A stretch of 64,000 nucleotides of DNA. Source: Halorubrum hochsteinianum (GTDB taxonomy: Archaea > Halobacteriota > Halobacteria > Halobacteriales > Haloferacaceae). The stretch covers positions 1,550,001 to 1,614,000 of the forward strand of contig NZ_CP098415.1 in assembly GCF_023702125.1 (NCBI RefSeq), read 5' to 3'. Below are positions 1-64,000 of this stretch, one piece after another. Positions within the stretch are counted from its first letter, which is position 1, and every line of letters starts with the position of its first letter. The notes below the pieces were generated by a model that was not told the origin of the DNA, did no database searches, and saw only the letters and a program-made list of their open reading frames with translations. The position numbers were made by a program, and so were the translations under genes.

Positions 1-801
1 TCGCCGGTCCCGGTCGTGTTCACCGGGAGCCAGCGCTCCGCGGACCGCCCCTCCTCCGACAACGTGATGAACGCGGTGTGCGCCGTCGAGGCCGCGAAGG
101 CCGACCACGCCGAGACGCTGGTGTGTATGCACGCGTCCCCCTCCGACGACGCCTGCGCGCTCCACCGCGGCACGCGCGTCCGCAAGAACCACACCTCGCG
201 CCGGGACGCCTTCGAGACGGTCGGTGCCGCCCCGCTCGGGCTGATCGACTACGAGGCCGCCGCGGCGGCGGGGAGCGAGGGCGACGCGGCCGACGCCGCG
301 ATCGAGTGGCACCGCGAGCCCCTCCCGCGCGGCGAGACCGGGACCGGTCCCGCCGGCGGTGATTCCGACGCGGCCGCAGCCTCCGGGGGCGACGGCGTCG
401 CGGTCGCCCCCGACCTCGACGGCGACGTGGAGCTCGTTAAGTTCACGCCTGGGATGGACCCGGCGGCGTGGGACTACCTCGACGAGAAGGACGGCGTCGT
501 GATCGAGGGGACCGGACTCGGCCACGTCCACACCGACCTCATCCCGCGGATCGAGGAGCTGGTCGAGGGCGGGACCGTCGTCGCGATGACGAGCCAGTGT
601 CTCTCGGGCCGCGTCTGCGACCGCGTGTACGACACCGGCCGCGACCTGCTCGACGCGGGCGTCGTTGAGGCCGGCGACACCCTCCCCGGCACCGCGAAGG
701 TGAAGCTGATGTGGGCGCTCGCGAACGTCTCGGACCCCGCCGAGGCGATGGGGCGGGACCTCGCGGGCGAGTTGACCGAGGAGTCTCAGCCCTGGCGATG
801 A
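1..801 (+). CDS. gatD: Glu-tRNA(Gln) amidotransferase subunit D, C-terminal part
   Basis: The frame is open from base 1, so the 5' end lies outside the window; about 266 residues remain of a family usually near 420. GatD is the asparaginase-like subunit of the archaeal GatDE complex. It releases ammonia from glutamine so that GatE can turn Glu-tRNA(Gln) into Gln-tRNA(Gln). The retained part has the asparaginase-fold signature SQRSADRPSSDN near the start, RKNHTSRRDAFE, and the GatD-like tail with PGTAKVKLMWAL. The catalytic GTDT region must lie upstream. The stop overlaps the next start (ATGA). A stand-alone asparaginase is ruled out mainly by the C-terminal region. Confidence 0.9.
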   Translation, partial: SPVPVVFTGSQRSADRPSSDNVMNAVCAVEAAKADHAETLVCMHASPSDDACALHRGTRVRKNHTSRRDAFETVGAAPLGLIDYEAAAAAGSEGDAADAAIEWHREPLPRGETGTGPAGGDSDAAAASGGDGVAVAPDLDGDVELVKFTPGMDPAAWDYLDEKDGVVIEGTGLGHVHTDLIPRIEELVEGGTVVAMTSQCLSGRVCDRVYDTGRDLLDAGVVEAGDTLPGTAKVKLMWALANVSDPAEAMGRDLAGELTEESQPWR

Positions 802-1880
802 CGGGATCGGAGGACGGGTCGGCGTCCGGCTCCGATCCGGGTCCCGACCTCGTCGTCCGCGAGGCGCGCCCGGCCGACGCCGACGCGGTCGCGGCGTTCA
901 CCCGGGACACGTGGGGCGAGCGCCACGAGGACTACATCCCGCGGGTGTTCCCCGACTGGGCCGCGTCGGACGACCCGGACCGCGGGACGTTCGTCGCGAC
1001 GCTGCCGCCCGCGGCCGCCGAGGCCGGCGACCTCGACGGGCGGGAAACGGGCGACACGCACGTCGAGGGCGACGGGACGGGGGCCGCCGACGCGGGCGAC
1101 CCGGAGGCCGTCGTCGGCTGTATTCAGGCCGTCTCGCTCTCCGAGTGGGAGGCGTGGGGGCAGGGGATCCGCGTCGACCCCGCCGCGCGCGGCCACGGCG
1201 TCGGCACCGCGCTCTCCGAGACCGCGCTCGACTGGTCGCGCGACCGCGGCGCGACCGTCTGCCGCAACATGGTCTTCTCGTGGAACATCATGGGGCTCGG
1301 GCAGTCGCGGGCGGTCGGCTTCGAGCCGGAGACCGAGTTCCGGTTCGCGGAGCCGGACCCCGATCCGGACGCGGTCGGTGACGGCGCGGTCGCCGCCGAC
1401 GCGGCCGGACTCGGCATCCTCGCCGACCCCGACCCGAACGCGGCGTGGGCGTTCTGGAGCGACAGCGACGCCCGCGACCGCCTGCGCGGGCTGGCGCTCG
1501 ACCCCGACGAGTCGTGGGCCTACTCGGCGCTCACGCGCGAGCGGCTGGCGACCGCGGCCGCCGAGGACCGACTGCTCGGCGTCGTCGACGCGGACGGGTT
1601 CGCCGGCTTCGCGGTCCGGACGCGCGTGACGGAGCGCGAGGTCGACGGCGAGACCGTTCGGACCGCGACGTACGGCGCGGCCGCGTGGCGCGACGCCGAC
1701 GCGGCGGGGGCGCTGTACGACGCGATTTCCGCCGACGCCGGAGCGGCCGAGGCCGACAACGCCCGCGTGCTGATCCCCGAGACGGTCGAACACGTGAGCG
1801 ACACCGGGGCGAACCGCGTCCCGGTCGCGGCCGAACCGGACTTCGTGATGTGCGCCGACCTCACCGGCGGGGAGCCATGA
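798..1880 (+). CDS. GNAT family N-acetyltransferase
   Basis: A 360-residue protein starting at the ATG that overlaps the gatD stop. Residues about 15-180 form a GNAT fold that would transfer an acetyl group from acetyl-CoA to an unknown amine. The acetyl-CoA loop is visible as DPAARGHGVGTALSE. The C-terminal half looks like a second, degenerate acetyltransferase-like or substrate-recognition domain. An Asp/Ala/Gly-rich linker lies near residues 95-125. It overlaps both neighbours by 4 nt, which suggests co-translation with gatD and the following small membrane protein. The substrate cannot be inferred. Confidence 0.85.
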   Translation: MTGSEDGSASGSDPGPDLVVREARPADADAVAAFTRDTWGERHEDYIPRVFPDWAASDDPDRGTFVATLPPAAAEAGDLDGRETGDTHVEGDGTGAADAGDPEAVVGCIQAVSLSEWEAWGQGIRVDPAARGHGVGTALSETALDWSRDRGATVCRNMVFSWNIMGLGQSRAVGFEPETEFRFAEPDPDPDAVGDGAVAADAAGLGILADPDPNAAWAFWSDSDARDRLRGLALDPDESWAYSALTRERLATAAAEDRLLGVVDADGFAGFAVRTRVTEREVDGETVRTATYGAAAWRDADAAGALYDAISADAGAAEADNARVLIPETVEHVSDTGANRVPVAAEPDFVMCADLTGGEP

Positions 1881-2089
1881 CCCTCTTCGGGGTCTCCCTC
1901 CCGTGGTCGCTCCCGCTCACGCTCGTGATCTACGGGGTCGTCGTCGCCGCCGCGGTGTGGATCTACCGCGACGCGAGGGCGCGCGGCAGCCGCTACGCGG
2001 TCGTCTGGGGGCTCTCGACGCTCGTGTTCACGATCGTTCCGGTGCTCGCGTACCTGTACCTCCACCACGACGCCGGCCCGGCGCGCTGA
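1877..2089 (+). CDS. small two-helix membrane protein
   Basis: A 70-residue protein whose ATG overlaps the preceding stop. It has a hydrophobic segment at residues about 10-30, a basic Arg-rich loop containing YRDARARGS, then a second helix near 40-62 ending in LYLHHD. The shape resembles the short membrane module found at the N-terminus of cardiolipin synthases (PLD-nuclease N-terminal type), but no catalytic motif is present. It is the last gene of an apparent three-gene overlapping unit with gatD and the acetyltransferase. Function unknown. Confidence 0.7.
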   Translation: MTLFGVSLPWSLPLTLVIYGVVVAAAVWIYRDARARGSRYAVVWGLSTLVFTIVPVLAYLYLHHDAGPAR

Positions 2090-2140
2090 CGGGCGCGACG
2101 GTTCCGGTCCGGGGCCCGCACGGCCATCCGTCGCCGCCGA

Positions 2141-2341
2141 TCAGCCGAACGCGTACGCGGCCAGTCCGAGACCGACGATCCCGACGCCGACCCCGCCGAC
2201 GCCGGCGAGCGCGAGGTACGCGCCGAGCCACGCGCTCCCGACGTACTGGACCGCGACCGCGGCGACGGCGAGGGCGATCACGACGGCCCCGAGGAGGACG
2301 GCGGGGACCGCGGCCCGCGCGAGGAGGGACTCACCCGCCAT
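2141..2341 (-). CDS. small hydrophobic membrane protein
   Basis: A 66-residue, almost entirely hydrophobic protein with two or three predicted helices built from Ala/Val/Gly/Leu. Its start (CAT at 2339-2341) lies about 110 nt from the divergent DUF6498 gene. Stop and start are well defined and hydrophobicity is continuous, which argues for a real gene rather than an antisense frame. No motif gives a function. Confidence 0.6.
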   Translation of the reverse strand: MAGESLLARAAVPAVLLGAVVIALAVAAVAVQYVGSAWLGAYLALAGVGGVGVGIVGLGLAAYAFG

Positions 2342-2449
2342 GTCCGCGCGTCGCCCCGGGAGCGACGAGTGTTTTTCGCCCGTCGGGAGAGTCCCTCACC
2401 GTCGCCGCTCCCGAGGCGCTTATGTCCCGCGACCCGGAACGACCGATGG

Positions 2450-3727
2450 ATGCCCTCCCTCGGTCCGTTCGCCCGGCTTCGAGTCCTCGCCCGCGGCCGT
2501 CGCCCCCGAGCGCTCTCGGTCGGGGTCGCGAACCTGTTCCCGCTCGTCGGCGTCGTCACGCTCGGCTGGAACGCGGCCGCGTTGATGACCCTCTACTGGT
2601 TCGAACTCGGGATCGCCTCCGGCTGGGCCGTCGTCCGCGCGCTGTTCGCCGGCCGGCCGTCCGAGATCGAACGCGAGGTGCTGATCTCCGGGCCGCTCGC
2701 GCAGCGCCGGGTCGGGCTGTCGATCCCGTGGACCGGCGTTGAAGTCCGACTCTCCTCGCTGCTCGTCCTCCCGATCGCGGTGCCGCTACTCGCGGCCGTC
2801 TGGCTGGTCGTCGGGACGGTCACCGTCGGGGTGACGGCGGACGGCGGGCTGGGACAGGAGGCGCTCGACACGGTGACGCTCGCGATCCTCGCCGTCTTCG
2901 TCGGCGAGGGGGTGACGACCTTCGTCGAGTACTTCGGTCGCGGCGAGCACCGCGATCACAGCGCCCAGACTGCGATCCGAGGGGTATTCGCCCGCGGCGC
3001 AGCGATATTCTTCGGTGCGCTGTTTACCGTCACCGTCGTCGCCGTGACGACGCTGGAGAGCGACACGCCGATCTCGGCGCTCGACCCCTCCGCGGTCGGA
3101 CTCCCCCTCCTGCTTGGGATCGTCGCGGTGAAAGCCGCGTTCGACCTCGGGGGGCTGTACGCCGACCGACTGGCGGCCTTCGACGAGTCGCAGGCGCTCG
3201 ATCTGGGGTTCTCGTACGACCCGCCTCCGCGGGAGCCGGTCGACGGGTCGCTCGCGGGACCGATCGAGACGGTCCGCCAGCCCCGTCGCGCCCGGGTCGC
3301 CGGAGTGCTGACGACGCCCCTCAGTCATCCGGGGCTGTGGTACGTCGGCGGGATTTCCGCGCTCGTCGCCTTCCTGCTCGCCCTCGCCGGCAACCCGGCG
3401 GCCGCCGCGGCCCTCGCCGCGGCGGCCGTCGCGCTCCCCCTCTCCCTCGCCGCGCTCGACCACGAGTTCCGGCACGGACTCGTCGAGTACCGCGCCGGCG
3501 ACGGCGCGCTGGTCGCGCGCGACCGGCTGTTCGGCGTGCCGCTGTGGCGCGTTGAGGCGTGGGAGGAGACCGGCCTTCGGGTGGAACGCCGGTGGTTCTC
3601 TCGGCGGCTCGACACGGAGACCGTCGTGATCGAACTCCGTGACGACGAGTACCGGATCCCGGGCCTCGCGGAGCCCGAGCCGGTCCTCGACGTCTTCGAC
3701 AGGCGGCCGGACCGGCCGGACGAGTGA
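2450..3727 (+). CDS. DUF6498-type multi-pass membrane protein
   Basis: A 425-residue integral membrane protein. The chosen ATG lies about 27 nt after a TATA-like TTATG at 2420-2424 and just before the first conserved hydrophobic stretch. The N-terminus carries NAAALMTLYWFELGI, typical of haloarchaeal DUF6498 proteins. About eight helices follow, then a soluble C-terminal domain of about 75 residues beginning near VEYRAGDGALVARD that looks like a small beta-rich module. A shorter paralogue with the same layout is at 51331-52500. Function unknown. Family assignment is by remembered sequence likeness, not a search. Confidence 0.75.
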   Translation: MPSLGPFARLRVLARGRRPRALSVGVANLFPLVGVVTLGWNAAALMTLYWFELGIASGWAVVRALFAGRPSEIEREVLISGPLAQRRVGLSIPWTGVEVRLSSLLVLPIAVPLLAAVWLVVGTVTVGVTADGGLGQEALDTVTLAILAVFVGEGVTTFVEYFGRGEHRDHSAQTAIRGVFARGAAIFFGALFTVTVVAVTTLESDTPISALDPSAVGLPLLLGIVAVKAAFDLGGLYADRLAAFDESQALDLGFSYDPPPREPVDGSLAGPIETVRQPRRARVAGVLTTPLSHPGLWYVGGISALVAFLLALAGNPAAAAALAAAAVALPLSLAALDHEFRHGLVEYRAGDGALVARDRLFGVPLWRVEAWEETGLRVERRWFSRRLDTETVVIELRDDEYRIPGLAEPEPVLDVFDRRPDRPDE

Positions 3728-3733
3728 CCCGGG

Positions 3734-4270
3734 CTACCCCGCCCCGCCCCCGGCGTCGTCGCGCCCGTACAGCGGGTGCGCGTCCCCGACGAGCCGCTTG
3801 AACACGAGGATGACGGCGGCGTGGAAGGCGACGAGGACCGTCACGCTCGCGACGATGATCGCCACCTCGGACGGGGTCGAGAGGAGGCCGAGCGAGACGA
3901 TGAGCGTCGTCGCGCACGCCGGCGGGTGGACGGTCCCGGTCGCGATCATCGCCCAGCTGGTCGCCACGAGCGAGACGACCGCGCTCGCGGTCAGTCGGAA
4001 CCCCTCGGGGGAGAACGCGGGCGGCGTGGCGGTGAGCGCCGCGCCGTCCGCGACGACCGTCCACGCGGCCAGCCCGGCGAGCCCGCCGATCAGGTGACTG
4101 CCGACCACGCGGACGGCGCGCTCCCGCTCGCTCCGCCGGTCGAACGCGAGGACGAACGCGGACGGCCCGAGGCTCGGGAAGACGAACGGCTGGCCGGTCG
4201 CCCACGCGACGAGGCCGAGGACGGTGAACAGCAGGCCGGCGTACAGGCTCGTCCCGAGGCGGCGGCGCAT
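3734..4270 (-). CDS. HPP family membrane protein
   Basis: A 178-residue membrane protein with four or five helices. It shows both family signatures: FVFPSLGPSAF near residues 29-39 and the HPP motif in TGTVHPPACATTL near residue 112. Some HPP proteins are linked to nitrite or anion transport in chloroplasts and bacteria; the archaeal role is not established. The gene converges on the DUF6498 gene, with only 6 nt between the stops. Confidence 0.85.
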   Translation of the reverse strand: MRRRLGTSLYAGLLFTVLGLVAWATGQPFVFPSLGPSAFVLAFDRRSERERAVRVVGSHLIGGLAGLAAWTVVADGAALTATPPAFSPEGFRLTASAVVSLVATSWAMIATGTVHPPACATTLIVSLGLLSTPSEVAIIVASVTVLVAFHAAVILVFKRLVGDAHPLYGRDDAGGGAG

Positions 4271-4401
4271 TGCGACCCGGTCGGCGGTCGACCCACAAAG
4301 CCCCGGCGGATCCGGGAGCGGTGCGCCGGAGATCGCGGAGCGGTATCGATCGCGATAGCCGAACCCGAACGCCTAATTGGGCCGGTGTCCCCCGTGGGGA
4401 C

Positions 4402-5373
4402 ATGTTCGCGACGCTGCCGGACCTCCTCCGACTGCTCGTCGTCCCCGCCTTCGCGTGGGCGGCGATCCGGGACGTCCGGACCCGACGCCTCCCGAACCGA
4501 CTGTGGCCGCCGCTGTACCTGTTCGGCGCGCTCCTCCTGATCTGGGAGGCCGCCGCCCTGTGGCCGTTCGCGGGGTTCGACGGACGGATATTCCTCGTTC
4601 GGGCCGCGGTCAGCCTGCTGTTCGTCGCGCCGCTCGGCTACGCCTTCTGGTACCTCGGCGCGTTCGGCGGTGCCGACGCCAAGGCGATGATCGCGCTCGC
4701 GGTGATCTTCCCGACCTTCCCGGCCTACGAGGTTGGGAACCTCCTCTTCCCGCTCGTCGACACCGACCTCGGCGTGTTCTCGCTGACGATCCTCACGAAC
4801 ACGGTGTTGATCGGGCTCGCCTACCCGGTCGGTCTCGCCGCGCTCAACCTTGTCCGCGGCGAGGTCTCGAAGAACATGTTCTTCGCGCGCCCGGTCGCGA
4901 CCGAGTCGCTGCCCGACAGACACGGACGGCTGTTCGAGGACCCGGACGGCCCGACGCGGGGCGGACTCGACCTCGACGCCCTCCGGATGTACCTCCGCTG
5001 GCGCGGCCTCACGCTGGCGGACCTGCGGGCCGACCCGGACGGGCTCCGCGACCCCGACTCGGTCGGCGAGACGTTCGACCCGACCGACGGCGGGACCCAC
5101 GTCGGCCCGCGGACCGACGGGGGCCGCGCGGTCGACGACGCGGTCGTGGACGACCCGTGGGCCGCCGAGCGCTTCCTCGACGACATCGATCACGGCGCGT
5201 ACGGCACGGACGCCGCGACGCTCCGCGACGGACTGGAGGTCGTCGCCGTCGCGGACCGCGTGTCGGTATCGCCCGGCATGCCGTTCGTCGTCCCGATGGC
5301 GATCGGGCTCGTCGTCTCGCTGACGTACGGCGACGCGCTGTTCGCGGTGCTCGGCGCGGTCGGTCTCGTCTGA
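4402..5373 (+). CDS. pibD: archaeal prepilin peptidase (PibD/FlaK type)
   Basis: A 323-residue membrane aspartyl protease. It cleaves class III signal peptides from archaellins and type IV pilins at the cytoplasmic face of the membrane. The two catalytic aspartates are visible: D24 after the first helix (AIRDVRTRRLPN) and D92 in the GGAD motif (GAFGGADAKAM). A hydrophilic region of about 130 residues follows, and a final hydrophobic segment ends the protein, a layout usual for haloarchaeal homologues. The start is the ATG just before the first hydrophobic helix. The chemotaxis locus at 34-42 kb fits a motile cell, although no archaellin gene is in view. Confidence 0.88.
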   Translation: MFATLPDLLRLLVVPAFAWAAIRDVRTRRLPNRLWPPLYLFGALLLIWEAAALWPFAGFDGRIFLVRAAVSLLFVAPLGYAFWYLGAFGGADAKAMIALAVIFPTFPAYEVGNLLFPLVDTDLGVFSLTILTNTVLIGLAYPVGLAALNLVRGEVSKNMFFARPVATESLPDRHGRLFEDPDGPTRGGLDLDALRMYLRWRGLTLADLRADPDGLRDPDSVGETFDPTDGGTHVGPRTDGGRAVDDAVVDDPWAAERFLDDIDHGAYGTDAATLRDGLEVVAVADRVSVSPGMPFVVPMAIGLVVSLTYGDALFAVLGAVGLV

Positions 5374-5417
5374 ACCCCGACTCCGAGAAAAATTCGTTCT
5401 CCCGGCGGCGACTCGTC

Positions 5418-7013
5418 TCAGCCCTCGGCCCAGACGTCGGCGGCGGCGAGGACGCGCGTCCCCGCCGGTCGCTTCACGAACTCCCCGAGGTCGCGGCCGA
5501 TCAGGTCGTCGACGCCCCGCTGGGCCGCAACGTCGAGCAGGCGCTGGTCGACGGTCCCGTCGACGACGACGGCGTGCGGCGCGGTGTCGGCGGCGTCGAG
5601 CGCGTCGAACGCGTCGGCGGCGTCGACCTCGTCGAGGCGGTCGAACTCCGGGCCGAGAAAGCGCGCGCGCCCGGTCTCGCCCTCGACGACCTCCCGGACG
5701 TGGCCCCCGATCGACCGCGGTTCGTCAGCGGTCTCGGCGTCCTCGTCGGCCTCGCCGGGTCCGTCCGCCTCGTCCGTCTCCGTGTCCCCGACCGATTCGG
5801 CGTCCGTGTTCCCGGTCGGTTCCACGTCCGGTTCGTCAGTCGATTTCGGGTCCGGTTCGTCGGTCGGCCCCGCACCGAGGTCGTCGTCCGTCACCGAGCC
5901 TGACTCGACGTCGGTCCCAGCGCCGCCGCCGGTTCCGGGGCCCGCGGCCGTAGATTCCGCGGGTTCGTCGCCGGACTCGGTCGGTTCCTCGTCGGAGGCG
6001 TCCGGTTCCTCTCCCGATTCGGTCGGTTCGTCAGCCCGGTCGACGCCCGAGGATTCGGACGGTTCGGGCGACTCGGGCGACGGACCGCCCGCGTCGTCCG
6101 TCGGGGAGTCGCTCGGCACCGCGCCGCCGTCGCCGACGCGCGCGACCGATCCGGGGTCGTCGCCGTCGGCGGGCGACTCGTCGCTCGCGGCCGCCCGGAG
6201 GTCGGCGGCGTCCGCGAGGCTCGCGTACGGGACCTTTCCGCGGAGCGCCTCGAAGACGGCGTCGCGGCCGAGGTCCTCGACGGACTCGCCGGGCGGCGCG
6301 AACGCGACGTAGTCCACCTCGCCGACCTGCGCGAGCTCGCGGAGGATGAGCTCCCCCCCGCGGTCGCCGTCGAGGAAGGCGGTGACGGTGCGGTCTGCGG
6401 TCAGGTCGGCGACCGCCTCGGGGACGTTCGTCCCCTCGACCGCGACGGCGTTCTTGACGCCGCAGCCGAGCAGCGTCAGCACGTCCGCGCGCCCCTCGAC
6501 GACGATGACGGCGTCGGAGTCGCCGACCCGCGGTCCGGCGGGGAGCCCCTCGTAGTCGACGATGCCCTCGACGCGGGCGGCGTCGCGGACCTCCTCTAAC
6601 ACGTCGCTGCTCGCGAGGCTCGTCTCCTCGAAGCCGCCGGCGACCAGCTCCTTGGCGCGCTCGACGACCTCGCGGCGCTTCGCCGCCCGCACGTCCTCGA
6701 TGCTCGTCACCTCCACGGAGGCGTGACAGGGACCGATGCGATCGATCGTCTCCAACGCGGCCGCTAAGATGGCGGTCTCGACCTTGTCCAGGCTGGAGGC
6801 GACGGTGACCTCGCCGAACGACTGCCCGTTCTCCGACTCGACGGCGACGTCGATCCGGCCGACGCGCGAGGACTCCTGGAGGTCCCGGAGGTCCAGCTCG
6901 TCGCCGAGCAGCCCCTCCGTCTGGCCGAACACCGCCCCGACGACGTCGCTCCGCTCGACGACGCCGTCGGCCGCGATGGTGGCGTGTATCAGGTATTTTT
7001 CTGTGTCTTTCAT
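5418..7013 (-). CDS. dnaG: archaeal DnaG-type primase/exosome-associated protein
   Basis: A 531-residue protein starting at MKDTEKYLIHATI, the usual archaeal DnaG start. The N-terminal region (1-160) is followed by a TOPRIM domain with VVEGRADVLTLL (E173) and FLDGDRGG (D215, D217). The C-terminal domain covers about 435-531. Archaeal DnaG can make RNA primers and is also a subunit of the RNA exosome. Between TOPRIM and the C-terminus, about residues 275-435 form a Ser/Asp/Glu/Pro/Thr-rich low-complexity linker much longer than in non-halophiles. A short hairpin precedes the gene at 7033-7052. Confidence 0.93.
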   Translation of the reverse strand: MKDTEKYLIHATIAADGVVERSDVVGAVFGQTEGLLGDELDLRDLQESSRVGRIDVAVESENGQSFGEVTVASSLDKVETAILAAALETIDRIGPCHASVEVTSIEDVRAAKRREVVERAKELVAGGFEETSLASSDVLEEVRDAARVEGIVDYEGLPAGPRVGDSDAVIVVEGRADVLTLLGCGVKNAVAVEGTNVPEAVADLTADRTVTAFLDGDRGGELILRELAQVGEVDYVAFAPPGESVEDLGRDAVFEALRGKVPYASLADAADLRAAASDESPADGDDPGSVARVGDGGAVPSDSPTDDAGGPSPESPEPSESSGVDRADEPTESGEEPDASDEEPTESGDEPAESTAAGPGTGGGAGTDVESGSVTDDDLGAGPTDEPDPKSTDEPDVEPTGNTDAESVGDTETDEADGPGEADEDAETADEPRSIGGHVREVVEGETGRARFLGPEFDRLDEVDAADAFDALDAADTAPHAVVVDGTVDQRLLDVAAQRGVDDLIGRDLGEFVKRPAGTRVLAAADVWAEG

Positions 7014-7032
7014 GGTGTGTGAATAGTGATAT

Positions 7033-7052
7033 CGGGCGGGAGAAGCCGCCCG
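7033..7052. promoter_or_regulatory. GC hairpin in the likely dnaG 5' leader
   Basis: CGGGCGG at 7033-7039 and CCGCCCG at 7046-7052 are perfect inverted arms with a 6-nt loop, 20 nt before the dnaG start. A TATA-like CTATTTT on the minus strand (about 7076-7082) would place the transcript start near the outer arm. The hairpin could therefore be a 5'-leader structure. No Shine-Dalgarno sequence is seen. Function is inferred only from position. Confidence 0.35.
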
Positions 7053-7163
7053 CCTTACGTTTCGTCCGTCGCGGAAAATAGCTATCGCCACGCCCCTCCG
7101 TCGGCGACTATTGAAGAAAATTTCTCTCCGATTCGCCCTTTCGAACCTATCCGATAGTGACTA

Positions 7164-7439
7164 ATGTCTACGGAAGTAGGTTCATCGTACATGACGCGCT
7201 CACGGAGTGATCTCGTGTGGATACCGACGTTCGCGACGCTCGTGGCGTTCGCGGTGCCGTGGCCCCTCTGGGGCGTCGACCGCGTCGTCGCGGGCCTGCC
7301 GGTGTGGATCTGGTGGCACGTGGCGTGGCTGGGGCTGTGTGCGACCCTCTTCTCGCTGTTCGTCCGGAGCGGCGCGTGGGAGCGGGGAATGGGACGAGAG
7401 GGGGCCGCGGCGGCGGAGCGCGGGGGTGGCGGCCGATGA
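7164..7439 (+). CDS. DUF3311 small membrane protein, symporter partner
   Basis: A 91-residue protein with two helices: WIPTFATLVAFAVPWPLWGV and a second one around VWIWWHVAWLGLCATLF. This matches DUF3311 proteins, which are very often encoded directly before sodium/solute symporters and are thought to be accessory subunits. Here it overlaps the downstream symporter start (ATGA at 7436-7439). An alternative ATG at 7191 would remove nine residues and keep both helices. Confidence 0.85.
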   Translation: MSTEVGSSYMTRSRSDLVWIPTFATLVAFAVPWPLWGVDRVVAGLPVWIWWHVAWLGLCATLFSLFVRSGAWERGMGREGAAAAERGGGGR

Positions 7440-8920
7440 CGCTCGGGCTCTCGCTCGGCGTCGTCGTCGGCTACCTCGTCGTCGCGCTCGCGCTCGGCCT
7501 GATCGCGTACCGCGTCTCGGAGACGACCGCCGAGGACTACTACCTCGCGAGCCGGTCGATCGGGACGCTCGTGCTGCTTTTCACGACGTTCGCCACCCTG
7601 CTGTCGGCGTTCACCTTCTTCGGCGGCCCGAACCTCGCGTACGCCGCCGGGCCGGAGTGGCTGGTCGTGATGGGGACGCTAGACGGCGTCCTGTTCGCCG
7701 TGCTGTGGTACGTCATCGGCTACAAGCAGTGGCTGATCGGCTCCCGCAACGGCTACGTGACGCTGGGCGAGATGCTCGGCGACCGGTTCGGCTCCACCGG
7801 GCTGCGCGCGTTGGTCGCGGGCGTGAGCCTCCTGTGGCTGTTCCCGTACGTGATGCTCCAGCAGATGGGGGCCGGCGAGGCGCTCGTGGGGCTCACAGAC
7901 GGCGTCGTCCCCTACTGGGGCGGCGCGGCGCTCATCACGGCGTTCATGATCCTCTACGTCACCGTCGCGGGGCTCCGCGGCGTGGCGTGGACGGACACGC
8001 TTCAGGGACTGTTCATGCTCTCTATCGTCTGGGTCGCCGCGGCGTGGGTCCTCTCCGCGGTCGGCGGCGTCGGGGCCGCGACCGGCGCAATGTTAGAGGC
8101 CCGCCCCGAGTTCGGGAGCTTCGGCGGCGGGACGTACACCCCCGGGTTCATCATTTCGACGGCGATCACCATCGCGTTCGGGGTGACGATGTTCCCGCAG
8201 ATCAACCAGCGATTCTTCGTCGCGAAGTCGGCCGCGACGCTGAAGCGGTCGTTCGCGCTGTGGCCCGTGCTGGTCCTCCTCCTCTTCCTCCCCGCGTTCA
8301 TGCTCGGCGCGTGGGCGGCCGGGATGCCGATCGAGGTCCCCGAGGGCGCGAACGTGCTGCCGGTCGTGCTGAACGAGTACGCGCCGGCGTGGTTCGCCGC
8401 CCTGGTGATCGCGGGCGCGATGGCCGCGATGATGTCCTCGTCGGACTCGATGCTGTTGTCGGGGTCGTCGTACTTCACCCGCGACCTCTACCGCCCGCTC
8501 GTCGACGCGGACGCCTCCGAGCGGCGCGAGGCGTGGATCGCGCGGATCGGCGTGGCGGCGTTCGCGACGCTGGCGTTCGTCGCGAGCCTGTTCCGCCCGG
8601 GGACGCTGATCGAGGTCGGCGACACCGCCTTCTCCGGGTTCGCGCTGCTCGCGCTCCCCGTGATCTGCGCGCTCTACTGGCCGCGGACGACGCGCACGGG
8701 GATGGTCGCCGGGATCGCGGTCCCGCAGGCGGCGTACCTGCTCGTGGTGTTGTCGTCGGTCCTGCCGCTCGTCCCGACGCTGCCGCGGACCGTCTTCGGC
8801 GGGTGGGACGTCGCGCTCGGACTGATGGTGTTGTCCGGCGCGCTGACGGTGGGCGTCTCGCTCGTGACTGCGCCGACCGCCGACGGCGACGCCTCGCGGT
8901 TCGCGGTGGTAAGCGATTAG
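7436..8920 (+). CDS. sodium:solute symporter family protein
   Basis: A 494-residue protein with about 13 hydrophobic helices. Family signatures of the SSS transporters include TTAEDYYLASRSIGTL at the end of helix 1, the ATLLSAFTFFGGP stretch and the AAMMSSSDSMLLSGSSYF sodium-site helix in the second half. It would import an organic solute with Na+, consistent with a salt-adapted cell. The substrate cannot be read from sequence. The preceding DUF3311 gene suggests a two-component organic-acid type symporter. It is translated in overlap with that gene. Confidence 0.9.
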   Translation: MTLGLSLGVVVGYLVVALALGLIAYRVSETTAEDYYLASRSIGTLVLLFTTFATLLSAFTFFGGPNLAYAAGPEWLVVMGTLDGVLFAVLWYVIGYKQWLIGSRNGYVTLGEMLGDRFGSTGLRALVAGVSLLWLFPYVMLQQMGAGEALVGLTDGVVPYWGGAALITAFMILYVTVAGLRGVAWTDTLQGLFMLSIVWVAAAWVLSAVGGVGAATGAMLEARPEFGSFGGGTYTPGFIISTAITIAFGVTMFPQINQRFFVAKSAATLKRSFALWPVLVLLLFLPAFMLGAWAAGMPIEVPEGANVLPVVLNEYAPAWFAALVIAGAMAAMMSSSDSMLLSGSSYFTRDLYRPLVDADASERREAWIARIGVAAFATLAFVASLFRPGTLIEVGDTAFSGFALLALPVICALYWPRTTRTGMVAGIAVPQAAYLLVVLSSVLPLVPTLPRTVFGGWDVALGLMVLSGALTVGVSLVTAPTADGDASRFAVVSD

Positions 8921-9013
8921 CTGAAGCCAGGTCCTGACCGGCGCGCTGCCGAGTCGCGGTTGGCGTCTCGTGGTCGACGGAGCGGTAGCGACCACATTCG
9001 AATCCCCGGCCGG

Positions 9014-9330
9014 TTGTTTATGAATAGCTGAGTTCAAATCGGCGGTGAACACCTCCAAAGCCCCAGTCGCGAGGAGCCCGTACGCTCGCTGCGCTCCTCG
9101 CTCAGTCACTACGTTCCCTCGCTGTGGTGCTTGACGTCGCCTACGGGCTCCTCGCGACTGCCCCTTTGAGTCCCACCCCACCCCGCACCGCACCCCACCC
9201 CGCACCGCACAGCACCGCGCCTCACGCCTCCCCCAGCCTCGCCGCTCACGCCCTGCGGGCGTTCGCGGCGTCCCTCGCACGCGCTCCTCGCGGCCGCCCT
9301 CGGCGGCCGCTCGAAGGCGCGCGCCACCGA
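9014..9330 (+). repeat. dispersed intergenic repeat, copy 1
   Basis: The core at 9057-9330 (about 274 bp) matches a 272-bp core at 31179-31450 in the same orientation. Shared blocks come in the same order: GCCCCAGTCGCGA, TCGCTGCGCTCCTCGCTC, TCGCGACTGCCCCTT, GCGCCTCACGCCTCC, GTCCCTCGCACGCGCTCCTC and GCGCGCCACCG. Upstream, a TATA-like TTTATGAAT (9017-9025) lies about 27 nt before a GTG (9045) that opens a 29-codon frame ending at 9134. The frame starts in register with the longer frame in copy 2. It could be a mobile-element remnant, a structured RNA gene or a regulatory repeat; no transposase is present. Confidence 0.75.
9064..9160. repeat. 19-bp perfect inverted repeat inside repeat copy 1
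   Basis: CAGTCGCGAGGAGCCCGTA at 9064-9082 is the exact reverse complement of 9142-9160, with a 59-nt loop. A transcript from the upstream TATA box would fold into a long stem. In copy 2 only the outer 9 bp (CAGTCGCGA/TCGCGACTG) remain perfectly paired, so the outer stem is the conserved part. Confidence 0.7.
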
Positions 9331-9419
9331 AACGGTCAGGTGGAAATAACGCCGCGGAACCGGTCCCACCGCGTCGGACTCGCCGAAAGCCAAAAGCCGA
9401 TCTGTCCCCGACGATAGGT

Positions 9420-10292
9420 ATGAACGAGCCCGGTACCGAGGGCGTGCTGCTGGATCAGGAGACGCTCCGCGGTCGGCTCGACGACGCTCCCGAGTGGCTC
9501 CGAGAGCACTACCGCACCTTCCGGGAGTCGATGCTCGGCGAGCGCGACGGGTCGCCGTTCCCCTGCTACTTCGGCATCGAGGTCGAGCGCGAGGGGGACC
9601 TCCTGTACGCCGCCTGCGAGTCGACGACGGACCCCGCCGCCCTCCTGCGGCTGCGGGACGTCCTCCTCGAATACCTCGACACCTACGAGGACCACGCCGA
9701 CCGCGCGCCGCTCGCGGTGTTCTTCCGGCCGCCCGCGGGCGACCGCGGCGAGGCGCACTACCACGAGCGGCTCTGGCACGTCCTGGAGTTCCTCCACGTC
9801 CACGACCCCGAGCCGTGGCCCGACGACATCCCGACGGACCCGGACACCCCGCGCTGGGAGTTCTGCTTCGGCGGCGAGCCGCTGTTCCCGACCTCTCGCG
9901 CCCCGTTCTACGACGACCGGAAGAGCCGGTACTCGCCGGTCGGACTGGAGATCACCTTCCAGCCGCGGGCGGTCTTCGAGGGGCTCACGGCCGACACGGA
10001 GGCGGGCGAGCGCGCCCGCGAGACCATCCGCGACCGCATGGGCGAGTACGACGGCGTCTGCCCCCACGCCGACCTCGGCGACTGGGGAGCCGAGGGCGAC
10101 CGCGAGTGGAAGCAGTACCTGTTCCGCGAGGACGACGACGCCGGCCCGGACGCGTGCCCGCTGTCGCCGACCCGCGACCACCCGAAGGCCCCCGAGCCCC
10201 TGCTCGAACCCGGCGCGTGGCGGCGGTTCGCGAGCGACGCCGACGCGGGCGACCGCGACGCCTCCCCCACCGCGGGGCTCGGCGATGACTGA
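9420..10292 (+). CDS. YqcI/YcgG family protein
   Basis: A 290-residue soluble protein that fits the YqcI/YcgG family. Recognisable stretches are [18 protein letters not shown] near residues 46-63, [14 protein letters not shown], and [20 protein letters not shown] with Cys/His/Asp residues typical of the family. The last 40 residues are acidic and probably disordered. The biochemical role of this family is not firmly known. Its stop region overlaps the start of the isochorismatase-like gene by 8 nt, so the two are probably co-translated. Confidence 0.75.
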
Positions 10293-10842
10293 CCCCGACG
10301 ACGCGGTCCTCCTCCTCGTCGACTTCCAGACCGGCTTCGACGAGCCGGGGTGGGGCGAGCGCAACAACCCCGACGCTGAGGCGGTCGCGGCCGCGCTCCT
10401 CGACCGCTGGCGCGAGGCGGGCCGGCCCGTCGCGCACGTCCGCCACGCCTCGACCGAGCCGGACTCGCCGCTGCGGCCGGACGCCCCCGGCCTCGCGTGG
10501 AAGCCCGAGACGACCCCCGTCGACGGCGAGCCGACCTTCGAGAAGACGGTCAACGGGGCGTTCCTCGACTCCGGGCTCGACGAGTGGCTCCGCGAGGCGG
10601 GTCACGAGTCGCTCGTCGTCTGCGGGCTGACCACCGACCACTGCGTCTCGACCACGACGCGGGAGGCGGAGAACCGCGGCTACGACGTTCGAGTCGTCGC
10701 CGACGCGACCGCGACGCACGCCCGCGAAGCGCCCGACGGCGAGCGGATCGACCCGGAGACCTCCCACCGCGTCGCGCTCGCGCACCTGAACGGCGAGTTC
10801 GCGGCGGTCGTCGAGAGCGACGACCTGCTCGGGGAGCGCTGA
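10285..10842 (+). CDS. isochorismatase-like cysteine hydrolase
   Basis: A 185-residue cysteine hydrolase of the isochorismatase/nicotinamidase superfamily. The catalytic triad is visible: D13 in [11 protein letters not shown]87 in FEKTVNGAF and C120 in [11 protein letters not shown]. Such enzymes hydrolyse amides, ureides or vinyl ethers; nicotinamidase is one option, but the metal-site pattern is not clear enough to say. It overlaps the YqcI/YcgG gene, which suggests a joint, so far undefined, role. Confidence 0.88.
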
Positions 10843-10872
10843 CCGCGACCGCACCGCCGAGGGCGACCGCGC

Positions 10873-12333
10873 TCAGTCGTCTGCCGCCCCCGACCCCGCC
10901 CCGCCGCTCGCGCGTTCGGCCGCGTTCGCGAACATCCCGCGCCGGGTCGTGTACAGGAAGTAGCCGCCGAGTCCGACGAAGCCGAGGACGTTCGAGGCGG
11001 CGACCGCCCAGAAGACGGCCTCGACGCCCCACCCCAGTCCGGGGGTCACGGTGACGCCGAGCGCGCCGAACGTCGTCGCGACCGGCACCGCCGCGACCGC
11101 GATCGGGAACCGGATCGCCCAGTACTTGATCAGGTCGGCGACGAAGGCGGTGCGGGTTCTGGACGCGCCGTTGAACCCGGCCAGCAGGGTGTACGTCCCG
11201 CCGAGCGCCCAGTAGGAGGCCCCGAGGATCCGGAGGTACGTCACCGCGAGGTCGCGCCCGGTCGCCGTGAGGTCGGGCGCGAGGAGGTCCGCGATCCCGC
11301 CGGCGAACAGGAACTGGAGGGCACCGAGCGCGAGGAACCCGGCGACGACCATCCCGGTGCCGACGGTGGTCGTCCGTCGGGCGCGCCGGGGGGCGTTAGC
11401 ACCGAGGTTCTGGCCGACCATCGACTGGGCGGCCTGCTGCATTCCGAGCGCCGGGACGATCGCGAGCGTCGCGACCCGCGCGCCGACCGTGTACGCCGCG
11501 ACGCCCGCCGCGCCGCCGGCGATCGCGACGAGCCCGACGACGAACACCCGGACCACCTCGCTCACGCCGCGCTGGCCGCCCAGCGGGGCCCCCACGGTAA
11601 CCACCTCGCGGACGAGCGCGGGATCGAACGCGAACGCCTCGCGGGTGAGCCGGAAGGTGTCGCGGCCGATCCCGGCCGCGTACCCGAGGATCCACAGGAG
11701 CCCGGCGACGCTCGCGAGGACGGTGCCGAGCGCGGCCCCAGCGACGCCGAGCTCCGGGGCGGGGCCGACCCCGAAGATGAGGACCGGCGCGGCGACGAGG
11801 TTGACGAGGACGCTGGCGAGGCTCACGTGGAACACCGCGCGGGTGTCCCCGTACGCGGTGAAACAGTTCTCGACGGTGTCGCCGACGGCCCCGATCGGGA
11901 GGACCGCGATCACGAGCGCGAGATACGTCGCTGTCGTGCCGGCAAGCGCGGGGTCGACCCCGAGCAGCGCCACCAGTTCCTCCGCGTAGACGACCGCCGG
12001 GATCGCGACCGCCGCCGTGACCGCGAACGCGACGAGCGCGCCGCTGCCCGCGACGCGGCGCGCGCCCGTCGCGTCGTCGTTCCCGGCGCGCTGCGAGACG
12101 AGGATCTGCGTGCCGACCGCGCCGATCACGACCGTCGCGCCGAGCAGCGACTGGACCGGGAGGCTGAGGCCCACCGCGGCGACCGCGTCCTCGCCGACCC
12201 GCCCGAGCCAGAACGTGTCGATCAGCGCGTTCGCGACGTACACGACGTTCTGTGCGACGAGCGGCGCGGCGAGCACGAGCAGCACGCGCCCGACCGGACC
12301 GTCGGTGATCGCCTCCTGGTCGACGTCCAACAT
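10873..12333 (-). CDS. MATE family efflux transporter
   Basis: A 486-residue protein with about 12 helices arranged as two repeats. The start MLDVDQEAITDGPVGRVLLV and the first-helix motif ALIDTFWLGRVGEDAVAAVG are typical of archaeal MATE proteins, as is SMVGQNLGANAPRRARR at the start of the second half. MATE proteins export cationic drugs or metabolites using Na+ or H+. The gene converges on the isochorismatase gene and diverges from the HEAT-repeat gene, leaving 191 bp of shared promoter DNA. The substrate is unknown. Confidence 0.9.
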   Translation of the reverse strand: MLDVDQEAITDGPVGRVLLVLAAPLVAQNVVYVANALIDTFWLGRVGEDAVAAVGLSLPVQSLLGATVVIGAVGTQILVSQRAGNDDATGARRVAGSGALVAFAVTAAVAIPAVVYAEELVALLGVDPALAGTTATYLALVIAVLPIGAVGDTVENCFTAYGDTRAVFHVSLASVLVNLVAAPVLIFGVGPAPELGVAGAALGTVLASVAGLLWILGYAAGIGRDTFRLTREAFAFDPALVREVVTVGAPLGGQRGVSEVVRVFVVGLVAIAGGAAGVAAYTVGARVATLAIVPALGMQQAAQSMVGQNLGANAPRRARRTTTVGTGMVVAGFLALGALQFLFAGGIADLLAPDLTATGRDLAVTYLRILGASYWALGGTYTLLAGFNGASRTRTAFVADLIKYWAIRFPIAVAAVPVATTFGALGVTVTPGLGWGVEAVFWAVAASNVLGFVGLGGYFLYTTRRGMFANAAERASGGAGSGAADD

Positions 12334-12492
12334 CGAATCGTTCCGGTATTAGCAGGTGATAATAAAAGTGTGATGGTCGTGAACACGACCCTCTGATCCG
12401 GCGTCGGCCGTCGGTTCGGCGCGGAGTCGACCGCCGGCTCCCGCGCTCGTTCGACCCTCCCGCGCGGCCGCCAGTCGGCGCGAAGGGAAACC

Positions 12493-12500
12493 TCTTAATG
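12493..12500 (+). promoter_or_regulatory. TATA-like box of the HEAT-repeat gene
   Basis: TCTTAATG is centred about 28 nt before the ATG at 12525, the spacing expected for a leaderless haloarchaeal transcript. It supports 12525 over the in-frame ATG at 12498. Confidence 0.55.
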
Positions 12501-12524
12501 GACTACGCGCGGAATTCGTGGTAT

Positions 12525-13889
12525 ATGAGCAACGGCGACGACGACCCGGCCGACGCCTCCGAGGGGGCCGACGCCGCGGACGACGGCGGGGAGGCCGGCG
12601 AGTCGACGGAGACGGCCGCCCCGACGCTCCCCGAAGACCCGACCGAGGAGTCCCTGACCGAGTACCTCGACGAGATCGCGGACCGGCTCGACGCCGCCGA
12701 GACGGAGGCGGACCTCGACGACGTCGAGGCGCTGCTGGACGACGCGGAGACCGGCATCGAGGAGGCGGACCTGCCCGAGCCGGACGAGGACGACGAGGAC
12801 GCCGACGATCCCCGATCCGACCTCGAAGACCGCGTCGCGGAGCTCCGCGACGGCGTCGAAGACGCCCGCGGCCCCTACGGCGAGGACGTCGTCGAGGCGA
12901 TCGAGGCCGCCGTCGGCACGGTCGAGGACACCGAGTGGACCGAGGACGGCCGCGACGACGTCGCGGCCGCGGTCGCGTCGTTCGTCGACGCGGCCGCCGA
13001 GACGGTCGACGCCGGTCCCGACGGCGACGAGATCGGGGACCTCGTCGCGGCGCTCGACGCCGTCGCCGAGGCGGTCGCCGACGCCGACCTCGACGCGGAC
13101 GACGACGCCGACGACATCGCCGCGCTGCTGGAGGCGACCGACGGGCTGGAGGCCGACCTCGACGAAGCCGAGGAGTGGGACGATCTGGAGACCCACGAGC
13201 AGCTCCGCGCGCAGGGCTACTACGACGTGCTGGGCCACTACAAGGACTACCCGGTCGAGTGGGCCGCGCTGAAGGAGCACGAGGCGCAGGGGAACGTCGA
13301 CATGATCCTGCTCGCGCTCGACTCGCTGGGGTCCGAGTTCATGGAGCGCCACTGTCTGGAGGCGTTCGAGCGCATGGGCAAGCGCGGCAAGACCGAGGCG
13401 TCCGTCGAAGAGATACTCGGCCGCGCCGAGAAGCGCGACCGCCCCGCGATCCGGATCCTCGGGAAGATGGCGGCCGCGGAGGCGACCGACACCCTCGTCG
13501 AGTACGTCGAGGAGGACTCGAACCCGCAGCTCCAGAAGGCCGTGTTCAAGGCGCTCGGCGAAATCGGCGCGACGGAGGCCGTCCAGCCGCTCGCGAACCG
13601 GCTCGACCCCGACGGCGACACCGAGGACCTGGTCCGCCCGCACGCCGCCCGCGCGCTCGGGCTGATCGGCGACACACGCGCCGTCAAGCCGCTCGCCGAC
13701 GCGCTCGAAGCGCACCCGTCCGACGACGTCCGCGCGGCCGCCGGCTGGGCGCTCCGCCAGATCGGCACCCGCGAGGCGCTCGAAGCGGCCGCCGAGTACG
13801 CCGACGAGCACTCCTTCATCGTCTCGACCGAGGGCGAGAAGGCGCGCGACGCGCTCGACGAGGAGCCCGAGCCCGCCGCGACGGCCTGA
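12525..13889 (+). CDS. HEAT-repeat protein with acidic N-terminal half
   Basis: A 454-residue protein. Residues 1-215 are extremely rich in Asp, Glu and Ala, with heptad-like stretches that may form coiled coils. Residues about 220-440 contain HEAT/PBS-type helical repeats, for example KAVFKALGEIGATEAVQPLA and HAARALGLIGDTRAVKPLAD. The repeats suggest a protein-interaction scaffold, not an enzyme. It resembles the HEAT protein in the chemotaxis operon (40302-41516) in repeat type only. Degenerate 16-bp tandem repeats begin at its stop codon. Confidence 0.82.
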   Translation: MSNGDDDPADASEGADAADDGGEAGESTETAAPTLPEDPTEESLTEYLDEIADRLDAAETEADLDDVEALLDDAETGIEEADLPEPDEDDEDADDPRSDLEDRVAELRDGVEDARGPYGEDVVEAIEAAVGTVEDTEWTEDGRDDVAAAVASFVDAAAETVDAGPDGDEIGDLVAALDAVAEAVADADLDADDDADDIAALLEATDGLEADLDEAEEWDDLETHEQLRAQGYYDVLGHYKDYPVEWAALKEHEAQGNVDMILLALDSLGSEFMERHCLEAFERMGKRGKTEASVEEILGRAEKRDRPAIRILGKMAAAEATDTLVEYVEEDSNPQLQKAVFKALGEIGATEAVQPLANRLDPDGDTEDLVRPHAARALGLIGDTRAVKPLADALEAHPSDDVRAAAGWALRQIGTREALEAAAEYADEHSFIVSTEGEKARDALDEEPEPAATA

Positions 13890-13942
13890 CGCGGCCTCGC
13901 CCTGACTCGGTCTCGCCCTGACTCGGTCTCGCCCCGACTCGA
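13885..13942 (+). repeat. 16-bp tandem repeat spanning a stop codon
   Basis: CCTGACGCGGCCTCGC (13885-13900) is followed by two exact copies of CCTGACTCGGTCTCGC (13901-13932) and a partial copy. The first unit contains the TGA of the HEAT-repeat gene. Because 16 is not a multiple of three, the successive TGA triplets fall in all three frames. Confidence 0.75.
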
Positions 13943-14000
13943 CCGCGAGCGCCCGTCCCGACCGCGAACCCTTTTCCCGGATACCGCCGCCACGTCCTCC

Positions 14001-15752
14001 GTGCCGCTCAGCCGCCCGAGCCGCGTGTCCCGCCTCGCGGCGCTCGTCCTGCTCGTCGCCGCGGCGAGCGTCGGCTGTCCCCTGTCGGCGGCGGCCGCTC
14101 CCCCGGGGGCGGAGCCGACGCCGGCCGCCTCGCCCGCTGAGATCGAGTCGACGCCGACCAACGCCTCTGACGACGTCCGCGAGCCCCGGATCGTCGAACT
14201 GTACCCGAACCCGACGACCGAGGAGAACCGCGGCGAGTACCTCGTCGTCGCCCTCCCGGAACCGGGGAACTGGTCGCTCTCCGACGGCCACCACGACGCT
14301 CGGGTCCCGGCGAACGCGACCGGGAGGGTGGTGCTGTCGACCGCGCCGAACCGGACCGCGTCGATCCGCGACGGCTTCCGACGCGACGCCGAGTCAGCGG
14401 GTCCGGACGCGACCGGGACGGCCTCGACGGAGGTCCGCCGCCTCACCGACCACTTCCCGCTGTCGGCGTCGGGCGACCGGATCGAACTCCGGCGGAACGG
14501 GACCGCGGTCGACGCCGTCGCCTACAACCGCGCCCGGGAGGGGTACCGCTGGCGCGCCGCGTGGGGCGAGTGGCGGCCGCGGGGGTACGAGCCCCGCTCG
14601 GCGAAGCCGGTCCGGGACGCGGCCGTGACTCCCTTCGTGCTCCCGGACAGCCCCGCCGTCCCGGTCGAACCGCTCCGGGCCGCCGAGGACCGCCTGTTCG
14701 TCGCCGGCTACACCCTGACCTCGGAGCGGGTCGCCGACGCGCTCGTCGCGGCCGCCGAGCGCGGGGTCCGCGTCCGCGTCCTGCTCGAAGGGTCACCGGT
14801 GGGCGGCTTCCCCGCCCGGAGCGCGCGGCTGCTCGACCGACTGACGGCCGCCGGCGTCAAGGTCCGGATCCTCGACGGCGAGGTCGAGCGGTTTCGGTTC
14901 CACCACCCGAAGTACGCGGTCGCGGACGACGACGCCGTCGTGCTCACGGAGAACTGGAAGCGGTCCGGCACCGGCGGTCGGAGCAACCGCGGCTGGGGGG
15001 TCCGCGTGGAGGGCGACGTCGGCGGCGGAAACGGGACCGACGCGGGGCGGAACGCGACCGTCGCGGACGAGTTGGCAGCGCTGTTCGCCGCCGACTTCGG
15101 GGCGCGCGACGCTCGCTCGTGGCCCGAGTTCCGCGCCGAAACCGAGTTCCACGGAAGCGGGCGCGCGAACGGCTCGTACCCGACCCGGTTCGACGCGCCG
15201 CCCGCGCCCGCGACGGCCGACGTGACCGTGCTGACCGCGCCCGGCAACGCGGCCGACCGGATCGTCGCCCGGATCGACGCCGCCGACGAGCGGGTGCTCG
15301 CACTCGCGCCGCGCGTCGGCGGTCCCGACGACCGGATCGTCCGCGCGCTCCGGCGCGCCGCGGACCGCGGCGTCGACGTTCACCTGCTGCTGTCCGACGC
15401 GTGGTACGACCGGGAGGCGAACCGGAACCTCTCGGAGTCCCTCGTGGACGAGCCGATCGCGGTCGACCTCGCGGCCGGGCGCGGCCGCTACGAGAAGGTC
15501 CACGCGAAGGGGCTCGTCGTCGACGACGCCGCGGTCGTCGGCAGCCTCAACTGGAACCCGAGCGCGGAGACGACCAACCGGGAGGTGCTGCTGGCGATCG
15601 AGGACGAGTCGGTGGCGGAGTTCTACGCCCGGGCGTACGCGGCCGACTGGCGGGGCGGCGGCGTCCACCTCCCGCTCGGGCTCCTCGCGGTGTTCGGCGT
15701 CGCGCTCGCGGGTTCCGTGGCCGTCGCTCGGCGGCGGATCGCGTTCGGGTGA
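14001..15752 (+). CDS. secreted, membrane-anchored phospholipase D-like protein
   Basis: A 583-residue protein starting at GTG. It has a signal peptide of about 32 residues, a lamin-tail-like beta domain near residues 50-180 (RIVELYPNP to VDAVAYNR), and two phospholipase D domains. The HKD motifs are intact: HPKYAVADD near residue 300 and HAKGLVVDD near 500, followed by GSLNWNPSAETTN. A helix near 555-578 with basic residues after it anchors the C-terminus. It probably hydrolyses phosphodiesters (nucleic acid or phospholipid) outside the cell. The start is a GTG directly before the signal peptide. Confidence 0.85.
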   Translation: MPLSRPSRVSRLAALVLLVAAASVGCPLSAAAAPPGAEPTPAASPAEIESTPTNASDDVREPRIVELYPNPTTEENRGEYLVVALPEPGNWSLSDGHHDARVPANATGRVVLSTAPNRTASIRDGFRRDAESAGPDATGTASTEVRRLTDHFPLSASGDRIELRRNGTAVDAVAYNRAREGYRWRAAWGEWRPRGYEPRSAKPVRDAAVTPFVLPDSPAVPVEPLRAAEDRLFVAGYTLTSERVADALVAAAERGVRVRVLLEGSPVGGFPARSARLLDRLTAAGVKVRILDGEVERFRFHHPKYAVADDDAVVLTENWKRSGTGGRSNRGWGVRVEGDVGGGNGTDAGRNATVADELAALFAADFGARDARSWPEFRAETEFHGSGRANGSYPTRFDAPPAPATADVTVLTAPGNAADRIVARIDAADERVLALAPRVGGPDDRIVRALRRAADRGVDVHLLLSDAWYDREANRNLSESLVDEPIAVDLAAGRGRYEKVHAKGLVVDDAAVVGSLNWNPSAETTNREVLLAIEDESVAEFYARAYAADWRGGGVHLPLGLLAVFGVALAGSVAVARRRIAFG

Positions 15753-15791
15753 AGCGGGACCGAGAGCGGAGCGGGACCGGAGTCGTCGCGG

Positions 15792-17738
15792 TCAGTCGTC
15801 GAGCGCGATGGTCGAGGAGAGCGCCTCGTCGATCTCGGCGTCCGCCATCTTCGCGACGAGCGCCTCGATCACCTCGCTCCGGCGGCCCTTCACGAACTTG
15901 ATCGAGCCGACGACGAGGTGGCCGCCGCCGGAGACGCCGGCCTCGGGCAGCTCCTCGTTCAGCTCGGTCACCATGTTCGGGATGTCGAGGCGGACCCCGT
16001 CCGAGCGCAGGACGGAGAAGTCCGGCCCGTAGCCGATGGTGATCACGGGGTCGCCCGTCTCCTTCACCTTGCGATCGTGGAGCTCGCCGGTCGTCTTCCC
16101 CGGCGCGGGGTAGGTGAACCGGTGGGCGTACTCGTCCAAGTCGATCCGGTAGAGGTGCGCGCCGGAGGCGAGCCGCTCGTGTTCGACGTGGTCGTCGACG
16201 GCGTCGAGCTGGCGTTCGACGTCGCGCTCGGCGCGGTCCGAGAGGAACGCCACGAGCTCCTCGTGGCGCTGTTCGTCGTCGCAGCCGACGTTGAGCGCGT
16301 CGTTGACCAGCGTCTTCCCCTCGGAGTAGCGGAGCCAGTGGGCGGCGTAGTCGAGCGCCTCGCCGATGTCGAGGAGGTCGGACTCCTCGTAGCCCGCCTC
16401 CTCGGCGAGCGCGACGTAGTCGTCCATCGCCTCCGCCTTCGAGCGGTCGGAGAGCCCGGCGACCGCCGGGACGTGCTCCAGCTCCCCGGTGATCGACGGG
16501 TCGATGAGCCGCGCGAGCTCGACGCACATCATCCCCGTGGTGACCCGGTAGTCCTCGTCGTGGAGGTAGGGGTTGACGTGGGCGTCGAGCAGCGGCTCGA
16601 CCGCCTCGGGGTCGGGGTGGTGGTGGTCGACGGCCGCGATGGGGATGTCGTAGTGCGCGAGGTTCTCGTACGCGGGGACGTCCTCCTCGGTAGACCCGTT
16701 GTCTAACATTAGGAGGAAGGGGAGCTTCTGGCCGTGGCGGGCGCGCCCCTCCAAGGCGAAGTTGAGGTCGCGGGTGACGTCCTCCATCTCGTAGTAGGGG
16801 GCCTTGCTCGGGAGCCGCTTGAACAGGTGCCGGGCCGCGTCGGGGTCCCCGTGGACCTCCTCGACGAAGTTCTCCAGAGCGAGCTGGACGGGGATCGCGG
16901 CGCACATCCCGTCGCCGTCGGCGTGGTGGCGGACGCGGATCGGGCGGCCGGCGAGCACGGTCCGGCGGAGGAGTCGGGCCAGCTCGCGGAGGTCGTCGTG
17001 GATCGGCTCGAACGCCTCCCACTCGACGAGCGGGTCGAGGTCGGCCGGCTCGGCCCGCTCGTCGAGGGCCGCCTCGTAGCGCTCGCGGGCCTCGGCGGCG
17101 CGCTCGTCGGGGAGCGGTTTCAGCGAGTCGACCTCAAGCTGGAGGGCGTTCTCGCGGGTCTCGACCGTGCCGCTGACGTGGACCACGTCGCCGACCTCGA
17201 CCTCGGGGTACGCCCGGACGCCGGCGGACTCGAAGGCGGCACAGGAGAGGACGCCCGAGGCGTCAGCGACGGCGAATATCGTCGGGCCGCCCGTCTGTTT
17301 CGCCTGGACGACCTCGCCCTCGACGGTGACCTCGTCGCCCGGGGCGAGCCCGCGGACCCGCGAGACGGTCGGCTCGTGGGCGACGGTCTCGGTGCGGTAG
17401 TCGTCGGGGGCGACGTCGTCGAACGCCACGTCGCCGTTCTCCTTCACCTCGGTGAGCCGGACGACCAGTCGGTCGCCGACCGCGTAGTCGCCGTCGAGGT
17501 TCGACTCGTGGACGAGGCCGCTCACGGCGTCGGAGAGGTCGACGAAGACGCCGTAGTCGACGACGCCGTTGACCTCGGCGTGGTACAACGCGTCGACCTC
17601 GGCGTCTTCGAGGGTACAGTCCGGGGCCAGATCGTAGACGGTCGGCCGGTCGTCGGCCGCCCCCTCCGCCGCGTCGGCGTCGGGTTCGAGGCTCGAATCG
17701 CCTCGCGTGCCGGAACCTCCGGCGGTGTTTTCGCTCAT
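15792..17738 (-). CDS. OB-fold/S1 and DHH family phosphoesterase (RecJ-like)
   Basis: About 648 residues. Residues 50-110 form an S1-like RNA/DNA-binding domain (NGVVDYGVFVDLSD), 125-210 a second OB fold, and 265-640 a DHH phosphoesterase core with HADGDG at 272-277 and DHHHPDP at 371-377. The C-terminal GGGHLVVGSIKF is the DHHA1-type substrate motif. Such archaeal RecJ-like proteins are single-strand nucleases tied to replication and repair. The minus-strand box at 17764-17769 favours the ATG at 17738; an ATG at 17744 would add MS. Confidence 0.87.
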   Translation of the reverse strand: MSENTAGGSGTRGDSSLEPDADAAEGAADDRPTVYDLAPDCTLEDAEVDALYHAEVNGVVDYGVFVDLSDAVSGLVHESNLDGDYAVGDRLVVRLTEVKENGDVAFDDVAPDDYRTETVAHEPTVSRVRGLAPGDEVTVEGEVVQAKQTGGPTIFAVADASGVLSCAAFESAGVRAYPEVEVGDVVHVSGTVETRENALQLEVDSLKPLPDERAAEARERYEAALDERAEPADLDPLVEWEAFEPIHDDLRELARLLRRTVLAGRPIRVRHHADGDGMCAAIPVQLALENFVEEVHGDPDAARHLFKRLPSKAPYYEMEDVTRDLNFALEGRARHGQKLPFLLMLDNGSTEEDVPAYENLAHYDIPIAAVDHHHPDPEAVEPLLDAHVNPYLHDEDYRVTTGMMCVELARLIDPSITGELEHVPAVAGLSDRSKAEAMDDYVALAEEAGYEESDLLDIGEALDYAAHWLRYSEGKTLVNDALNVGCDDEQRHEELVAFLSDRAERDVERQLDAVDDHVEHERLASGAHLYRIDLDEYAHRFTYPAPGKTTGELHDRKVKETGDPVITIGYGPDFSVLRSDGVRLDIPNMVTELNEELPEAGVSGGGHLVVGSIKFVKGRRSEVIEALVAKMADAEIDEALSSTIALDD

Positions 17739-17763
17739 AGACATCTTTCGGGAACGGCCGGTG

Positions 17764-17769
17764 TTAAGC
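17764..17769 (-). promoter_or_regulatory. TATA-like box of the DHH/OB gene
   Basis: GCTTAA on the minus strand is centred about 28 nt before the ATG at 17738. It fits a leaderless transcript and helps choose between the two ATGs. Confidence 0.5.
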
Positions 17770-17855
17770 CTGTTCTCTCGCCGCTCGGGGCGGTACGCCG
17801 CCGCCGAGTCCCGCGGTCCGGAACCCCTATGAGGCGACGGCGACTTGTCTCGCAC

Positions 17856-18371
17856 ATGCGACTGTTCCGCTCGGACGAGCTCCTCGGGATCGCCCGAGAG
17901 ACCTTAGACTTCGTCCTCGAGGCGAGCGAGGAGACGCACCCCAACGAGTACATGGGGTTCCTCCGCGCGGACGACGCCCGGAAGCTGGACCTCGACCGGG
18001 AGGGGAAGGTGATAACCGACGTGCTCGTCATCCCCGGGACGGAGTCGAGCCCGACGAGCGCCAGCGTCCGCAGCCACATGAAGCCGAACGACATGCGCGC
18101 CGTCGGCTCGGTCCACTCGCACCCGAACGGCGCGCTGCGTCCGAGCGACGCCGACCTCGCCACCTTCGCGCAGGGGGAGGTCCACATCATCGTCGGCGCG
18201 CCCTACGGGTGGGGCGACTGGAAGGCGTTCGACAACGAGGGGAACCAGACCACCCTCGACGTGCTCGACGTGGAGGTGCCCGACGAGCACTTCTTCGATT
18301 TCACGCAGGAGGACATCGACCGCGAGCTCGCTGACCGCGACGACGGCGGCTTCCTCTCGTGGTTCCGATGA
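17856..18371 (+). CDS. JAMM/MPN (Mov34-type) metalloprotease
   Basis: A 171-residue single-domain protein with a complete JAMM zinc site: E31 in [11 protein letters not shown]87-S-H89-P in [17 protein letters not shown], then S97 and D100. Archaeal JAMM proteases cut isopeptide bonds between ubiquitin-like SAMP proteins and their targets. This one has a longer N-terminal part than the well-studied desampylase, so it may be the second JAMM type of haloarchaea. It overlaps the FAD synthase-like gene by 4 nt, which implies co-expression. The exact substrate is inferred only by family. Confidence 0.85.
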
Positions 18372-18820
18372 CCCGGGTCGTCGCGCAGGGGACCTTCGAC
18401 CTGCTCCACCCCGGCCACGTCCACTACCTGGAGGACGCCGCGGCCCACGGCGACGAGCTCCACGCCATCGTCGCCCGCCGCACCAACGTCACGCACAAGC
18501 CCGCGCCGGTGCTGTGCGCCCGCCAGCGGCGCGACATGGTCGAGGCGCTCGACGCGGTCGACGAGGCGCACCTCGGCGACCCGGAGGACGTGTTCGTCCC
18601 CATCGAGCGGCTCGACCCGGACGTGATCGTCTTGGGGTTCGACCAGCACCACGACGAGGCCGACATCGCGGGCGCGCTCGCGGACCGTGGCATCGACTGC
18701 CGCGTCGAGCGCGCGTCGGGCCGCGAGCCGAAGTACGAGGACGAACTGCTCTCAAGCGGCGACATCGTCGACCGGATCCTCCGGGAGCGGGGCGACGGCG
18801 CGGACGCGACGCCCTCGTAG
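18368..18820 (+). CDS. ribL: FAD synthase-like adenylyltransferase
   Basis: A 150-residue nucleotidyltransferase of the cytidylyltransferase-like fold, starting [20 protein letters not shown]. The HxGH-type motif HPGH is at 14-17. The sequence follows archaeal RibL closely ([15 protein letters not shown] and [16 protein letters not shown]). RibL transfers AMP from ATP to FMN to make FAD. The start overlaps the JAMM gene stop. The tail of the gene lies within an 18-bp tandem repeat that includes its TAG stop. Confidence 0.85.
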
Positions 18821-18862
18821 TCCGGCGCACCCTCGTGGCCGGCCGCGCCCTCGTAGTCCGGC
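18809..18862 (+). repeat. 18-bp tandem repeat spanning the ribL stop
   Basis: Three 18-bp units lie at 18809-18826, 18827-18844 and 18845-18862, based on GCCCTCGTAGTCCGGC. Units 1 and 3 both carry TAG in the ribL frame, so the duplication created a second in-frame stop downstream of the real one. Confidence 0.65.
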
Positions 18863-18953
18863 GTCGGGTCGGACGCCACGGGCGGTCGGCCGCCGGCGAG
18901 CGACCCGGATCGACCGTTCCGAGCGGGTCCGGTACGGGAGCCGAAACGCGGCA

Positions 18954-18960
18954 TCTAAAT
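18954..18960 (+). promoter_or_regulatory. TATA-like box of the haem synthase gene
   Basis: TCTAAAT is centred about 28 nt before the GTG at 18985. It supports a leaderless GTG start. Confidence 0.5.
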
Positions 18961-18984
18961 GGACTGACCCCCAAATCGAGGTGA

Positions 18985-20388
18985 GTGAACATCCCCGACA
19001 GATTCCCCGCGGTGCTGGCCGCGGCCGCGATGGGCGTGTACCTGCTCGTCGTCGTCGGCGCGACCACCTCCCTCACGGAGGCGGCGACCGCCTGCGGCGG
19101 CTGGCCCGCCTGCGGGAACGGTGCCGCCCTCCCGGCGTCGACCGAGGGGTGGATCGCGCTCGGCCACCGCGTCCTCGCGGTCGCCGTCGGCCTCCTCGTC
19201 GCCCTCTCCGCCGCGCTCGCGTGGCGGGACGGCGCTGACCGCCGGGTCAGAGCGGCGCTCCTCGCCGCGCTCGTCGTCTACCCCGCCCAGGCGGGGGTCG
19301 GCGCGCTCGTCGCGCTCGGCGACCTCCCGGCCCCGCTCGCCTCGGCGCACCTCCTGCTCGGGGTCGGCATCTTCGGTGCCGTCCTCGCCGCACTCGCCTG
19401 GTGGCTGGAGGACGAGACCGGCGAGCCGGGCGACGCGCCCGACGACTTCGAGCCCGGCACCGACGACCTCCCGCCGATCGAGGAGGCCCCCGAGCCGGAG
19501 ATCCCGTCCGCGACGGTTCCGAGGCTGAAAGCCACCGCCTCCGCGTACTTCCGGCTGATGAAGCCGCGCCTGATGTGGCTGCTCTGCCTCGTCGCCGCGG
19601 CGGCGATGGCGCTCGCGGGCGGCTCGGGCTTCACGGCCCGGGTCGTGGCGGCGACGCTCGCCGGCGGGGCGCTCTCGATCGGCGCGTCCGGGACGTTCAA
19701 CCACGTCCTCGAACGCGACGTGGACAAGCGGATGCAGCGGACCAGCGACCGCCCGCTCGCGACCGACCTCGTGCCGGTCTCGCACGCGCTCGCGTTCGGC
19801 GGACTCCTCACGCTCGTCTCGCTCGGGCTGTTCTGGACCGTGAACCCGCTGACGGCCGCGCTCGGGCTGGTCGCGATCGTGTTTTACAGCGTCGTCTACA
19901 CGCTCATCCTGAAACCCAACACGGTGCAAAACACCGTCATCGGCGGCGCGGCCGGGGCGCTGCCGGCCCTCATCGGCTGGGCCGCGGTCGCCGGCGAGGT
20001 CGGCGGCGGCGGGCTGCTGCTCGCCGCGGTGATCTTCCTCTGGACGCCCGCCCACTTCTACAACCTCGCGTTGGCGTACAAGGACGACTACGAGCGCGGC
20101 GGCTTCCCGATGATGCCCGTCGTCCGCGGCGAGACCGCGACGCGCCGCCACATCCTCTGGTACCTCGGCGCGACGCTGATCGCCGCGGTGGCGCTCGCCG
20201 CGGCCGCCGACCCGCTCGGCGCGCTGTACGCCGTCGTCGGCGTCGCCGTCGGGGCCGTCTTCCTCTGGACGGTCGTCCGGCTCCACTACGAGCAGACCGA
20301 AGGCGCGGCGTTCCGCGCGTTTCACGCCTCGAACGCCTACCTCGGACTGCTGCTGTTCGCGGTCGTGTTCGACGCGCTGGTGGTCTGA
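18985..20388 (+). CDS. ctaB: protoheme IX farnesyltransferase with CtaA-like N-terminal domain
   Basis: A 467-residue membrane protein. Residues 1-145 (four helices, with ACGGWPACGNG and conserved His in LGHRVL and SAHLLLG) resemble half of haem A synthase CtaA/COX15. Residues about 180-467 are a UbiA-type prenyltransferase with FNHVLERDVDKRMQRTSDRP and the second Asp motif AYKDDYERGGFPMMP. The second domain makes haem O from haem B; the first may help oxidise it towards haem A. The gene lies 5-7 kb from the terminal oxidase, which needs such haem. The GTG start fits a box at 18954. Confidence 0.88.
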   Translation: MNIPDRFPAVLAAAAMGVYLLVVVGATTSLTEAATACGGWPACGNGAALPASTEGWIALGHRVLAVAVGLLVALSAALAWRDGADRRVRAALLAALVVYPAQAGVGALVALGDLPAPLASAHLLLGVGIFGAVLAALAWWLEDETGEPGDAPDDFEPGTDDLPPIEEAPEPEIPSATVPRLKATASAYFRLMKPRLMWLLCLVAAAAMALAGGSGFTARVVAATLAGGALSIGASGTFNHVLERDVDKRMQRTSDRPLATDLVPVSHALAFGGLLTLVSLGLFWTVNPLTAALGLVAIVFYSVVYTLILKPNTVQNTVIGGAAGALPALIGWAAVAGEVGGGGLLLAAVIFLWTPAHFYNLALAYKDDYERGGFPMMPVVRGETATRRHILWYLGATLIAAVALAAAADPLGALYAVVGVAVGAVFLWTVVRLHYEQTEGAAFRAFHASNAYLGLLLFAVVFDALVV

Positions 20389-20439
20389 ATGCGACCGCCC
20401 TCCCGACCGGTCTCGACGCGAACGCGGCGCACAGTTTGA

Positions 20440-20447
20440 TTTAAATA
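20440..20447 (+). promoter_or_regulatory. TATA box of the split sensor kinase
   Basis: TTTAAATA is centred about 32 nt before the ATG at 20476. It is one of the strongest boxes in the window, which suggests the locus is still transcribed even though its frame is interrupted. Confidence 0.55.
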
Positions 20448-20724
20448 CGCCTTCGCTAATGCGTCTTGTAGTCAGATGAGTGATCAGTTCCTCAGCGACG
20501 GACGGCTGCTGTGGCCGGTGTGGAGCCTCGGGGCCCTCCTTTCGGCTTCCCTCGTCGCGGAAGGGACACTCCTCGCGTTCGGAGTCGTCACCGCGCCGGA
20601 CGGGTACTGGACCGGGGCGGTCTCCTCCGTCGTGAGTCTCGGGGGCGTGGGATACGCCCTCCATCGCCTCCCGAAATCGGATCTCTCCGTCGACCGGTAC
20701 TCCCGGATCGGCCACTAGTGTCTC

Positions 20725-21741
20725 GTGGGGACGGTCGGATTCCTCCTGATCAACCTCGGATTCATGGCGGCGATTCCGACGACCACGACGTTTCAGGTCG
20801 TCGGGTGGGCCCGATGGGCGATCGGCTTCGGCGGCGGGATCGGACTCGCAGTCGGCGTCTTCGAGGCGCGGGCGATAGACCGGGAAGTCGCGGCGGAGCG
20901 TGCGCGCGTCCGTCGGGAGAAGGCCGAGCGCGAGCGCGACCGGCTCGACGAGTTCGCGAGCGTCGTGAGCCACGACCTCCGGAACCCGCTCAGCGTCGCC
21001 ACCGGGCGTCTGGACCTCGCGCGCCGGGAGCACCCGGACGACGAGCACCTCCGGGCGGTCGAGAACGCGCTCGAACGGACCTCGGCCATCGTCGACGAGA
21101 CGCTCGCGCTCGCCCGGGAGGGGAAGACCGTCGACGAGGCCGCAGACGTCGACCTCGCGACCTGCGCCGCCGACTGCTGGGCGCGGGTCGACACCGGCGA
21201 GGCAACCCTCGAAACCGCGGAGACGGCGACGATCCGGGCGGACCCCGACCGCCTCTCGCACGTCTTCGAGAACCTCTTCCGGAACAGCGTGGAACACGGT
21301 TCCACGAGCAGCCGGACAGAGTCCGGCGACAGCGTGGAACACGGTCCCACGAGCAGCCGGACAGAGTCCGGCGACAGCGTGGAACACGGTCCCACGAGCA
21401 GTCGGGCGGAGCCCGACGACAGCGTCGAGCACGGCTCGACGGGCAGCCGGACAGAGTCCGGCGACGCGGTCGGAGACGGCGGCGACGTCACGGTGCGGGT
21501 CGGGACGCTCGCCGACGAGAGCGGGTTCTACGTCGAGGACGACGGACCCGGGATCCCGGCGGACGAGCGCGACCGCGTCCTCGACCCCGGATACACGTCC
21601 GCCGACGACGGGACCGGATTCGGGCTCTCCATCGTCGACCGGATCGCCGCGGCGCACGGCTGGACCGTCCGCGTCGCCGAGAGCGCCGACGGCGGTGCGC
21701 GGTTCGAGTTCGCCGGCGTCGAGCGGCCCGAGTCCGAATGA
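20725..21741 (+). CDS. histidine kinase core, possible restart product
   Basis: Starting at the GTG two codons after the TAG, 338 residues are readable: two helices, a coiled linker (about 50-75), the H-box SHDLRNPLSVATGR with phospho-acceptor H83, and the ATPase domain with N-box NLFRNSVEHGS, G1 DDGPGIP and G2 GTGFGLSIV. All catalytic boxes are intact, so a restart product could autophosphorylate while lacking part of the sensor. Four 15-residue repeats enlarge the N-box. No response regulator is adjacent; most haloarchaeal kinases are orphans of this kind. Confidence 0.6.
   Translation: MGTVGFLLINLGFMAAIPTTTTFQVVGWARWAIGFGGGIGLAVGVFEARAIDREVAAERARVRREKAERERDRLDEFASVVSHDLRNPLSVATGRLDLARREHPDDEHLRAVENALERTSAIVDETLALAREGKTVDEAADVDLATCAADCWARVDTGEATLETAETATIRADPDRLSHVFENLFRNSVEHGSTSSRTESGDSVEHGPTSSRTESGDSVEHGPTSSRAEPDDSVEHGSTGSRTESGDAVGDGGDVTVRVGTLADESGFYVEDDGPGIPADERDRVLDPGYTSADDGTGFGLSIVDRIAAAHGWTVRVAESADGGARFEFAGVERPESE
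21286..21465 (+). repeat. four 45-bp tandem repeats in the kinase N-box
   Basis: The units start at 21286, 21331, 21376 and 21421, and each encodes a variant of SVEHGSTSSRTESGD. The first belongs to the normal N-box (NLFRNSVEHGS), so the array multiplies an ATP-lid-adjacent element. Units 1 and 2 differ by one base; unit 4 has diverged at synonymous sites. The reading frame is preserved throughout. Confidence 0.85.
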
Positions 21742-21841
21742 GCGCCTCGTCGCCCCGGCGGCACGGCCGCCGCGCCCGACCGCTGGAGTCCCCTCCTCGG
21801 GCGGCTCCCGTTTTAAGTTCGCTCGGGACGAACGGAGGGGC

Positions 21842-22084
21842 ATGACACGAGTCGAGATCGAGTACTGCGTACCGTGTGGCATGTTGAACCGCGCTCAGGA
21901 CGTCTCCGAGGCGATCCTCAAGCAGTTCGGGGAGTCGATCGACGAGGTCGCGCTGGTGACGGGCGACGCCGGCGTGTTCGTCGTCCGCGCCGACGACGAG
22001 GTCGTCTTCGACAAGGAGGAGGACGAGTACGACGTCGACGCCATCGTCCGCGCGGTCAAGCCGCACGTCGGCGCGGCCGCGTGA
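21842..22084 (+). CDS. Rdx (SelT/SelW/SelH-like) thioredoxin-fold protein
   Basis: An 80-residue protein with the N-terminal beta strand and redox motif IEYCVPCGML (C9, C12), the CxxC position that holds selenocysteine in SelW/SelT relatives. The rest follows the small Rdx fold with an acidic C-terminal half. It may act as a thiol-disulphide exchange protein. It lies between the sensor kinase and the oxidase-related genes, so a role in oxidase or copper maturation is possible but only inferred from position. Confidence 0.8.
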   Translation: MTRVEIEYCVPCGMLNRAQDVSEAILKQFGESIDEVALVTGDAGVFVVRADDEVVFDKEEDEYDVDAIVRAVKPHVGAAA

Positions 22085-22208
22085 CCGCCGACCCGCCGGC
22101 TCTCGCCGCTCTCTGATCGGATCACGCGGTCCGACCGCTCTGTCGGTTTTTTCCCCGGCTGTTCGAACGGGACAAACTAATTGTCGGTGGCGGACGAACC
22201 GCCGGTCG

Positions 22209-22811
22209 ATGTCGGACGCATCGGAGCGGACGCGCGGCGAGGTCGCCGCCGACGGTTCGACGGCCGCCGGTCGGACGACCGACGGCGACGGATCGGCCGC
22301 GAGCGACGGGGAACCGTCGCGCTTCGACCGGACATGGTACCGCTCGCCGCTCGGGATCGCGGTGATCGCCGTCGACCTCCTCCTCACCGTCGCGCTCGCC
22401 GCCGCGGCGTCGCTCGCGATCGACGCGCCGCTCGCCGGCGTCGACGGGCTCTCGCCCGGCGTGGTCCCTCCGTCCGTCCCCCTGTTCAGCCTGCTCGGGG
22501 CGCTCGGGTTCGTGTTCACGACGCTCATCGAGCGGTTCGACGTGTCGGTCGGCACGCTCGTGCGGTACAACTTCCGGCTGCCGGCGGCGCTCCCGCTCGG
22601 CGTCGGGATCTACCTGCTCTCGGACGTCGTCCTCGGACAGGGGGTCGACGACGTCCCGCTCGTCGTCGGCGTCGTCTTCCTCTCCGGGCTCTACGTCAAC
22701 CTCGCGTACAAGCGGCTCGGGGCGCTCGCCCGGCGGCTCCTCCCGGCGGGACGCGACGAGAGCGAGGGCGGAGGAACGACGGCCGGCGGGCCCGAGGGCG
22801 ACGCGAACTGA
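22209..22811 (+). CDS. four-helix membrane protein of unknown function
   Basis: A 200-residue protein. Residues 1-40 are polar and disordered-looking, followed by four hydrophobic helices (about 47-72, 88-108, 122-145, 150-178) and an acidic tail. A box at about 22174-22182 (AACTAATT) precedes the ATG by roughly 30 nt. The gene converges on the copper ATPase, with 17 nt between the stops. No motif points to a function; the position suggests only a possible link with the oxidase island. Confidence 0.65.
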   Translation: MSDASERTRGEVAADGSTAAGRTTDGDGSAASDGEPSRFDRTWYRSPLGIAVIAVDLLLTVALAAAASLAIDAPLAGVDGLSPGVVPPSVPLFSLLGALGFVFTTLIERFDVSVGTLVRYNFRLPAALPLGVGIYLLSDVVLGQGVDDVPLVVGVVFLSGLYVNLAYKRLGALARRLLPAGRDESEGGGTTAGGPEGDAN

Positions 22812-22828
22812 CGGGCCGGCGCGCGGCG

Positions 22829-25237
22829 TCAGTCGGGGTCGAACACCACCCGCGCGGAGTTCGTCACCACGAGGAGGCTGCTCGACGCCATCGCGAGCGC
22901 GGCGAGCAGGGGGTTGAGCGCGCCGGACAGCGCCAGCGGGATCGCGACCGCGTTGTAGCAGAACGCCCAGCCGAGGTTCTGTCTGAGCCGCCGGTTCGTC
23001 CCGCGCGTGACCGCGAACAGCTCCGGGACCGCGGCGAGGCGGTCCTCCAGCAGGACGGCGTCGGCGGCGTCGGCCGCCAGGTCCGTGCCGGAGGCGATCG
23101 ACACCCCCACGTCGGCCGCGGCGAGCGCGGGGGCGTCGTTGCTCCCGTCGCCCACCATCGCGACCGGGCCGTCCGCCCCGAGTCGCCGCACCGTCTCGGC
23201 CTTCGCCTCCGGCGGCACCTCGGCGAACACCTCGTCGATCGCGGGGTGATCCGCGAACCGACGCGCGGCCGCGGGCGCGTCGCCGGTGAGCACGACCACC
23301 CGCCGGCCGTCCGCGTCGAGGTCGGTGACGACCGACTCCCACCCCTCACGCACCTCGTCGCCCACGGTGAGGACCCCGCGAGCCCGCCCGTTCCAGCCCA
23401 CGTAGACGGGGACGTTCCCGCGGTCGCGGGCGGATGCGCCGGCCTCGCGGAGCCGGTCGGCGACCGGCCAGTCGCGCTCCGCGAACAGCGACCGGTGGCC
23501 GACGACGACCTCGTCGCCGTCCACCCGCCCGAAGACCCCGCGGTCGCGGACGTCGACGTCGGTCGCGGGAGGATCGTCGGGCGACCCGGTCGGGGCCGCA
23601 GTCGCGGTCCCGCCGTCGGCCGCCGCCCGGTCCGCGGCGCGGTCCGGCTCGCCGCCGCGAACTCCCGAGACGATCGCCTCGGCGACCGGATGGACCGAGG
23701 CGCGCTCGACGGCGGCCGCGCGCTCGCGGACGCGGTCGACGCCGGTCCCGGGCTCGGCGGTCGCGTCGAGCAGCCGCATCTCCCCGTCGGTGAGGGTCCC
23801 GGTCTTGTCGAGGACGACGGTGTCCACGTCGGGGGCCGCCTCGAAGACGGCGTCGGAGACGACGACGATGCCGCGCCCGGCGGCGTCGCGGATCCCCGCG
23901 GCGACCGCGAGCGGGGTCGCGAGCCCGAGGGCACAGGGACAGGAGACGATGAGCACCGTCAGCCCGACGAGCGCGGCGTCGACCGGCGGCGACCCGAGCA
24001 CGAGGGTGGCGACCGCGCCGACGGTCGCGACCGCGACGACGAGCGGGACGAACACGGTCGCGAGCCGGTCGACGAGCCGCTGGATCCCGGACCGGGAGCT
24101 CTGGATCTCCCACAGCAGGCGCACGAGCGTGTCGAGGGTGTTGGCCGCGTCCTCGCCGACCTCAACGACGACCGGCGAGTCGGTGACGACGGTGCCGCCG
24201 CGGACCGCGTCCCCCTCGCGTTTCGTCGCCGGCAGCGACTCGCCGGTTATCAGGGCCTCGTCGACCGCGGCGGTCCCCTCGGCGACGGTCCCGTCGAACG
24301 GCACGCGCTCGCCGGGGCGGACGAGGAGCCGGTCGCCGGGGGCGACCTCGTCGGCGGCCACGACGTCGCCCGCCTCCGTCCGCGCGGTGCGGTCCTCGGT
24401 CGTCGTCAGATCGGCGAGCATTCCGGTCGCCCGGCGCTTGATGATCGACTCGTAGTGGTTGCCGGCGGTGACGACCAAGATCACGGCGATGGTGACGTCG
24501 AAGTAGAGGTCGGTCCGGCCGACGAGCAGCGCGAGCGTGCTGTACGCGTACGAGCTCGCGGCCGCGAGCGACACCAAGAGGTCCATGTTCGGCTGCCGCG
24601 CCCGCAGGCTCACGTACGCGCCCCGCAGGATCGGGTAGCCGGTGTAAAACAGCACGATCGAGGCGAACAGCCAGATCTGCGCGAAGAGGTAGGTCCCGGA
24701 GACGCCGCCGAGATCGACGATCGGATCGTACCCGAAGTACGTCGGATACAGGAAGAGGACGTACCACAGCATCGCCATCATCCCGAAGAACCCGCCCCCG
24801 ATCAGGAAGCGGACGACCGCGTCGTCGTCCCCGTCGTCCGGGTCCGAACGGTCGCTCGCGGTGTAGCCCGCGACCGAGAGCCGGTCGGGGAGCTCGTCCG
24901 CGTCCACGGTCTCCGGGTCGTAGTCGACCCGGATCGTGTCCGTGGCGTAGCTCGCCTCGGCGGCCGCGACCCCCTCCTGCTCGCCGGCCGTCATCTCTAA
25001 GAACGACTCGCAGGTCGCGCAGTGCATCCCGTCGACGTGGAGGAAGGTCGTCTCGCCGTCGAACCCCTCGCCCGGGGTCGCGTCGGGTCGCCGCGCGTCG
25101 AGGTCCCCGAGGTCATCGACGTCGTCGAGCGAGCGCGCGACCGCGAGACAGCCCCGACAGCAGAACTCGCCGTCGACGTCGGGAGCCGTGTGCGGGTCGT
25201 CCCCGGTCGGGAGGTCACAGAGCGTACAGCGTGACAT
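22829..25237 (-). CDS. copper-type heavy metal P1B ATPase
   Basis: An 802-residue transporter. It starts with a Cys-rich module (C4, C7, C26, C27, C30), then an HMA domain with GMHCATC (C73, C76), membrane helices, the TGES actuator motif near 331, the metal-site CPC at 433-435, the phosphorylation motif DKTGTLT with D477, an HP motif in SVHPVAEAI, and GDGSNDAP. The extra Cys-rich N-terminus is shared with FixI/CtpA-type pumps that deliver copper for cytochrome oxidase assembly rather than for resistance. Its position downstream of the divergent oxidase operon supports that role. Confidence 0.9.
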   Translation of the reverse strand: MSRCTLCDLPTGDDPHTAPDVDGEFCCRGCLAVARSLDDVDDLGDLDARRPDATPGEGFDGETTFLHVDGMHCATCESFLEMTAGEQEGVAAAEASYATDTIRVDYDPETVDADELPDRLSVAGYTASDRSDPDDGDDDAVVRFLIGGGFFGMMAMLWYVLFLYPTYFGYDPIVDLGGVSGTYLFAQIWLFASIVLFYTGYPILRGAYVSLRARQPNMDLLVSLAAASSYAYSTLALLVGRTDLYFDVTIAVILVVTAGNHYESIIKRRATGMLADLTTTEDRTARTEAGDVVAADEVAPGDRLLVRPGERVPFDGTVAEGTAAVDEALITGESLPATKREGDAVRGGTVVTDSPVVVEVGEDAANTLDTLVRLLWEIQSSRSGIQRLVDRLATVFVPLVVAVATVGAVATLVLGSPPVDAALVGLTVLIVSCPCALGLATPLAVAAGIRDAAGRGIVVVSDAVFEAAPDVDTVVLDKTGTLTDGEMRLLDATAEPGTGVDRVRERAAAVERASVHPVAEAIVSGVRGGEPDRAADRAAADGGTATAAPTGSPDDPPATDVDVRDRGVFGRVDGDEVVVGHRSLFAERDWPVADRLREAGASARDRGNVPVYVGWNGRARGVLTVGDEVREGWESVVTDLDADGRRVVVLTGDAPAAARRFADHPAIDEVFAEVPPEAKAETVRRLGADGPVAMVGDGSNDAPALAAADVGVSIASGTDLAADAADAVLLEDRLAAVPELFAVTRGTNRRLRQNLGWAFCYNAVAIPLALSGALNPLLAALAMASSSLLVVTNSARVVFDPD

Positions 25238-25300
25238 GAGTGGTCGTTTCCGCCGTTTCGCCGGGTGTTGCCTCCCCGGTCCGTCAGTCTCGCCTCGGCG

Positions 25301-25390
25301 CGTTCCGGTCGGCGACGCCGTTCCGGTCGGCGACGCCGTTCCGGGTCGGGTACGCGTGTTCCGGGTCGGCTACGCGTGTTCCGGGTCGGC
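25301..25390. repeat. short tandem repeats between the oxidase small gene and the copper ATPase
   Basis: CGTTCCGGTCGGCGACGC occurs twice in tandem (25301-25318, 25319-25336). TACGCGTGTTCCGGGTCGGC or a close variant occurs twice at 25351-25390. The last array covers the TAG stop (minus strand, 25370-25372) and final codons of the small membrane gene, so it duplicated the end of that gene. Confidence 0.7.
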
Positions 25391-25570
25391 CGCGTCGCCG
25401 CCGAATCCCGGCAGGCTCCCGCCGGTCGCGATCCGGAGGCTCGCCCAGATGAGCAGGACGTTCACCATGGTCACCGCCACGACGAACTCCGCGCGGTTGG
25501 CGATGAACACCATCGCGGGGACGAGGCCGCCGAGAACGAGGAGCACGGCCTGTTGGATCGAGAAGTCCAT
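25370..25570 (-). CDS. small two-helix membrane protein, oxidase-associated
   Basis: A 66-residue protein starting MDFSIQQAVLLVLGG. It has two helices (about 6-24 and 27-46) and a short acidic tail ending DPEHA. The start is supported by a strong TATA box about 27 nt upstream (minus strand, near 25593-25604). It is divergent from the ba3 oxidase genes, shares their promoter region, and is followed on the same strand by the copper ATPase. It may be an assembly factor or extra subunit; no motif proves this. Confidence 0.65.
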   Translation of the reverse strand: MDFSIQQAVLLVLGGLVPAMVFIANRAEFVVAVTMVNVLLIWASLRIATGGSLPGFGGDAADPEHA

Positions 25571-25588
25571 ACCGTGTCCTGTCGGTCT

Positions 25589-25652
25589 CAGGGAATATAT
25601 AATACCCGTGTTTTCAGGGTCCGAGAACGGGTAGACATTATATGTTTCCCTG
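25589..25652. promoter_or_regulatory. symmetric divergent promoter of the ba3 oxidase locus
   Basis: CAGGGAATATATAATA (25589-25604) and CATTATATGTTTCCCTG (25636-25652) are near mirror images. Each contains a TATA box (TATATAAT, ATTATATG) next to a CAGGGAA/TTCCCTG element in the downstream direction of its own gene. The boxes lie about 27 nt from the starts at 25570 (minus) and 25668 (plus), so both transcripts are leaderless. The repeated CAGGGAA could be an operator for a shared regulator. Confidence 0.6.
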
Positions 25653-25667
25653 AACACAACGCCGCCC

Positions 25668-25841
25668 ATGGGCCAAAACGAGACCGCACACGCTGGCGCG
25701 GAGGACGTGGGCGGCGGCGAGGAGTTCGACCCGATCGGGACGCTCACGCTCATCGGAATCTACTTCGCGATTCTGGTGCTCGCGTGGGTGTACATCTACT
25801 ACGTGGAGTTCCTCGGGCGGGACCTCGTCGTAGTGGGGTGA
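25668..25841 (+). CDS. 57-residue ba3-type cytochrome oxidase small subunit
   Basis: A very short gene, ATG 25668 to TGA 25839-25841. It encodes a polar acidic N-terminus (GGGEEFDP) and one helix (about 23-46, LTLIGIYFAILVLAWVYIYY) ending EFLGRDLVVVG. Its position directly before subunit II matches the small cba subunit of haloarchaeal ba3 oxidases and subunit IIa of the Thermus enzyme, which is also a single helix. The leaderless promoter fits exactly. It is easily missed because of its length. Confidence 0.75.
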   Translation: MGQNETAHAGAEDVGGGEEFDPIGTLTLIGIYFAILVLAWVYIYYVEFLGRDLVVVG

Positions 25842-25847
25842 TCAGAC

Positions 25848-26357
25848 GTGCACATTCACGCCTACGAGAAGCTCTGGCTCGCGCTGTCGATCGTGCTGAT
25901 CCTCGCGCTCATCGGAACCGTGACGTACGGCGCGGTGGGTCCGGGCGTGGCGATGGTCGCCGACACGCAGCAGACCGTCGACTCGGGAGCGCTCGACGAG
26001 GACGAGCGGTTCTCCGAGCCCCGCGTTGAGCAGGTCGGCGAGAACGAGTACGAGGCGTACGTCGTCGCCTACCAGTTCGCCTTCGAACCCTCCCCGATCG
26101 TCGTGCCGGCGAACAGCACCGTGACGTTACACGTCACCTCTCGCGACGTGATCCACGGCTTCGAGGTCGCGGGCACGAACGCGAACACGATGGTCGTTCC
26201 CGGCGAAGTCTCGGAGATAACCGTCGAGACGGACGAACCAGCCGAGTACGGGATCGTCTGTAACGAGTACTGCGGGGCGGGCCACCACGTCATGGAGGGG
26301 AAGCTCCACGTCGTGAGCCAGTCGGAGTTCGAGAACCGAGGGGGTGACTCGGCGTGA
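25848..26357 (+). CDS. cbaB: cytochrome c oxidase subunit II, ba3 type
   Basis: A 169-residue protein starting at GTG six nt after the small subunit. A single N-terminal helix (8-30) anchors an external cupredoxin domain. The CuA ligands are complete: H103 in VIHGFEV, then C138, E140, C142, H146 and M149 in CNEYCGAGHHVM. This short subunit II with one helix is the ba3/B-family form. It accepts electrons from a blue copper protein or cytochrome and passes them to subunit I. Its end overlaps the subunit I start. Confidence 0.93.
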   Translation: MHIHAYEKLWLALSIVLILALIGTVTYGAVGPGVAMVADTQQTVDSGALDEDERFSEPRVEQVGENEYEAYVVAYQFAFEPSPIVVPANSTVTLHVTSRDVIHGFEVAGTNANTMVVPGEVSEITVETDEPAEYGIVCNEYCGAGHHVMEGKLHVVSQSEFENRGGDSA

Positions 26358-28144
26358 GCACCGCCCTCGAGGCCGAGCAGACGTTCGTCGACAAGTTCCC
26401 CGACGAGGCGCGCGTCGTTCGCGCGGCCTTCCTGAGCGCCTTCTTCGCGCTGTTCCTCGGCGCGATATTCGGCATCATCCAGACGCTCCACCGGACCGAC
26501 GTCGCGCGGATCATCCCTTCGACGGACTACTATACCGTTCTCACCGCACACGGCGTGTTCATGGTGATCAGTTTCACGATCTTCTTCCTCGTCGGACTGT
26601 TCACCTGGGCGCTGACGCGCAGTCTGGATCGACCGCTGATAAACATCAAGATCACGTGGACGTGGTACGGGCTGATGGCGGTCGGCATGACGCTCACCGG
26701 AATCTCGATCCTCGCCGGGTTCGTCGACTCCATCGACATGAGCGCGGACGTGCTGTTCACCTTCTACGCGCCGCTTCAGGCGCATCCGCTGTTTTACACC
26801 GGGCTCGTGGTGTTTATCGTCGGCACGTGGATCGCCGGCGCGGACTGGTTCCGGACGTTCCTCGCGTGGCGGAGCGACCACCCCGACCAACGGATTCCGC
26901 TCCAGACGTTCATGGTGTTGACGACCATGACGATGTGGTACATCGCCACGTCCGCCGTGGCGGCCTCCGTGCTGCTGTTCCTGCTCCCGTGGTCGCTCGG
27001 CCTGATCGACCAGGTGAATCCGACGCTCACCCGGACGCTGTTCTGGTTCTTCGGTCACCCGGTCGTCTACTTCTGGCTGATGCCGGCGTACATGCTCTGG
27101 TACACGGTTCTGCCGAAAATCGCCGGCGGGCGACTGTTCAGCGACCCGCTGGCCCGCGTGGTGTTCGTGCTGTTCCTCCTGCTTTCGACCCCGGTCGGGA
27201 TCCACCACCAGTACCTCGACCCCGGCATCGCCGAGGGGTTCAAGTTCATCTCGATGACGAACACGATGTTCCTGCTGTTGCCCAGCCTGCTCACGGCGTT
27301 CACCGTCGTCGCGAGCGTCGAGTACGGCGCTCGTCAGAACGGCGGCACCGGGCTGCTCGGCTGGCTCACGAACCTCCCCTGGCGCAAGCCGGAGTTCACC
27401 GGCATGATGCTCGCCGGTCTGATGTTCGCCGCTGGCGGCTTCTCGGGAATGGTCAACGCGGGGATGAACATCAACTACCTCATCCACAACACGCTGTGGG
27501 TGCCCGGCCACTTCCACCTCACCGTCGGGACCGCGGTCGCGCTGACGATGATGGCCGGGACCTACTGGATCTGGCCGCAGATCAGCAACAAGCCGATCTT
27601 CAGCAGTCAGATCGGGTTGTTCCAGGTCGTGCTCTGGTTTATCGGCATGGCGCTGATGTCGAACGCGATGCACGCCCAGGGCCTGCTCGGCGTCCCGCGG
27701 CGGACCGCGGAACCGGAGTACTCCGGCTTCGACTACCCGACGATGTTCGGCGGATTCGAGGAGCTGAACGTCCAGATCGCGATCGGCGGGACGCTGCTGT
27801 TCGTCTCGACGATCCTCTTCCTCGGGAACCTCGCGTTGACGATGGGGAACCCTCGCGTGTCCGGGCTCGCGGAGCCGCTTCCGAGCCCCGTCTCCGGCTC
27901 GGAAGACGCCCCGCAGGTGCTCGATAACCTCCGCCTGTGGGTGAGCATCGCGGTCGTGTTGGTCGTCCTCGCGTACGCCCTCCCGATAGCGGCGATCATC
28001 CAGCGCGGGGGTCTGCTCGGCCCGGGCGTCGGCACCTACCCGGTGTGGGTCGCGCCGCTGTTCGACGCGCTCGCGGACGCCGCGACGCCGCTCGTCGGCG
28101 CGGTCACCGACGCCTCGGCCTCGCTCGTCGAGGTGGTTCGGTGA
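26354..28144 (+). CDS. cbaA: cytochrome c oxidase subunit I, ba3 type
   Basis: A 596-residue protein starting at a GTG that overlaps cbaB. It has about 13 helices. Haem and copper ligands are visible: H66 (TAHGVF), H235 with the cross-link candidate Y239 in GHPVVYFW, H284-H285, and H386/H388 in VPGHFHLT. It reduces O2 to water at a haem-CuB centre and pumps protons. Lack of the Glu in the GHPE motif (here GHPV) marks the B family. It needs the haem from the CtaB-like protein and copper from the nearby ATPase. Confidence 0.95.
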   Translation: MSTALEAEQTFVDKFPDEARVVRAAFLSAFFALFLGAIFGIIQTLHRTDVARIIPSTDYYTVLTAHGVFMVISFTIFFLVGLFTWALTRSLDRPLINIKITWTWYGLMAVGMTLTGISILAGFVDSIDMSADVLFTFYAPLQAHPLFYTGLVVFIVGTWIAGADWFRTFLAWRSDHPDQRIPLQTFMVLTTMTMWYIATSAVAASVLLFLLPWSLGLIDQVNPTLTRTLFWFFGHPVVYFWLMPAYMLWYTVLPKIAGGRLFSDPLARVVFVLFLLLSTPVGIHHQYLDPGIAEGFKFISMTNTMFLLLPSLLTAFTVVASVEYGARQNGGTGLLGWLTNLPWRKPEFTGMMLAGLMFAAGGFSGMVNAGMNINYLIHNTLWVPGHFHLTVGTAVALTMMAGTYWIWPQISNKPIFSSQIGLFQVVLWFIGMALMSNAMHAQGLLGVPRRTAEPEYSGFDYPTMFGGFEELNVQIAIGGTLLFVSTILFLGNLALTMGNPRVSGLAEPLPSPVSGSEDAPQVLDNLRLWVSIAVVLVVLAYALPIAAIIQRGGLLGPGVGTYPVWVAPLFDALADAATPLVGAVTDASASLVEVVR

Positions 28145-28356
28145 GCGTCGATGTCTCCCGCGGCGGGCTGCTCGTGACGCTCGCCATCTTCGGCGTGATC
28201 GTCTACGAGATGCGGACCGTGCTGGACTTCGTCGGCGTCGAACTGCCGATCATCCCCTACATGGCCGCCGTCTTCGGCCTCGCCGGCGCGACGGTCTGGT
28301 ACGTCTCGCTGAAAGGCGGGTGGCGGACCGAACCGGAGCGCGACGACCCCGCGTAG
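28141..28356 (+). CDS. small oxidase-operon membrane protein
   Basis: A 71-residue protein starting at a GTG that overlaps the cbaA stop. It has two helices (about 8-25 and 35-54) separated by DFVGVELPIIP, then a basic/acidic tail. It is the last gene of the oxidase operon and corresponds in position to the extra small cba subunits described for haloarchaeal ba3 oxidases. A structural or assembly role is inferred from operon context and size only. Confidence 0.65.
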   Translation: MSVDVSRGGLLVTLAIFGVIVYEMRTVLDFVGVELPIIPYMAAVFGLAGATVWYVSLKGGWRTEPERDDPA

Positions 28357-28427
28357 CGCTCCCGGCCTCTCTTTCGACACAACGCCTCGACCGCGGTCGT
28401 TATCCTTCCGTGACCCGAGGCGACCGT

Positions 28428-28709
28428 ATGGACGAAACGCGCGTTACGGTCCGGTGTCGCGACTGCTCGCACGCGACGACCCACGACGGGCTCCGGGACG
28501 CCCGCGTCGCCGTGAGCGACCACGAGTCGGCGACCGGCCACGACGTCGCGTGGGACATCGAGTCCGTGGACGCCGGCGTCTCCCGGGCCGGTGCCGACGC
28601 GGGCGTCTGCGGCCGCCCGGAGTGCGCGAACGAGGACTCCCCGCTCGTCGACCCGGGGCCGCCGGAGTCGGGATCGAAGTCGGAGTCGGAGTCCCACCCG
28701 GAATCGTAG
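28428..28709 (+). CDS. small Cys/His-rich protein, probably zinc-binding
   Basis: A 93-residue protein starting MDETRVTVRCRDCSHATTHD. It contains CRDC plus several His, then CGRPEC near residue 62, which could form a zinc-ribbon-like site. The C-terminus is a Ser/Glu/Pro-rich tail. The ATG is chosen because the conserved-looking Cys motif starts right after it. No function can be assigned; nucleic-acid or protein binding through a small zinc site is plausible. Confidence 0.6.
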   Translation: MDETRVTVRCRDCSHATTHDGLRDARVAVSDHESATGHDVAWDIESVDAGVSRAGADAGVCGRPECANEDSPLVDPGPPESGSKSESESHPES

Positions 28710-28781
28710 CCGAGAGCGGCCACCTCCGTGCGATCGACGCTCGCGGCGAGGGTTTATTTCCGGCCGCCCCCGACGTGAGGC

Positions 28782-29180
28782 ATGGAATCCAACAGCGCCC
28801 CCGGAAGCGACGGCGCTTCCGGCGGCCCGGACGCGGACGGGTCAGCGGTCCGGTCTCGGCCGACCGCTCTGCCGGACGAGGAGGCGCTCGACGCCTTCGT
28901 CGAGGACGCGGGAGTCGCGCTCTTGATGTTCTACACCGAGGGCTGCGGGATCTGCGCGAGCATGGAACCGGTGGTCGGAAACGTCGCTCGCGGCGTCGCG
29001 GCGGACGTGTCGGTCGGGCTGGTGAACCCCCGCGACGACCCGCCGCTCGTCGAGCGGTTCGACGTGCGGAGCGTCCCGCTGTTCGTGCTCTTCGTCGACG
29101 GCGAGCCGGTCGCGCGGCGCGCGGATGGGTTCGTCCCGGGCGAGGACCTCGCGGCGTGGGTCGACGAGCACGCGGCGTAG
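28782..29180 (+). CDS. thioredoxin-fold protein
   Basis: A 132-residue cytoplasmic protein with a 30-residue disordered N-terminus and a thioredoxin domain. The redox site is EGCGICAS (C55, C58), and the cis-proline is in RSVPLFVLFVDG. The usual WCGPC is replaced by GCGIC, which suggests a specialised redox potential or partner. It follows the oxidase operon by two genes; the preceding sequence GGTTTATTTCC (28751-28761) may be its promoter. Confidence 0.85.
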   Translation: MESNSAPGSDGASGGPDADGSAVRSRPTALPDEEALDAFVEDAGVALLMFYTEGCGICASMEPVVGNVARGVAADVSVGLVNPRDDPPLVERFDVRSVPLFVLFVDGEPVARRADGFVPGEDLAAWVDEHAA

Positions 29181-29387
29181 GTCGGGGTCGATCGCGCGTT
29201 CCGGCGGAAGGGTCGGTCGTCACGTCCGCTCGAAACCGCTCGGTACGAGACACCCGCACGGAACCGGTTCGATCCGTTCCGCGGGCTTCGGTTTGAACGA
29301 ACAAAGTACCGCGAGTTTATTTTAGTCGTTGGGAATTTAACGGGTTGTTGAGTGATATCGTCCGGATCTTCCGCTTGGAGGCAAACT

Positions 29388-29549
29388 ATGTCGGTCTCAC
29401 CCGTCGAGCGCGAGGTCTTCGGCGATCCGCTGGCACCGATCGACCGCTTCGTGTGCGGTCTGACCGTCGCGGTCGGGGCGATCGGACACGCCGCGTTGGC
29501 GGCTGCGATCGTGACGTTCCTCTACGCGGTCGTCTCGGTCGGCCTGTGA
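29388..29549 (+). CDS. 53-residue membrane protein with Shine-Dalgarno start
   Basis: A small protein starting MSVSPVEREVFGDPLAPIDR with one hydrophobic segment of about 27 residues (VCGLTVAVGAIG to VVSVGL). GGAGG at 29377-29381 sits six nt before the ATG, one of few clear Shine-Dalgarno sites in the window. TTTATTTTA near 29316-29324 would be the promoter. Function unknown. Confidence 0.55.
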   Translation: MSVSPVEREVFGDPLAPIDRFVCGLTVAVGAIGHAALAAAIVTFLYAVVSVGL

Positions 29550-29758
29550 CGGCCGCGTGCGGTCGGCGAGCCGGAACAGTCCGTCTCCCCGGTTTCTCCC
29601 GCCCGTTTCCCGTCCACGGCGTCGTTCCCCGCGACGGTTTCTTCGAGTCCCGTCCCGCAACCGCACGACACCTCGCCCCACCGCACGGCCGTCCGGATTT
29701 ATAAGCGACTGCGCTCGACGGAACTCTTTTGAGCCGGAGCGGCCTACTCGGAGGCAGT

Positions 29759-30187
29759 ATGGGACTGGGCTCGGACATGTACCGGCAGCAGATCCTCGAC
29801 CACTACAAGAACCCGCGCAACTACGGGGAACTCGAGGATCCGGACTTCACGCACGTCGGCGAGAACCCCTCCTGTGGCGACACGATCCGGATGGACGTCG
29901 ACCTCGACGACGCCGGAGAGACCGTCGAAGCGGTGCGGTTCACCGGCGACGGCTGCGCCATCTCGATGGCCTCCGCGAGCATGCTCTCCGAGCGGCTCCA
30001 CGGGATGGGCGTCGAGGAGCTCCACGAGATGGACACCGACGACGTCACCGAGATGCTCGGCGTCGACATCTCCCCGATGCGCGTGAAGTGCGCGGTGCTC
30101 GGACGACAGGTCGCGCAGGACGGCGAGAAGATCCACCGCGGCGAGCTCGACCCCGAGGACCACGACCGCACGGCGACCGAGGAGTAG
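29759..30187 (+). CDS. iscU: IscU/NifU-type Fe-S cluster scaffold
   Basis: A 142-residue IscU/SufU-like scaffold on which [2Fe-2S] clusters are built. The three cluster-binding cysteines are present: C39 in NPSCGD with D41, C66 in GDGCAIS and C111 in VKCAVLG. GGAGG at 29750-29754 precedes the ATG at 29759, which decides this start. No cysteine desulphurase gene is adjacent, so it stands alone here. TTTATAAG at 29698-29705 is the probable promoter, giving a leadered transcript. Confidence 0.9.
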   Translation: MGLGSDMYRQQILDHYKNPRNYGELEDPDFTHVGENPSCGDTIRMDVDLDDAGETVEAVRFTGDGCAISMASASMLSERLHGMGVEELHEMDTDDVTEMLGVDISPMRVKCAVLGRQVAQDGEKIHRGELDPEDHDRTATEE

Positions 30188-30280
30188 TCGGTCCGCGTCC
30201 GAGAGCCGCCCCCACAGCGCCGAGGGCCCTCTCGCCCCGAGCCCACCGGACTTTTGCCCGCGAACCACGTTCGTCCGCGT

Positions 30281-31066
30281 ATGAGCGACGGGTTCGACAA
30301 GGAGGCCGAACGAGAGAAGCTCCGCGAGAAGCTCGCGGACGACGAACAGAAACGCGAACACACCCAGCGGATGTCCGAGCTCCTCTTAAAGGGCGCGACG
30401 ATGACGAACCGCCACTGCGACAACTGCGGCGACCCGATCTTCCGCCACGACGGCCGCGAGTTCTGCCCCTCCTGCGGGAACGAGGTCGGCGGGGCCACCG
30501 GCGCGAACGCGGACGAGAACTCGGCCGGGGCCGCCGACTCTCCGGCCACCGACGCCGACTCTCCGGCCACCGACGCCGACTCTCCGCCCGTCGCGAACGC
30601 GACCCCGGAGGGCGGCGTCGACGCCGGCACGGCCGACCCTGACCCGGGCGCGGTGCCCCCCGATGCGGGCGCGGTGGCCCCCCACGCCGGAACGGCCGAG
30701 ACCGACGCGGCCAGCGCCGACACATCGGTCGATTCCGGCGCACCCGAGAACGGCCGATCGCCGGCCTCGTCCCCGGCCGCCGCGCCGTCCGGGCAGCCAG
30801 AGCCGCGGCGGGCGGAGCCGCGGCGGTCGTCGCCGGACGAGCGCTCCGAGCCGGATCGCTCTGCCCCTCGACAGGCCGAGCCCTCCCCGTCCGCGTCTCC
30901 GCGGTCGGCCGCCGACGCGGGGGGCGTCGACGCCGCCCGCGCGTCGCTGACGCGCACGCTGACCCGGTTCGCTCGGGCCGCCGAGGAGACCGACGACCCG
31001 CGGCGCGCCCGCGACCACCTCGAAGCGGCCCGCGAGGCGGCCGAGGCGCTGGCCGCATTAGACTGA
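30281..31066 (+). CDS. Sjogren's/scleroderma autoantigen 1-like zinc-ribbon protein
   Basis: A 261-residue protein. Residues 1-45 are charged helices (EREKLREKLADDEQKREHT), followed by a zinc ribbon with C46/C49 (HCDNCG) and C62/C65 (FCPSCG); LLLKGATMT precedes the ribbon. This matches the archaeal SSSCA1 family of unknown role. Residues about 75-215 are Ala/Pro/Asp/Ser-rich and contain tandem repeats; a short helical domain (220-261) closes the protein. A CTTTTG box about 27 nt upstream supports MSDGFDKE as the start. Confidence 0.8.
   Translation: MSDGFDKEAEREKLREKLADDEQKREHTQRMSELLLKGATMTNRHCDNCGDPIFRHDGREFCPSCGNEVGGATGANADENSAGAADSPATDADSPATDADSPPVANATPEGGVDAGTADPDPGAVPPDAGAVAPHAGTAETDAASADTSVDSGAPENGRSPASSPAAAPSGQPEPRRAEPRRSSPDERSEPDRSAPRQAEPSPSASPRSAADAGGVDAARASLTRTLTRFARAAEETDDPRRARDHLEAAREAAEALAALD
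30533..30590 (+). repeat. 21-bp in-frame tandem repeat in the zinc-ribbon protein
   Basis: A 21-bp unit at 30533-30553 is repeated exactly at 30554-30574 and in part at 30575-30590. It encodes repeats of ADSPATD in the disordered linker. The frame is kept, so the repeat only changes linker length. Confidence 0.75.
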
Positions 31067-31129
31067 CTCTACTGCTCAATCGCTGCCAGCGAGCCCGCGG
31101 GGGAGACCGCCGAAGCCCTTAGGCGCTCG

Positions 31130-31450
31130 GCTGTACGTACTGGGTTTCGTCGGGAGTACCTCCGTGACCGAGAACGCCGAAGCCCCAGTCGCGACGGCTC
31201 GCGCGCCTCGCTGCGCTCCTCGCTCGTTTGCTTCCGCTCACTCGCTGCGGTGCTTGCTGCGGCGAGCTTCACCCTCGCGACTGCCCCTTCGAGTCCCGCC
31301 CCGCAACAGCACCACCCCGCGCCTCACGCCTCCCCAGCCTCGCCGCTCGTTTGCGGGCTCCCTCCGGTCGCCCGCGGCACTCGCGGCGTCCCTCGCACGC
31401 GCTCCTCGCGGCCGCCGGTGGCGGCCGGGCGGCGGCGCGCGCCACCGCAG
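31130..31450 (+). repeat. dispersed intergenic repeat, copy 2
   Basis: The core at 31179-31450 matches copy 1 at 9057-9330 block by block in the same orientation and at nearly equal length. A GTG at 31164 opens a frame that enters the core in the same register as copy 1 (APVA is encoded in both) but stays open for about 200 codons. The TATA-like element is weaker (GTACGTAC, about 31133-31140). The copy ends 20 bp from the glmM stop. With 31067-31129 it fills the 404-bp space between genes; I see nothing else there. Confidence 0.75.
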
Positions 31451-31470
31451 TTTCGTAGAAGGGGTCGTCG

Positions 31471-32835
31471 TTATCGGCCGCTCTCGACGGCGACCCGCAT
31501 GTCCGTCGCCAGCCGCTCGGCGCGGTCGGCGTCGGCGGACTCCGCGTAGATCCGTATCTTCGGCTCGGTGCCGGAGGGGCGGACGAGCACCCACGCGTCG
31601 CCGTAGTCGAGGCGGTAGCCGTCGGTCGTGTTCGGCTCCGCGTCCGCGGTCTCGACGTAGGCGCGGGCGGCCGAGAGCATCTCGTCGCGCTCGTCGTCGT
31701 CCTCGTACTCGACGTTCGCCCGCACGAAGTGGTAGTCGGCGTACGGCGCGACGACCTCGCTGACGGGCGCGCCGCCCGCGGCCGCGAGCAGTTCGAGGAA
31801 CCGGGCCCCGATGTACGCCCCGTCCCGCGAGAGCCGGTACGGCGGGAAGAACACGCCCCCGTTCCCCTCGCCGGCGATCGGGACGTTCGTCCCCTCCTCG
31901 TGGAGGTCGCGGGTCCGGGTGATGATGTTCGTCGCGCCGATGGGGGTCAGTTCGAGGTCGGCGTCGTTGTCGGCGCAGACGTCGACGAGGCGCTGTGAGA
32001 CGTTGACCGCGCTGACGACCGCGTCGCCGGGTTCGAGGCACGCGTCCGCCATCGCCGCGAAGGAGGTGTCGCCGTCGACGAACGCGCCGGTCTCGTCGAC
32101 GAAGACGGCCCGGTCCGCGTCGCCGTCGTGCGCGATCCCCACGTCGGCGTCGGTGGTCGCGACGAGCCGCCGGAGGTCGGCGAGGTTCTCGGGGACCGGC
32201 TCTGAGTCGCGGCCGGGGAAGTGCCCGTCCGGCGTCGCGTTCACCGTCAGCACCTCGCAGCCGAGTTCGCGGTAGATACGGGGAGACGCGACCGAGGCCG
32301 CGCCGTGGCCCGGATCGACCGCGACGGTGAGGTCGGCGTCCGCTATCGCGTCGCGGTCGACCGCCTCGATCAGCTGGTGGACGTAGTCGTCGACGACCCC
32401 GTCGACCGGCGTCGTCGCGCCCGCTTCCCGCCAGTCGGCCCGGTCGTACTCGTCGTCGAGGACGCGGCGCTCGATCCGCTCTAACACGTCGACCGAGAGC
32501 TCGACGCCGTCGTCGCCGACGAGCTTGATCCCGTTGAACTCCGGCGGGTTGTGCGAGGCGGTGACGAGGACCGCGGGGACCCCCGCCGACTCGCAGTAGT
32601 TGCCGACCGCCGGCGTCGGGACGACGCCGAGTCGGTCGACGTCGCAACCCACCGCGGCGAGCCCGCTCGCGGCCGCGTTCGCGAACAGCTCGCCGGTGGT
32701 CCGCGTGTCGCGGGCGACGGCGACGCGGTCGGCGTCCCACACCGTCCCGGCCGCCTTCGCGATGTCGAGGACCAGCGCGGGCGTGAGATACCGCAGCGCG
32801 ACCCCGCGGATGCCGCTCGATCCGAACAGCTCCAT
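31471..32835 (-). CDS. glmM: phosphoglucosamine mutase-type phosphohexomutase
   Basis: A 454-residue alpha-D-phosphohexomutase. The start MELFGSSGIRG is canonical. The phosphoserine loop is TASHNPPEFNG with S94, the metal loop is DGDADR at 237-242, the sugar loop GEGNGGVFFPP, and the phosphate loop RPSGTEPKIRIY. The short metal loop and the start are typical of archaeal GlmM, which converts glucosamine-6-phosphate to glucosamine-1-phosphate for UDP-GlcNAc and surface glycans. Phosphoglucomutase/phosphomannomutase activity is also possible in this family. Confidence 0.85.
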   Translation of the reverse strand: MELFGSSGIRGVALRYLTPALVLDIAKAAGTVWDADRVAVARDTRTTGELFANAAASGLAAVGCDVDRLGVVPTPAVGNYCESAGVPAVLVTASHNPPEFNGIKLVGDDGVELSVDVLERIERRVLDDEYDRADWREAGATTPVDGVVDDYVHQLIEAVDRDAIADADLTVAVDPGHGAASVASPRIYRELGCEVLTVNATPDGHFPGRDSEPVPENLADLRRLVATTDADVGIAHDGDADRAVFVDETGAFVDGDTSFAAMADACLEPGDAVVSAVNVSQRLVDVCADNDADLELTPIGATNIITRTRDLHEEGTNVPIAGEGNGGVFFPPYRLSRDGAYIGARFLELLAAAGGAPVSEVVAPYADYHFVRANVEYEDDDERDEMLSAARAYVETADAEPNTTDGYRLDYGDAWVLVRPSGTEPKIRIYAESADADRAERLATDMRVAVESGR

Positions 32836-32965
32836 GCGGAGCAGTCCGGCGGCCGACGGGAAAGCGGTTCCGAACCGCCCCGACCGAGGCTCCCCGACGC
32901 GCTCGGCGCGCCGACCGTCCGCGCCGACGCGTGCGGTTCATGCCGCTGGCGCTCCTCGGTCCGGT

Positions 32966-33556
32966 ATGGACCACATGCGACGCGACGCGCTCGCCGGGGG
33001 CGCGCTCGCGCTCTCCCTCGCGACGGCCGGCTGCCTCGATTTCGCGGCGGGCGATGGCCCGCAGGGACCGGAGGGAACGCCGGCGACGCTGACCTGCGAC
33101 GAGGACGGGTTCGTCCGACTCGACCAGCCGTTCGAGGCGTCGGTCGTCGGCACTCCCGTCGAGACCGACGAGACGGAACTGGAGCTCTCCACCGAGGGGA
33201 CGACCGAGACCTACGGCCAGTCGCTCCGGGTGGTGCTCCGGAACGCGGGCGACGCCCCCGCCCCCACGCTCGGCGAGTCCGCCTACTCGGTCCAGCGCGA
33301 GACGGAGGCGGGGTGGCTCGACGTCCGCGGCGGGACGGGCGGCGAGGCGGTCGAACTCCCGCGGAGCGAGGACTCGGTCGCCGTGAGTTCGGCGTACTCG
33401 TGGGACCTCACGCTGACGGAGGCGGGGATCGCGGACGCGGTCGACGGCGTCGACCTGACGGTGTGTCCGCCGCTCGGACCCGGACCCTACCGGTTCGTCT
33501 ACTGGGGACTCGTCGGGGCCCCGCCGGTCGGCGTGGAGTTCGAACTGGTCGGATAG
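32966..33556 (+). CDS. secreted lipoprotein of unknown function
   Basis: A 196-residue protein with an N-terminal signal (MRRDALAGGALALSLATAGC) and a lipobox cysteine at residue 23, so it is probably lipid-anchored outside the membrane. The mature part is acidic and beta-rich (YGQSLRVVLRNAGD and later strands) with Cys in TLTCDED and VCPP that might form a disulphide. The fold resembles an Ig-like or halocyanin-neighbour domain, but no ligand site is visible. Two starts three codons apart are possible. Confidence 0.7.
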   Translation: MDHMRRDALAGGALALSLATAGCLDFAAGDGPQGPEGTPATLTCDEDGFVRLDQPFEASVVGTPVETDETELELSTEGTTETYGQSLRVVLRNAGDAPAPTLGESAYSVQRETEAGWLDVRGGTGGEAVELPRSEDSVAVSSAYSWDLTLTEAGIADAVDGVDLTVCPPLGPGPYRFVYWGLVGAPPVGVEFELVG

Positions 33557-33582
33557 GGTCGCTCGCCGCCGCTGACTCCGGC

Positions 33583-34191
33583 TCAGAACGGTTTCCAGTC
33601 GGAGGGCTGCCCGACGCGGCCGCGGACGCGGAACTCCCGCGCGTCGTCGTCGACCCGGGTCTCGACGACGGTCTCGAACGGTTCGTGGAGGGTGTGAACG
33701 ACCTGCTCGTCGTGGGCGGTCGAGCCGAGGACGCCGACGAACGGCCACCCCTCGCCGGAGGTCTGGGAGGTCATCACTCTGGTGAACTGGTAGATCCGCT
33801 CGGGGTCCCAGTACATGAGCAGCTGCGACAGCGAGTAGATCCCGACCGCGCGCTCGCGGCCGGCGGAGGACTCGACGACGTCGGTGAACTTGATCCCGAT
33901 GTCGGTGAGGTTGCCGGCGCTCGCGACGTACTTCGTCGTCGGCGTGTCCTCCCGCTTGTCGCCCTGCTCGTGGGTCACGCAGTCGATGACGACCACGTCG
34001 TCGCCCGGGTTTCCGGTGAGTTCCTCGTAGTCGCCCCGGACCTTCTCCGCCGTCCGCCCCGTCGAGATCACGACCGGGCCGTCGGACCACGAGGCCAACA
34101 GCCGGTTGAACAGGTCGTACTTCCCGCTCATCGGGGGACCGCTGATGAGGACGCTGTCGGCACCGCGGACAGCGTCGGGAAGCAGAGTCAT
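33583..34191 (-). CDS. RecA-superfamily-like protein with degenerate P-loop (DUF7504 type)
   Basis: A 202-residue protein. The P-loop GPPMSGKY at 18-25 has Tyr where Ser/Thr normally binds Mg-ATP, so nucleotide hydrolysis is doubtful. A Walker B-like strand (DDVVVIDC) follows near residue 65. Haloarchaea encode many such proteins beside signalling genes. Here it is the last of three genes running after cheW on the minus strand. A regulatory or partner role with the KaiC-like protein is inferred from position. Confidence 0.7.
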   Translation of the reverse strand: MTLLPDAVRGADSVLISGPPMSGKYDLFNRLLASWSDGPVVISTGRTAEKVRGDYEELTGNPGDDVVVIDCVTHEQGDKREDTPTTKYVASAGNLTDIGIKFTDVVESSAGRERAVGIYSLSQLLMYWDPERIYQFTRVMTSQTSGEGWPFVGVLGSTAHDEQVVHTLHEPFETVVETRVDDDAREFRVRGRVGQPSDWKPF

Positions 34192-34234
34192 TTGGTGAAC
34201 GTGAGAGAGTGTTCGGTAAAACCCTTCCGAGGGA

Positions 34235-34627
34235 TCACTTTCGGAGCATTGAGGGGAGGTCGAGCGAGGACGGCGGCCCCTCCCGCGGCCGCTCGGTGAG
34301 TGTCAGTTCGCGTATCGCGCCGGGCAGCGCCGCGGGCACCGGCGACTCGCGCGGAGCTCCGAGGTCGTCGACGAGGGAGCTCCACACCTCCTCGTCGTCG
34401 GGGTCGTCGCCCTCCGCCTTCGCCTCCAGGGCCTTCGTCCGCCCCTCGTCGTACGCCAGTTCGACGATGCTCCGGTCGTAGCTCCCGGGGAACGCCTCCA
34501 GCACCCGGTCCAGCTCGTCGGGGCGGGCCTCGTCGACCCCGGCGGCGACCCCCAGCGCGAAGGCGCGCTCGACGGCCTCCTCCCGCGAGAGCTCGTCCCA
34601 CTCCGTGCCGAACGTGCGGTCGTACAT
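34235..34627 (-). CDS. small acidic protein in the CheW/KaiC-like operon
   Basis: A 130-residue, mostly helical acidic protein starting MYDRTFGTEWDELSREEAVE. It has no cysteine and no membrane segment; a helical part (1-75) is followed by a Pro-rich tail. The start codon overlaps the KaiC-like stop (shared base at 34627), which means tight translational coupling. The function is not recognised; a regulatory partner of the ATPase is the likely reading. Confidence 0.65.
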   Translation of the reverse strand: MYDRTFGTEWDELSREEAVERAFALGVAAGVDEARPDELDRVLEAFPGSYDRSIVELAYDEGRTKALEAKAEGDDPDDEEVWSSLVDDLGAPRESPVPAALPGAIRELTLTERPREGPPSSLDLPSMLRK

Positions 34628-35322
34628 CAGTGGGTCACCGTCGCCGCCGAGCCGACCCGGAGCCCGCCGTCGGTGAACTCGACGTCCTGAATGTCGGTGT
34701 CGACGTCCGTTCCCCGCATCTTCAGCACCTGAACCCCGCGGCGCATCCCCTCGTCCTCGAGGTAGTTGTGCATGAAGACGACGCCGTGCGCGAGGTAGTG
34801 CTCCTCCGAGTAGGCGCTCGGGTCGGTCATCTCGGAGATCAACAGCGTCGTGGCGTCGGTCCGCTTCAGCGAGGAGAGCAGCTGGATCATCGTGTCCTCG
34901 TCGTCGTCCAAGAGGAACCGCAACAGCATGGTGGAGTCGAAGACGACCCGGTCGATGTCGCGGGAGTTGATGAACCCGGTGAGGCGGTTGGTGACGCCGG
35001 ACCGGTCGCGGCGGTCCCCGGGCAGCCCGAAGAACCGCCGGCCGTCCGAGGAGAAGGAGTCGAGGAACGTGACGCGGTCGGAGTCGAGCGCGCGGTCGAA
35101 CCCGAAGTCGTAGCCGCTCATGTCCTCGCGGATCCCGGCCTTGGTCTCGTGCATGCTGATGTACAGCACGTCCTCGCCGTTTCGAGCGCCCTGAGCCGCG
35201 AACTGCGAACAGAAGGTGGTTTTGCCGCTCCCGGGCGGACCGCTCACAACGTACAGACGGTCCTCGGGGAATCCCCCGTCGACGAGATCGTCGAACCCCG
35301 GGACGCCGCTTGAGACGCGCAT
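34627..35322 (-). CDS. KaiC-like RecA-superfamily ATPase
   Basis: A 231-residue single KaiC domain starting MRVSSGVPGFDDLVDGGFPE. Walker A is GPPGSGKT at 28-35, and Walker B is in DRVVFDSTMLL near residue 130. Such proteins are implicated in signal transduction in archaea, where ATPase activity is coupled to partner binding. A minus-strand box CTTATCAG (35345-35352) lies 27 nt upstream and supports this start over an in-frame ATG at 35337. It follows cheW by 164 bp on the same strand. Confidence 0.82.
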   Translation of the reverse strand: MRVSSGVPGFDDLVDGGFPEDRLYVVSGPPGSGKTTFCSQFAAQGARNGEDVLYISMHETKAGIREDMSGYDFGFDRALDSDRVTFLDSFSSDGRRFFGLPGDRRDRSGVTNRLTGFINSRDIDRVVFDSTMLLRFLLDDDEDTMIQLLSSLKRTDATTLLISEMTDPSAYSEEHYLAHGVVFMHNYLEDEGMRRGVQVLKMRGTDVDTDIQDVEFTDGGLRVGSAATVTH

Positions 35323-35486
35323 ACGTACGCAACCCATTGCGCGGCTGATAAGCGTTGCCACCCGGTTCTCACGGGTGAGAACCGATAGCCGTGGTTCGGC
35401 CGGCCGACGGCCCCCGGCTCGCGCCGTCGGCACCGCGTCGCTTCGGCCCCTCCCGGCGACCGCCTCGGCGTGCCTCCCAGCGCCGT

Positions 35487-35960
35487 CTACGCCTCCGCGG
35501 CCTCGACGTCGCCGAGCTCGGCCGCCAGCTCGTCGTCGACGTCCGGGGAGACCCACACGACGAAGCGGTCGTCGGACTTGACGATGCCGCGGACGCCCTC
35601 GTCCTCGACGGTGGTGCTCTGGTCGACGTCCTCGGGCGCGACGTCGCGGACCTGGAACACCTCGTCGACCATCCAGCCGACCGTCCCGCCCTCGTCGATC
35701 TCGCTGTCGTCGAACACGACGATGCGCTCCCGGGGGCCCTCCTCGTCGATCTCGAACAGCGTCTTCGGATCGACGATCGTGGTCGTCCGGCCCCGCAGGT
35801 CCATCACGCCCTCGACGTGGTCCGGCGAGTTCGGGATCCGCGTGAGCTCGCCGGCGTCGACGATCTCGTCGATGACGCCGATGTCCAGACAGTACGTCCC
35901 GTCGCCCAGGCCGAACTCCAACACCTTGGTCGGTTCGGCGTCCGCCTCTGTGGCTGCCAT
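35487..35960 (-). CDS. cheW: chemotaxis coupling protein CheW
   Basis: A 157-residue CheW with the double beta-barrel fold. Typical stretches are LEFGLGDGTYCLDIGVIDEI, the ITRIPNSPDHVEGVMDLRG-like segment and TTTIVDPKTLF. CheW links receptor signalling domains to CheA at the membrane. An acidic tail extends the C-terminus. The TATA box ATTATTTG (35983-35990 on the minus strand) lies about 27 nt before the ATG, so the transcript is leaderless. It is divergent from cheB. Confidence 0.93.
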   Translation of the reverse strand: MAATEADAEPTKVLEFGLGDGTYCLDIGVIDEIVDAGELTRIPNSPDHVEGVMDLRGRTTTIVDPKTLFEIDEEGPRERIVVFDDSEIDEGGTVGWMVDEVFQVRDVAPEDVDQSTTVEDEGVRGIVKSDDRFVVWVSPDVDDELAAELGDVEAAEA

Positions 35961-35982
35961 ACACGCACCTGCGGTCAACCGA

Positions 35983-36038
35983 CAAATAATCGTGTCCCCT
36001 GAATTATCAGGGGTGATTACTGGGTCCGTGGATTTATG
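35983..36038. promoter_or_regulatory. divergent cheW/cheB promoters with 18-bp palindrome
   Basis: The cheW box lies at 35983-35990 (minus strand) and the cheB box TTTATG at 36033-36038, each about 27 nt from its start. Between them CCCCTGAATTATCAGGGG (35996-36013) has perfect 7-bp arms around ATTA. The palindrome touches the upstream (BRE-like) side of the cheW promoter, a good place for an operator that controls both arms of the locus. Confidence 0.65.
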
Positions 36039-36062
36039 CTGATTCTGGGTCCGGTGTTGAAC

Positions 36063-37157
36063 ATGAGCAGGACGACGGATCGGCGCGGCGGTCGGGACGG
36101 GTCGCCGCGGGTGGTGGTCGTCGACGACTCCCCGTTCATGCGGGGTCTGATAAGCGATCTCTTGAGCGATGCGGGGGTCGCGGTCGTCGGCGAGGCGGGG
36201 GACGGAGAAGAGGCGCTCTCGGTGGTCGCCGAGGAGCGCCCCGACGTCGTGACGATGGACGTCGAGATGCCCGGAATGGGCGGGCTCGAAGCCGTCGAAC
36301 GGCTGATGGAGGAGACGCCGACGCCGGTGTTGATGCTGTCGGCGCACACCGACGAGGGCGCTGAGGTCACCTTCGAGGCGCTCGACCGCGGGGCGGTCGA
36401 CTTCTTCGCCAAGCCCGGCGGCGAGGTCTCGACCGGCGTCTCGCGCGAGTCCGAGCGGCTCGTCGAGGCGGTGCGGTCGGTCGCGGACGCCGACCTCGAC
36501 GCCGCGACGCGCGAGCGCGACGACCCGAGTTCCGCGGCGTCGGAGCGCTCGGACTCCGGCTCCGACGCGGACGCGGCCGACGTGGACGGCCCCCTGACCG
36601 TGGTCATCGCGGCGTCGACCGGCGGCCCGAACGCGGTCGAGCGCGTGCTGTCGGCGCTGCCGATGGCGGACTGCCGCGTGGTGATCGTCCAGCACATGCC
36701 GGAGGCGTTCACGTCGCGGTTCGCGAACCGGCTCGACGAGGCGTCCGCGTACGACGTGCGCGAGGCGAGCGACGGGGCGCGGATCGGTGCCGGCGAGGCG
36801 CTCGTCGCCCGCGGCGGCAGCCACACCCTGATCGACAGCTACCGCTCGGGGCGGCTCCGCGTCAAGCTCGACGCGGACGACGACTCCCACACCGTCACCC
36901 CCGCGGCAGACGTGACGATGCGCTCGGCCGCCGAGGTGGTCGACGACCCGCTCGTCGGCGTCGTGCTGACCGGGATGGGATCCGACGCCGCCGAGGGGAT
37001 CCGCGCGATGGCCGACGCCGGGGCCCGGACGCTCGCGCAGAGCGAGGGGACCTGCGTCATCTACGGGATGCCGAAGCGCGCCGTCGAGACCGGCGGGGTC
37101 GACGAGGTACACGACCTCGACGACGTCGCCGGCGCGATCGTGGGGGGTGAGGCCTGA
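36063..37157 (+). CDS. cheB: chemotaxis protein-glutamate methylesterase CheB
   Basis: A 364-residue response regulator-methylesterase. The receiver domain (15-125) has D21/D22 and the phosphorylation site D66 in VTMDVEMPG. A Ser/Asp-rich linker follows, then the esterase domain with the triad S185 (AASTGGPN), H211 (QHMPEAF) and D308 (GMGSDAAEG). It removes methyl groups from receptors during adaptation. The start at MSRTTDRR fits the TATA box at 36033-36038; an upstream in-frame start at 36036 would overlap the box. It overlaps cheA by one base. Confidence 0.94.
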   Translation: MSRTTDRRGGRDGSPRVVVVDDSPFMRGLISDLLSDAGVAVVGEAGDGEEALSVVAEERPDVVTMDVEMPGMGGLEAVERLMEETPTPVLMLSAHTDEGAEVTFEALDRGAVDFFAKPGGEVSTGVSRESERLVEAVRSVADADLDAATRERDDPSSAASERSDSGSDADAADVDGPLTVVIAASTGGPNAVERVLSALPMADCRVVIVQHMPEAFTSRFANRLDEASAYDVREASDGARIGAGEALVARGGSHTLIDSYRSGRLRVKLDADDDSHTVTPAADVTMRSAAEVVDDPLVGVVLTGMGSDAAEGIRAMADAGARTLAQSEGTCVIYGMPKRAVETGGVDEVHDLDDVAGAIVGGEA

Positions 37158-39487
37158 TGGACTCCCACCGCGCCGCGTTCGTCGCCGAGGCCGAAGACGG
37201 GATCACGGACCTGAACAACGCGCTGCTCGCCCTCGAAGCCGACCCCGAGGACGCCGAGGCGATGGACGACGTGTTCCGCGTCGCGCACACCCTCAAGGGG
37301 AACGCCGCTGCGATGGGGTACGAGGACGTCTCCGACTTCGGGCACGCCCTCGAAGACCTGCTGGACGCGGTCCGGCAGGGCGACCGCGAGGTGACCCCCG
37401 AGCTGATGGACCTCCTCTTCGAGGGGGTCGACGCAGTCGAGGCGATGGTCTCGGAGATCGCCGACACCGGCGAGGTGTCGACGGACCCCTCCGACCTCGA
37501 GTCGCGCCTGCGCGAGATGGAGGAACACGGCACCGTCGGCGGCGGCGAGGGCGACGAGTCCGGAGCCGACGACGCCGGAGGCGACGGCGAGATCGACGGG
37601 ACCGCCGACGCCGATTCCGACGCTGGCGATCCCGGCGCAGACGAGGACGCCGAAAGCGACGAGGCCGACGCGCCCGACGTCTCGGTGCCGGAGCCGCCCG
37701 CGGCCGCGGCCGACCTGCCCGAGCCGGTCGCGTACGCGGACGTGACGATCGGCGAGGCGAAGATGGCGGGGGTCGACGCGGCGCTCGTCCTCCAGGCCCT
37801 CGACGAGCAGTTCGACGCGCACGCGACGGACCCCGACCCGGAGGCGCTGGAGGACGGCGAGTACGACGAGCGGTTCGACGCGTTCGTCGGCGGCACCGAG
37901 CCCGCGGTCCTCGCCGAGGGACTCGAAGCGCTCACGCAGGTCGAGTCGGTGACGGCGGTCGCGCTCGACGGGTCGGCGGACGGCGAGGCGGCCGACGACG
38001 CCGAGGGGACGGCGGCGGACGCGACGGGCGACGCGGTCGAGGAGACGGCCGCGGACGCCCCGAGCGACGAGGCCGACGACGAGTTCGATGCCGCCGACCC
38101 CGAGGCGACCGGATCCGAGGGCGTCGACGGCGAGACCGACGACGCAGACTCGGAGGGCGACGAGACGGACTCCGGAACCGACGACTCCGGGCCGTCCTCC
38201 GGTGGCTCGGACTCCAAATCCGGCGACGAGATCAAGTCGATCCGCGTCGACGTGGACCAGGTCGACGAGCTGTACGGGCTGGTCGAGCAGCTGGTGACGA
38301 GCCGGATCAAACTCCGCCGCGAGATCGAGGGGACGGACGCCGAGTCCGACGCCTTAGACGAGCTGGACAAGCTCGCCTCCAGCCTCCAGGACACGGCGAT
38401 GGACATGCGGCTCATCCCGTTCTCGCAGGTGTCCGACTCGTTCCCGCGGCTCGTCCGCGACATCTCCCGGGACCTCGACAAGCGGATCGACTTCGAGATC
38501 GAGGGCGACGACGTGGAGCTGGACCGGACGATCCTCACGGAGATGCGCGACCCGCTCGTGCACGTCCTGCGGAACGCGGTCGACCACGGGATCGAGTCGC
38601 CGGAGGAGCGCGAGGCCGCCGGGAAGGACCCGACCGGCCACGTGGAGCTGACCGCCGAGCGCGAGCGCGACCACGTGATCATCGAGGTCACCGACGACGG
38701 CGGGGGGCTCGACCCCGACCAGCTCCGCGACAAGGCGGTCGACGAGGGCGTCAAGAGCCGCGAGGCGGTTGAGGCGATGGAGGACGACGAGGTGTACGAC
38801 CTCGTGTTCCACCCCGGCTTCTCCACCGCGGAGGAGGTCACGGACGTCTCCGGCCGCGGGGTCGGCATGGACGTGGTGCGGACGACCGCGCGCGACCTCG
38901 ACGGCTCCGTCTCGATCGAGAGCGAGCCGGGCGAGGGGAGCACGGTCCGGTTCCGGCTCCCGGTCACCGTCGCCATCGTGAAGGTGATGTTCGTCGACGT
39001 CGGCGGCACGGAGTACGGCATTCCGATCAAGTCGATCGCAGAGGTCGCCCGCGCGGACGACATCGAGGAGGTCCACGGCGACGAGGTCGTTAGACACGAG
39101 GACGACCTCTACCCCGTCGTCAGGCTCAACGAGCGGCTCGGTGAGGTCGACCCCGGAGCGGTCGAGGCGTCCGCGGCGGCGTCCGCCGACGAGACCCCGG
39201 CCGCCGACGGGGGCGTCGCGGTCGACGACGGGACCGCCGACGCGCCGGGCCCCGACGACGCCGGGGACGGGGGCGACGAGGCCGGCGACCCGGACGACGC
39301 CGGCATGCTCGTCCGGATCCGCGAGGAGACGCGGCAGGTCGCGCTCCACTGCGACGCCGTCTTAGACCAGGAGGAAGTGGTCGTCAAACCGCTCGACGGT
39401 CCGCTCTCGGGGACGCCCGGCCTCAGCGGCACGGCCGTCCTCGGCGACGGGGACGTCGTGGCCGTGCTCGACGTGGTGAGCCTATGA
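37157..39487 (+). CDS. cheA: chemotaxis histidine kinase CheA
   Basis: A 776-residue kinase. P1 carries H44 in VAHTLKGNAAAMGY, and a P2-like region is flanked by two long Asp/Glu/Ala linkers (about 120-175 and 270-350). P3 dimerisation follows (VDQVDELYGLVEQLV), then the P4 ATPase (LRNAVDHGIES, DDGGGLDPDQ, GRGVGMDVV) and the CheW-like P5, itself interrupted by an acidic insertion near 670-720. CheA phosphorylates CheY and CheB. The start overlaps cheB by one base and the end overlaps cheR, so the trio is translationally coupled. Confidence 0.95.
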   Translation: MDSHRAAFVAEAEDGITDLNNALLALEADPEDAEAMDDVFRVAHTLKGNAAAMGYEDVSDFGHALEDLLDAVRQGDREVTPELMDLLFEGVDAVEAMVSEIADTGEVSTDPSDLESRLREMEEHGTVGGGEGDESGADDAGGDGEIDGTADADSDAGDPGADEDAESDEADAPDVSVPEPPAAAADLPEPVAYADVTIGEAKMAGVDAALVLQALDEQFDAHATDPDPEALEDGEYDERFDAFVGGTEPAVLAEGLEALTQVESVTAVALDGSADGEAADDAEGTAADATGDAVEETAADAPSDEADDEFDAADPEATGSEGVDGETDDADSEGDETDSGTDDSGPSSGGSDSKSGDEIKSIRVDVDQVDELYGLVEQLVTSRIKLRREIEGTDAESDALDELDKLASSLQDTAMDMRLIPFSQVSDSFPRLVRDISRDLDKRIDFEIEGDDVELDRTILTEMRDPLVHVLRNAVDHGIESPEEREAAGKDPTGHVELTAERERDHVIIEVTDDGGGLDPDQLRDKAVDEGVKSREAVEAMEDDEVYDLVFHPGFSTAEEVTDVSGRGVGMDVVRTTARDLDGSVSIESEPGEGSTVRFRLPVTVAIVKVMFVDVGGTEYGIPIKSIAEVARADDIEEVHGDEVVRHEDDLYPVVRLNERLGEVDPGAVEASAAASADETPAADGGVAVDDGTADAPGPDDAGDGGDEAGDPDDAGMLVRIREETRQVALHCDAVLDQEEVVVKPLDGPLSGTPGLSGTAVLGDGDVVAVLDVVSL

Positions 39488-40302
39488 GCGAACCGGGCGA
39501 CGAGGGCGAAACGGCGTTCGAGGGGGTCCTCCGGCAGATCGACGATACGGTCCCGTTCGAGCCGGGGTACTACAACGAGTCGTACCTCGACCGGCGGATC
39601 ACGGCGCGGATGCGGCGGCGCGACACGGAGTCGCACGCCGAGTACGAGCGCATCCTCCGCGACGACGACGACGAGCGGCAGGCGCTGATGGACGCGCTCA
39701 CGATCAACGTGACGGAGTTCTTCCGCAACCCGGAGATGTGGGACGTCCTCCGCGAGGTGTTGCGCGAGCGGACCGCGAACCAGCGGCGCGTCAGGGTGTG
39801 GTCCGCGCCGTCGGCCGACGGCCGCGAGCCGTACTCCGTCGCGATGTTGGCCTGCGACGACGACCGGATCGACGAGTCGCGCGTGGAGGTGCTCGGCTCC
39901 GACATCAGCGAGGAGGCGCTCGACAACGCCCGCGAGGGCGTCTACCACACGACACGGACGACCGACATCGCCGAAGAGCTGGAGCCGCTCTCGGACCCGG
40001 ACCGGTACGTCGAGCGCGACGAGGACACGTTCCGCGTGCGGCCGGCGGTCAAGCGCCTTGTCGACTTCGAGACGCACGACCTGATCCGCGACGGGGCGCG
40101 CGACCCCTTCGACGTGGTGTTGTGTCGCAACCTGCTGATCTACATCGACGTCGACCACAAGGCCGCCCTGTTCGACACGCTGGAGGCGTCGCTCGCCGAC
40201 GACGGCGTCCTCGTGTTGGGGATGACCGAGAGCGTCCCCCCGAACCGGAGCGACCGCTACGAACCGATCGACAAGCGACGGCGGGTGTTCGGGAGGCGCT
40301 GA
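39484..40302 (+). CDS. cheR: chemotaxis receptor methyltransferase CheR
   Basis: A 272-residue protein methyltransferase that uses S-adenosylmethionine to methylate receptor glutamates. The N-terminal helical domain contains [14 protein letters not shown], followed by [14 protein letters not shown] and the SAM site [14 protein letters not shown], where the usual GCSTGEE is changed to [21 protein letters not shown] is also conserved. The start overlaps cheA by 4 nt, and the stop overlaps the HEAT gene by one base. Confidence 0.93.
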
Positions 40303-41516
40303 TGTCGCTGTACCAGCACGCTCGGGACGGGAACGCGGAGCGCCTTCGGGACGCGCTCGGCAGCGACAGCGCGGCCGTTCGCCGCCGCGCCGCCGAGTTC
40401 CTCGGCGAGATCGGCGAGGAGGGCGACCAGCCGACGGTCGACGGCCTGCTCCGCGCCGCGACCACCGACGACGACCCCGAGGTCCGTGGGGCCGCCGTCG
40501 ACGCGCTGGACGCCATCGGCGAGGCCGCCCTCGAACAGCTCCTCGAAGAGCTCACCGGGGGCGGCAACGACGGCGAGGCCGAGTGGGTCACCGCGCGCAA
40601 GTTCGCCCGCGCCCTCGAGGCCGACCGCCCGGAGCTCCGCATGGCCGCGGCGAACGCGCTCGGGCGGCTCGACGACGCCAGCGGCCTCCAGCCGCTCGTC
40701 GGGGCGCTCGACGACGAGGACGAGCGCGTCCGCCTCCGCGCGGCGCAGGCCTGCGGCACCTTCGCCGACGCGCGGGCCGTCCCCGGTCTCCGCGACGCGC
40801 TCGGCGACGAGGACCCGCGCGTGCGCCGCGCCGCGGCGAACGCGCTCGGCACGATCGGGACGGACCAGGCGCTGTCGCCGCTCCTCGAACTGCTCGACGA
40901 CGGCGACGAGTCGATCCGACGCATCGCGGCCGGCGCGCTCGGGAAGGCGAGCAACCCGGAGCCGGTCGAGCCGCTCGCGCGGGCGCTCGGCGACGAGAGC
41001 CCCGTCGTGCGCAACGCGGCGGTGTACTCCGTCATCGAACTGCTCTCGAACGTGCCGACCCAGCAGAGCCACGCGGTCCGCGATCAGGTCGTCTCGGAGC
41101 TGAAGCAGGCCGACGACGCGACGGTCGTCGAGCCGCTCGTCGAGATCCTCACCGACGGCCAGCAGTCCCGCCAGCGCCGGAACGCGGCGTGGATCCTCGG
41201 GCGCGTGGCGGACCCGGATACGTCGACCGCGGTGGAGGCGCTCGCGGACGCGCTCGCGGACGACGACCCGCAGACCGCGCAGTTCGCGGCCACGAGCCTG
41301 AAGAGCCTCGGCGGGCCGGTCGTCGAGGACCGCCTGCTCGACAAGCTGGGCCCCGAACACCCGGAGGACGCCCGCGCGAAGGCGGTGTTCGTCCTCGGCC
41401 AGATCGGCGGACAGGAGACGCTGAACCGCCTCGAAGAGTACGCCGACGACGACAGTCAGGCCGTCAGAAAGCGCGTGTTCTCGGCCGTCTCGAAGCTGCG
41501 CGCAGGGGGACCGTAA
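40302..41516 (+). CDS. HEAT-repeat protein of the chemotaxis operon
   Basis: A 404-residue protein made almost wholly of HEAT/PBS repeats of about 31 residues, for example [45 protein letters not shown] and [20 protein letters not shown]-repeat protein at this position beside CheF is known from the haloarchaeal che locus. It is thought to help connect the Che system with the archaellum motor. The start overlaps the cheR stop, and its stop is followed immediately by cheF. Confidence 0.88.
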
Positions 41517-42389
41517 ATGTCCCAAGAGGACAGCGAGTACAAGATCACGGACACGCAGGCGAAGTTCGCGGTCGCGGTCCGCGAGGGCCGGAAGGTGAGC
41601 GACGTCTCGTGGACCCCCGGGCGGGTCCTCCTCTCGAACCGGCGGCTCATCCTCGCCGGCAACGACGGGAAGCGGACCGTCCCGCTGTCGAAGCTGGAGC
41701 GGCTCGGCGGCCGCCACGACGCGAACCAGACGGTCGCGCGCGTCTCCAACTACGTGAGCTTCGATCTGGGCGAGCAGGTGCTGCTCGTCGCCGCCTCCGA
41801 CCACGAGTCGTTCGAGCGCGACGTCTACCGCGCGCTGCTCGACCAGAAGACCGTGATGGCGAAACACCCCGCGATCGAGGGGGGCGTCGTCCAGGACACC
41901 GAGTGGGAGCAGGCCCGCGTGAAGATCGACGACAACGGGCTCAACGCCGCCCTAGAACGCGGCGTCTTCGTGAAGTTCGACCTCGACGACATCAGCGGTC
42001 TCGACGCGGCGAAACGCACCGTCAACGGCGGCAAAAAGCCCGTCATCGAGGTGTCACACACCGACGACGAGGGGACGAGCATCGAGACGCACGTCGCGGG
42101 CGACCCGAACCGGATGCGGTTCGTCGAGTCGTGGCTCCGCAAGGGCGAGGAGCGCTCGTCGACGAACGTCGACCTCTCCAGCCGCGACCGGGAGGTACTG
42201 ATGGCGCTGTACTCCGGCGTCTCGCCGTTCGAGATCCCTTCGTTCCTCGGGATGGACGTCGACGACGTCGAGGAGACGTTCGAGCGGCTGGTCGACCTCG
42301 AAGTGGTCGAGGAGGTCCGGATCCGCCGGGAGGTCGCGCTCAACTCCCGCGGGCGAAACATCGCCAGCGAGGCGATGAACGAGCAGTAA
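41517..42389 (+). CDS. cheF: archaeal chemotaxis-archaellum adaptor CheF
   Basis: A 290-residue protein of the archaea-specific CheF family (formerly DUF439), starting [20 protein letters not shown]. CheF binds phosphorylated CheY and passes the switching signal to the archaellum motor. The C-terminal 75 residues form a winged-helix-like part ([19 protein letters not shown] to [12 protein letters not shown]). The ATG follows the TAA of the HEAT gene directly. It is the last chemotaxis gene in the unit; the next gene has its own promoter. Confidence 0.9.
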
Positions 42390-42443
42390 CCGGACGACGC
42401 CACTTTTTAAGTCGGGGCGGGTCCCGTCGGCGCGTCGAAGCAC

Positions 42444-42450
42444 GCTTAAG
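42444..42450 (+). promoter_or_regulatory. TATA-like box of the HAD phosphatase gene
   Basis: GCTTAAG is centred 27 nt before the ATG at 42474. It marks a new transcription unit separate from the che operon. An upstream CTTTTTAAG (42402-42410) may be a terminator tract or a second box. Confidence 0.5.
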
Positions 42451-42473
42451 TCGATGCCGCGTCGAGTCCGTCC

Positions 42474-43187
42474 ATGAGCTACGAGGCGGTGCTTTTCGAC
42501 CTCGACAACACGCTGTACCCGTACGCTCCCTGCAACGAGGCGGGCAAGCGGGCCGCGCTCGACGCCCTCCGCGAGCGCGGGTACGACCTGGACCGCGAGG
42601 CGTTCGACGACCTGTACGCGACCGGCCGCCGCGAGGCGAAACGCGAGACACGCACCACCGCCGCGTCCCACGACCGCCACGTCTACTTCAAGCGGGGCCT
42701 GTTCCGGCGCGCGGGCGAGCCGGACGTCGCGGGCGCGCTGGCGGCCGGCGACGCCTACTGGGACGGCTTCCTCGACGAGATGGCGCTCTGCGAGGGCGTC
42801 GAGCCGCTCTTCGACGCCCTCTCGGCGGCGGGGACCGACGTCGCGGTCGTGACCAACCTCACGACGCGGGTCCAGCTGCGCAAGCTCGCGCGCCTCGGGA
42901 TCGACGACCGCATCGACCTGCTCGTCACCTCCGAGGAGGTCGGCCGCGAGAAGCCGAGCGCGCTCCCGTTCACGACCGCGCTCGCCGAACTCGACTACCG
43001 ACCGTCCGAGGCGCTCGCGGTCGGCGACAACGTCGACGCGGATATCGCCGGCGGGAACGCGGTCGGCGTGGACACGGCGCTGTTCGTCGCCGACGGCGAC
43101 GCGCCCGACGCGGCGGACCTCACCGGTCCGCGCCGCCCGGACCACCGACTCGACGCGCTCGCCGACCTGACGGAGGTGGCGGCGTGA
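42474..43187 (+). CDS. HAD hydrolase, candidate ribulose-1,5-bisphosphate phosphatase
   Basis: A 237-residue HAD phosphatase with motif [10 protein letters not shown] (D9, D11), motif II VVTNLTT, motif III lysine in [10 protein letters not shown] and motif [12 protein letters not shown]. Its cap domain is helical (about 15-95). It overlaps the class II aldolase gene and lies before ribose-1,5-bisphosphate isomerase. In the reported haloarchaeal pentose bisphosphate pathway, a HAD enzyme converts ribulose-1,5-bisphosphate to ribulose-1-phosphate. That specific role is inferred from context; the HAD fold is seen directly. Confidence 0.8.
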
Positions 43188-43873
43188 GCCGCGACGACGC
43201 GAGCGGGTCGGGCCGGGACGCGAACCCCGACCTCCTCCGCGAGGCGCGCGAGGCGGTCGTCGAGCACGCGCCCGCGCTGGCGGACCTCACCCCCGGCCGG
43301 ACCGGGAACCTGAGCGTCCGGGTGGGCGACCGCGTCGCCGTCACCCCCACCGGCGTCCCGTACGACTCCTTCGACGCCGTCGACGTGCCCGTCGTCTCGC
43401 TGGAGGGCGAGCGGCTGGCCGGGCGGATGGCCCCGTCCAGCGAGGTGCCGATGCACACGGGCATCTACGGGCACGACCGGCCGGGCGCGATCGTCCACAC
43501 CCACTCGCCGTGGGCGACGACGATGGCGACGCTTCACCGGAAGCTGCCGCCGATCCACTACATGATCGCCGCGGTGGGACGGGAGGTGCCGCTGGCCGAC
43601 TACGCGCCGTACGGGACCGAGGAGCTGGCCGCCAACGTCGTCGCCGCGATGGCCGAGGCCGACTCCGACGCGGCCATCCTCGCGAACCACGGGCTGGTGG
43701 TGACCGGCCCCGACGTCGAGACAGCCGTCGAGAACACTCGCCACGTCGAGGACATCTGTCGGCTCTACCTCCGCGCGTCCGCGGTGGGCGAGCCGCACGT
43801 CCTCTCCGACGAGCAGATGGCGACCGTCGAGGAGCGGTTCGAGAGCTACGGCCAGCAGCCCGACGCCGAGTGA
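43184..43873 (+). CDS. class II aldolase, candidate ribulose-1-phosphate aldolase
   Basis: A 229-residue zinc aldolase/adducin-fold protein starting at a GTG that overlaps the HAD stop. Zinc and catalytic residues match fuculose-1-phosphate aldolase: E87 in [10 protein letters not shown]105 and H107 in [10 protein letters not shown], and H169 in [10 protein letters not shown]. It would split ribulose-1-phosphate into dihydroxyacetone phosphate and glycolaldehyde. The class is clear; the substrate is inferred from the neighbouring HAD and R15P isomerase genes. Confidence 0.82.
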
Positions 43874-43901
43874 CCCCCGGCCGCTCCGGCAGTCGGCCGG
43901 T

Positions 43902-43911
43902 TTTATAAATA
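43902..43911 (+). promoter_or_regulatory. TATA box of the R15P isomerase gene
   Basis: TTTATAAATA is centred 27 nt before the ATG at 43934. The strong box means the isomerase and kinase genes can be transcribed separately from the phosphatase and aldolase. Confidence 0.65.
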
Positions 43912-43933
43912 CGCGGCGGGCTACGGGATCGGT

Positions 43934-44905
43934 ATGACAGACACGGAGCCGGCCCCGGCGGTCCGCGAGACCGCCGAGGCGATCGCGACCATGGAGACCC
44001 GCGGCGCGGCGACCATCGCCGCCGCGGCCGCCGAGGCGCTCGCCGAGCAGGCGGCGGCGGCGGCCGAGGCGGACGCGACCGCGAGCGACCCCGAGGCGTT
44101 CCGCGCGTCGCTGCGCGCCGCGGGGCGCACCCTCCGCGAGACGCGGCCGACGGCGGTGTCGCTGCCGAACGCCCTCCGGTACGTCCTCCAGCGGATGGAG
44201 GGGGAGACGGTCGACGCGCTCCGGGACAGCGTCGTCGACGCGAGCGACGCGTTCGTCCGCCAGCTCGACCGCGCGCAGGACGACCTCGGGGAGGTCGGCG
44301 CGAACCGCCTCGCCGACGGCGACACGGTGATGACCCACTGTCACTCCACCGACGCGCTCGCGTGCATCGAGGCGGCCGTCGAACAGGGCAAGTCGATCTC
44401 GGCGGTCGTCAAGGAGACGCGGCCGCGCCAGCAGGGCCACATCACGGCCGAGGCGCTGCGGGAGATGGGCGTCCCCGTCACCCTGATCGTCGACTCGGCG
44501 GCGCGGCGGTACCTCGACGAGGTCGACCACGTGGTCGTCGGTGCCGACTCGATCGCCGCGGACGGCGGCGTCATCAACAAGATCGGCACTTCGGGGCTGG
44601 CGGTCAACGCCCGCGAGCGCGGCGTCCCGATCATGACCGCGGCCCAGACGATCAAGCTCCACCCGGAGACGCTGACGGGCCACACCGTCGAGATCGAAAT
44701 GCGCGACGAGGACGAGGTGATCGAGCCGGGGACCCGCGAGGCGATCGGCGAGATCGCGGTCGAGAACCCGGCGTTCGACGTGACGCCGCCGCGGTACATG
44801 GACGCGATCGTCACCGAACACGGACAGTTCCCGCCGGAGAGCATCGTGACGCTGATGCGGGAGCTGTTCGGCGAGGGCGCGGCCGAACCGTGGGCGGAGC
44901 CATGA
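43934..44905 (+). CDS. ribose 1,5-bisphosphate isomerase
   Basis: A 323-residue protein of the eIF2B-like/R15P isomerase family. Catalytic residues match the characterised archaeal enzyme: C136 in THCHSTDALAC and D205 in VVVGADSIAADGG, the latter followed by NKIGTSGLAVNA. It converts ribose-1,5-bisphosphate to ribulose-1,5-bisphosphate. In many archaea the product feeds RuBisCO; no RuBisCO gene is in this window, and a phosphatase and aldolase lie upstream instead. The start overlaps nothing; the stop overlaps the PfkB gene by 4 nt. Confidence 0.9.
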   Translation: MTDTEPAPAVRETAEAIATMETRGAATIAAAAAEALAEQAAAAAEADATASDPEAFRASLRAAGRTLRETRPTAVSLPNALRYVLQRMEGETVDALRDSVVDASDAFVRQLDRAQDDLGEVGANRLADGDTVMTHCHSTDALACIEAAVEQGKSISAVVKETRPRQQGHITAEALREMGVPVTLIVDSAARRYLDEVDHVVVGADSIAADGGVINKIGTSGLAVNARERGVPIMTAAQTIKLHPETLTGHTVEIEMRDEDEVIEPGTREAIGEIAVENPAFDVTPPRYMDAIVTEHGQFPPESIVTLMRELFGEGAAEPWAEP

Positions 44906-46143
44906 GCGGGCCCGACGACGCGGCAGACGGCGACGCCGACGACCCGGTCGCTGCCCCCGAGGAAGGCGTCGACGACTGGGACGAGACGGTCGCGGAGTGG
45001 GACCGCGAACTCGACGAGTGGGAGGGCGAGGACGCGCCCGCCGACGGCGGCGAGGGGAGCGAGGACGCGCCCGCCGACGGCGGCGAGGGGAGCGAGGACG
45101 CGCCCGCCGACGGCAACGCCGGGGGAAGCGACGACGCCGTCGACCCCGAGGTCGACGCCGATCCGGACCTCGGCCCCGAGGAGGGCGCTCGCGTCCCGAA
45201 GGTCGTCTCCGCGGGTCACATCAACTGGGACGTGACGATCCACGTCGACACCCTCCCGGAGCCGGACGGCGAGACCCGGATCGAGCGGCTCGAACAGTCC
45301 GGCGGCGGCAGCGCCGCGAACGTCGCGGTCGGACTCGTCGATCTGGGCGGCCAGTCGGTCGTCTACGGCAGCGTCGGCGGCGACGAGTCGGGCGCGCTGG
45401 CGCTGCGCGAGCTGTCGAAGGCCGGCGTCGACCCCGGACAGGTGCTCGTCGACGCCGCCGAGCCGACCTCGGTGAAGTACGTCGTCGTCGACGGCGGCGG
45501 GGAGCTGCTCATGCTCGCCAACGACGGCGCGAACGAGTCGTTCTCGGCGGCCGGACTCGACCGCGACACGCTCGCGGCCGCCAATCACCTCCACCTCACC
45601 GGCCAGCAGCCCGAGACCGCGGCGGCGCTGGCGACCGCGGCCGCGGAGGCGGGCGCGACGCGGAGCTTCGACCCCGGCCGCCGGGTGGCCGACCGCGAGT
45701 TCGACGCCGCGCTCGCGGCGAGCGACGTCCTGTTCCTGAACGACCGCGAGGCCGACGCGCTTGACGCCGAGACCGACGTCGACCCGTGGGAGCCGGACGA
45801 CCGCGTCGTCGCGATCAAGCTCGGCGGCGAGGGCGCGACGGTCCGCACCCCGCACGGCAGCGTCTCGCACCCGGGGTTCGACGTCGACCCGGTCGACACG
45901 ACCGGCGCGGGCGACGCCTTCGCGGCCGGGTTCCTCGCGGCCGCGCTGCGGGAGCCGGAGATCACCGGCGACGGCTTCTCGCACGACCCGCGCGACTACC
46001 AGGTGCCGATCCTAGTCGCCAACGCCTGCGGTGCCGTCGCGACGGAGTCGGTGACCGCGCGGACCGACCTCTCGTGGGAGCGCGTCCGCGAGACGATGGG
46101 CGAGTCGCCGGAGACGGACCTCCTCATCGAGGTCCGCGCCTGA
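44902..46143 (+). CDS. PfkB family kinase, candidate ribose-1-phosphate kinase
   Basis: A 413-residue carbohydrate kinase. After a 95-residue acidic extension, the ribokinase fold begins at VVSAGHINWDVTIHVD. The sugar-site GGGSAANVAVGLVDLG and the signature DTTGAGDAFAAGF with the catalytic Asp are intact. It overlaps the R15P isomerase gene. In the reported haloarchaeal pathway an ATP-dependent ribose-1-phosphate kinase supplies ribose-1,5-bisphosphate to that isomerase, so this is the likely role. The N-terminal extension contains 33-bp tandem repeats. Confidence 0.82.
   Translation: MSGPDDAADGDADDPVAAPEEGVDDWDETVAEWDRELDEWEGEDAPADGGEGSEDAPADGGEGSEDAPADGNAGGSDDAVDPEVDADPDLGPEEGARVPKVVSAGHINWDVTIHVDTLPEPDGETRIERLEQSGGGSAANVAVGLVDLGGQSVVYGSVGGDESGALALRELSKAGVDPGQVLVDAAEPTSVKYVVVDGGGELLMLANDGANESFSAAGLDRDTLAAANHLHLTGQQPETAAALATAAAEAGATRSFDPGRRVADREFDAALAASDVLFLNDREADALDAETDVDPWEPDDRVVAIKLGGEGATVRTPHGSVSHPGFDVDPVDTTGAGDAFAAGFLAAALREPEITGDGFSHDPRDYQVPILVANACGAVATESVTARTDLSWERVRETMGESPETDLLIEVRA
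45028..45114 (+). repeat. 33-bp in-frame repeat in the PfkB N-terminal extension
   Basis: Two exact 33-bp units (45028-45060, 45061-45093) and a 21-bp partial third (45094-45114) encode repeats of EDAPADGGEGS. The unit is a multiple of three, so expansion keeps the frame. It lies entirely in the disordered acidic leader. Confidence 0.8.
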
Positions 46144-46215
46144 CGCGCGCCGTCGCGACCGAACGAGACCGGAGCGCCCGGCGGGTCGCCGTCGGGCCGA
46201 ACGCCGCCCGCGAGA

Positions 46216-46863
46216 CTACTGCTCGGGAACCCCGTCGCCGTTCCGGACCGTTCCCGTCTCGCCCCAGCCGTCCGTCACAGAGAGCCGAGCCGCATCGGGG
46301 AGCGGATCGCTCGTGACGCGGAGCAGCGCGGACGAGTAGGTGACCGCCTCGCCGCAGGCAACGTCGTCGTCGGCCCCCTGAACCGTCGCGTCGGCGACGA
46401 GCGTCCCGTCCTCGACGCCCACCCCGTCGAGCGCGACCTCGTCGTGGCAGGTCGTCGGCCCGACGGACTCGACGTAGCAGACGACCGACTCCGCGAAGTC
46501 GGTCCCCGCGAGGAACTCGCGGGCCGACTCGGGGGCCTCGTCGAAGATTCCCGTGCCGTCGCCGTTCCCCTCCGTGATCAGCACGCAGATCCCGCGCCGC
46601 TGCGTCCGGTCCCACGCCGGGCCGGAGAGCGGTTCGCCGACCTGCTGGACGGCGGTCTCGATGTCGGCGTCGCCGCCGTCGCCGTCATCGCCGTCACCGT
46701 CACCGCTGTCCCCGGCGGTATCGTTCCCGGGATCGACGCCGCCTCCGTCGGCGGAGCCGTTCCCGCCCGGCACGGGATCGCCGGTTCCGGTACACCCCGC
46801 GAGCGCGGCGACGCCGCCGGCGGCGACGCCGTAGAGGACCCTCCGTCGCGTGAACTCGGTCAT
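46216..46863 (-). CDS. Tat-exported lipoprotein of unknown function
   Basis: A 215-residue protein with a Tat-type signal (TRRRVLYGVAAGGVAALAGC) and lipobox Cys at residue 24. A Gly/Asp/Asn linker (30-70) leads to a globular part with four Cys (near RGICVLI, SVVCYVE, TTCHDE, VACGEA) that could form two disulphides. It is probably anchored on the outer face of the membrane. It converges on the PfkB kinase gene; no function is recognised. Confidence 0.75.
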   Translation of the reverse strand: MTEFTRRRVLYGVAAGGVAALAGCTGTGDPVPGGNGSADGGGVDPGNDTAGDSGDGDGDDGDGGDADIETAVQQVGEPLSGPAWDRTQRRGICVLITEGNGDGTGIFDEAPESAREFLAGTDFAESVVCYVESVGPTTCHDEVALDGVGVEDGTLVADATVQGADDDVACGEAVTYSSALLRVTSDPLPDAARLSVTDGWGETGTVRNGDGVPEQ

Positions 46864-46957
46864 ACCCCGCGGTACGCGGCCGACGTATAAGGGCTTCGTG
46901 TACGCACAAACAGCCGTCTGAGCGACCGCGGCCGGCGATTATACGGCTCGACGGCGG

Positions 46958-48058
46958 CTACGCCGGTTCGAACAGCGCCTCGATCCCGTCCCGGTCGAGG
47001 CCGGCGGCGAGGCCGAGCGCGAGCGCGACGCGCGCCTTCGCGGCCGGGAGGTCCCCGGCGAACGTCACCCCGTGCTCGGCGAGCGTGACGGCTCCGCCCG
47101 GCGTTCCGTACACCGGTTCCGTCGGTCCGGCCGGCGGACGGCCCGCCACGACCACCGGGACGGAGCCGACCGCCTCGCCGATCGCGTCGCCGAGCGCGCC
47201 GGTCACGTTCCCGAGCCCGGTCCCCTCCACGACGACCCCGCCGACGCCCGCGTCGAGCGCGCGTTCGAGCGCGCCCGCGCCGACGCCGGTCCCGGAGTAG
47301 ATCACGGGGACCTCGGGCACGGCCGCGGCGTCCTCGACCGCGTCCGCGAGCGGGTCGACGGAGACGCCGCGCTCGGGCGTCCGAAGGTGTCGCGAGGCGG
47401 CCCGGGTGAACGTCGCGACCGGGCCCGCTCCCGGCGACGTCATCGTCGACAGCGCGTTGCTGTGGCCCTTCACCACGTCGCGGGCGGCGTGGAGTTCGTC
47501 GTCGAACGCGACGTGGACGCCCGCTGCGAACCGGTCGTCCGCGGCCGCCCGGACCGCGAGCGCGAGGTTCGCGGGCACGTCGCTGGAGGGCTCGTCGAGG
47601 CGACGCTGCGCCCCGGTCACGACGACCGGCGCGTCGAGGTCGGTGAGCAGGTCCAGCGCGAACGCGGTGTCCGCGAGGGTGTCGGTTCCGTGCGTGACGA
47701 CGACGCCGTCCGCGCGTCCCTCGTCTGACTCGTCACCGCTGTCGTCGTCCGGTCCCTCACCGACCGCGTCGCGTGCTGCGGTCGCGGTCGCGAGCACGTC
47801 CTTCCAGCGGACGTCGAACCCGGGCTGTGAGCACACCTCTCTGGTCGTCACCCGGGCGTGGTCCGTCACGGCCGGCACCGCCTCCACGAGGTCGGCCCCG
47901 GACTTCTCGGGGGCCGCGCCGTCGTCGCCCGGCTCCGAGGCGATGGTGCCGCCGCAGGCGACGACCGCCACCAGCGGGCGGCCGCCGTCGGCGCGCGCCG
48001 CGGAGCGGTCTCGGTCGGTTCGGTCCTCGCGTCGGTCGCAGCGATCGGTTCCGTTCAC
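46958..48058 (-). CDS. type I-like L-asparaginase
   Basis: A 366-residue asparaginase with an about 25-residue charged leader. The first catalytic Thr is in VACGGTIAS (T38) and the second motif is VTHGTDTLAD (T125, D126). GAQRRLDEPSSD and HVAFDDELHAARDVVKGHS are further family features. It hydrolyses asparagine to aspartate and ammonia. The GTG at 48058 is chosen because the in-frame alternative further upstream is a TTG with an unlikely Arg-rich extension. GatD at the window start has the same fold but a separate function. Confidence 0.85.
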   Translation of the reverse strand: MNGTDRCDRREDRTDRDRSAARADGGRPLVAVVACGGTIASEPGDDGAAPEKSGADLVEAVPAVTDHARVTTREVCSQPGFDVRWKDVLATATAARDAVGEGPDDDSGDESDEGRADGVVVTHGTDTLADTAFALDLLTDLDAPVVVTGAQRRLDEPSSDVPANLALAVRAAADDRFAAGVHVAFDDELHAARDVVKGHSNALSTMTSPGAGPVATFTRAASRHLRTPERGVSVDPLADAVEDAAAVPEVPVIYSGTGVGAGALERALDAGVGGVVVEGTGLGNVTGALGDAIGEAVGSVPVVVAGRPPAGPTEPVYGTPGGAVTLAEHGVTFAGDLPAAKARVALALGLAAGLDRDGIEALFEPA

Positions 48059-48327
48059 ACCACTCCCTCGCTCCCGACGGACAAATCGGTTGGTGCCGCG
48101 GCAGTCGCTCGCCGCCGGCGGCGACGGTCGGAGCGATCCGCGGGGCCGGATCCGACCGAAACCGCCGGATCGAGTGGAATTCGGAAACAAAGGATTAGGG
48201 CGCGCGATAAACAGTTAAACCGAATCTGACGCGGTTTTAAAACGTCTCTCGCGCCCGAGAAACGTGGTGAAATTCATCGAACCCTCGTCGGGCTATATGT
48301 GGTCCCCCGTCGTACGGAGAAGCGTCC

Positions 48328-48549
48328 ATGTCAACCCCCGCTCCCACGCAGATCGCCTCCGGCGAACGGCTCGCCGGGCTGATGACCGGAACCGTCAAAG
48401 CGGCCGCCTTCTGGGCGGCCATCGCGATCCCCGCCGCGTACCCCGTCCTGCTGTACTCGGGGCTCGACGGCGGCACCGGCCGGCTGTTCGTCGCCCTCCT
48501 GTTCGCCAACGCCCTCGCGCTCGCGCTCGGCCACGACTACAAGCGCTGA
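48328..48549 (+). CDS. small two-helix membrane protein
   Basis: A 73-residue protein starting MSTPAPTQIASGERLAGLM. Two helices (about 24-44 and 52-66) are joined by SGLDGGTGR, and the end is GHDYKR. A TATA-like CTATATGT (48292-48299) precedes the ATG by about 33 nt. Its layout recalls the small membrane proteins that accompany transporters, but there is no such neighbour here. Function unknown. Confidence 0.6.
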   Translation: MSTPAPTQIASGERLAGLMTGTVKAAAFWAAIAIPAAYPVLLYSGLDGGTGRLFVALLFANALALALGHDYKR

Positions 48550-48742
48550 GGACTCCCGCCGAACCGCCCGGACGATCACCTGCCGCGCCGCGTGGACACG
48601 GACGCGACGCCCTCCCGCCCTCCGCCTTCTGCCGCCCCTCGCCGACCGCCGTCTCTCTCCTCCGCCACCGACTCCCGCCCCCGGCCTGCTCTTCGCCTTC
48701 CGCTCTCGAAGCGCTTACCTCCGCCCCGGTCCGACTGCGGGC

Positions 48743-50401
48743 ATGAGCGACGAGACTCGCGTCGAGTGGCGCGACTGGGGTCCCGAGGCGTTCGCCGAGG
48801 CGGACGAGCGCGACTGCCCGGTGCTGCTCTCGCTGTCGGCCACGTGGTGCGAGGGCTGTCACGAGATGGACGCCGTCACCTACGCCGAACCGCGGATCGC
48901 CGCCAACGTCAACGAGGGGTTCGTCCCCGTCCGCGTTGACGTCGACCGCCACCCGCGAGTCCGCGAGCGGTACAACATGGGCGGGTTCCCGACGACCGCC
49001 TTCCTCACGCCCGAGGGGAAACTGCTGACCGGCGCGGGGTACCTCGACGTCGACGGCATGCGGCAGGTCCTCGAATCGGTCCGGGAGATGTGGGCCGACA
49101 AGGGCGGGGACGCGGGCCGGGTCCCACGCGCGCTGAACGCCGACCTGCCGCCCCGCGGCGACCTGACCGACGGGATCGAGAGCCACCTCGCCGGCCAGTT
49201 GGAGGCGAAGTACGACGACGAGTACGCCGGCTGGGGCACCGACGCGAAGTTCCCGCTGCCGCGCACCGTCGAGTTCGCGCTGAATCGCGACCGGAGCCGA
49301 GCGCTGCGGACGCTCGACGCGGTCCGCGACCACCTCGCCGACGACGTGGCGGGCGGGTTCTTCCGCTACGCGGGCACCCGCGACTGGGGCGACGTCGCCT
49401 ACGAGAAGCCGCTCGACACGAACGCCGCGGTGACCCGGGCGTTCGCCAACGCCTTCCTCTACACCGGCGACGACGCCTACCTCGACCCCGCGCTCGACGC
49501 TGTCGGCTTCCTCACCGACGACCTCTGGACCGGCTACGGCGTCGGCGGCAGCCTCGGCCCCGGACTCGGCCGGGCGTACTACGCGGCACCCGCCGAGGAC
49601 CGCGCGGACTTGGACGACCCCCGCCGCGACCTCACCGTCTTCGCCGGCGGCAACGCGCTCGCCGCGGACGCGCTGCTCGCGGTGGCCGCTTACACCGACG
49701 ACGAGCGCGCCCGCGAGTACGCCGACCGGATCCTCGACGGCCTCGAACGCGACCTGATCGACGCCGAGAGCGGCGAGGTGACCCACTACCGCGGCAGCGA
49801 CGAGGCCGGCGAGTCGGACCTGCTGGAGGACGCCGCCCGCGTCGTCGGCGCGTACGTCTGCGCCGCCGGCGTGCGCGGCGAAGGGGTCGAAGTCGCCCGC
49901 GCGGTCGCGGACCGGGCTATCGACGAACTCCGCGTCGACGGCTCGTTCGTCGACGGGCCGCGCTCGGGGTCGGGGCTGCTCGACCGGTCGTTCCGGCCGC
50001 TCGACGCCAACGTGGAGATGGCGACGGCGCTGACCGATCTGGCGGCGCTCACGGGCGAGGACCGGTACCGCGAGGTCGCCCGCGACACGGCCGAGGCGTT
50101 CGCCGGCGCGACCGAGCGGCTCAGCGTTCAGGTGGCCGGCTACGGGAGCCTCGCCGCCCGGCTCCGCCGCGGAACGACGGTCATCGCGGTCGGGACCGAT
50201 CCCGGCAGCGACCTCCACCGCGCCGCGTGGCGGGTCGCCGACCACGAGAAGGTGGTCGCGCCGAACGCCCACGAGGACGACGCGCCCGCGCCGCGGTCGG
50301 TCCCGGCGGGCACCGCGGTCGTCCTCGCGGGCGAAGACGCCTCCGAGCCGGCGGAAACGCCGGACGAGTTGATGGATCGCGTCGGCGACGTGCTGGCCTG
50401 A
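48743..50401 (+). CDS. DUF255 thioredoxin-like protein (YyaL-related)
   Basis: A 552-residue protein. Residues 10-120 are a thioredoxin-like DUF255 domain with SATWCEGCHEMD (C36, C39) and the cis-Pro GGFPTTAFL. Residues about 140-550 resemble the alpha/alpha-toroid of YyaL/spermatogenesis-associated proteins (DDVAGGFFRYAGTRDWGDV, YEKPLDTNA). Bacterial members are usually 650-700 residues, so this haloarchaeal form is shorter at both the linker and the C-terminus. The biochemical role of the family is not settled; a redox or carbohydrate-binding role has been suggested. Confidence 0.83.
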   Translation: MSDETRVEWRDWGPEAFAEADERDCPVLLSLSATWCEGCHEMDAVTYAEPRIAANVNEGFVPVRVDVDRHPRVRERYNMGGFPTTAFLTPEGKLLTGAGYLDVDGMRQVLESVREMWADKGGDAGRVPRALNADLPPRGDLTDGIESHLAGQLEAKYDDEYAGWGTDAKFPLPRTVEFALNRDRSRALRTLDAVRDHLADDVAGGFFRYAGTRDWGDVAYEKPLDTNAAVTRAFANAFLYTGDDAYLDPALDAVGFLTDDLWTGYGVGGSLGPGLGRAYYAAPAEDRADLDDPRRDLTVFAGGNALAADALLAVAAYTDDERAREYADRILDGLERDLIDAESGEVTHYRGSDEAGESDLLEDAARVVGAYVCAAGVRGEGVEVARAVADRAIDELRVDGSFVDGPRSGSGLLDRSFRPLDANVEMATALTDLAALTGEDRYREVARDTAEAFAGATERLSVQVAGYGSLAARLRRGTTVIAVGTDPGSDLHRAAWRVADHEKVVAPNAHEDDAPAPRSVPAGTAVVLAGEDASEPAETPDELMDRVGDVLA

Positions 50402-50498
50402 CGCGCGGGGGCGCGTCGGGGGCGACGCGTCGTCGGATCGGCGGCGGCCGGGTCGCGCTCGGCCGGCGCGCTCGCGCGGATCGTAAACGTGCGACGCG

Positions 50499-50505
50499 TT
50501 TATAC
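50499..50505 (+). promoter_or_regulatory. TATA box of the TrmB-like gene
   Basis: TTTATAC is centred 26 nt before the ATG at 50528. This is leaderless spacing and it argues against a longer in-frame start at 50489. Confidence 0.6.
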
Positions 50506-50527
50506 GGGTGCCGCGGCATCCCCGGGT

Positions 50528-51334
50528 ATGGCATCTCTCCGCGACCTGGGGCTCTCCGAGTACGAGGCCCGGGCGTACCGCGCGCTCCTCCGGACCGGGC
50601 CCACCACCGCGAAGGATCTCTCCCGGGCGAGCGAGGTCCCGATGGGCCGGATCTACGACGTGCTCAACAGCTTAGAGCAGCACAGCCTGGTCCGCAGTCA
50701 GGCGGCCAGCCGGCCGAAGAAGTACGTCGCGGTCGAGCCGGACGCCGCGCTCGACCGCCTCCTCGACGAGAAGAAGCAGGAGCTTCAGACGCAGGCCGAA
50801 CAGTACGAGTCGGTGGTCGACGACCTGTCGACCGAACTCGACGCCGGCGAGCCGGTCGACGGCCAGTTCTGGACCGCGGCCGTCGGCGCGGAGGAGGCGA
50901 CGGACCTCCTCTTAGAGCGGATCGCCGCCGCGGAGCGCCGGGTCGTCGTGGTGGCGGGCGCGCCCGCGACGGGGTTCGACCTCGGCACGATCGGCGAGCG
51001 CGTGACGGCGGAACTTGAGTCCGCGCTCGAACGCGGCGTGGAGATCCGGGTGCTCCTGTCGCCGGAGACGGTGGACGCGCTCCCGCGGAGCGTCGGCCGC
51101 CGCTACACGTCGGAGCTGACCGAGGCGGACGGCTTCGAGGTCCGAACCTCGCCCGGCGTTGACGGGACGTTCAACGTGTTCGACGAGATCGAGGTGTGCA
51201 TCGAGGTGCCGCATCCCCTCTCGGCGGACGAGCCGTTCGCGATGATCGACGTGAAGGACATTGAGTTCGCGACGAGCGTCAAAGAGCAGTTCGAGCCGCG
51301 CTGGGCGGAGGCGGAGCCGCTGACGTTCGGATGA
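50528..51334 (+). CDS. TrmB family transcriptional regulator
   Basis: A 268-residue regulator. Residues 1-75 form the winged-helix domain typical of TrmB (LGLSEYEARAYRALLRTG, VPMGRIYDVLNSLEQHSLV), and a helix around 80-110 is probably for dimerisation. The C-terminal domain is phospholipase-D-like/sugar-sensing (RRVVVVAGAPATGFDLG). TrmB proteins bind sugars and control sugar or central-metabolism genes. The stop overlaps the DUF6498 gene, so it may regulate its own two-gene unit. The effector is unknown. Confidence 0.83.
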   Translation: MASLRDLGLSEYEARAYRALLRTGPTTAKDLSRASEVPMGRIYDVLNSLEQHSLVRSQAASRPKKYVAVEPDAALDRLLDEKKQELQTQAEQYESVVDDLSTELDAGEPVDGQFWTAAVGAEEATDLLLERIAAAERRVVVVAGAPATGFDLGTIGERVTAELESALERGVEIRVLLSPETVDALPRSVGRRYTSELTEADGFEVRTSPGVDGTFNVFDEIEVCIEVPHPLSADEPFAMIDVKDIEFATSVKEQFEPRWAEAEPLTFG

Positions 51335-52500
51335 CGGAACGGGAACCGATCCGCGCCGGGGTCGTTCTCCTCTCGAACGCGGCGATCCTCGCCGGGACGA
51401 TCGTCTTCGGGTGGAGTCCCCTGACTGTCGTCGCCGCCTTCGTGATCGACGCCGCCCTCGGAACCGCCCGGATCCTCTTGGAGCGCTCGCTCGCCGGACG
51501 CCCACCCGGCGAGGCGGTTCCCCCGGACGATCCGTATAACTCATTCGAGCAGTTCTACGGATACCTGCTGGCGAAGCGCGGCGCGATACGAGTCGCTCAC
51601 CGGCTCCCCGCGCTGTATCCCCGTAACGCTCCGTTCGTGTTCAGCAGGCACATCGTCTTCTTCGCGCTCGGCGTGCTGGCGGCCCTGACGGCGGTGTACG
51701 TTCGCCTCCCGGCGGGCGGAATCGCCCCGTCTCTCGTCGCGGTGCTCCCGTTCGTCGTCGGAAAACACCTCTCGATCCTCGCCGGATGGCACGCGACGGG
51801 GGTGTACGACCGGGCCTCCGCGGTCACCGTTCGACCTCGCGAACTCCTGTACACGGTTCTCGTGGGGCTCGCTGCGGTTCTGGTGGCGTTCGCGTGGCCG
51901 CGGGGCTCCGAACAGGTAGCGGCTGCGACGGCGCTGGCGCTCGTTCCGAAACTCGCCTTTGACTTCCGCGAGGCGGGGATCGGCCCCTGCCCGCTGACCT
52001 TCGATCCCCGCGCCGGTGCGACGGAGGAACCCGTCGAGGTTCCGGCCGGAACCCCTGACCGGGTGTTCGGGACCGACGATCGGGCGGTGGACCGCGAGGC
52101 GCTGGCGTTCGGACTGGTTTACGCGATCTACCCGGGTCTCCTCGTGACCGGTCCCTGGGGCGTGGCCGCCGTGGTGTCGTTCGACTCGCTCCGGATAACC
52201 CCGGCCACGACCGCACTCTGGGTCGCTCTCACGCTGGTCGTCACGTTGTCGGTAACTTTCCCCTGGATGCGGCTCGGGTGCGCGAACGTCGAGTACCGCG
52301 TTTACGAGGGGAGTCTGGTCGCGTACGACGCGTTTCTTGAAGAACCGCAGTGGGTTCTCTCCGACAACGTCCGTGCCGTTTCGGTGGACGGTGACGTGAG
52401 GATCCGGGGGTACGACGGCACGGAGCGCCGGATCGAGTTCCTCGAACGGCCGAACGAGTTCGCTCGCTCCGTCCGTCGGGCGCTGGTCGAAACCGCGTGA
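51331..52500 (+). CDS. DUF6498-type membrane protein, short paralogue
   Basis: A 389-residue multi-pass membrane protein starting at an ATG that overlaps the TrmB stop. It shares its order of parts with the protein at 2450-3727: an N-terminal two-helix hairpin followed by LERSLAGRPP (compare VRALFAGRPS), several helices, then a soluble tail starting VEYRVYEGSLVAYD (compare VEYRAGDGALVARD). The FELGI motif is changed to VIDAALG here, so it is a diverged paralogue. Linkage to a TrmB regulator hints at regulated expression. Confidence 0.7.
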   Translation: MTEREPIRAGVVLLSNAAILAGTIVFGWSPLTVVAAFVIDAALGTARILLERSLAGRPPGEAVPPDDPYNSFEQFYGYLLAKRGAIRVAHRLPALYPRNAPFVFSRHIVFFALGVLAALTAVYVRLPAGGIAPSLVAVLPFVVGKHLSILAGWHATGVYDRASAVTVRPRELLYTVLVGLAAVLVAFAWPRGSEQVAAATALALVPKLAFDFREAGIGPCPLTFDPRAGATEEPVEVPAGTPDRVFGTDDRAVDREALAFGLVYAIYPGLLVTGPWGVAAVVSFDSLRITPATTALWVALTLVVTLSVTFPWMRLGCANVEYRVYEGSLVAYDAFLEEPQWVLSDNVRAVSVDGDVRIRGYDGTERRIEFLERPNEFARSVRRALVETA

Positions 52501-52643
52501 TACACGGGTGCATCCGGCCCAACCGCGACGAAACGTCCAGATGAAGCGCCACCGACGGAATACGGTATCCGCTCCCGCGACCGGTCGGAAACGTCTCTGA
52601 GTGTGTCGTGTCGTTCGACGAGTGTGACCGCGAGAAGGGAGGC

Positions 52644-53570
52644 CTACCGATCGAGCTCGTCCCGCAGGTCGCCCAGCCGGACCTCGCGTTCGGCGTGGGC
52701 GTTGTGCTGGTGGATCGACTCGTCGTTCGACTGTTTCATGTGGACCACGGCGTCGTCGGAGAGGTGCGGGAACTCCTTGACCGTCCCCTCGGCGAGCGCG
52801 CGGACGCAGTCCTCGACGAACTTCGCGTCCGCGTGGGCCTCGTAGGTCATGTGGTCCTCGTCGGGCCGCTTCGCCATGTTGTAGATGCGCGCGCTCATCG
52901 AGTCGCGGGCGACGTCGATCACGTCGCGGAGGTCGACGTCCGGGTGGCCGTCGGTCGTGATCGTCAGCGTCGCGTGGCCGCGCTGGGAGTGGCCCGGCTG
53001 CGGGACGGCCTCCAGGAACTCCTCGGTCGTCTCCTCGTCGACGCCCAGCTCGGCGAGCTTGTCACGGGCCCGCGACTCGCTCATCCCCTGCGAACAGGGG
53101 CAGACGGTCATGCCGGTGACCTCCGCGCCGATCTCCTCGCGGGTCCCGTCCTCGGTGGCGGTCGCGCTGGCGACGATCGTCGCCGTGCTCTGCGTCTCGA
53201 TGTCGGAGGCGGGGGTGTTCTCGCGGGTGACGAGCTCCGCCGACATCGACACCTCGGCGGTGGTGGTGTAGTCGTGCTTCTCTAAGAGCCGCTCCGCGGC
53301 GTCGCCGCACACGTCCTCGACGCGGTACGCCTCCTCGCGGGTGATGTCTTCGAGGATCTCGTCGACCGTGGCGAGGTTCCGCGACATGTCGATCCCCTTC
53401 CGGCCGCTGGGGAGGTCGACGAACACCTCGAACTCCGCCATGAGAACGATGGGTCGTTTGTCGCCCCGCGCCAGTTTGACAAGCTTCTCCACGCCGGTGA
53501 CGCCGACCTGCGACAGCCCGACGGTGACGTCGGGCGCGGACGCCTGTACGTCCGGCAGCTGATGACTCAT
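52644..53570 (-). CDS. mptA: GTP cyclohydrolase MptA (IB type)
   Basis: A 308-residue enzyme of the FolE2/MptA family. Family signatures include [14 protein letters not shown] near 20-33, the metal-site Cys in [13 protein letters not shown] (C157, C159), [12 protein letters not shown] and [13 protein letters not shown]. It converts GTP to a dihydroneopterin cyclic phosphate, the first step of archaeal pterin synthesis. The minus-strand box near 53596-53600 fits the ATG at 53570; the alternative MFV extension at 53579 is less likely. Confidence 0.9.
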
Positions 53571-53755
53571 TACGAACATGATAGGGACTCCCGGGATTAG
53601 CCCTTTCGGAAGGGGGAGGTCCGTCTGGTAGTTGCGCGCGTGCGAGCCGGCGCGCGTGAGGCGGGACTGCGCGCGACGGCCGCCCCGCGACCGTCACGTA
53701 CCCCGCGACCGTCACGTGTGTGAGCCGCACACTCTCTGCGGCCCGTAACGCACGA

Positions 53756-53762
53756 TTTATAA
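53756..53762 (+). promoter_or_regulatory. TATA box of the L21e operon
   Basis: TTTATAA lies about 32 nt before the L21e ATG at 53791. It is the only obvious promoter for the L21e-RpoF pair. Confidence 0.6.
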
Positions 53763-53790
53763 CGGCGGCAGCGGAAGACATCTCAAGACC

Positions 53791-54084
53791 ATGCCGAGTT
53801 CCAATGGGCCGCAGAAGGCGACTCGCGACAAGCTCTCGAACAAACCCCGCAACCGCGGCACCTCCCCGCCGCAGCGAGCGATCCAGGAGTTCGACGAGGG
53901 GTCGCAGGTCCACCTCAAGATCGACCCCAGCGTCCCCAACGGGCGCTTCCACCCGCGCTTCGACGGCCGGACGGGCACCGTCGTCGGCAAGCAGGGATCG
54001 GCGTTCAAGGTGGAGATCCCGGACGGCGGCAAGACGAAGACGCTCATCGTCACCGCCGCCCACATGCGCGCCCAGCAGAACTGA
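53791..54084 (+). CDS. rpl21e: ribosomal protein L21e
   Basis: A 97-residue large-subunit protein. The basic N-terminus [20 protein letters not shown] and the SH3-like core [20 protein letters not shown] are typical of archaeal L21e. It binds 23S rRNA. Only one base separates its stop from the rpoF start, and this L21e-RpoF-DUF655-KsgA order is widely conserved in archaea. Confidence 0.95.
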
Positions 54085-54085
54085 G

Positions 54086-54442
54086 ATGACGATCTTCAAA
54101 GAGAAGCTCGACGAGGAGTACGTCACCGTCTCCGAGGCGAAGGAGATCCTCGTGGAGATCGAAGACGAGCGCGCGGCCGACGAGGACCGCGACCTCCGCT
54201 ACGAGCTGGCGCGCGCGATCGAGCACGTCAACCGGTTCGCGGACCTCGACGCCGAGGAGTCCCGCGAGCTGGTCGAGGAGCTGACCGAGCTCGACCAGAT
54301 CGACGTGCCGACAGCCGTGAAGATCACGGACCTGCTCCCGGAGGACCGCACCGAGCTCCGCTCGGTGTTCGCCCAGGAGCGCTACTCGCTCGACGGCGAG
54401 GAACTCGACGAGATCCTCGACGTCGTCGCGAAGTACGCCTGA
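54086..54442 (+). CDS. rpoF: RNA polymerase subunit F (Rpb4-like)
   Basis: A 118-residue subunit starting MTIFKEKLDEEYVTVSEAKE. It pairs with subunit E (Rpb7-like) to form the polymerase stalk that helps melt promoters and bind nascent RNA. The sequence is helical, with the HRDC-like segment VPTAVKITDLLPEDRTELRS that defines the family. It is co-translated with L21e. Confidence 0.92.
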   Translation: MTIFKEKLDEEYVTVSEAKEILVEIEDERAADEDRDLRYELARAIEHVNRFADLDAEESRELVEELTELDQIDVPTAVKITDLLPEDRTELRSVFAQERYSLDGEELDEILDVVAKYA

Positions 54443-54583
54443 CCGCGGACCGCCCCCTCCTCCGGCCACCCCGTTTTCGGGCCGTCGCGTTCCGCGGCGT
54501 TTCCGCGCGTTCGACCCGTCCCGTTCGAGCGAGTGCCCGCTCTCGCCAGCGGTTTTTTCACCGCTCGGAGCGATAAACGATAC

Positions 54584-55216
54584 ATGGACCACGCCGACGG
54601 CGACGGGACGCCGGGCGACGATCGAGACGGGGGTGACGACGCCGCGGACGCCGGATCGGACGGCGTCGACGACGGCGGTCCCACCGCCGTCCTACTCGAC
54701 GTCCTGCCGAACGGCCGCCCCGACGACGACCGCCCGCAGTCGCGCAAGTCGCCGGTGGCGTACGGGCTCGGGAACGCCTCGTTCGCGCTGTACGAGCTGT
54801 CGCTCGACGGCGACGCCGACGTCTCCGTCGGCGACCGGATCGCGCTGGACGGCCCCGCCGTCGGCCGGTACCGCGAGGTGTCGTTCGACGACCTCACCCG
54901 CAACGCGGCCGCGGAAATCGAGTACGCGGTCGAGGCCATCGTCGAGGCCGACGAGGAGCGGTTCGTCGACTTCTACAACGAGGCGGGCCCGATCACCCTC
55001 CGGCTCCACCAGCTGAACCTGCTGCCGGGGATCGGCAAGAAGCTGCGGAACGACCTGTTGGACGAGCGGAAGCGCGGCCCGTTCGAGGGCTTCGACGACG
55101 TCGAGGAGCGCATCGCCGGCCTCCACCGCCCGCGGGAGGTGATCTTGGAACGGATCGTCGAGGAGATCCGCGAGTCCGACCTGAAGTACCGGACGTTCGT
55201 CGGCCGCGAGGAGTGA
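54584..55216 (+). CDS. DUF655 protein
   Basis: A 210-residue protein of the archaeal DUF655 family. After an acidic leader (1-35), an OB-like part (TAVLLDVLPNGRPDDD to FALYEL) is followed by a helix-hairpin-helix region in LHQLNLLPGIGKKLRNDLLD. The latter suggests DNA or RNA binding. The TTTTTT-containing box at 54552-54558 lies about 28 nt before the ATG. Its place between RpoF and KsgA suggests a role in translation or rRNA processing. Confidence 0.85.
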   Translation: MDHADGDGTPGDDRDGGDDAADAGSDGVDDGGPTAVLLDVLPNGRPDDDRPQSRKSPVAYGLGNASFALYELSLDGDADVSVGDRIALDGPAVGRYREVSFDDLTRNAAAEIEYAVEAIVEADEERFVDFYNEAGPITLRLHQLNLLPGIGKKLRNDLLDERKRGPFEGFDDVEERIAGLHRPREVILERIVEEIRESDLKYRTFVGREE

Positions 55217-55354
55217 GTCGGGGCGTCGTCGGTCCCTCCCGTCCCGAGGGCTGCGCGGGGGCCGGCGTCGATCCGCCGCAGCGGGCGCGGACCGCGACCC
55301 GCCGCAGCGTCCCGGAAACGAGACTTTTACCCGAACACCGCGTGTATCGCGGCC

Positions 55355-56290
55355 ATGACCGACTCATCGACGGGTGAGGACGCCGCGTACGGGGGCCGCG
55401 ACCCCGACGCGCTCGCGAGGCGGGCCGGCTCGCGCGCCGACCCCGACCGCGACCAGCACTTCCTCGTCGACGACCGGGTCCTCGACCGGATCCCCGGCTA
55501 CCTCCCGGACGACGCCGACCGAAGCCGTCTCTTGGAGATCGGCGGCGGCGCGGGCGCGCTCACGGACCGCCTGCTGGCGGCGGCGACCGCGCCTTCGACC
55601 GCCGGCGCGACCGGCGACACGGCCGCCGACGCGACCGCCGAACCCGGCCACGTGACCGTGATCGAGCGCGACGGGGCCTTCGTCGACTTCCTCCGCGAGG
55701 AGTTCGCGGCCGCGATCGCGGACGGGTTACTCGACGTGGTCGAGGGCGACGCGCTCGACGTCGACCTCCCGCCGTTCTCCGCCTGCGTCGCCAACCTCCC
55801 GTACGGCGTCTCCTCGGAGATCGCCTTCCGCCTGCTCCCGGAGAAGCGGCCGCTCGTGTTGATGTTTCAGGCGGAGTTCGCCGAGCGCATGGTGGCGTCG
55901 GCCGGCGAGTCCGAGTACGGCCGGCTCTCGGTCTCCGCGCAGCACTACGCCGACGCCGAGATCGTCGAGCGCGTCCCGAAGGAGGCGTTCGACCCCCAGC
56001 CGGCCGTCGAGAGCGCGGTCGTGCGCTGTACGCCCCGCGACCCCGACTACGCCGTCGGCGACGAGACGTTCTTCCTCCGGTTCGTGAAGGCGCTTTTCAC
56101 CCAGCGCCGCAAGACCGTGCGGAACGCGATCCGGAACACCGGTCACATCTCGGGGCTGGACGAGCCCGAAGCGGTCGTCGACGCGGCCGACGAGGAGTTG
56201 CTGAGCAGCCGGCCGGGCACGCTGGAGCCGGCCGCGTTCGCCGCGCTGGCGGAGCTGGCCCGCGAACGCGGGTCGCCTACGGAGGCGTGA
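55355..56290 (+). CDS. ksgA: 16S rRNA dimethyladenosine transferase KsgA/Dim1
   Basis: A 311-residue Rossmann-fold methyltransferase. It dimethylates two adjacent adenosines near the 3' end of 16S rRNA. QHFLVDDRVLDRI at 34-46, the SAM site LEIGGGAGALT at 60-70 and the catalytic NLPY at 147-150 are intact. An Ala/Thr/Gly-rich insert (78-98) lies between motifs I and II. An ACTTTTA box about 29 nt upstream supports the start. Confidence 0.92.
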   Translation: MTDSSTGEDAAYGGRDPDALARRAGSRADPDRDQHFLVDDRVLDRIPGYLPDDADRSRLLEIGGGAGALTDRLLAAATAPSTAGATGDTAADATAEPGHVTVIERDGAFVDFLREEFAAAIADGLLDVVEGDALDVDLPPFSACVANLPYGVSSEIAFRLLPEKRPLVLMFQAEFAERMVASAGESEYGRLSVSAQHYADAEIVERVPKEAFDPQPAVESAVVRCTPRDPDYAVGDETFFLRFVKALFTQRRKTVRNAIRNTGHISGLDEPEAVVDAADEELLSSRPGTLEPAAFAALAELARERGSPTEA

Positions 56291-56291
56291 G

Positions 56292-57479
56292 ATGAGCGGG
56301 TGGATCGGTCTCGCGACGGAGCTTCAGAACGCGTTCGCGGGCAACCTGCGGCGGTTCGTCGCCTCGGCCGGGATCGTCGTCGCCGTGCTGGCGGTGCGGT
56401 TCCTCACGGGCCGCCTGAAGCGCCGGGACGAGGCGCTCTCCTCCACCTATCGGCTGCTGCTCTCGGCGGCGGTCGGCGTCGCCACCGCGCTGGGCGCGAT
56501 CGCGCTGATCGCGGTGTGGGACCGGAGCGGCGCGCTCTTCGAGACCGTTCAGTCGGCGCTCAGCGCCGACCAGCTGTCGAACGTCGTCCTCGCCGTGATC
56601 CTCCTCGCGATCGCGTACGCGCTCACGGACTTCCTCGGCGGCGTCGTCCGCGAGATCGGTTCGGAGAGCGCGTCGATCTCCAAACACCAGCAGGAGGTGA
56701 TACTCCGGATCACGCAGCTGACGGTCTACACCGCCGCCTCGGTCTCCGTCGTCGGCCTGTTCACCGACAACGTCGGCAGCCTCCTCGTCGGCGCGGGGTT
56801 CCTCGGGATCGTGGTCGGGATGGCGGCGCGGCAGACGCTCGGCGCGGTGCTGGCCGGCTTCGTGCTGATGTTCTCCCGCCCGTTCGAGGTGGGCGACTGG
56901 GTCGAGGTCGGCGACCACGAGGGGACGGTGACGGAGATATCGATCATGAGCACGCGGCTGCGCTCGTTCGACGGCGAGGTGATCACGATGCCGAACGACA
57001 CCGTCCGGTCGGGGTCGATCGTCGACCGCTCCCGGCGGAACCGGCTGCGGATCGAGATCGAGGTGGGCGTCGACTACGACACCGACGTCGAGCGCGCGGT
57101 CGCGGGCGTCGAGGACGTCGCCGAGATGCCGGAGCCGAACGCCGTGACGAAGCGCTTCGCCGACTCAGCGGTCGTGTTGGGGCTCCGCTACTGGATCCGC
57201 AACCCCAGCATGCGGAAGCGCTGGCGGACCCAGACGGCCGCGATGAACGCGATGAAGGACGCCCTCGAAGCCGAGGGGATCGTCATCCCGTTCCCGCAGC
57301 AGACGCTCTCCGCCCGGTCGGACGACGCCGCCGGGCCGCAGCTGGACGCGTCGGTCGAGGGTCGGGCCGCGACGCGCGGCGGGTCCGGCTCCGGGGGTCG
57401 CGGCGGGTCCGACTCCGTTGATCGCGACGCGGAATCCGGCGGTGAGGGCGACGACGGGTCGGGTGAGTCCGACCGATGA
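56292..57479 (+). CDS. small-conductance mechanosensitive channel (MscS family)
   Basis: A 395-residue MscS-like protein with three N-terminal helices before the conserved pore helix and beta domain, including GFLGIVVGMAARQTLGAVLA and SRPFEVGDWVEVGDHEGTV. The C-terminal 80 residues are Gly/Ser/Arg-rich and disordered. It would release solutes on sudden dilution, useful to a halophile. It starts two nt after ksgA and overlaps the HemK2 gene by 4 nt, so it is inserted in an rRNA/translation gene cluster. Confidence 0.88.
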   Translation: MSGWIGLATELQNAFAGNLRRFVASAGIVVAVLAVRFLTGRLKRRDEALSSTYRLLLSAAVGVATALGAIALIAVWDRSGALFETVQSALSADQLSNVVLAVILLAIAYALTDFLGGVVREIGSESASISKHQQEVILRITQLTVYTAASVSVVGLFTDNVGSLLVGAGFLGIVVGMAARQTLGAVLAGFVLMFSRPFEVGDWVEVGDHEGTVTEISIMSTRLRSFDGEVITMPNDTVRSGSIVDRSRRNRLRIEIEVGVDYDTDVERAVAGVEDVAEMPEPNAVTKRFADSAVVLGLRYWIRNPSMRKRWRTQTAAMNAMKDALEAEGIVIPFPQQTLSARSDDAAGPQLDASVEGRAATRGGSGSGGRGGSDSVDRDAESGGEGDDGSGESDR

Positions 57480-58066
57480 CCGACGACGAGAGCGGCGATC
57501 TCGCGTCGCGGCGCGGCCTCGACGACGCCGTCGTCTACCAGCCAGCAGAGGACTCCGGCCTGCTCGCGGAGGCGGCGGTCGCGGAGGCGCACGGCCGCGT
57601 CCTGGAGGTGGGCACGGGGTCCGGCTGGGTCGCTCAGCGGATCGCCGAGGAGCGCGGCCTCGACACCGTCGGCAGCGACCTCAACCCCCACGCGGCGCGA
57701 CAGGCCCGCGAGCGCGGCGTGGAGGGGGTCGTCGCAGACCTCTGCTCGCCGTTCCGGGCGGACGCGTTCGACACGGTGTGTTTCAACCCGCCGTACCTGC
57801 CGACGGACCCCGACAACGAGTGGGACGACTGGATGGAACACGCGCTCTCGGGCGGCGAGTCGGGCCGAGCGCTCATCGAGCCGTTCCTCGACGACGTGGG
57901 CCGCGTCCTCGCGCCCGACGGCGTGGTCCTCCTTCTGGTCTCCTCCCTCACGGGCTACGACGAGGTGCTGGCGTTGGCCGAGGACGCCGGGTTCTCCGCC
58001 GAGCCGGTCGTCGAGGAGTCGTTCCCCTTCGAGACGCTCACGGTGCTGGCGCTGCGGCGGACGTAG
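57476..58066 (+). CDS. HemK2/MTQ2-type protein methyltransferase
   Basis: A 196-residue SAM-dependent methyltransferase. The start region DAVVYQPAEDSGLLAEAA is typical of the HemK2 family, followed by SAM motif LEVGTGSGWVA at 43-53 and the active-site NPPY at 104-107. It probably methylates the glutamine of the GGQ motif in release factor aRF1. The overlap with the MscS gene and the position after ksgA fit a translation-linked unit. Confidence 0.88.
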   Translation: MTDDESGDLASRRGLDDAVVYQPAEDSGLLAEAAVAEAHGRVLEVGTGSGWVAQRIAEERGLDTVGSDLNPHAARQARERGVEGVVADLCSPFRADAFDTVCFNPPYLPTDPDNEWDDWMEHALSGGESGRALIEPFLDDVGRVLAPDGVVLLLVSSLTGYDEVLALAEDAGFSAEPVVEESFPFETLTVLALRRT

Positions 58067-58111
58067 TCCGCGCCGCCGTGAATTACTTCAGGACATAATA
58101 CACATTAGCAA

Positions 58112-58119
58112 ATATTATA
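58112..58119 (+). promoter_or_regulatory. TATA box of the methionine synthase pair
   Basis: ATATTATA, in an AT-rich stretch (58079-58135), is centred 28 nt before the ATG at 58144. This is one of the strongest promoters in the window. It supports ATG 58144 over GTG 58141. Confidence 0.65.
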
Positions 58120-58143
58120 CGGTGGCATATCGAACCAACGGTG

Positions 58144-59160
58144 ATGACTGAACGAGTCGCGGCCACGCCGGGGTTGTATCCGCTCCCCGACTGGGCGAAA
58201 GAGACGCTCTCGAACCTGAAGGGCCACCAGAAGGGTGACCTGCTGAGCGGCGACGAGAGCGAGGCGATCGTCGGGGAGTACGCCGAGGTGCGCGCCGAGT
58301 ACGTCGACGACCAGCTCGACGCCGGCCTGGATCTGGTCACCGAGGGACAGGGGCGCTGGGACGACATGATCGCGCACCCGCTCACGGTCCACGACGCCGT
58401 CGAGACCGGCGGCATCGTGCGGTACTACGACAACAACAACTTCTACCGCGACCCCCGGGTCGTCGACGACCTCGGCTTCTCGGGCGACGTGGCGCGCGAG
58501 TTGGAGCGGGCGAGCGACCTGCTCGCCGACGCCGACGGCGCTGCGGACGCGTCGCTCGCCGCCACGCTCCCCGGCCCGTACTCGCTCGCGCGGCTGGCGA
58601 CCGACGAGCAGTACGGCGACGAGGCGGAGTTCCAGGCCGCGATCGCCGAGTTCCTCGCGGGCGAGGTCGAGGCGTTCCCGGCCCACGAGACGCTGTTCCT
58701 CGTCGAGCCGTCGCTCGTCACGGACCCGCCCGCGGAGGGCGAGGAGTCGACCGCGACCGACGCGATCGCGACGGTCGCCGCGGCGACCGACGCCGACGTG
58801 GTCGTCCAGACCTCGTACGGCGCGCTCGGCGAGAAGCTGTACGCCCACCTCGTCGACGAGGCGGGCGCGGACGCGCTCGGCCTCGACCTGGTCGCCGGCG
58901 ACCGCGACGACTCCGTGTACAACGTCCAGGAGTTCGGCGCGACCGACTCGCTCGCCTTGGGCCTCGTCGACGGGCAGAACACGCTCGTCGAGGAGCCGGA
59001 GACGGTCGCGGAGCGCGTCGAGTGGTTCGAGTCGCAGATCCCCAACGAGGCGTTCGACCGGACCTACCTGACGCCGAACACCGAGCTGTTCTACCTGCCG
59101 ACCAACAAGTACCGCGCGAAGCTGAACGCGCTCGCCGCCGCCACGGAGGTGCTCGACTGA
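58144..59160 (+). CDS. MetE-like protein lacking zinc ligands (methionine synthase partner)
   Basis: A 338-residue protein of the cobalamin-independent methionine synthase fold, starting MTERVAATPGLYPLPDWA. Family features such as LDLVTEGQGRWDDMIAHPL and LPGPYSLARLA are present. The strand that should carry the HxC zinc ligands reads VVVQTSYGALGE, so they are missing and this protein is probably not the catalytic half. The stop overlaps the next gene, which keeps all ligands. The pair may form a two-subunit MetE. Confidence 0.82.
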   Translation: MTERVAATPGLYPLPDWAKETLSNLKGHQKGDLLSGDESEAIVGEYAEVRAEYVDDQLDAGLDLVTEGQGRWDDMIAHPLTVHDAVETGGIVRYYDNNNFYRDPRVVDDLGFSGDVARELERASDLLADADGAADASLAATLPGPYSLARLATDEQYGDEAEFQAAIAEFLAGEVEAFPAHETLFLVEPSLVTDPPAEGEESTATDAIATVAAATDADVVVQTSYGALGEKLYAHLVDEAGADALGLDLVAGDRDDSVYNVQEFGATDSLALGLVDGQNTLVEEPETVAERVEWFESQIPNEAFDRTYLTPNTELFYLPTNKYRAKLNALAAATEVLD

Positions 59161-60233
59161 TGGCCCGAAACCCCGCAGCCAACCGCGACCAGTTCCGCCC
59201 CGACGACCACCCGAACGACACGTTCCTGCTCTCGACGGTCGTCGGCTCGTACCCGAAGCCGAAGTGGCTGAACCGCGCGGACGAGCTCGTCGACGACCCG
59301 GACTCGAAGTTCGACGAGTCGGACCTCGAAGAGGCCCACGACGACGCCTGTCGGCTCATCACTCACGAGCACGAGCGCGCCGGCCTCGACACGGTCGTCG
59401 ACGGCGAGATGCGCCGCAACGAGATGGTGGAGTTCTTCGCCGACCGCATCGACGGCTACGAGTTCAACGGCCCCGTGAAGGTGTGGGGCCACAACTACTT
59501 CGACAAGCCGAGCGTGGTCGAGGAGGTCGAGTACGACGAGCCGTGGCTCGTCGACGAGTTCGAGTTCACGTCCTCGGTCGCCGAGCGCCCCGTCAAGGTA
59601 CCGATCACGGGCCCGTACACCCTCGGATTCTGGGCGTTCAACGAGGCGTACCCCTCCACCGAGGAGCTGGTCTACGACCTCGCGGACCTCGTCAACGAGG
59701 AGGTCGAGAAGCTGGTCGAGGCCGGCGCGCGCTACATCCAGATCGACGAGCCGGCGCTGGCGACGACCCCGGAGGACCACGCCATCGTCGGCGAGGCGCT
59801 CGAACGGATCGCCGACGGCATCCCCGAGGAGGTCCGGATCGGCCTCCACGTCTGTTACGGCGACTACTCGCGGGTGTACCCCGAGATCAACGACTACCCG
59901 ATCGACGAGTTCGACATCGAGCTCTCGAACGGCGACTACGAGCAGATCCCCGTCCTCGAGGAGCCCGAACTCGAACCGGACCTCGCGCTCGGCGTCGTCG
60001 ACGCTCACACCGCCGAGGTGGAGTCCGTCGAGGAGATCAAACGGAACATCCGGCAGGGCCTCCGCGTCGTGCCGCCGGAGAAGCTCACCATCTCGCCCGA
60101 CTGCGGGCTGAAGCTCCTCCCGCGCGACATCGCGTACGGCAAGACCGAGAACATGGTGACCGCGGTCCGCGAGATCGAAGCCGAGATCGACGCCGGCGAG
60201 ATCGACCTCGACGACCCGCTCGCCGACGACTGA
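59160..60233 (+). CDS. metE: methionine synthase, catalytic subunit (MetE C-terminal type)
   Basis: A 357-residue enzyme. The N-terminal signature LLSTVVGSYPKPKWLNRA and the zinc ligands H230, C232 (GLHVCYGDYSR), E254 and C315 (SPDCGLKLLPRD) are complete. It transfers a methyl group to homocysteine to make methionine. In archaea the methyl donor is likely a corrinoid or tetrahydropterin derivative. The ATG shares a base with the stop of the upstream MetE-like gene, so the two are made together. Confidence 0.88.
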   Translation: MARNPAANRDQFRPDDHPNDTFLLSTVVGSYPKPKWLNRADELVDDPDSKFDESDLEEAHDDACRLITHEHERAGLDTVVDGEMRRNEMVEFFADRIDGYEFNGPVKVWGHNYFDKPSVVEEVEYDEPWLVDEFEFTSSVAERPVKVPITGPYTLGFWAFNEAYPSTEELVYDLADLVNEEVEKLVEAGARYIQIDEPALATTPEDHAIVGEALERIADGIPEEVRIGLHVCYGDYSRVYPEINDYPIDEFDIELSNGDYEQIPVLEEPELEPDLALGVVDAHTAEVESVEEIKRNIRQGLRVVPPEKLTISPDCGLKLLPRDIAYGKTENMVTAVREIEAEIDAGEIDLDDPLADD

Positions 60234-60244
60234 ATCGGCGTCCC

Positions 60245-60253
60245 TATTTATAA
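60245..60253 (+). promoter_or_regulatory. TATA box of the TIM-barrel gene
   Basis: TATTTATAA is centred 28 nt before the ATG at 60278. It lies in the 44-nt gap after metE, so the downstream gene has its own leaderless promoter. Confidence 0.6.
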
Positions 60254-60277
60254 GACCGAGCCGGACGCAATGCCTCC

Positions 60278-61027
60278 ATGGAGATCGGTCTCACCGTCGG
60301 CGACGACTTCGACCGCCTCGCGGCGTCGCCCGTGCGGTTCGACTTCTACGAACTCGGGATCGGCGAGCCGACGCTCGTGCCCGGCGAGATCGACCCCGAC
60401 CGGCTCGATCGCGCGCTCGACGGCCGCGACCTGTGCGTCCACCTCCCGTACGGCCAGCGGCTGGCGACGTACGTCCCCGAGGTGAACGACGCCATCGTCG
60501 ACTACCAGCGCCGGCTCTTGGACGCGGCCGGCGACCTCGGCGCGGAGAAGGCCGTCCTCCACGCCACCTCCGCCGACCGCGACGACGTCGAGTTCCGCGA
60601 GGTCGCCGCCGAGCAGCTCCGCCGCGTCGCCGACGCCGGCCGCGAGGCGGGCGTCGAGGTCGTCGTCGAGAACGTCGGCCACCAGCACGCGGGGCTCCAG
60701 CTCTCCGTCCTCGGCGAGATCGCCCGTGAGACGGACACCGCGATCTGTTTCGACGTGGGGCACGCGTACATGGAGGGCGGCAATAAGGCGATAAAGCGAT
60801 TTCTCCGGAGCCACGGCGACCGGATCTCGCACCTCCACTGCCACGACGTGCGCCGCCGCGGCGACACGCACCTCCCGGTGGGGGCCGGCGAGGTCGACTA
60901 CGGCCTCGTCGCGTCCGAACTCACGGGGTTCGACGGAACGGTCGCGCTGGAGGTGTTCACCGACGACGAGGCGCTGCTCCTCGACTCGGCCGAGCGCGTC
61001 GCGGACCGCCTCGGCGCGTCCTTTTGA
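60278..61027 (+). CDS. xylose isomerase-like TIM-barrel protein (AP endonuclease 2 family)
   Basis: A 249-residue TIM barrel. Metal-site residues typical of the family are visible: E in VVVENVGHQHAG, D/H in CFDVGHAYMEGG, H in HLHCHDVRRRGDTHLPVG, and E in ALEVF. The fold covers sugar isomerases and AP endonucleases; the short size and neighbours do not decide the substrate. The HLPVGAGEVDYG segment is often seen in sugar isomerases of this group. Confidence 0.8.
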   Translation: MEIGLTVGDDFDRLAASPVRFDFYELGIGEPTLVPGEIDPDRLDRALDGRDLCVHLPYGQRLATYVPEVNDAIVDYQRRLLDAAGDLGAEKAVLHATSADRDDVEFREVAAEQLRRVADAGREAGVEVVVENVGHQHAGLQLSVLGEIARETDTAICFDVGHAYMEGGNKAIKRFLRSHGDRISHLHCHDVRRRGDTHLPVGAGEVDYGLVASELTGFDGTVALEVFTDDEALLLDSAERVADRLGASF

Positions 61028-61036
61028 GACCGGGGC

Positions 61037-61897
61037 TCAGTTCGCCGGCTCGTCGGGGCTCTCGTCGCCTGCGTCGCCCGAGGGGTCCGCCTCGTCGCCC
61101 GTGTTCGCGTCGTCCGCCGCCGAATCGTCGTCAGTTCCTGCGTCCTCGTCCACCGCCGCGTCGTCGGTCGCGGCCGCCGCCCGGGTTTCGTCCATCTGTC
61201 GCTTGATCGACTCCAACTCGGACTCCACGTCGACCTCCGGAGCGTCGGAGTCGGTCGCAGTCTCCGAATCGGAAGGTTCTCCGTCGTCTCCCTCGCCGGG
61301 CTCGGTCACGTCGATCCGGACCGGACTCTCGTCGTCGTCGGCCCGTCGGTCCGTCTCGTTCCCCTCTCCGTCGTCTCGCCCCCGGTTCCGGTCGCGGTCG
61401 CGTCCGGCTCGTCGGTCTCGCGCCGCGTCGGCCTCCCGGCGTCCCTCGTCGATCCGCGCCTCGATCTCCGCGGTGAGGTCGCGGGCGTCGGCGATGATCG
61501 AGCGCGAGGCGGCCTCTTCGGGGAGGTCGGCCTCCGAGAGCGCGGTCCGAAGCTCCGAGAGGGACCGCGAGAGGCCGGCACTCGCGCCGTCGCGCACGTC
61601 CGCGAGGCGGTCGCTCGCCTCTCCCGCGCCCTCGGCGACGCTCCGACCGGGGTCGGCGAGCCGGAGGGTGCCCTGAAGCAGTTCGAGCGACTTGATCGTC
61701 GTCTCCAACAGCGCGATGAGCGTCGGGATGGTGTACTGCTCGGTGAACCGGACCAGCTCCGAGAGGCGGGGCGGCCGTGGGGGGCCCCGGCGGTCGCGCT
61801 CGGTCTCCCGGAGGTCGGCCCGGAGCTCGCCCAGCACGTCCTCCAGCTCGTCGAGCCGCTCCTCGAGGTCGTCGTCGCGCGGGTCGCGGGAACTCAT
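61037..61897 (-). CDS. acidic coiled-coil protein of unknown function (haloarchaeal)
   Basis: A 286-residue protein. Residues 1-35 are charged and coiled-coil-like, and 45-75 include a hydrophobic stretch (YTIPTLIALLETTIKSLELL) that looks membrane-associated or an amphipathic helix. The rest is helical, then strongly Asp/Glu/Arg-rich to the C-terminus. A minus-strand box near 61921-61929 (CTTTTTAT) is about 27 nt before the ATG. No function is recognised. Confidence 0.65.
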   Translation of the reverse strand: MSSRDPRDDDLEERLDELEDVLGELRADLRETERDRRGPPRPPRLSELVRFTEQYTIPTLIALLETTIKSLELLQGTLRLADPGRSVAEGAGEASDRLADVRDGASAGLSRSLSELRTALSEADLPEEAASRSIIADARDLTAEIEARIDEGRREADAARDRRAGRDRDRNRGRDDGEGNETDRRADDDESPVRIDVTEPGEGDDGEPSDSETATDSDAPEVDVESELESIKRQMDETRAAAATDDAAVDEDAGTDDDSAADDANTGDEADPSGDAGDESPDEPAN

Positions 61898-61975
61898 GTC
61901 GTCCGCTACGGCCCGCGCGGATAAAAAGCCCGGCAGCGCCCCGCGCCCGGTCGGAACCGGGGCCGCGGACCACCC

Positions 61976-63235
61976 TCAGAACCCCTCTCGCAGAAACGTC
62001 CGCCGCGGCGGACAGAGGGCGGCGAGGTCGTCCGCGAGCGCCGGCCCGCGTTCGCCCCCATCGTCGCCGCGGACGTGGAACTCGGCGTGCGCCCGGAGGT
62101 CGTCCACGCCGCGGTAGCCGGCGTACAGCTGGGAGAGCGCGCCGACCCCGGCGGTCACGTCGGGGTCTCCGGCCGAGTCGGCGTCGACCCGTTCGGCGTC
62201 GACCGCGCCGCCCGCGACGGTCACGCGGATCGGTCGGTCGTGCCAGTCGACGAGGGGGTCGTCGACCGCGAGCGTGAACGCGGTCTCCAGGTCGGGGTCG
62301 GGCGAGAGCCCCTCCAGCGCCGCGGGGGCGTCGACGAGCCGGAACATGGGCCCGGTCCGGACCTCCTCGGTGACCGCGCGCGGATCGGCGACGCGGTCGA
62401 GGACGCTCACGTCAACCGGGAGCCGGAGCCGCACGCGCTCGACCTGCGAGTCGTGGTCGCGGCAGAACCGGAACACGAGGTCCCACGCCGCCGGGTCGGC
62501 GACGACGGCGTCGGAGACGACCATCGCCCGCCCGTCGCCGTCGTCGCGCTCCTCGAACGTGTACGACAGGAGCGCGCGGAGCCTTCCGTCGCGCTCGAAG
62601 CCGTAGACGAACGGATCGGTCTTCCACCCGCGCAGGGTCCGCTCGCGCCACCACGCCTCGGTCCGCGCCATCGTGAAGTCGCGACGGTCGGCGGTCGCGG
62701 CGAGGAGGTCGGCGGCCGCGTCGTAGTCGTCGGCGTCGAGCCGGCGGAACTCGCCAGCCTCGTCGTCGTCGTCTCCGGCGTCGCTCCCGTCGGCCGCGAA
62801 CGACAGCTGTTCGGGCGGGGCTTTCACCCACCGGTACCGGCTCACGGTCCGCCAGCCGTACCGCCGGTAGAAGGCGTACTCGAAGGGCCACAGCACGGAG
62901 AAGTCGACGCCGTCGTCGCGGTACTCGGTCAGCGACTCGCGGAGGAGGCGCTCGATGTGTCCCCGTCGCCGGTGTTCGGGCGGGGAGGCGACCGCGGAGA
63001 GGCCGGCCGCGTCGCGGTCGCGGCCCCGGATCCGGAGGGAGAAGTCGTGGTGCCCGCACACCGCCACCGGGTCCTCCCCGTCGAAGAGCCCGCGGTACGC
63101 CGCGAGGTGTTCGCGGTCGTCGTCGTCGGCCTCGGGATCGTACGGTCCCTCCTCGGGCGAGAACGCGTACCGCATGAACGCGCGGAACTCGTCGTCGCGC
63201 TCCCCGGGGAAGGGGCGGTAGTCGAGGTCGTCCAT
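61976..63235 (-). CDS. Eis-like GNAT acetyltransferase
   Basis: A 419-residue protein with the enhanced-intracellular-survival (Eis) layout. A GNAT domain with acetyl-CoA loop SPPEHRRRGHIERLLRES (near residues 82-100) is followed by WPFEYAFYRRYGWR, a second degenerate GNAT domain, and a C-terminal SCP2-like domain (about 310-400). Eis enzymes acetylate amines or aminoglycosides. A minus-strand box near 63259-63264 is about 27 nt from the start. The substrate is unknown. Confidence 0.83.
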   Translation of the reverse strand: MDDLDYRPFPGERDDEFRAFMRYAFSPEEGPYDPEADDDDREHLAAYRGLFDGEDPVAVCGHHDFSLRIRGRDRDAAGLSAVASPPEHRRRGHIERLLRESLTEYRDDGVDFSVLWPFEYAFYRRYGWRTVSRYRWVKAPPEQLSFAADGSDAGDDDDEAGEFRRLDADDYDAAADLLAATADRRDFTMARTEAWWRERTLRGWKTDPFVYGFERDGRLRALLSYTFEERDDGDGRAMVVSDAVVADPAAWDLVFRFCRDHDSQVERVRLRLPVDVSVLDRVADPRAVTEEVRTGPMFRLVDAPAALEGLSPDPDLETAFTLAVDDPLVDWHDRPIRVTVAGGAVDAERVDADSAGDPDVTAGVGALSQLYAGYRGVDDLRAHAEFHVRGDDGGERGPALADDLAALCPPRRTFLREGF

Positions 63236-63340
63236 ACGCCGTCGCCGCCCGGAACGCCGATAAGTCTTCCCGGTGCCTGCGTGTGGTTCTCTACCGTTCG
63301 TTCTCCCCGCTTCCGCCGGGGACGGGAGGACGGCGCGGAC

Positions 63341-64000
63341 TCAGTCGAACCGCCCGCGGCGGTACTGGACCGGCCAGTCGGTCTCCTCGCCGAGTTCGTG
63401 GGCGGCCTCCAGCGGCCAGTACGGGTGCCGGAGCATCTCGCGACCGAGCGCGACGAGGTCGGCCCGCCCGTTCCTGACCAGCGCGTCGGCGTGGGTCGGC
63501 TCCGTGATCCCGCCGACGGCGGCGACGGGAACGTCGGTCCCCTCGCGGATCGCCTCCGCGTAGGGGACCTGATACCCCGGTCCCGCGCTGGGGATCTGCT
63601 GGTCGGGGTGGATCCCGCCGCCGGAGACATCGATCAGGTCGGCCCCGGCCTCGGCGAGGAGGGGGGCCAGCCGGACCGAGTCGTCCACGTCCCACGAGTC
63701 GCGGTCGGGGAGCCAGTCCGTCGCGGAGATGCGGACGAAGACGGGCTTCCCGTCGGGCCAGACCTCGCGGACGGCCGCGACGACCTCGCGCAGGAGCCGG
63801 GTGCGGTCCTCGAAGCTCCCGCCGTACTCGTCGTCCCGGTCGTTGGTGACCGGCGAGAGGAACTGGTGGAGCAGGTAGCCGTGGGCCGCGTGGACCTCCG
63901 CCACCTCGAAGCCGACCTCCAGCGCGCGTTCCGCGGCGGCGGCGAACGACTCGATCACTCCGTCGATCCCCGCGGCGTCCAGCCGGCGGGTGTCGGTCAG
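63341..64000 (-). CDS. old yellow enzyme-type NADH:flavin oxidoreductase, 3' part
   Basis: The frame is open to the window edge, so the 5' half is missing; about 219 residues remain. FMN/substrate site residues are visible: EVHAAHGYLLHQFLSP and DEYGGSFEDRTRLL. These are signatures of the YqjM-like class of ene-reductases that reduce alpha,beta-unsaturated carbonyls with NAD(P)H. The C-terminal part holds the phosphate-binding AAVGGITEP and VALGREMLRHPYWP. It is downstream of nothing else in the window on its strand. Confidence 0.88.
   Translation of the reverse strand: MTDTRRLDAAGIDGVIESFAAAAERALEVGFEVAEVHAAHGYLLHQFLSPVTNDRDDEYGGSFEDRTRLLREVVAAVREVWPDGKPVFVRISATDWLPDRDSWDVDDSVRLAPLLAEAGADLIDVSGGGIHPDQQIPSAGPGYQVPYAEAIREGTDVPVAAVGGITEPTHADALVRNGRADLVALGREMLRHPYWPLEAAHELGEETDWPVQYRRGRFD

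Follow-up and report, generated by a model that had tools for sequence, protein, structure and literature searches.

BOX elements follow a modular A-Bn-C plan. REP repeats are extragenic and lie mostly between co-directional and convergent genes (PMC3733652), and G-T pairing in their stems has been cited as a sign of transcription in the REP/RAYT papers (PMC3733652, PMC3116915, PMC2817692). Haloquadratum walsbyi carries PATEs and SMR, transposase-free palindromic repeats present in tens to more than 100 copies, with one kind of repeat inserted in the palindromes of another (PMC3119063). The ends of PATEs are related to IS605-type transposons, while SMR-A is about 110 bp long, has terminal inverted repeats and is more than 95% identical between copies (PMC3119063). 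Rickettsia palindromic elements insert inside genes and are translated (PMC10969869).

Like REP/BIME, the repeat described here from a 64,000-nucleotide stretch of Halorubrum hochsteinianum DNA (the window) is extragenic, hairpin-forming, present in high copy number and found in co-directional and convergent gaps (PMC3733652). However, it is 235–300 bp long with three hairpins, whereas REP is one palindrome of 20–40 bp; its stems are hypervariable, swapped and almost without G-T pairs; and, unlike in REP/RAYT systems, a Y1 transposase is missing from its own genome. With PATE and SMR it shares a haloarchaeal host, palindromic structure, many copies and other hairpins nested within it, and with PATE also near-terminal palindromes without recognised terminal inverted repeats. 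It differs from PATE in being longer, divergent and genus-wide, the IS605-related ends being a PATE feature that sets the two apart by description, and from SMR-A in its median core length of 246 bp (own copies) and in nearest own copies that are about 85–88% identical. By description it can also be likened to the BOX elements of Streptococcus pneumoniae (discussed in PMC10969869), which are modular and intergenic, with a variable number of modules and stable folds; its repeated module, however, is specific to each locus and lies at the 5′ edge, and it belongs to a different domain of life. The Rickettsia elements are likewise palindromic and related to the reading frames of host genes, but none of 101 copies of the Halorubrum repeat lies in coding sequence, and its frame is tied to the stop codon of the upstream gene. 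Searches of the open-access literature for this repeat and for haloarchaeal palindromic repeats gave no description of it.

The initial annotation had noted that the core of the element at 9014–9330 recurs about 22 kb away on the same strand. This recurrence is real: the 271-bp core (9055–9325, + strand) has a 267-bp counterpart at 31177–31443 (+) with about 74% identity. The count of two copies was nevertheless far too low. The 317-bp query (9014–9330) matched its own genome at no fewer than 40 loci with E < 1e-28 (40 of 324 first-look candidates being scored), and the 23-base linker CACCTCACGCCTCCCCAGCCTCG, with up to three mismatches allowed, occurs at 122 sites in this 3.06-Mb genome (58 on the + and 64 on the − strand), compared with none for the same linker reversed.

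In an alignment of 32 copies, the core is made up of three hairpins rich in G+C and three conserved linkers rich in pyrimidines (CTGCCCCTTYGAGTCCC, ACCGCACCTCACGCCTCCCCAGCCTCG and CTCCCTCGC), bounded by CCRAAGCCCCAG on the 5′ side and GGCRCGCGCC-ACCGC on the 3′ side (Table 1). Hairpin 1 starts 9 nt inside the 5′ edge, and hairpin 3 extends right up to the 3′ edge; the edge sequences, CCRAAGCCCCAG and GGCRCGCGCCACCGC, do not form an inverted repeat. Beyond the 3′ edge ACCGC the copies diverge into unique, A+T-richer sequence. The C/A-rich stretch that follows linker 1 is variable across copies and is expanded in the copy at 9055–9325, whose linker 2 also has one extra C.

Table 1. Features of the repeat and of its second copy in the window
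Feature	Position	Strand	Basis
Degenerate 57-nt 5′ unit (GAATCCCCGGCC...TTTATGAATAG...GGTGAACACCTCC), holding the TATA-like box and GTG	9000–9056	+	Alignment with 5′ units from elsewhere in the family, tandem at some loci
Element core, three hairpins and linkers	9055–9325	+	Alignment; conserved edges CCRAAGCCCCAG and GGCRCGCGCC
Hairpin 1; outer arms 9064–9082 and 9142–9160, perfect 19 bp	9064–9160	+	Fold; covariation in helices 1–5
Linker 1 (CCCCTTTGAGTCCC, partial pairing with 5′ edge) and variable C/A-rich stretch	9161–9219	+	Alignment
Linker 2, CCTCACGCCTCCCCCAGCCTCG, stretch with the highest conservation	9220–9241	+	Alignment; linker searches
Hairpin 2, hypervariable stem, complementarity mostly kept	9240–9270	+	Fold; pair counts; orthologues
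Linker 3, TCCCTCGC	9271–9278	+	Alignment
Hairpin 3, end GGCGCGCGCC	9277–9325	+	Fold; covariation in helices 6 and 7
3′ edge ACCGA (family consensus ACCGC)	9326–9330	+	Position counts, 93 copies
Second full core	31177–31443	+	5′ unit directly upstream

Genes in the stretches around the copies were called from codon usage, with 19 ORFs of the window as the training set. Relative to these genes, all 101 own copies placed are intergenic, with no overlap with a called gene. Their neighbours are oriented > > in 34 cases, > < in 29, < < in 21 and < > in 15. Convergent neighbours outnumber divergent ones (29 vs 15, p 0.049), and the upstream (left) neighbour is directed at the element in 63 of 99 cases (p 0.009). 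The repeat is thus extragenic and of high copy number and prefers gene 3′ ends, as in a REP-like way of life. On its own chromosome (G000:C1), copies are sparse at about 1.75–2.0 Mb and beyond about 2.25 Mb, with 2–4 per 250 kb compared with 7–14 elsewhere.

Far from two copies with none in relatives, the case that the initial annotation had set against its own proposal, the repeat has about 122 copies at home and is present in all 47 same-genus genomes, at 14–194 copies each. These counts, made in a class sample of haloarchaeal genomes with up to two mismatches in the linker, gave almost zero in the reversed control. Other genera are patchy: one genome of g60, in the same family, has 98 copies, g27, in another family, has 0–57, with 57 in one genome, and the linker was not found at this threshold in most other haloarchaea of the sample. 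Most named GTDB records with the linker belong to Halorubrum; Haloparvum sedimenti and Halorussus are also represented. In the copies examined from Halorussus and Haloparvum, linker 2, hairpin 2, linker 3 and hairpin 3 are present in different surroundings. The Halorubrum hairpin 1 does not accompany this 3′ half, which runs from linker 2 through hairpin 3, in L180, L186 and L194 (Halorussus) and L142 (Haloparvum), and L180 additionally has a CCTCCCCAACCGCTTGCGGTCCTC repeat carrying a related motif. Viral contigs and phage records gave no match and only four plasmid records matched, so an element of viruses or plasmids was rejected.

On both strands of the element, folding is better than in shuffles (z −5.1 and −4.5). 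In the 32-copy alignment, 95.2% of stem cells are paired and 27 of the 47 stem pairs show double changes. Cells changed on both sides number 156; shuffles give 41.9 ± 5.9, and slid controls no more than 21. One-sided changes account for only 9 cells in the summed per-pair table. The outer stems of 352 distinct hairpins from many species are Watson-Crick in 2976 of 3172 cells, with 30 G-T, 74 A-C and 92 other cells, and are thus largely Watson-Crick although own copies are no more than about 88% identical. Forty-two of the 74 A-C cells belong to two stem positions, the remaining A-C and G-T cells are without strand bias, and in hairpin 2 wobble is nearly absent on either strand. Because A-C mismatches exceed G-T pairs 74 to 30, the + strand is disfavoured as a folded RNA; it is also unlike one in that haloarchaeal tRNA acceptor stems in the same data give 6 G-T and no A-C in 189 cells, compared with 30 and 74 in the element. 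Covarying base pairs are expected of DNA hairpins as well as of structured RNA. We favour folding at the DNA level over folding as RNA, while the − strand could still act as a folded RNA.

On balance, the element is probably one copy of an old non-coding DNA repeat that is dispersed between the genes of Halorubrum, has a REP/BIME- or MITE-like way of life and is maintained by its fold. The even split of about 122 copies over the two strands, the exclusively intergenic position, the covariation (156 vs 9) and the exchange of hairpins as cassettes argue for this reading, whereas the lack of target-site duplications and clean empty sites, of near-identical young own copies and of a Y1 transposase argues against it, as does the excess of A-C over G-T at two stem positions, which is expected of a folded − strand RNA. 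The repeat may have spread early in the genus as a non-autonomous element, by transposition. It would now be maintained through the ability of the DNA to form hairpins, either as cruciforms or on the single-stranded lagging-strand template. Complementarity could be restored by hairpin-templated repair together with conversion between copies, and might be selected if the structures act as boundaries behind genes, which would give the repeat a role for its host. The initial annotation thus stands as far as it proposed a dispersed, structured, MITE-like intergenic family, but not in its tiny protein or its own promoter. If this is correct, every Halorubrum genome examined holds tens to nearly 200 large folding elements that are undescribed in the literature searched, and the 47 counted genomes and the shared loci form a natural series on hairpin upkeep by stepwise compensation, self-templated repair or whole-hairpin swapping.

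It is possible, although unlikely, that the − strand, or else the 3′ untranslated part of adjacent transcripts, folds as RNA into three hairpins with purine-rich single strands and works as a non-coding RNA or an mRNA 3′-end element. The strong covariation of the stems, the folding of both strands and the preference for gene 3′ ends are all consistent with this, as are the 74 A-C to 30 G-T cells, which mean more wobble on the − strand, and the series T-A (L082), C-A (L084) and C-G (L077) at one stem pair across orthologues. The wobble excess, however, comes mostly from two positions, with hairpin 2 nearly wobble-free on both strands; no conserved promoter lies on either side (TATA-like in about 22%); and the orientation to flanking genes is inconsistent (34/29/21/15). 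In Rfam there was no match at the gathering threshold, the only matches being at chance level (E 0.3–0.5), and a known RNA family was rejected. Hence, of the structured RNA family that had been proposed from the sequence, the covarying stems are borne out, but a relative in Rfam is lacking and the + strand is disfavoured.

A further reading, which we regard as doubtful, is a non-autonomous transposable element of the MITE, PATE or SMR kind, mobilised now or recently by a transposase and without host function. The repeat is dispersed and non-coding, its copy number is patchy between genera, other hairpin elements are nested in its loops, and comparable haloarchaeal elements exist in Haloquadratum (PMC3119063). 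Its history in the genus speaks against recent mobilisation. Relatives have the element at three loci, namely locus 1 (the 9-kb window copy), locus 2 (the 31-kb copy) and the L012 locus. At loci 1 and 2 it is present in part of 30 relatives each, the others having deletions, other genes or remnants, and at the L012 locus the element or its 5′ units lie directly behind a conserved stop codon in 14 of 16 relatives and are absent in two (L313 and L322). Neither a clean empty site nor a target-site duplication was found at the three loci compared with relatives; the element-free sites (L070, L108, L313 and L322) resemble deletions or unrelated sequence. Terminal inverted repeats were not recognised either. 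Among own copies, identity to the nearest neighbour is at most about 88%, so there has been no recent burst in this genome, and young copies are absent. The transposase search, which covered the Y1_Tnp family (PF01797), gave no match in the own genome but did detect the family in 5 of the 14 genomes used as controls, Haloferax volcanii among them; a REP system driven by a Y1 transposase in the own genome was accordingly rejected.

Exchange of whole hairpins is seen among orthologues. In L077, L082 and L084, hairpin 1 differs by 0–2 nt, while hairpin 2 or 3 is replaced whole, with breakpoints at the linker edges. In several species, small paired hairpins are inserted in the element's loops or linkers, namely in L073, L076, L100, L106, L110, L118, L315, L319 and L323 and in the own L027, L030 and L282; examples are GAGAATC-GAA-GATTCTC and GAGAGAGC-TTC-GCTCTCTC, and their stems vary between copies. 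They apparently represent a second family of variable-stem hairpin elements.

Many cores are preceded by units that reiterate the 5′ edge (CCRAAGCCCCAGYCGCTCG...). The units of one locus are identical to each other but differ from those of other loci; the highest copy number seen was 6.3 copies of a 63-nt unit at L022 (431–828). Locus-specific tandem arrays of 51–69-nt units occur at L022, L031, L017, L012, L016, L036 and L007. In 49 of 52 own copies and 86 of 95 other copies, the spacing of the units is divisible by 3. There are six length types (51, 54, 57, 63, 66 and 69), a count that overstates independence because the types share ancestry; the stop-codon phase of unrelated genes is free of this problem. 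Gene ends were taken from a simple codon-usage caller. At 34 of the 52 own loci where a co-directional gene lies upstream, the stop codon of that gene is in phase with the 5′ edge (p 2e-6), as it is at 64 of 106 loci in other genomes, orthologues included. At 30 of 53 own loci, no further stop interrupts the gene's frame between its stop codon and the core; the two other frames are free of stops at 13 and 15 loci, and the figure for shuffles is about 16. Stop usage at element loci (TGA 22, TAA 16, TAG 15) has more TAA and TAG than that of window genes (65, 6 and 20, respectively).

This frame relation is a specific puzzle. Open frames and lengths in multiples of 3 first suggested coding repeats fused to genes. 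This was rejected, since substitution rates in the units are equal at the three codon positions and codon scores are negative in all frames; moreover, no amino-acid conservation was found in the units, and the single, doubtful case of gene fusion (L263) is in another frame. The relation could have arisen if the element inserted at a stop codon or immediately behind it and the array then grew in phase; low-level translation past the stop could also explain it. It is quite improbable that the element is part of a translation-linked 3′-end device at dozens of unrelated genes, in which read-through of the stop at some rate, in the upstream gene's frame, would keep multiples of 3 nt and an open frame up to the hairpins, where the folded structure would meet ribosomes.

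The TATA-like TTTATGAATAG (about 9017–9027), the GTG at 9045–9047 and the 29-codon frame ending in TGA that the initial annotation had pointed out are present in the sequence, the box of the 9055–9325 copy sitting in its degenerate 5′ repeat unit. A promoter of its own is nevertheless no feature of the family. Of 87 copies, 20 have a TATA-like string in the 45 nt before the core, and the 45 nt after it contain one just as frequently (20 of 93), compared with 0–3 in control windows. The A+T-rich surroundings are real, but only about a quarter of copies have a counterpart of the box. That the family encodes leaderless tiny proteins with the GTG as start codon is scarcely credible and was rejected as a family feature: the box and GTG of the 9014–9330 copy are spaced as in leaderless genes, but a GTG is at that site in just 4 of 87 copies, the length of hairpin 1 is not kept modulo 3 (classes 45/25/15), and the 5′ units are without codon-like substitutions or a codon-position signal.

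The element may influence gene ends, assembly and annotation, the last because its frames could be called small proteins. At the intergenic site of window 8920–9420, the orthologues (L078, L080, L081, L083, L086 and L091) have different small genes in different species, so genes are frequently gained and lost at this site.
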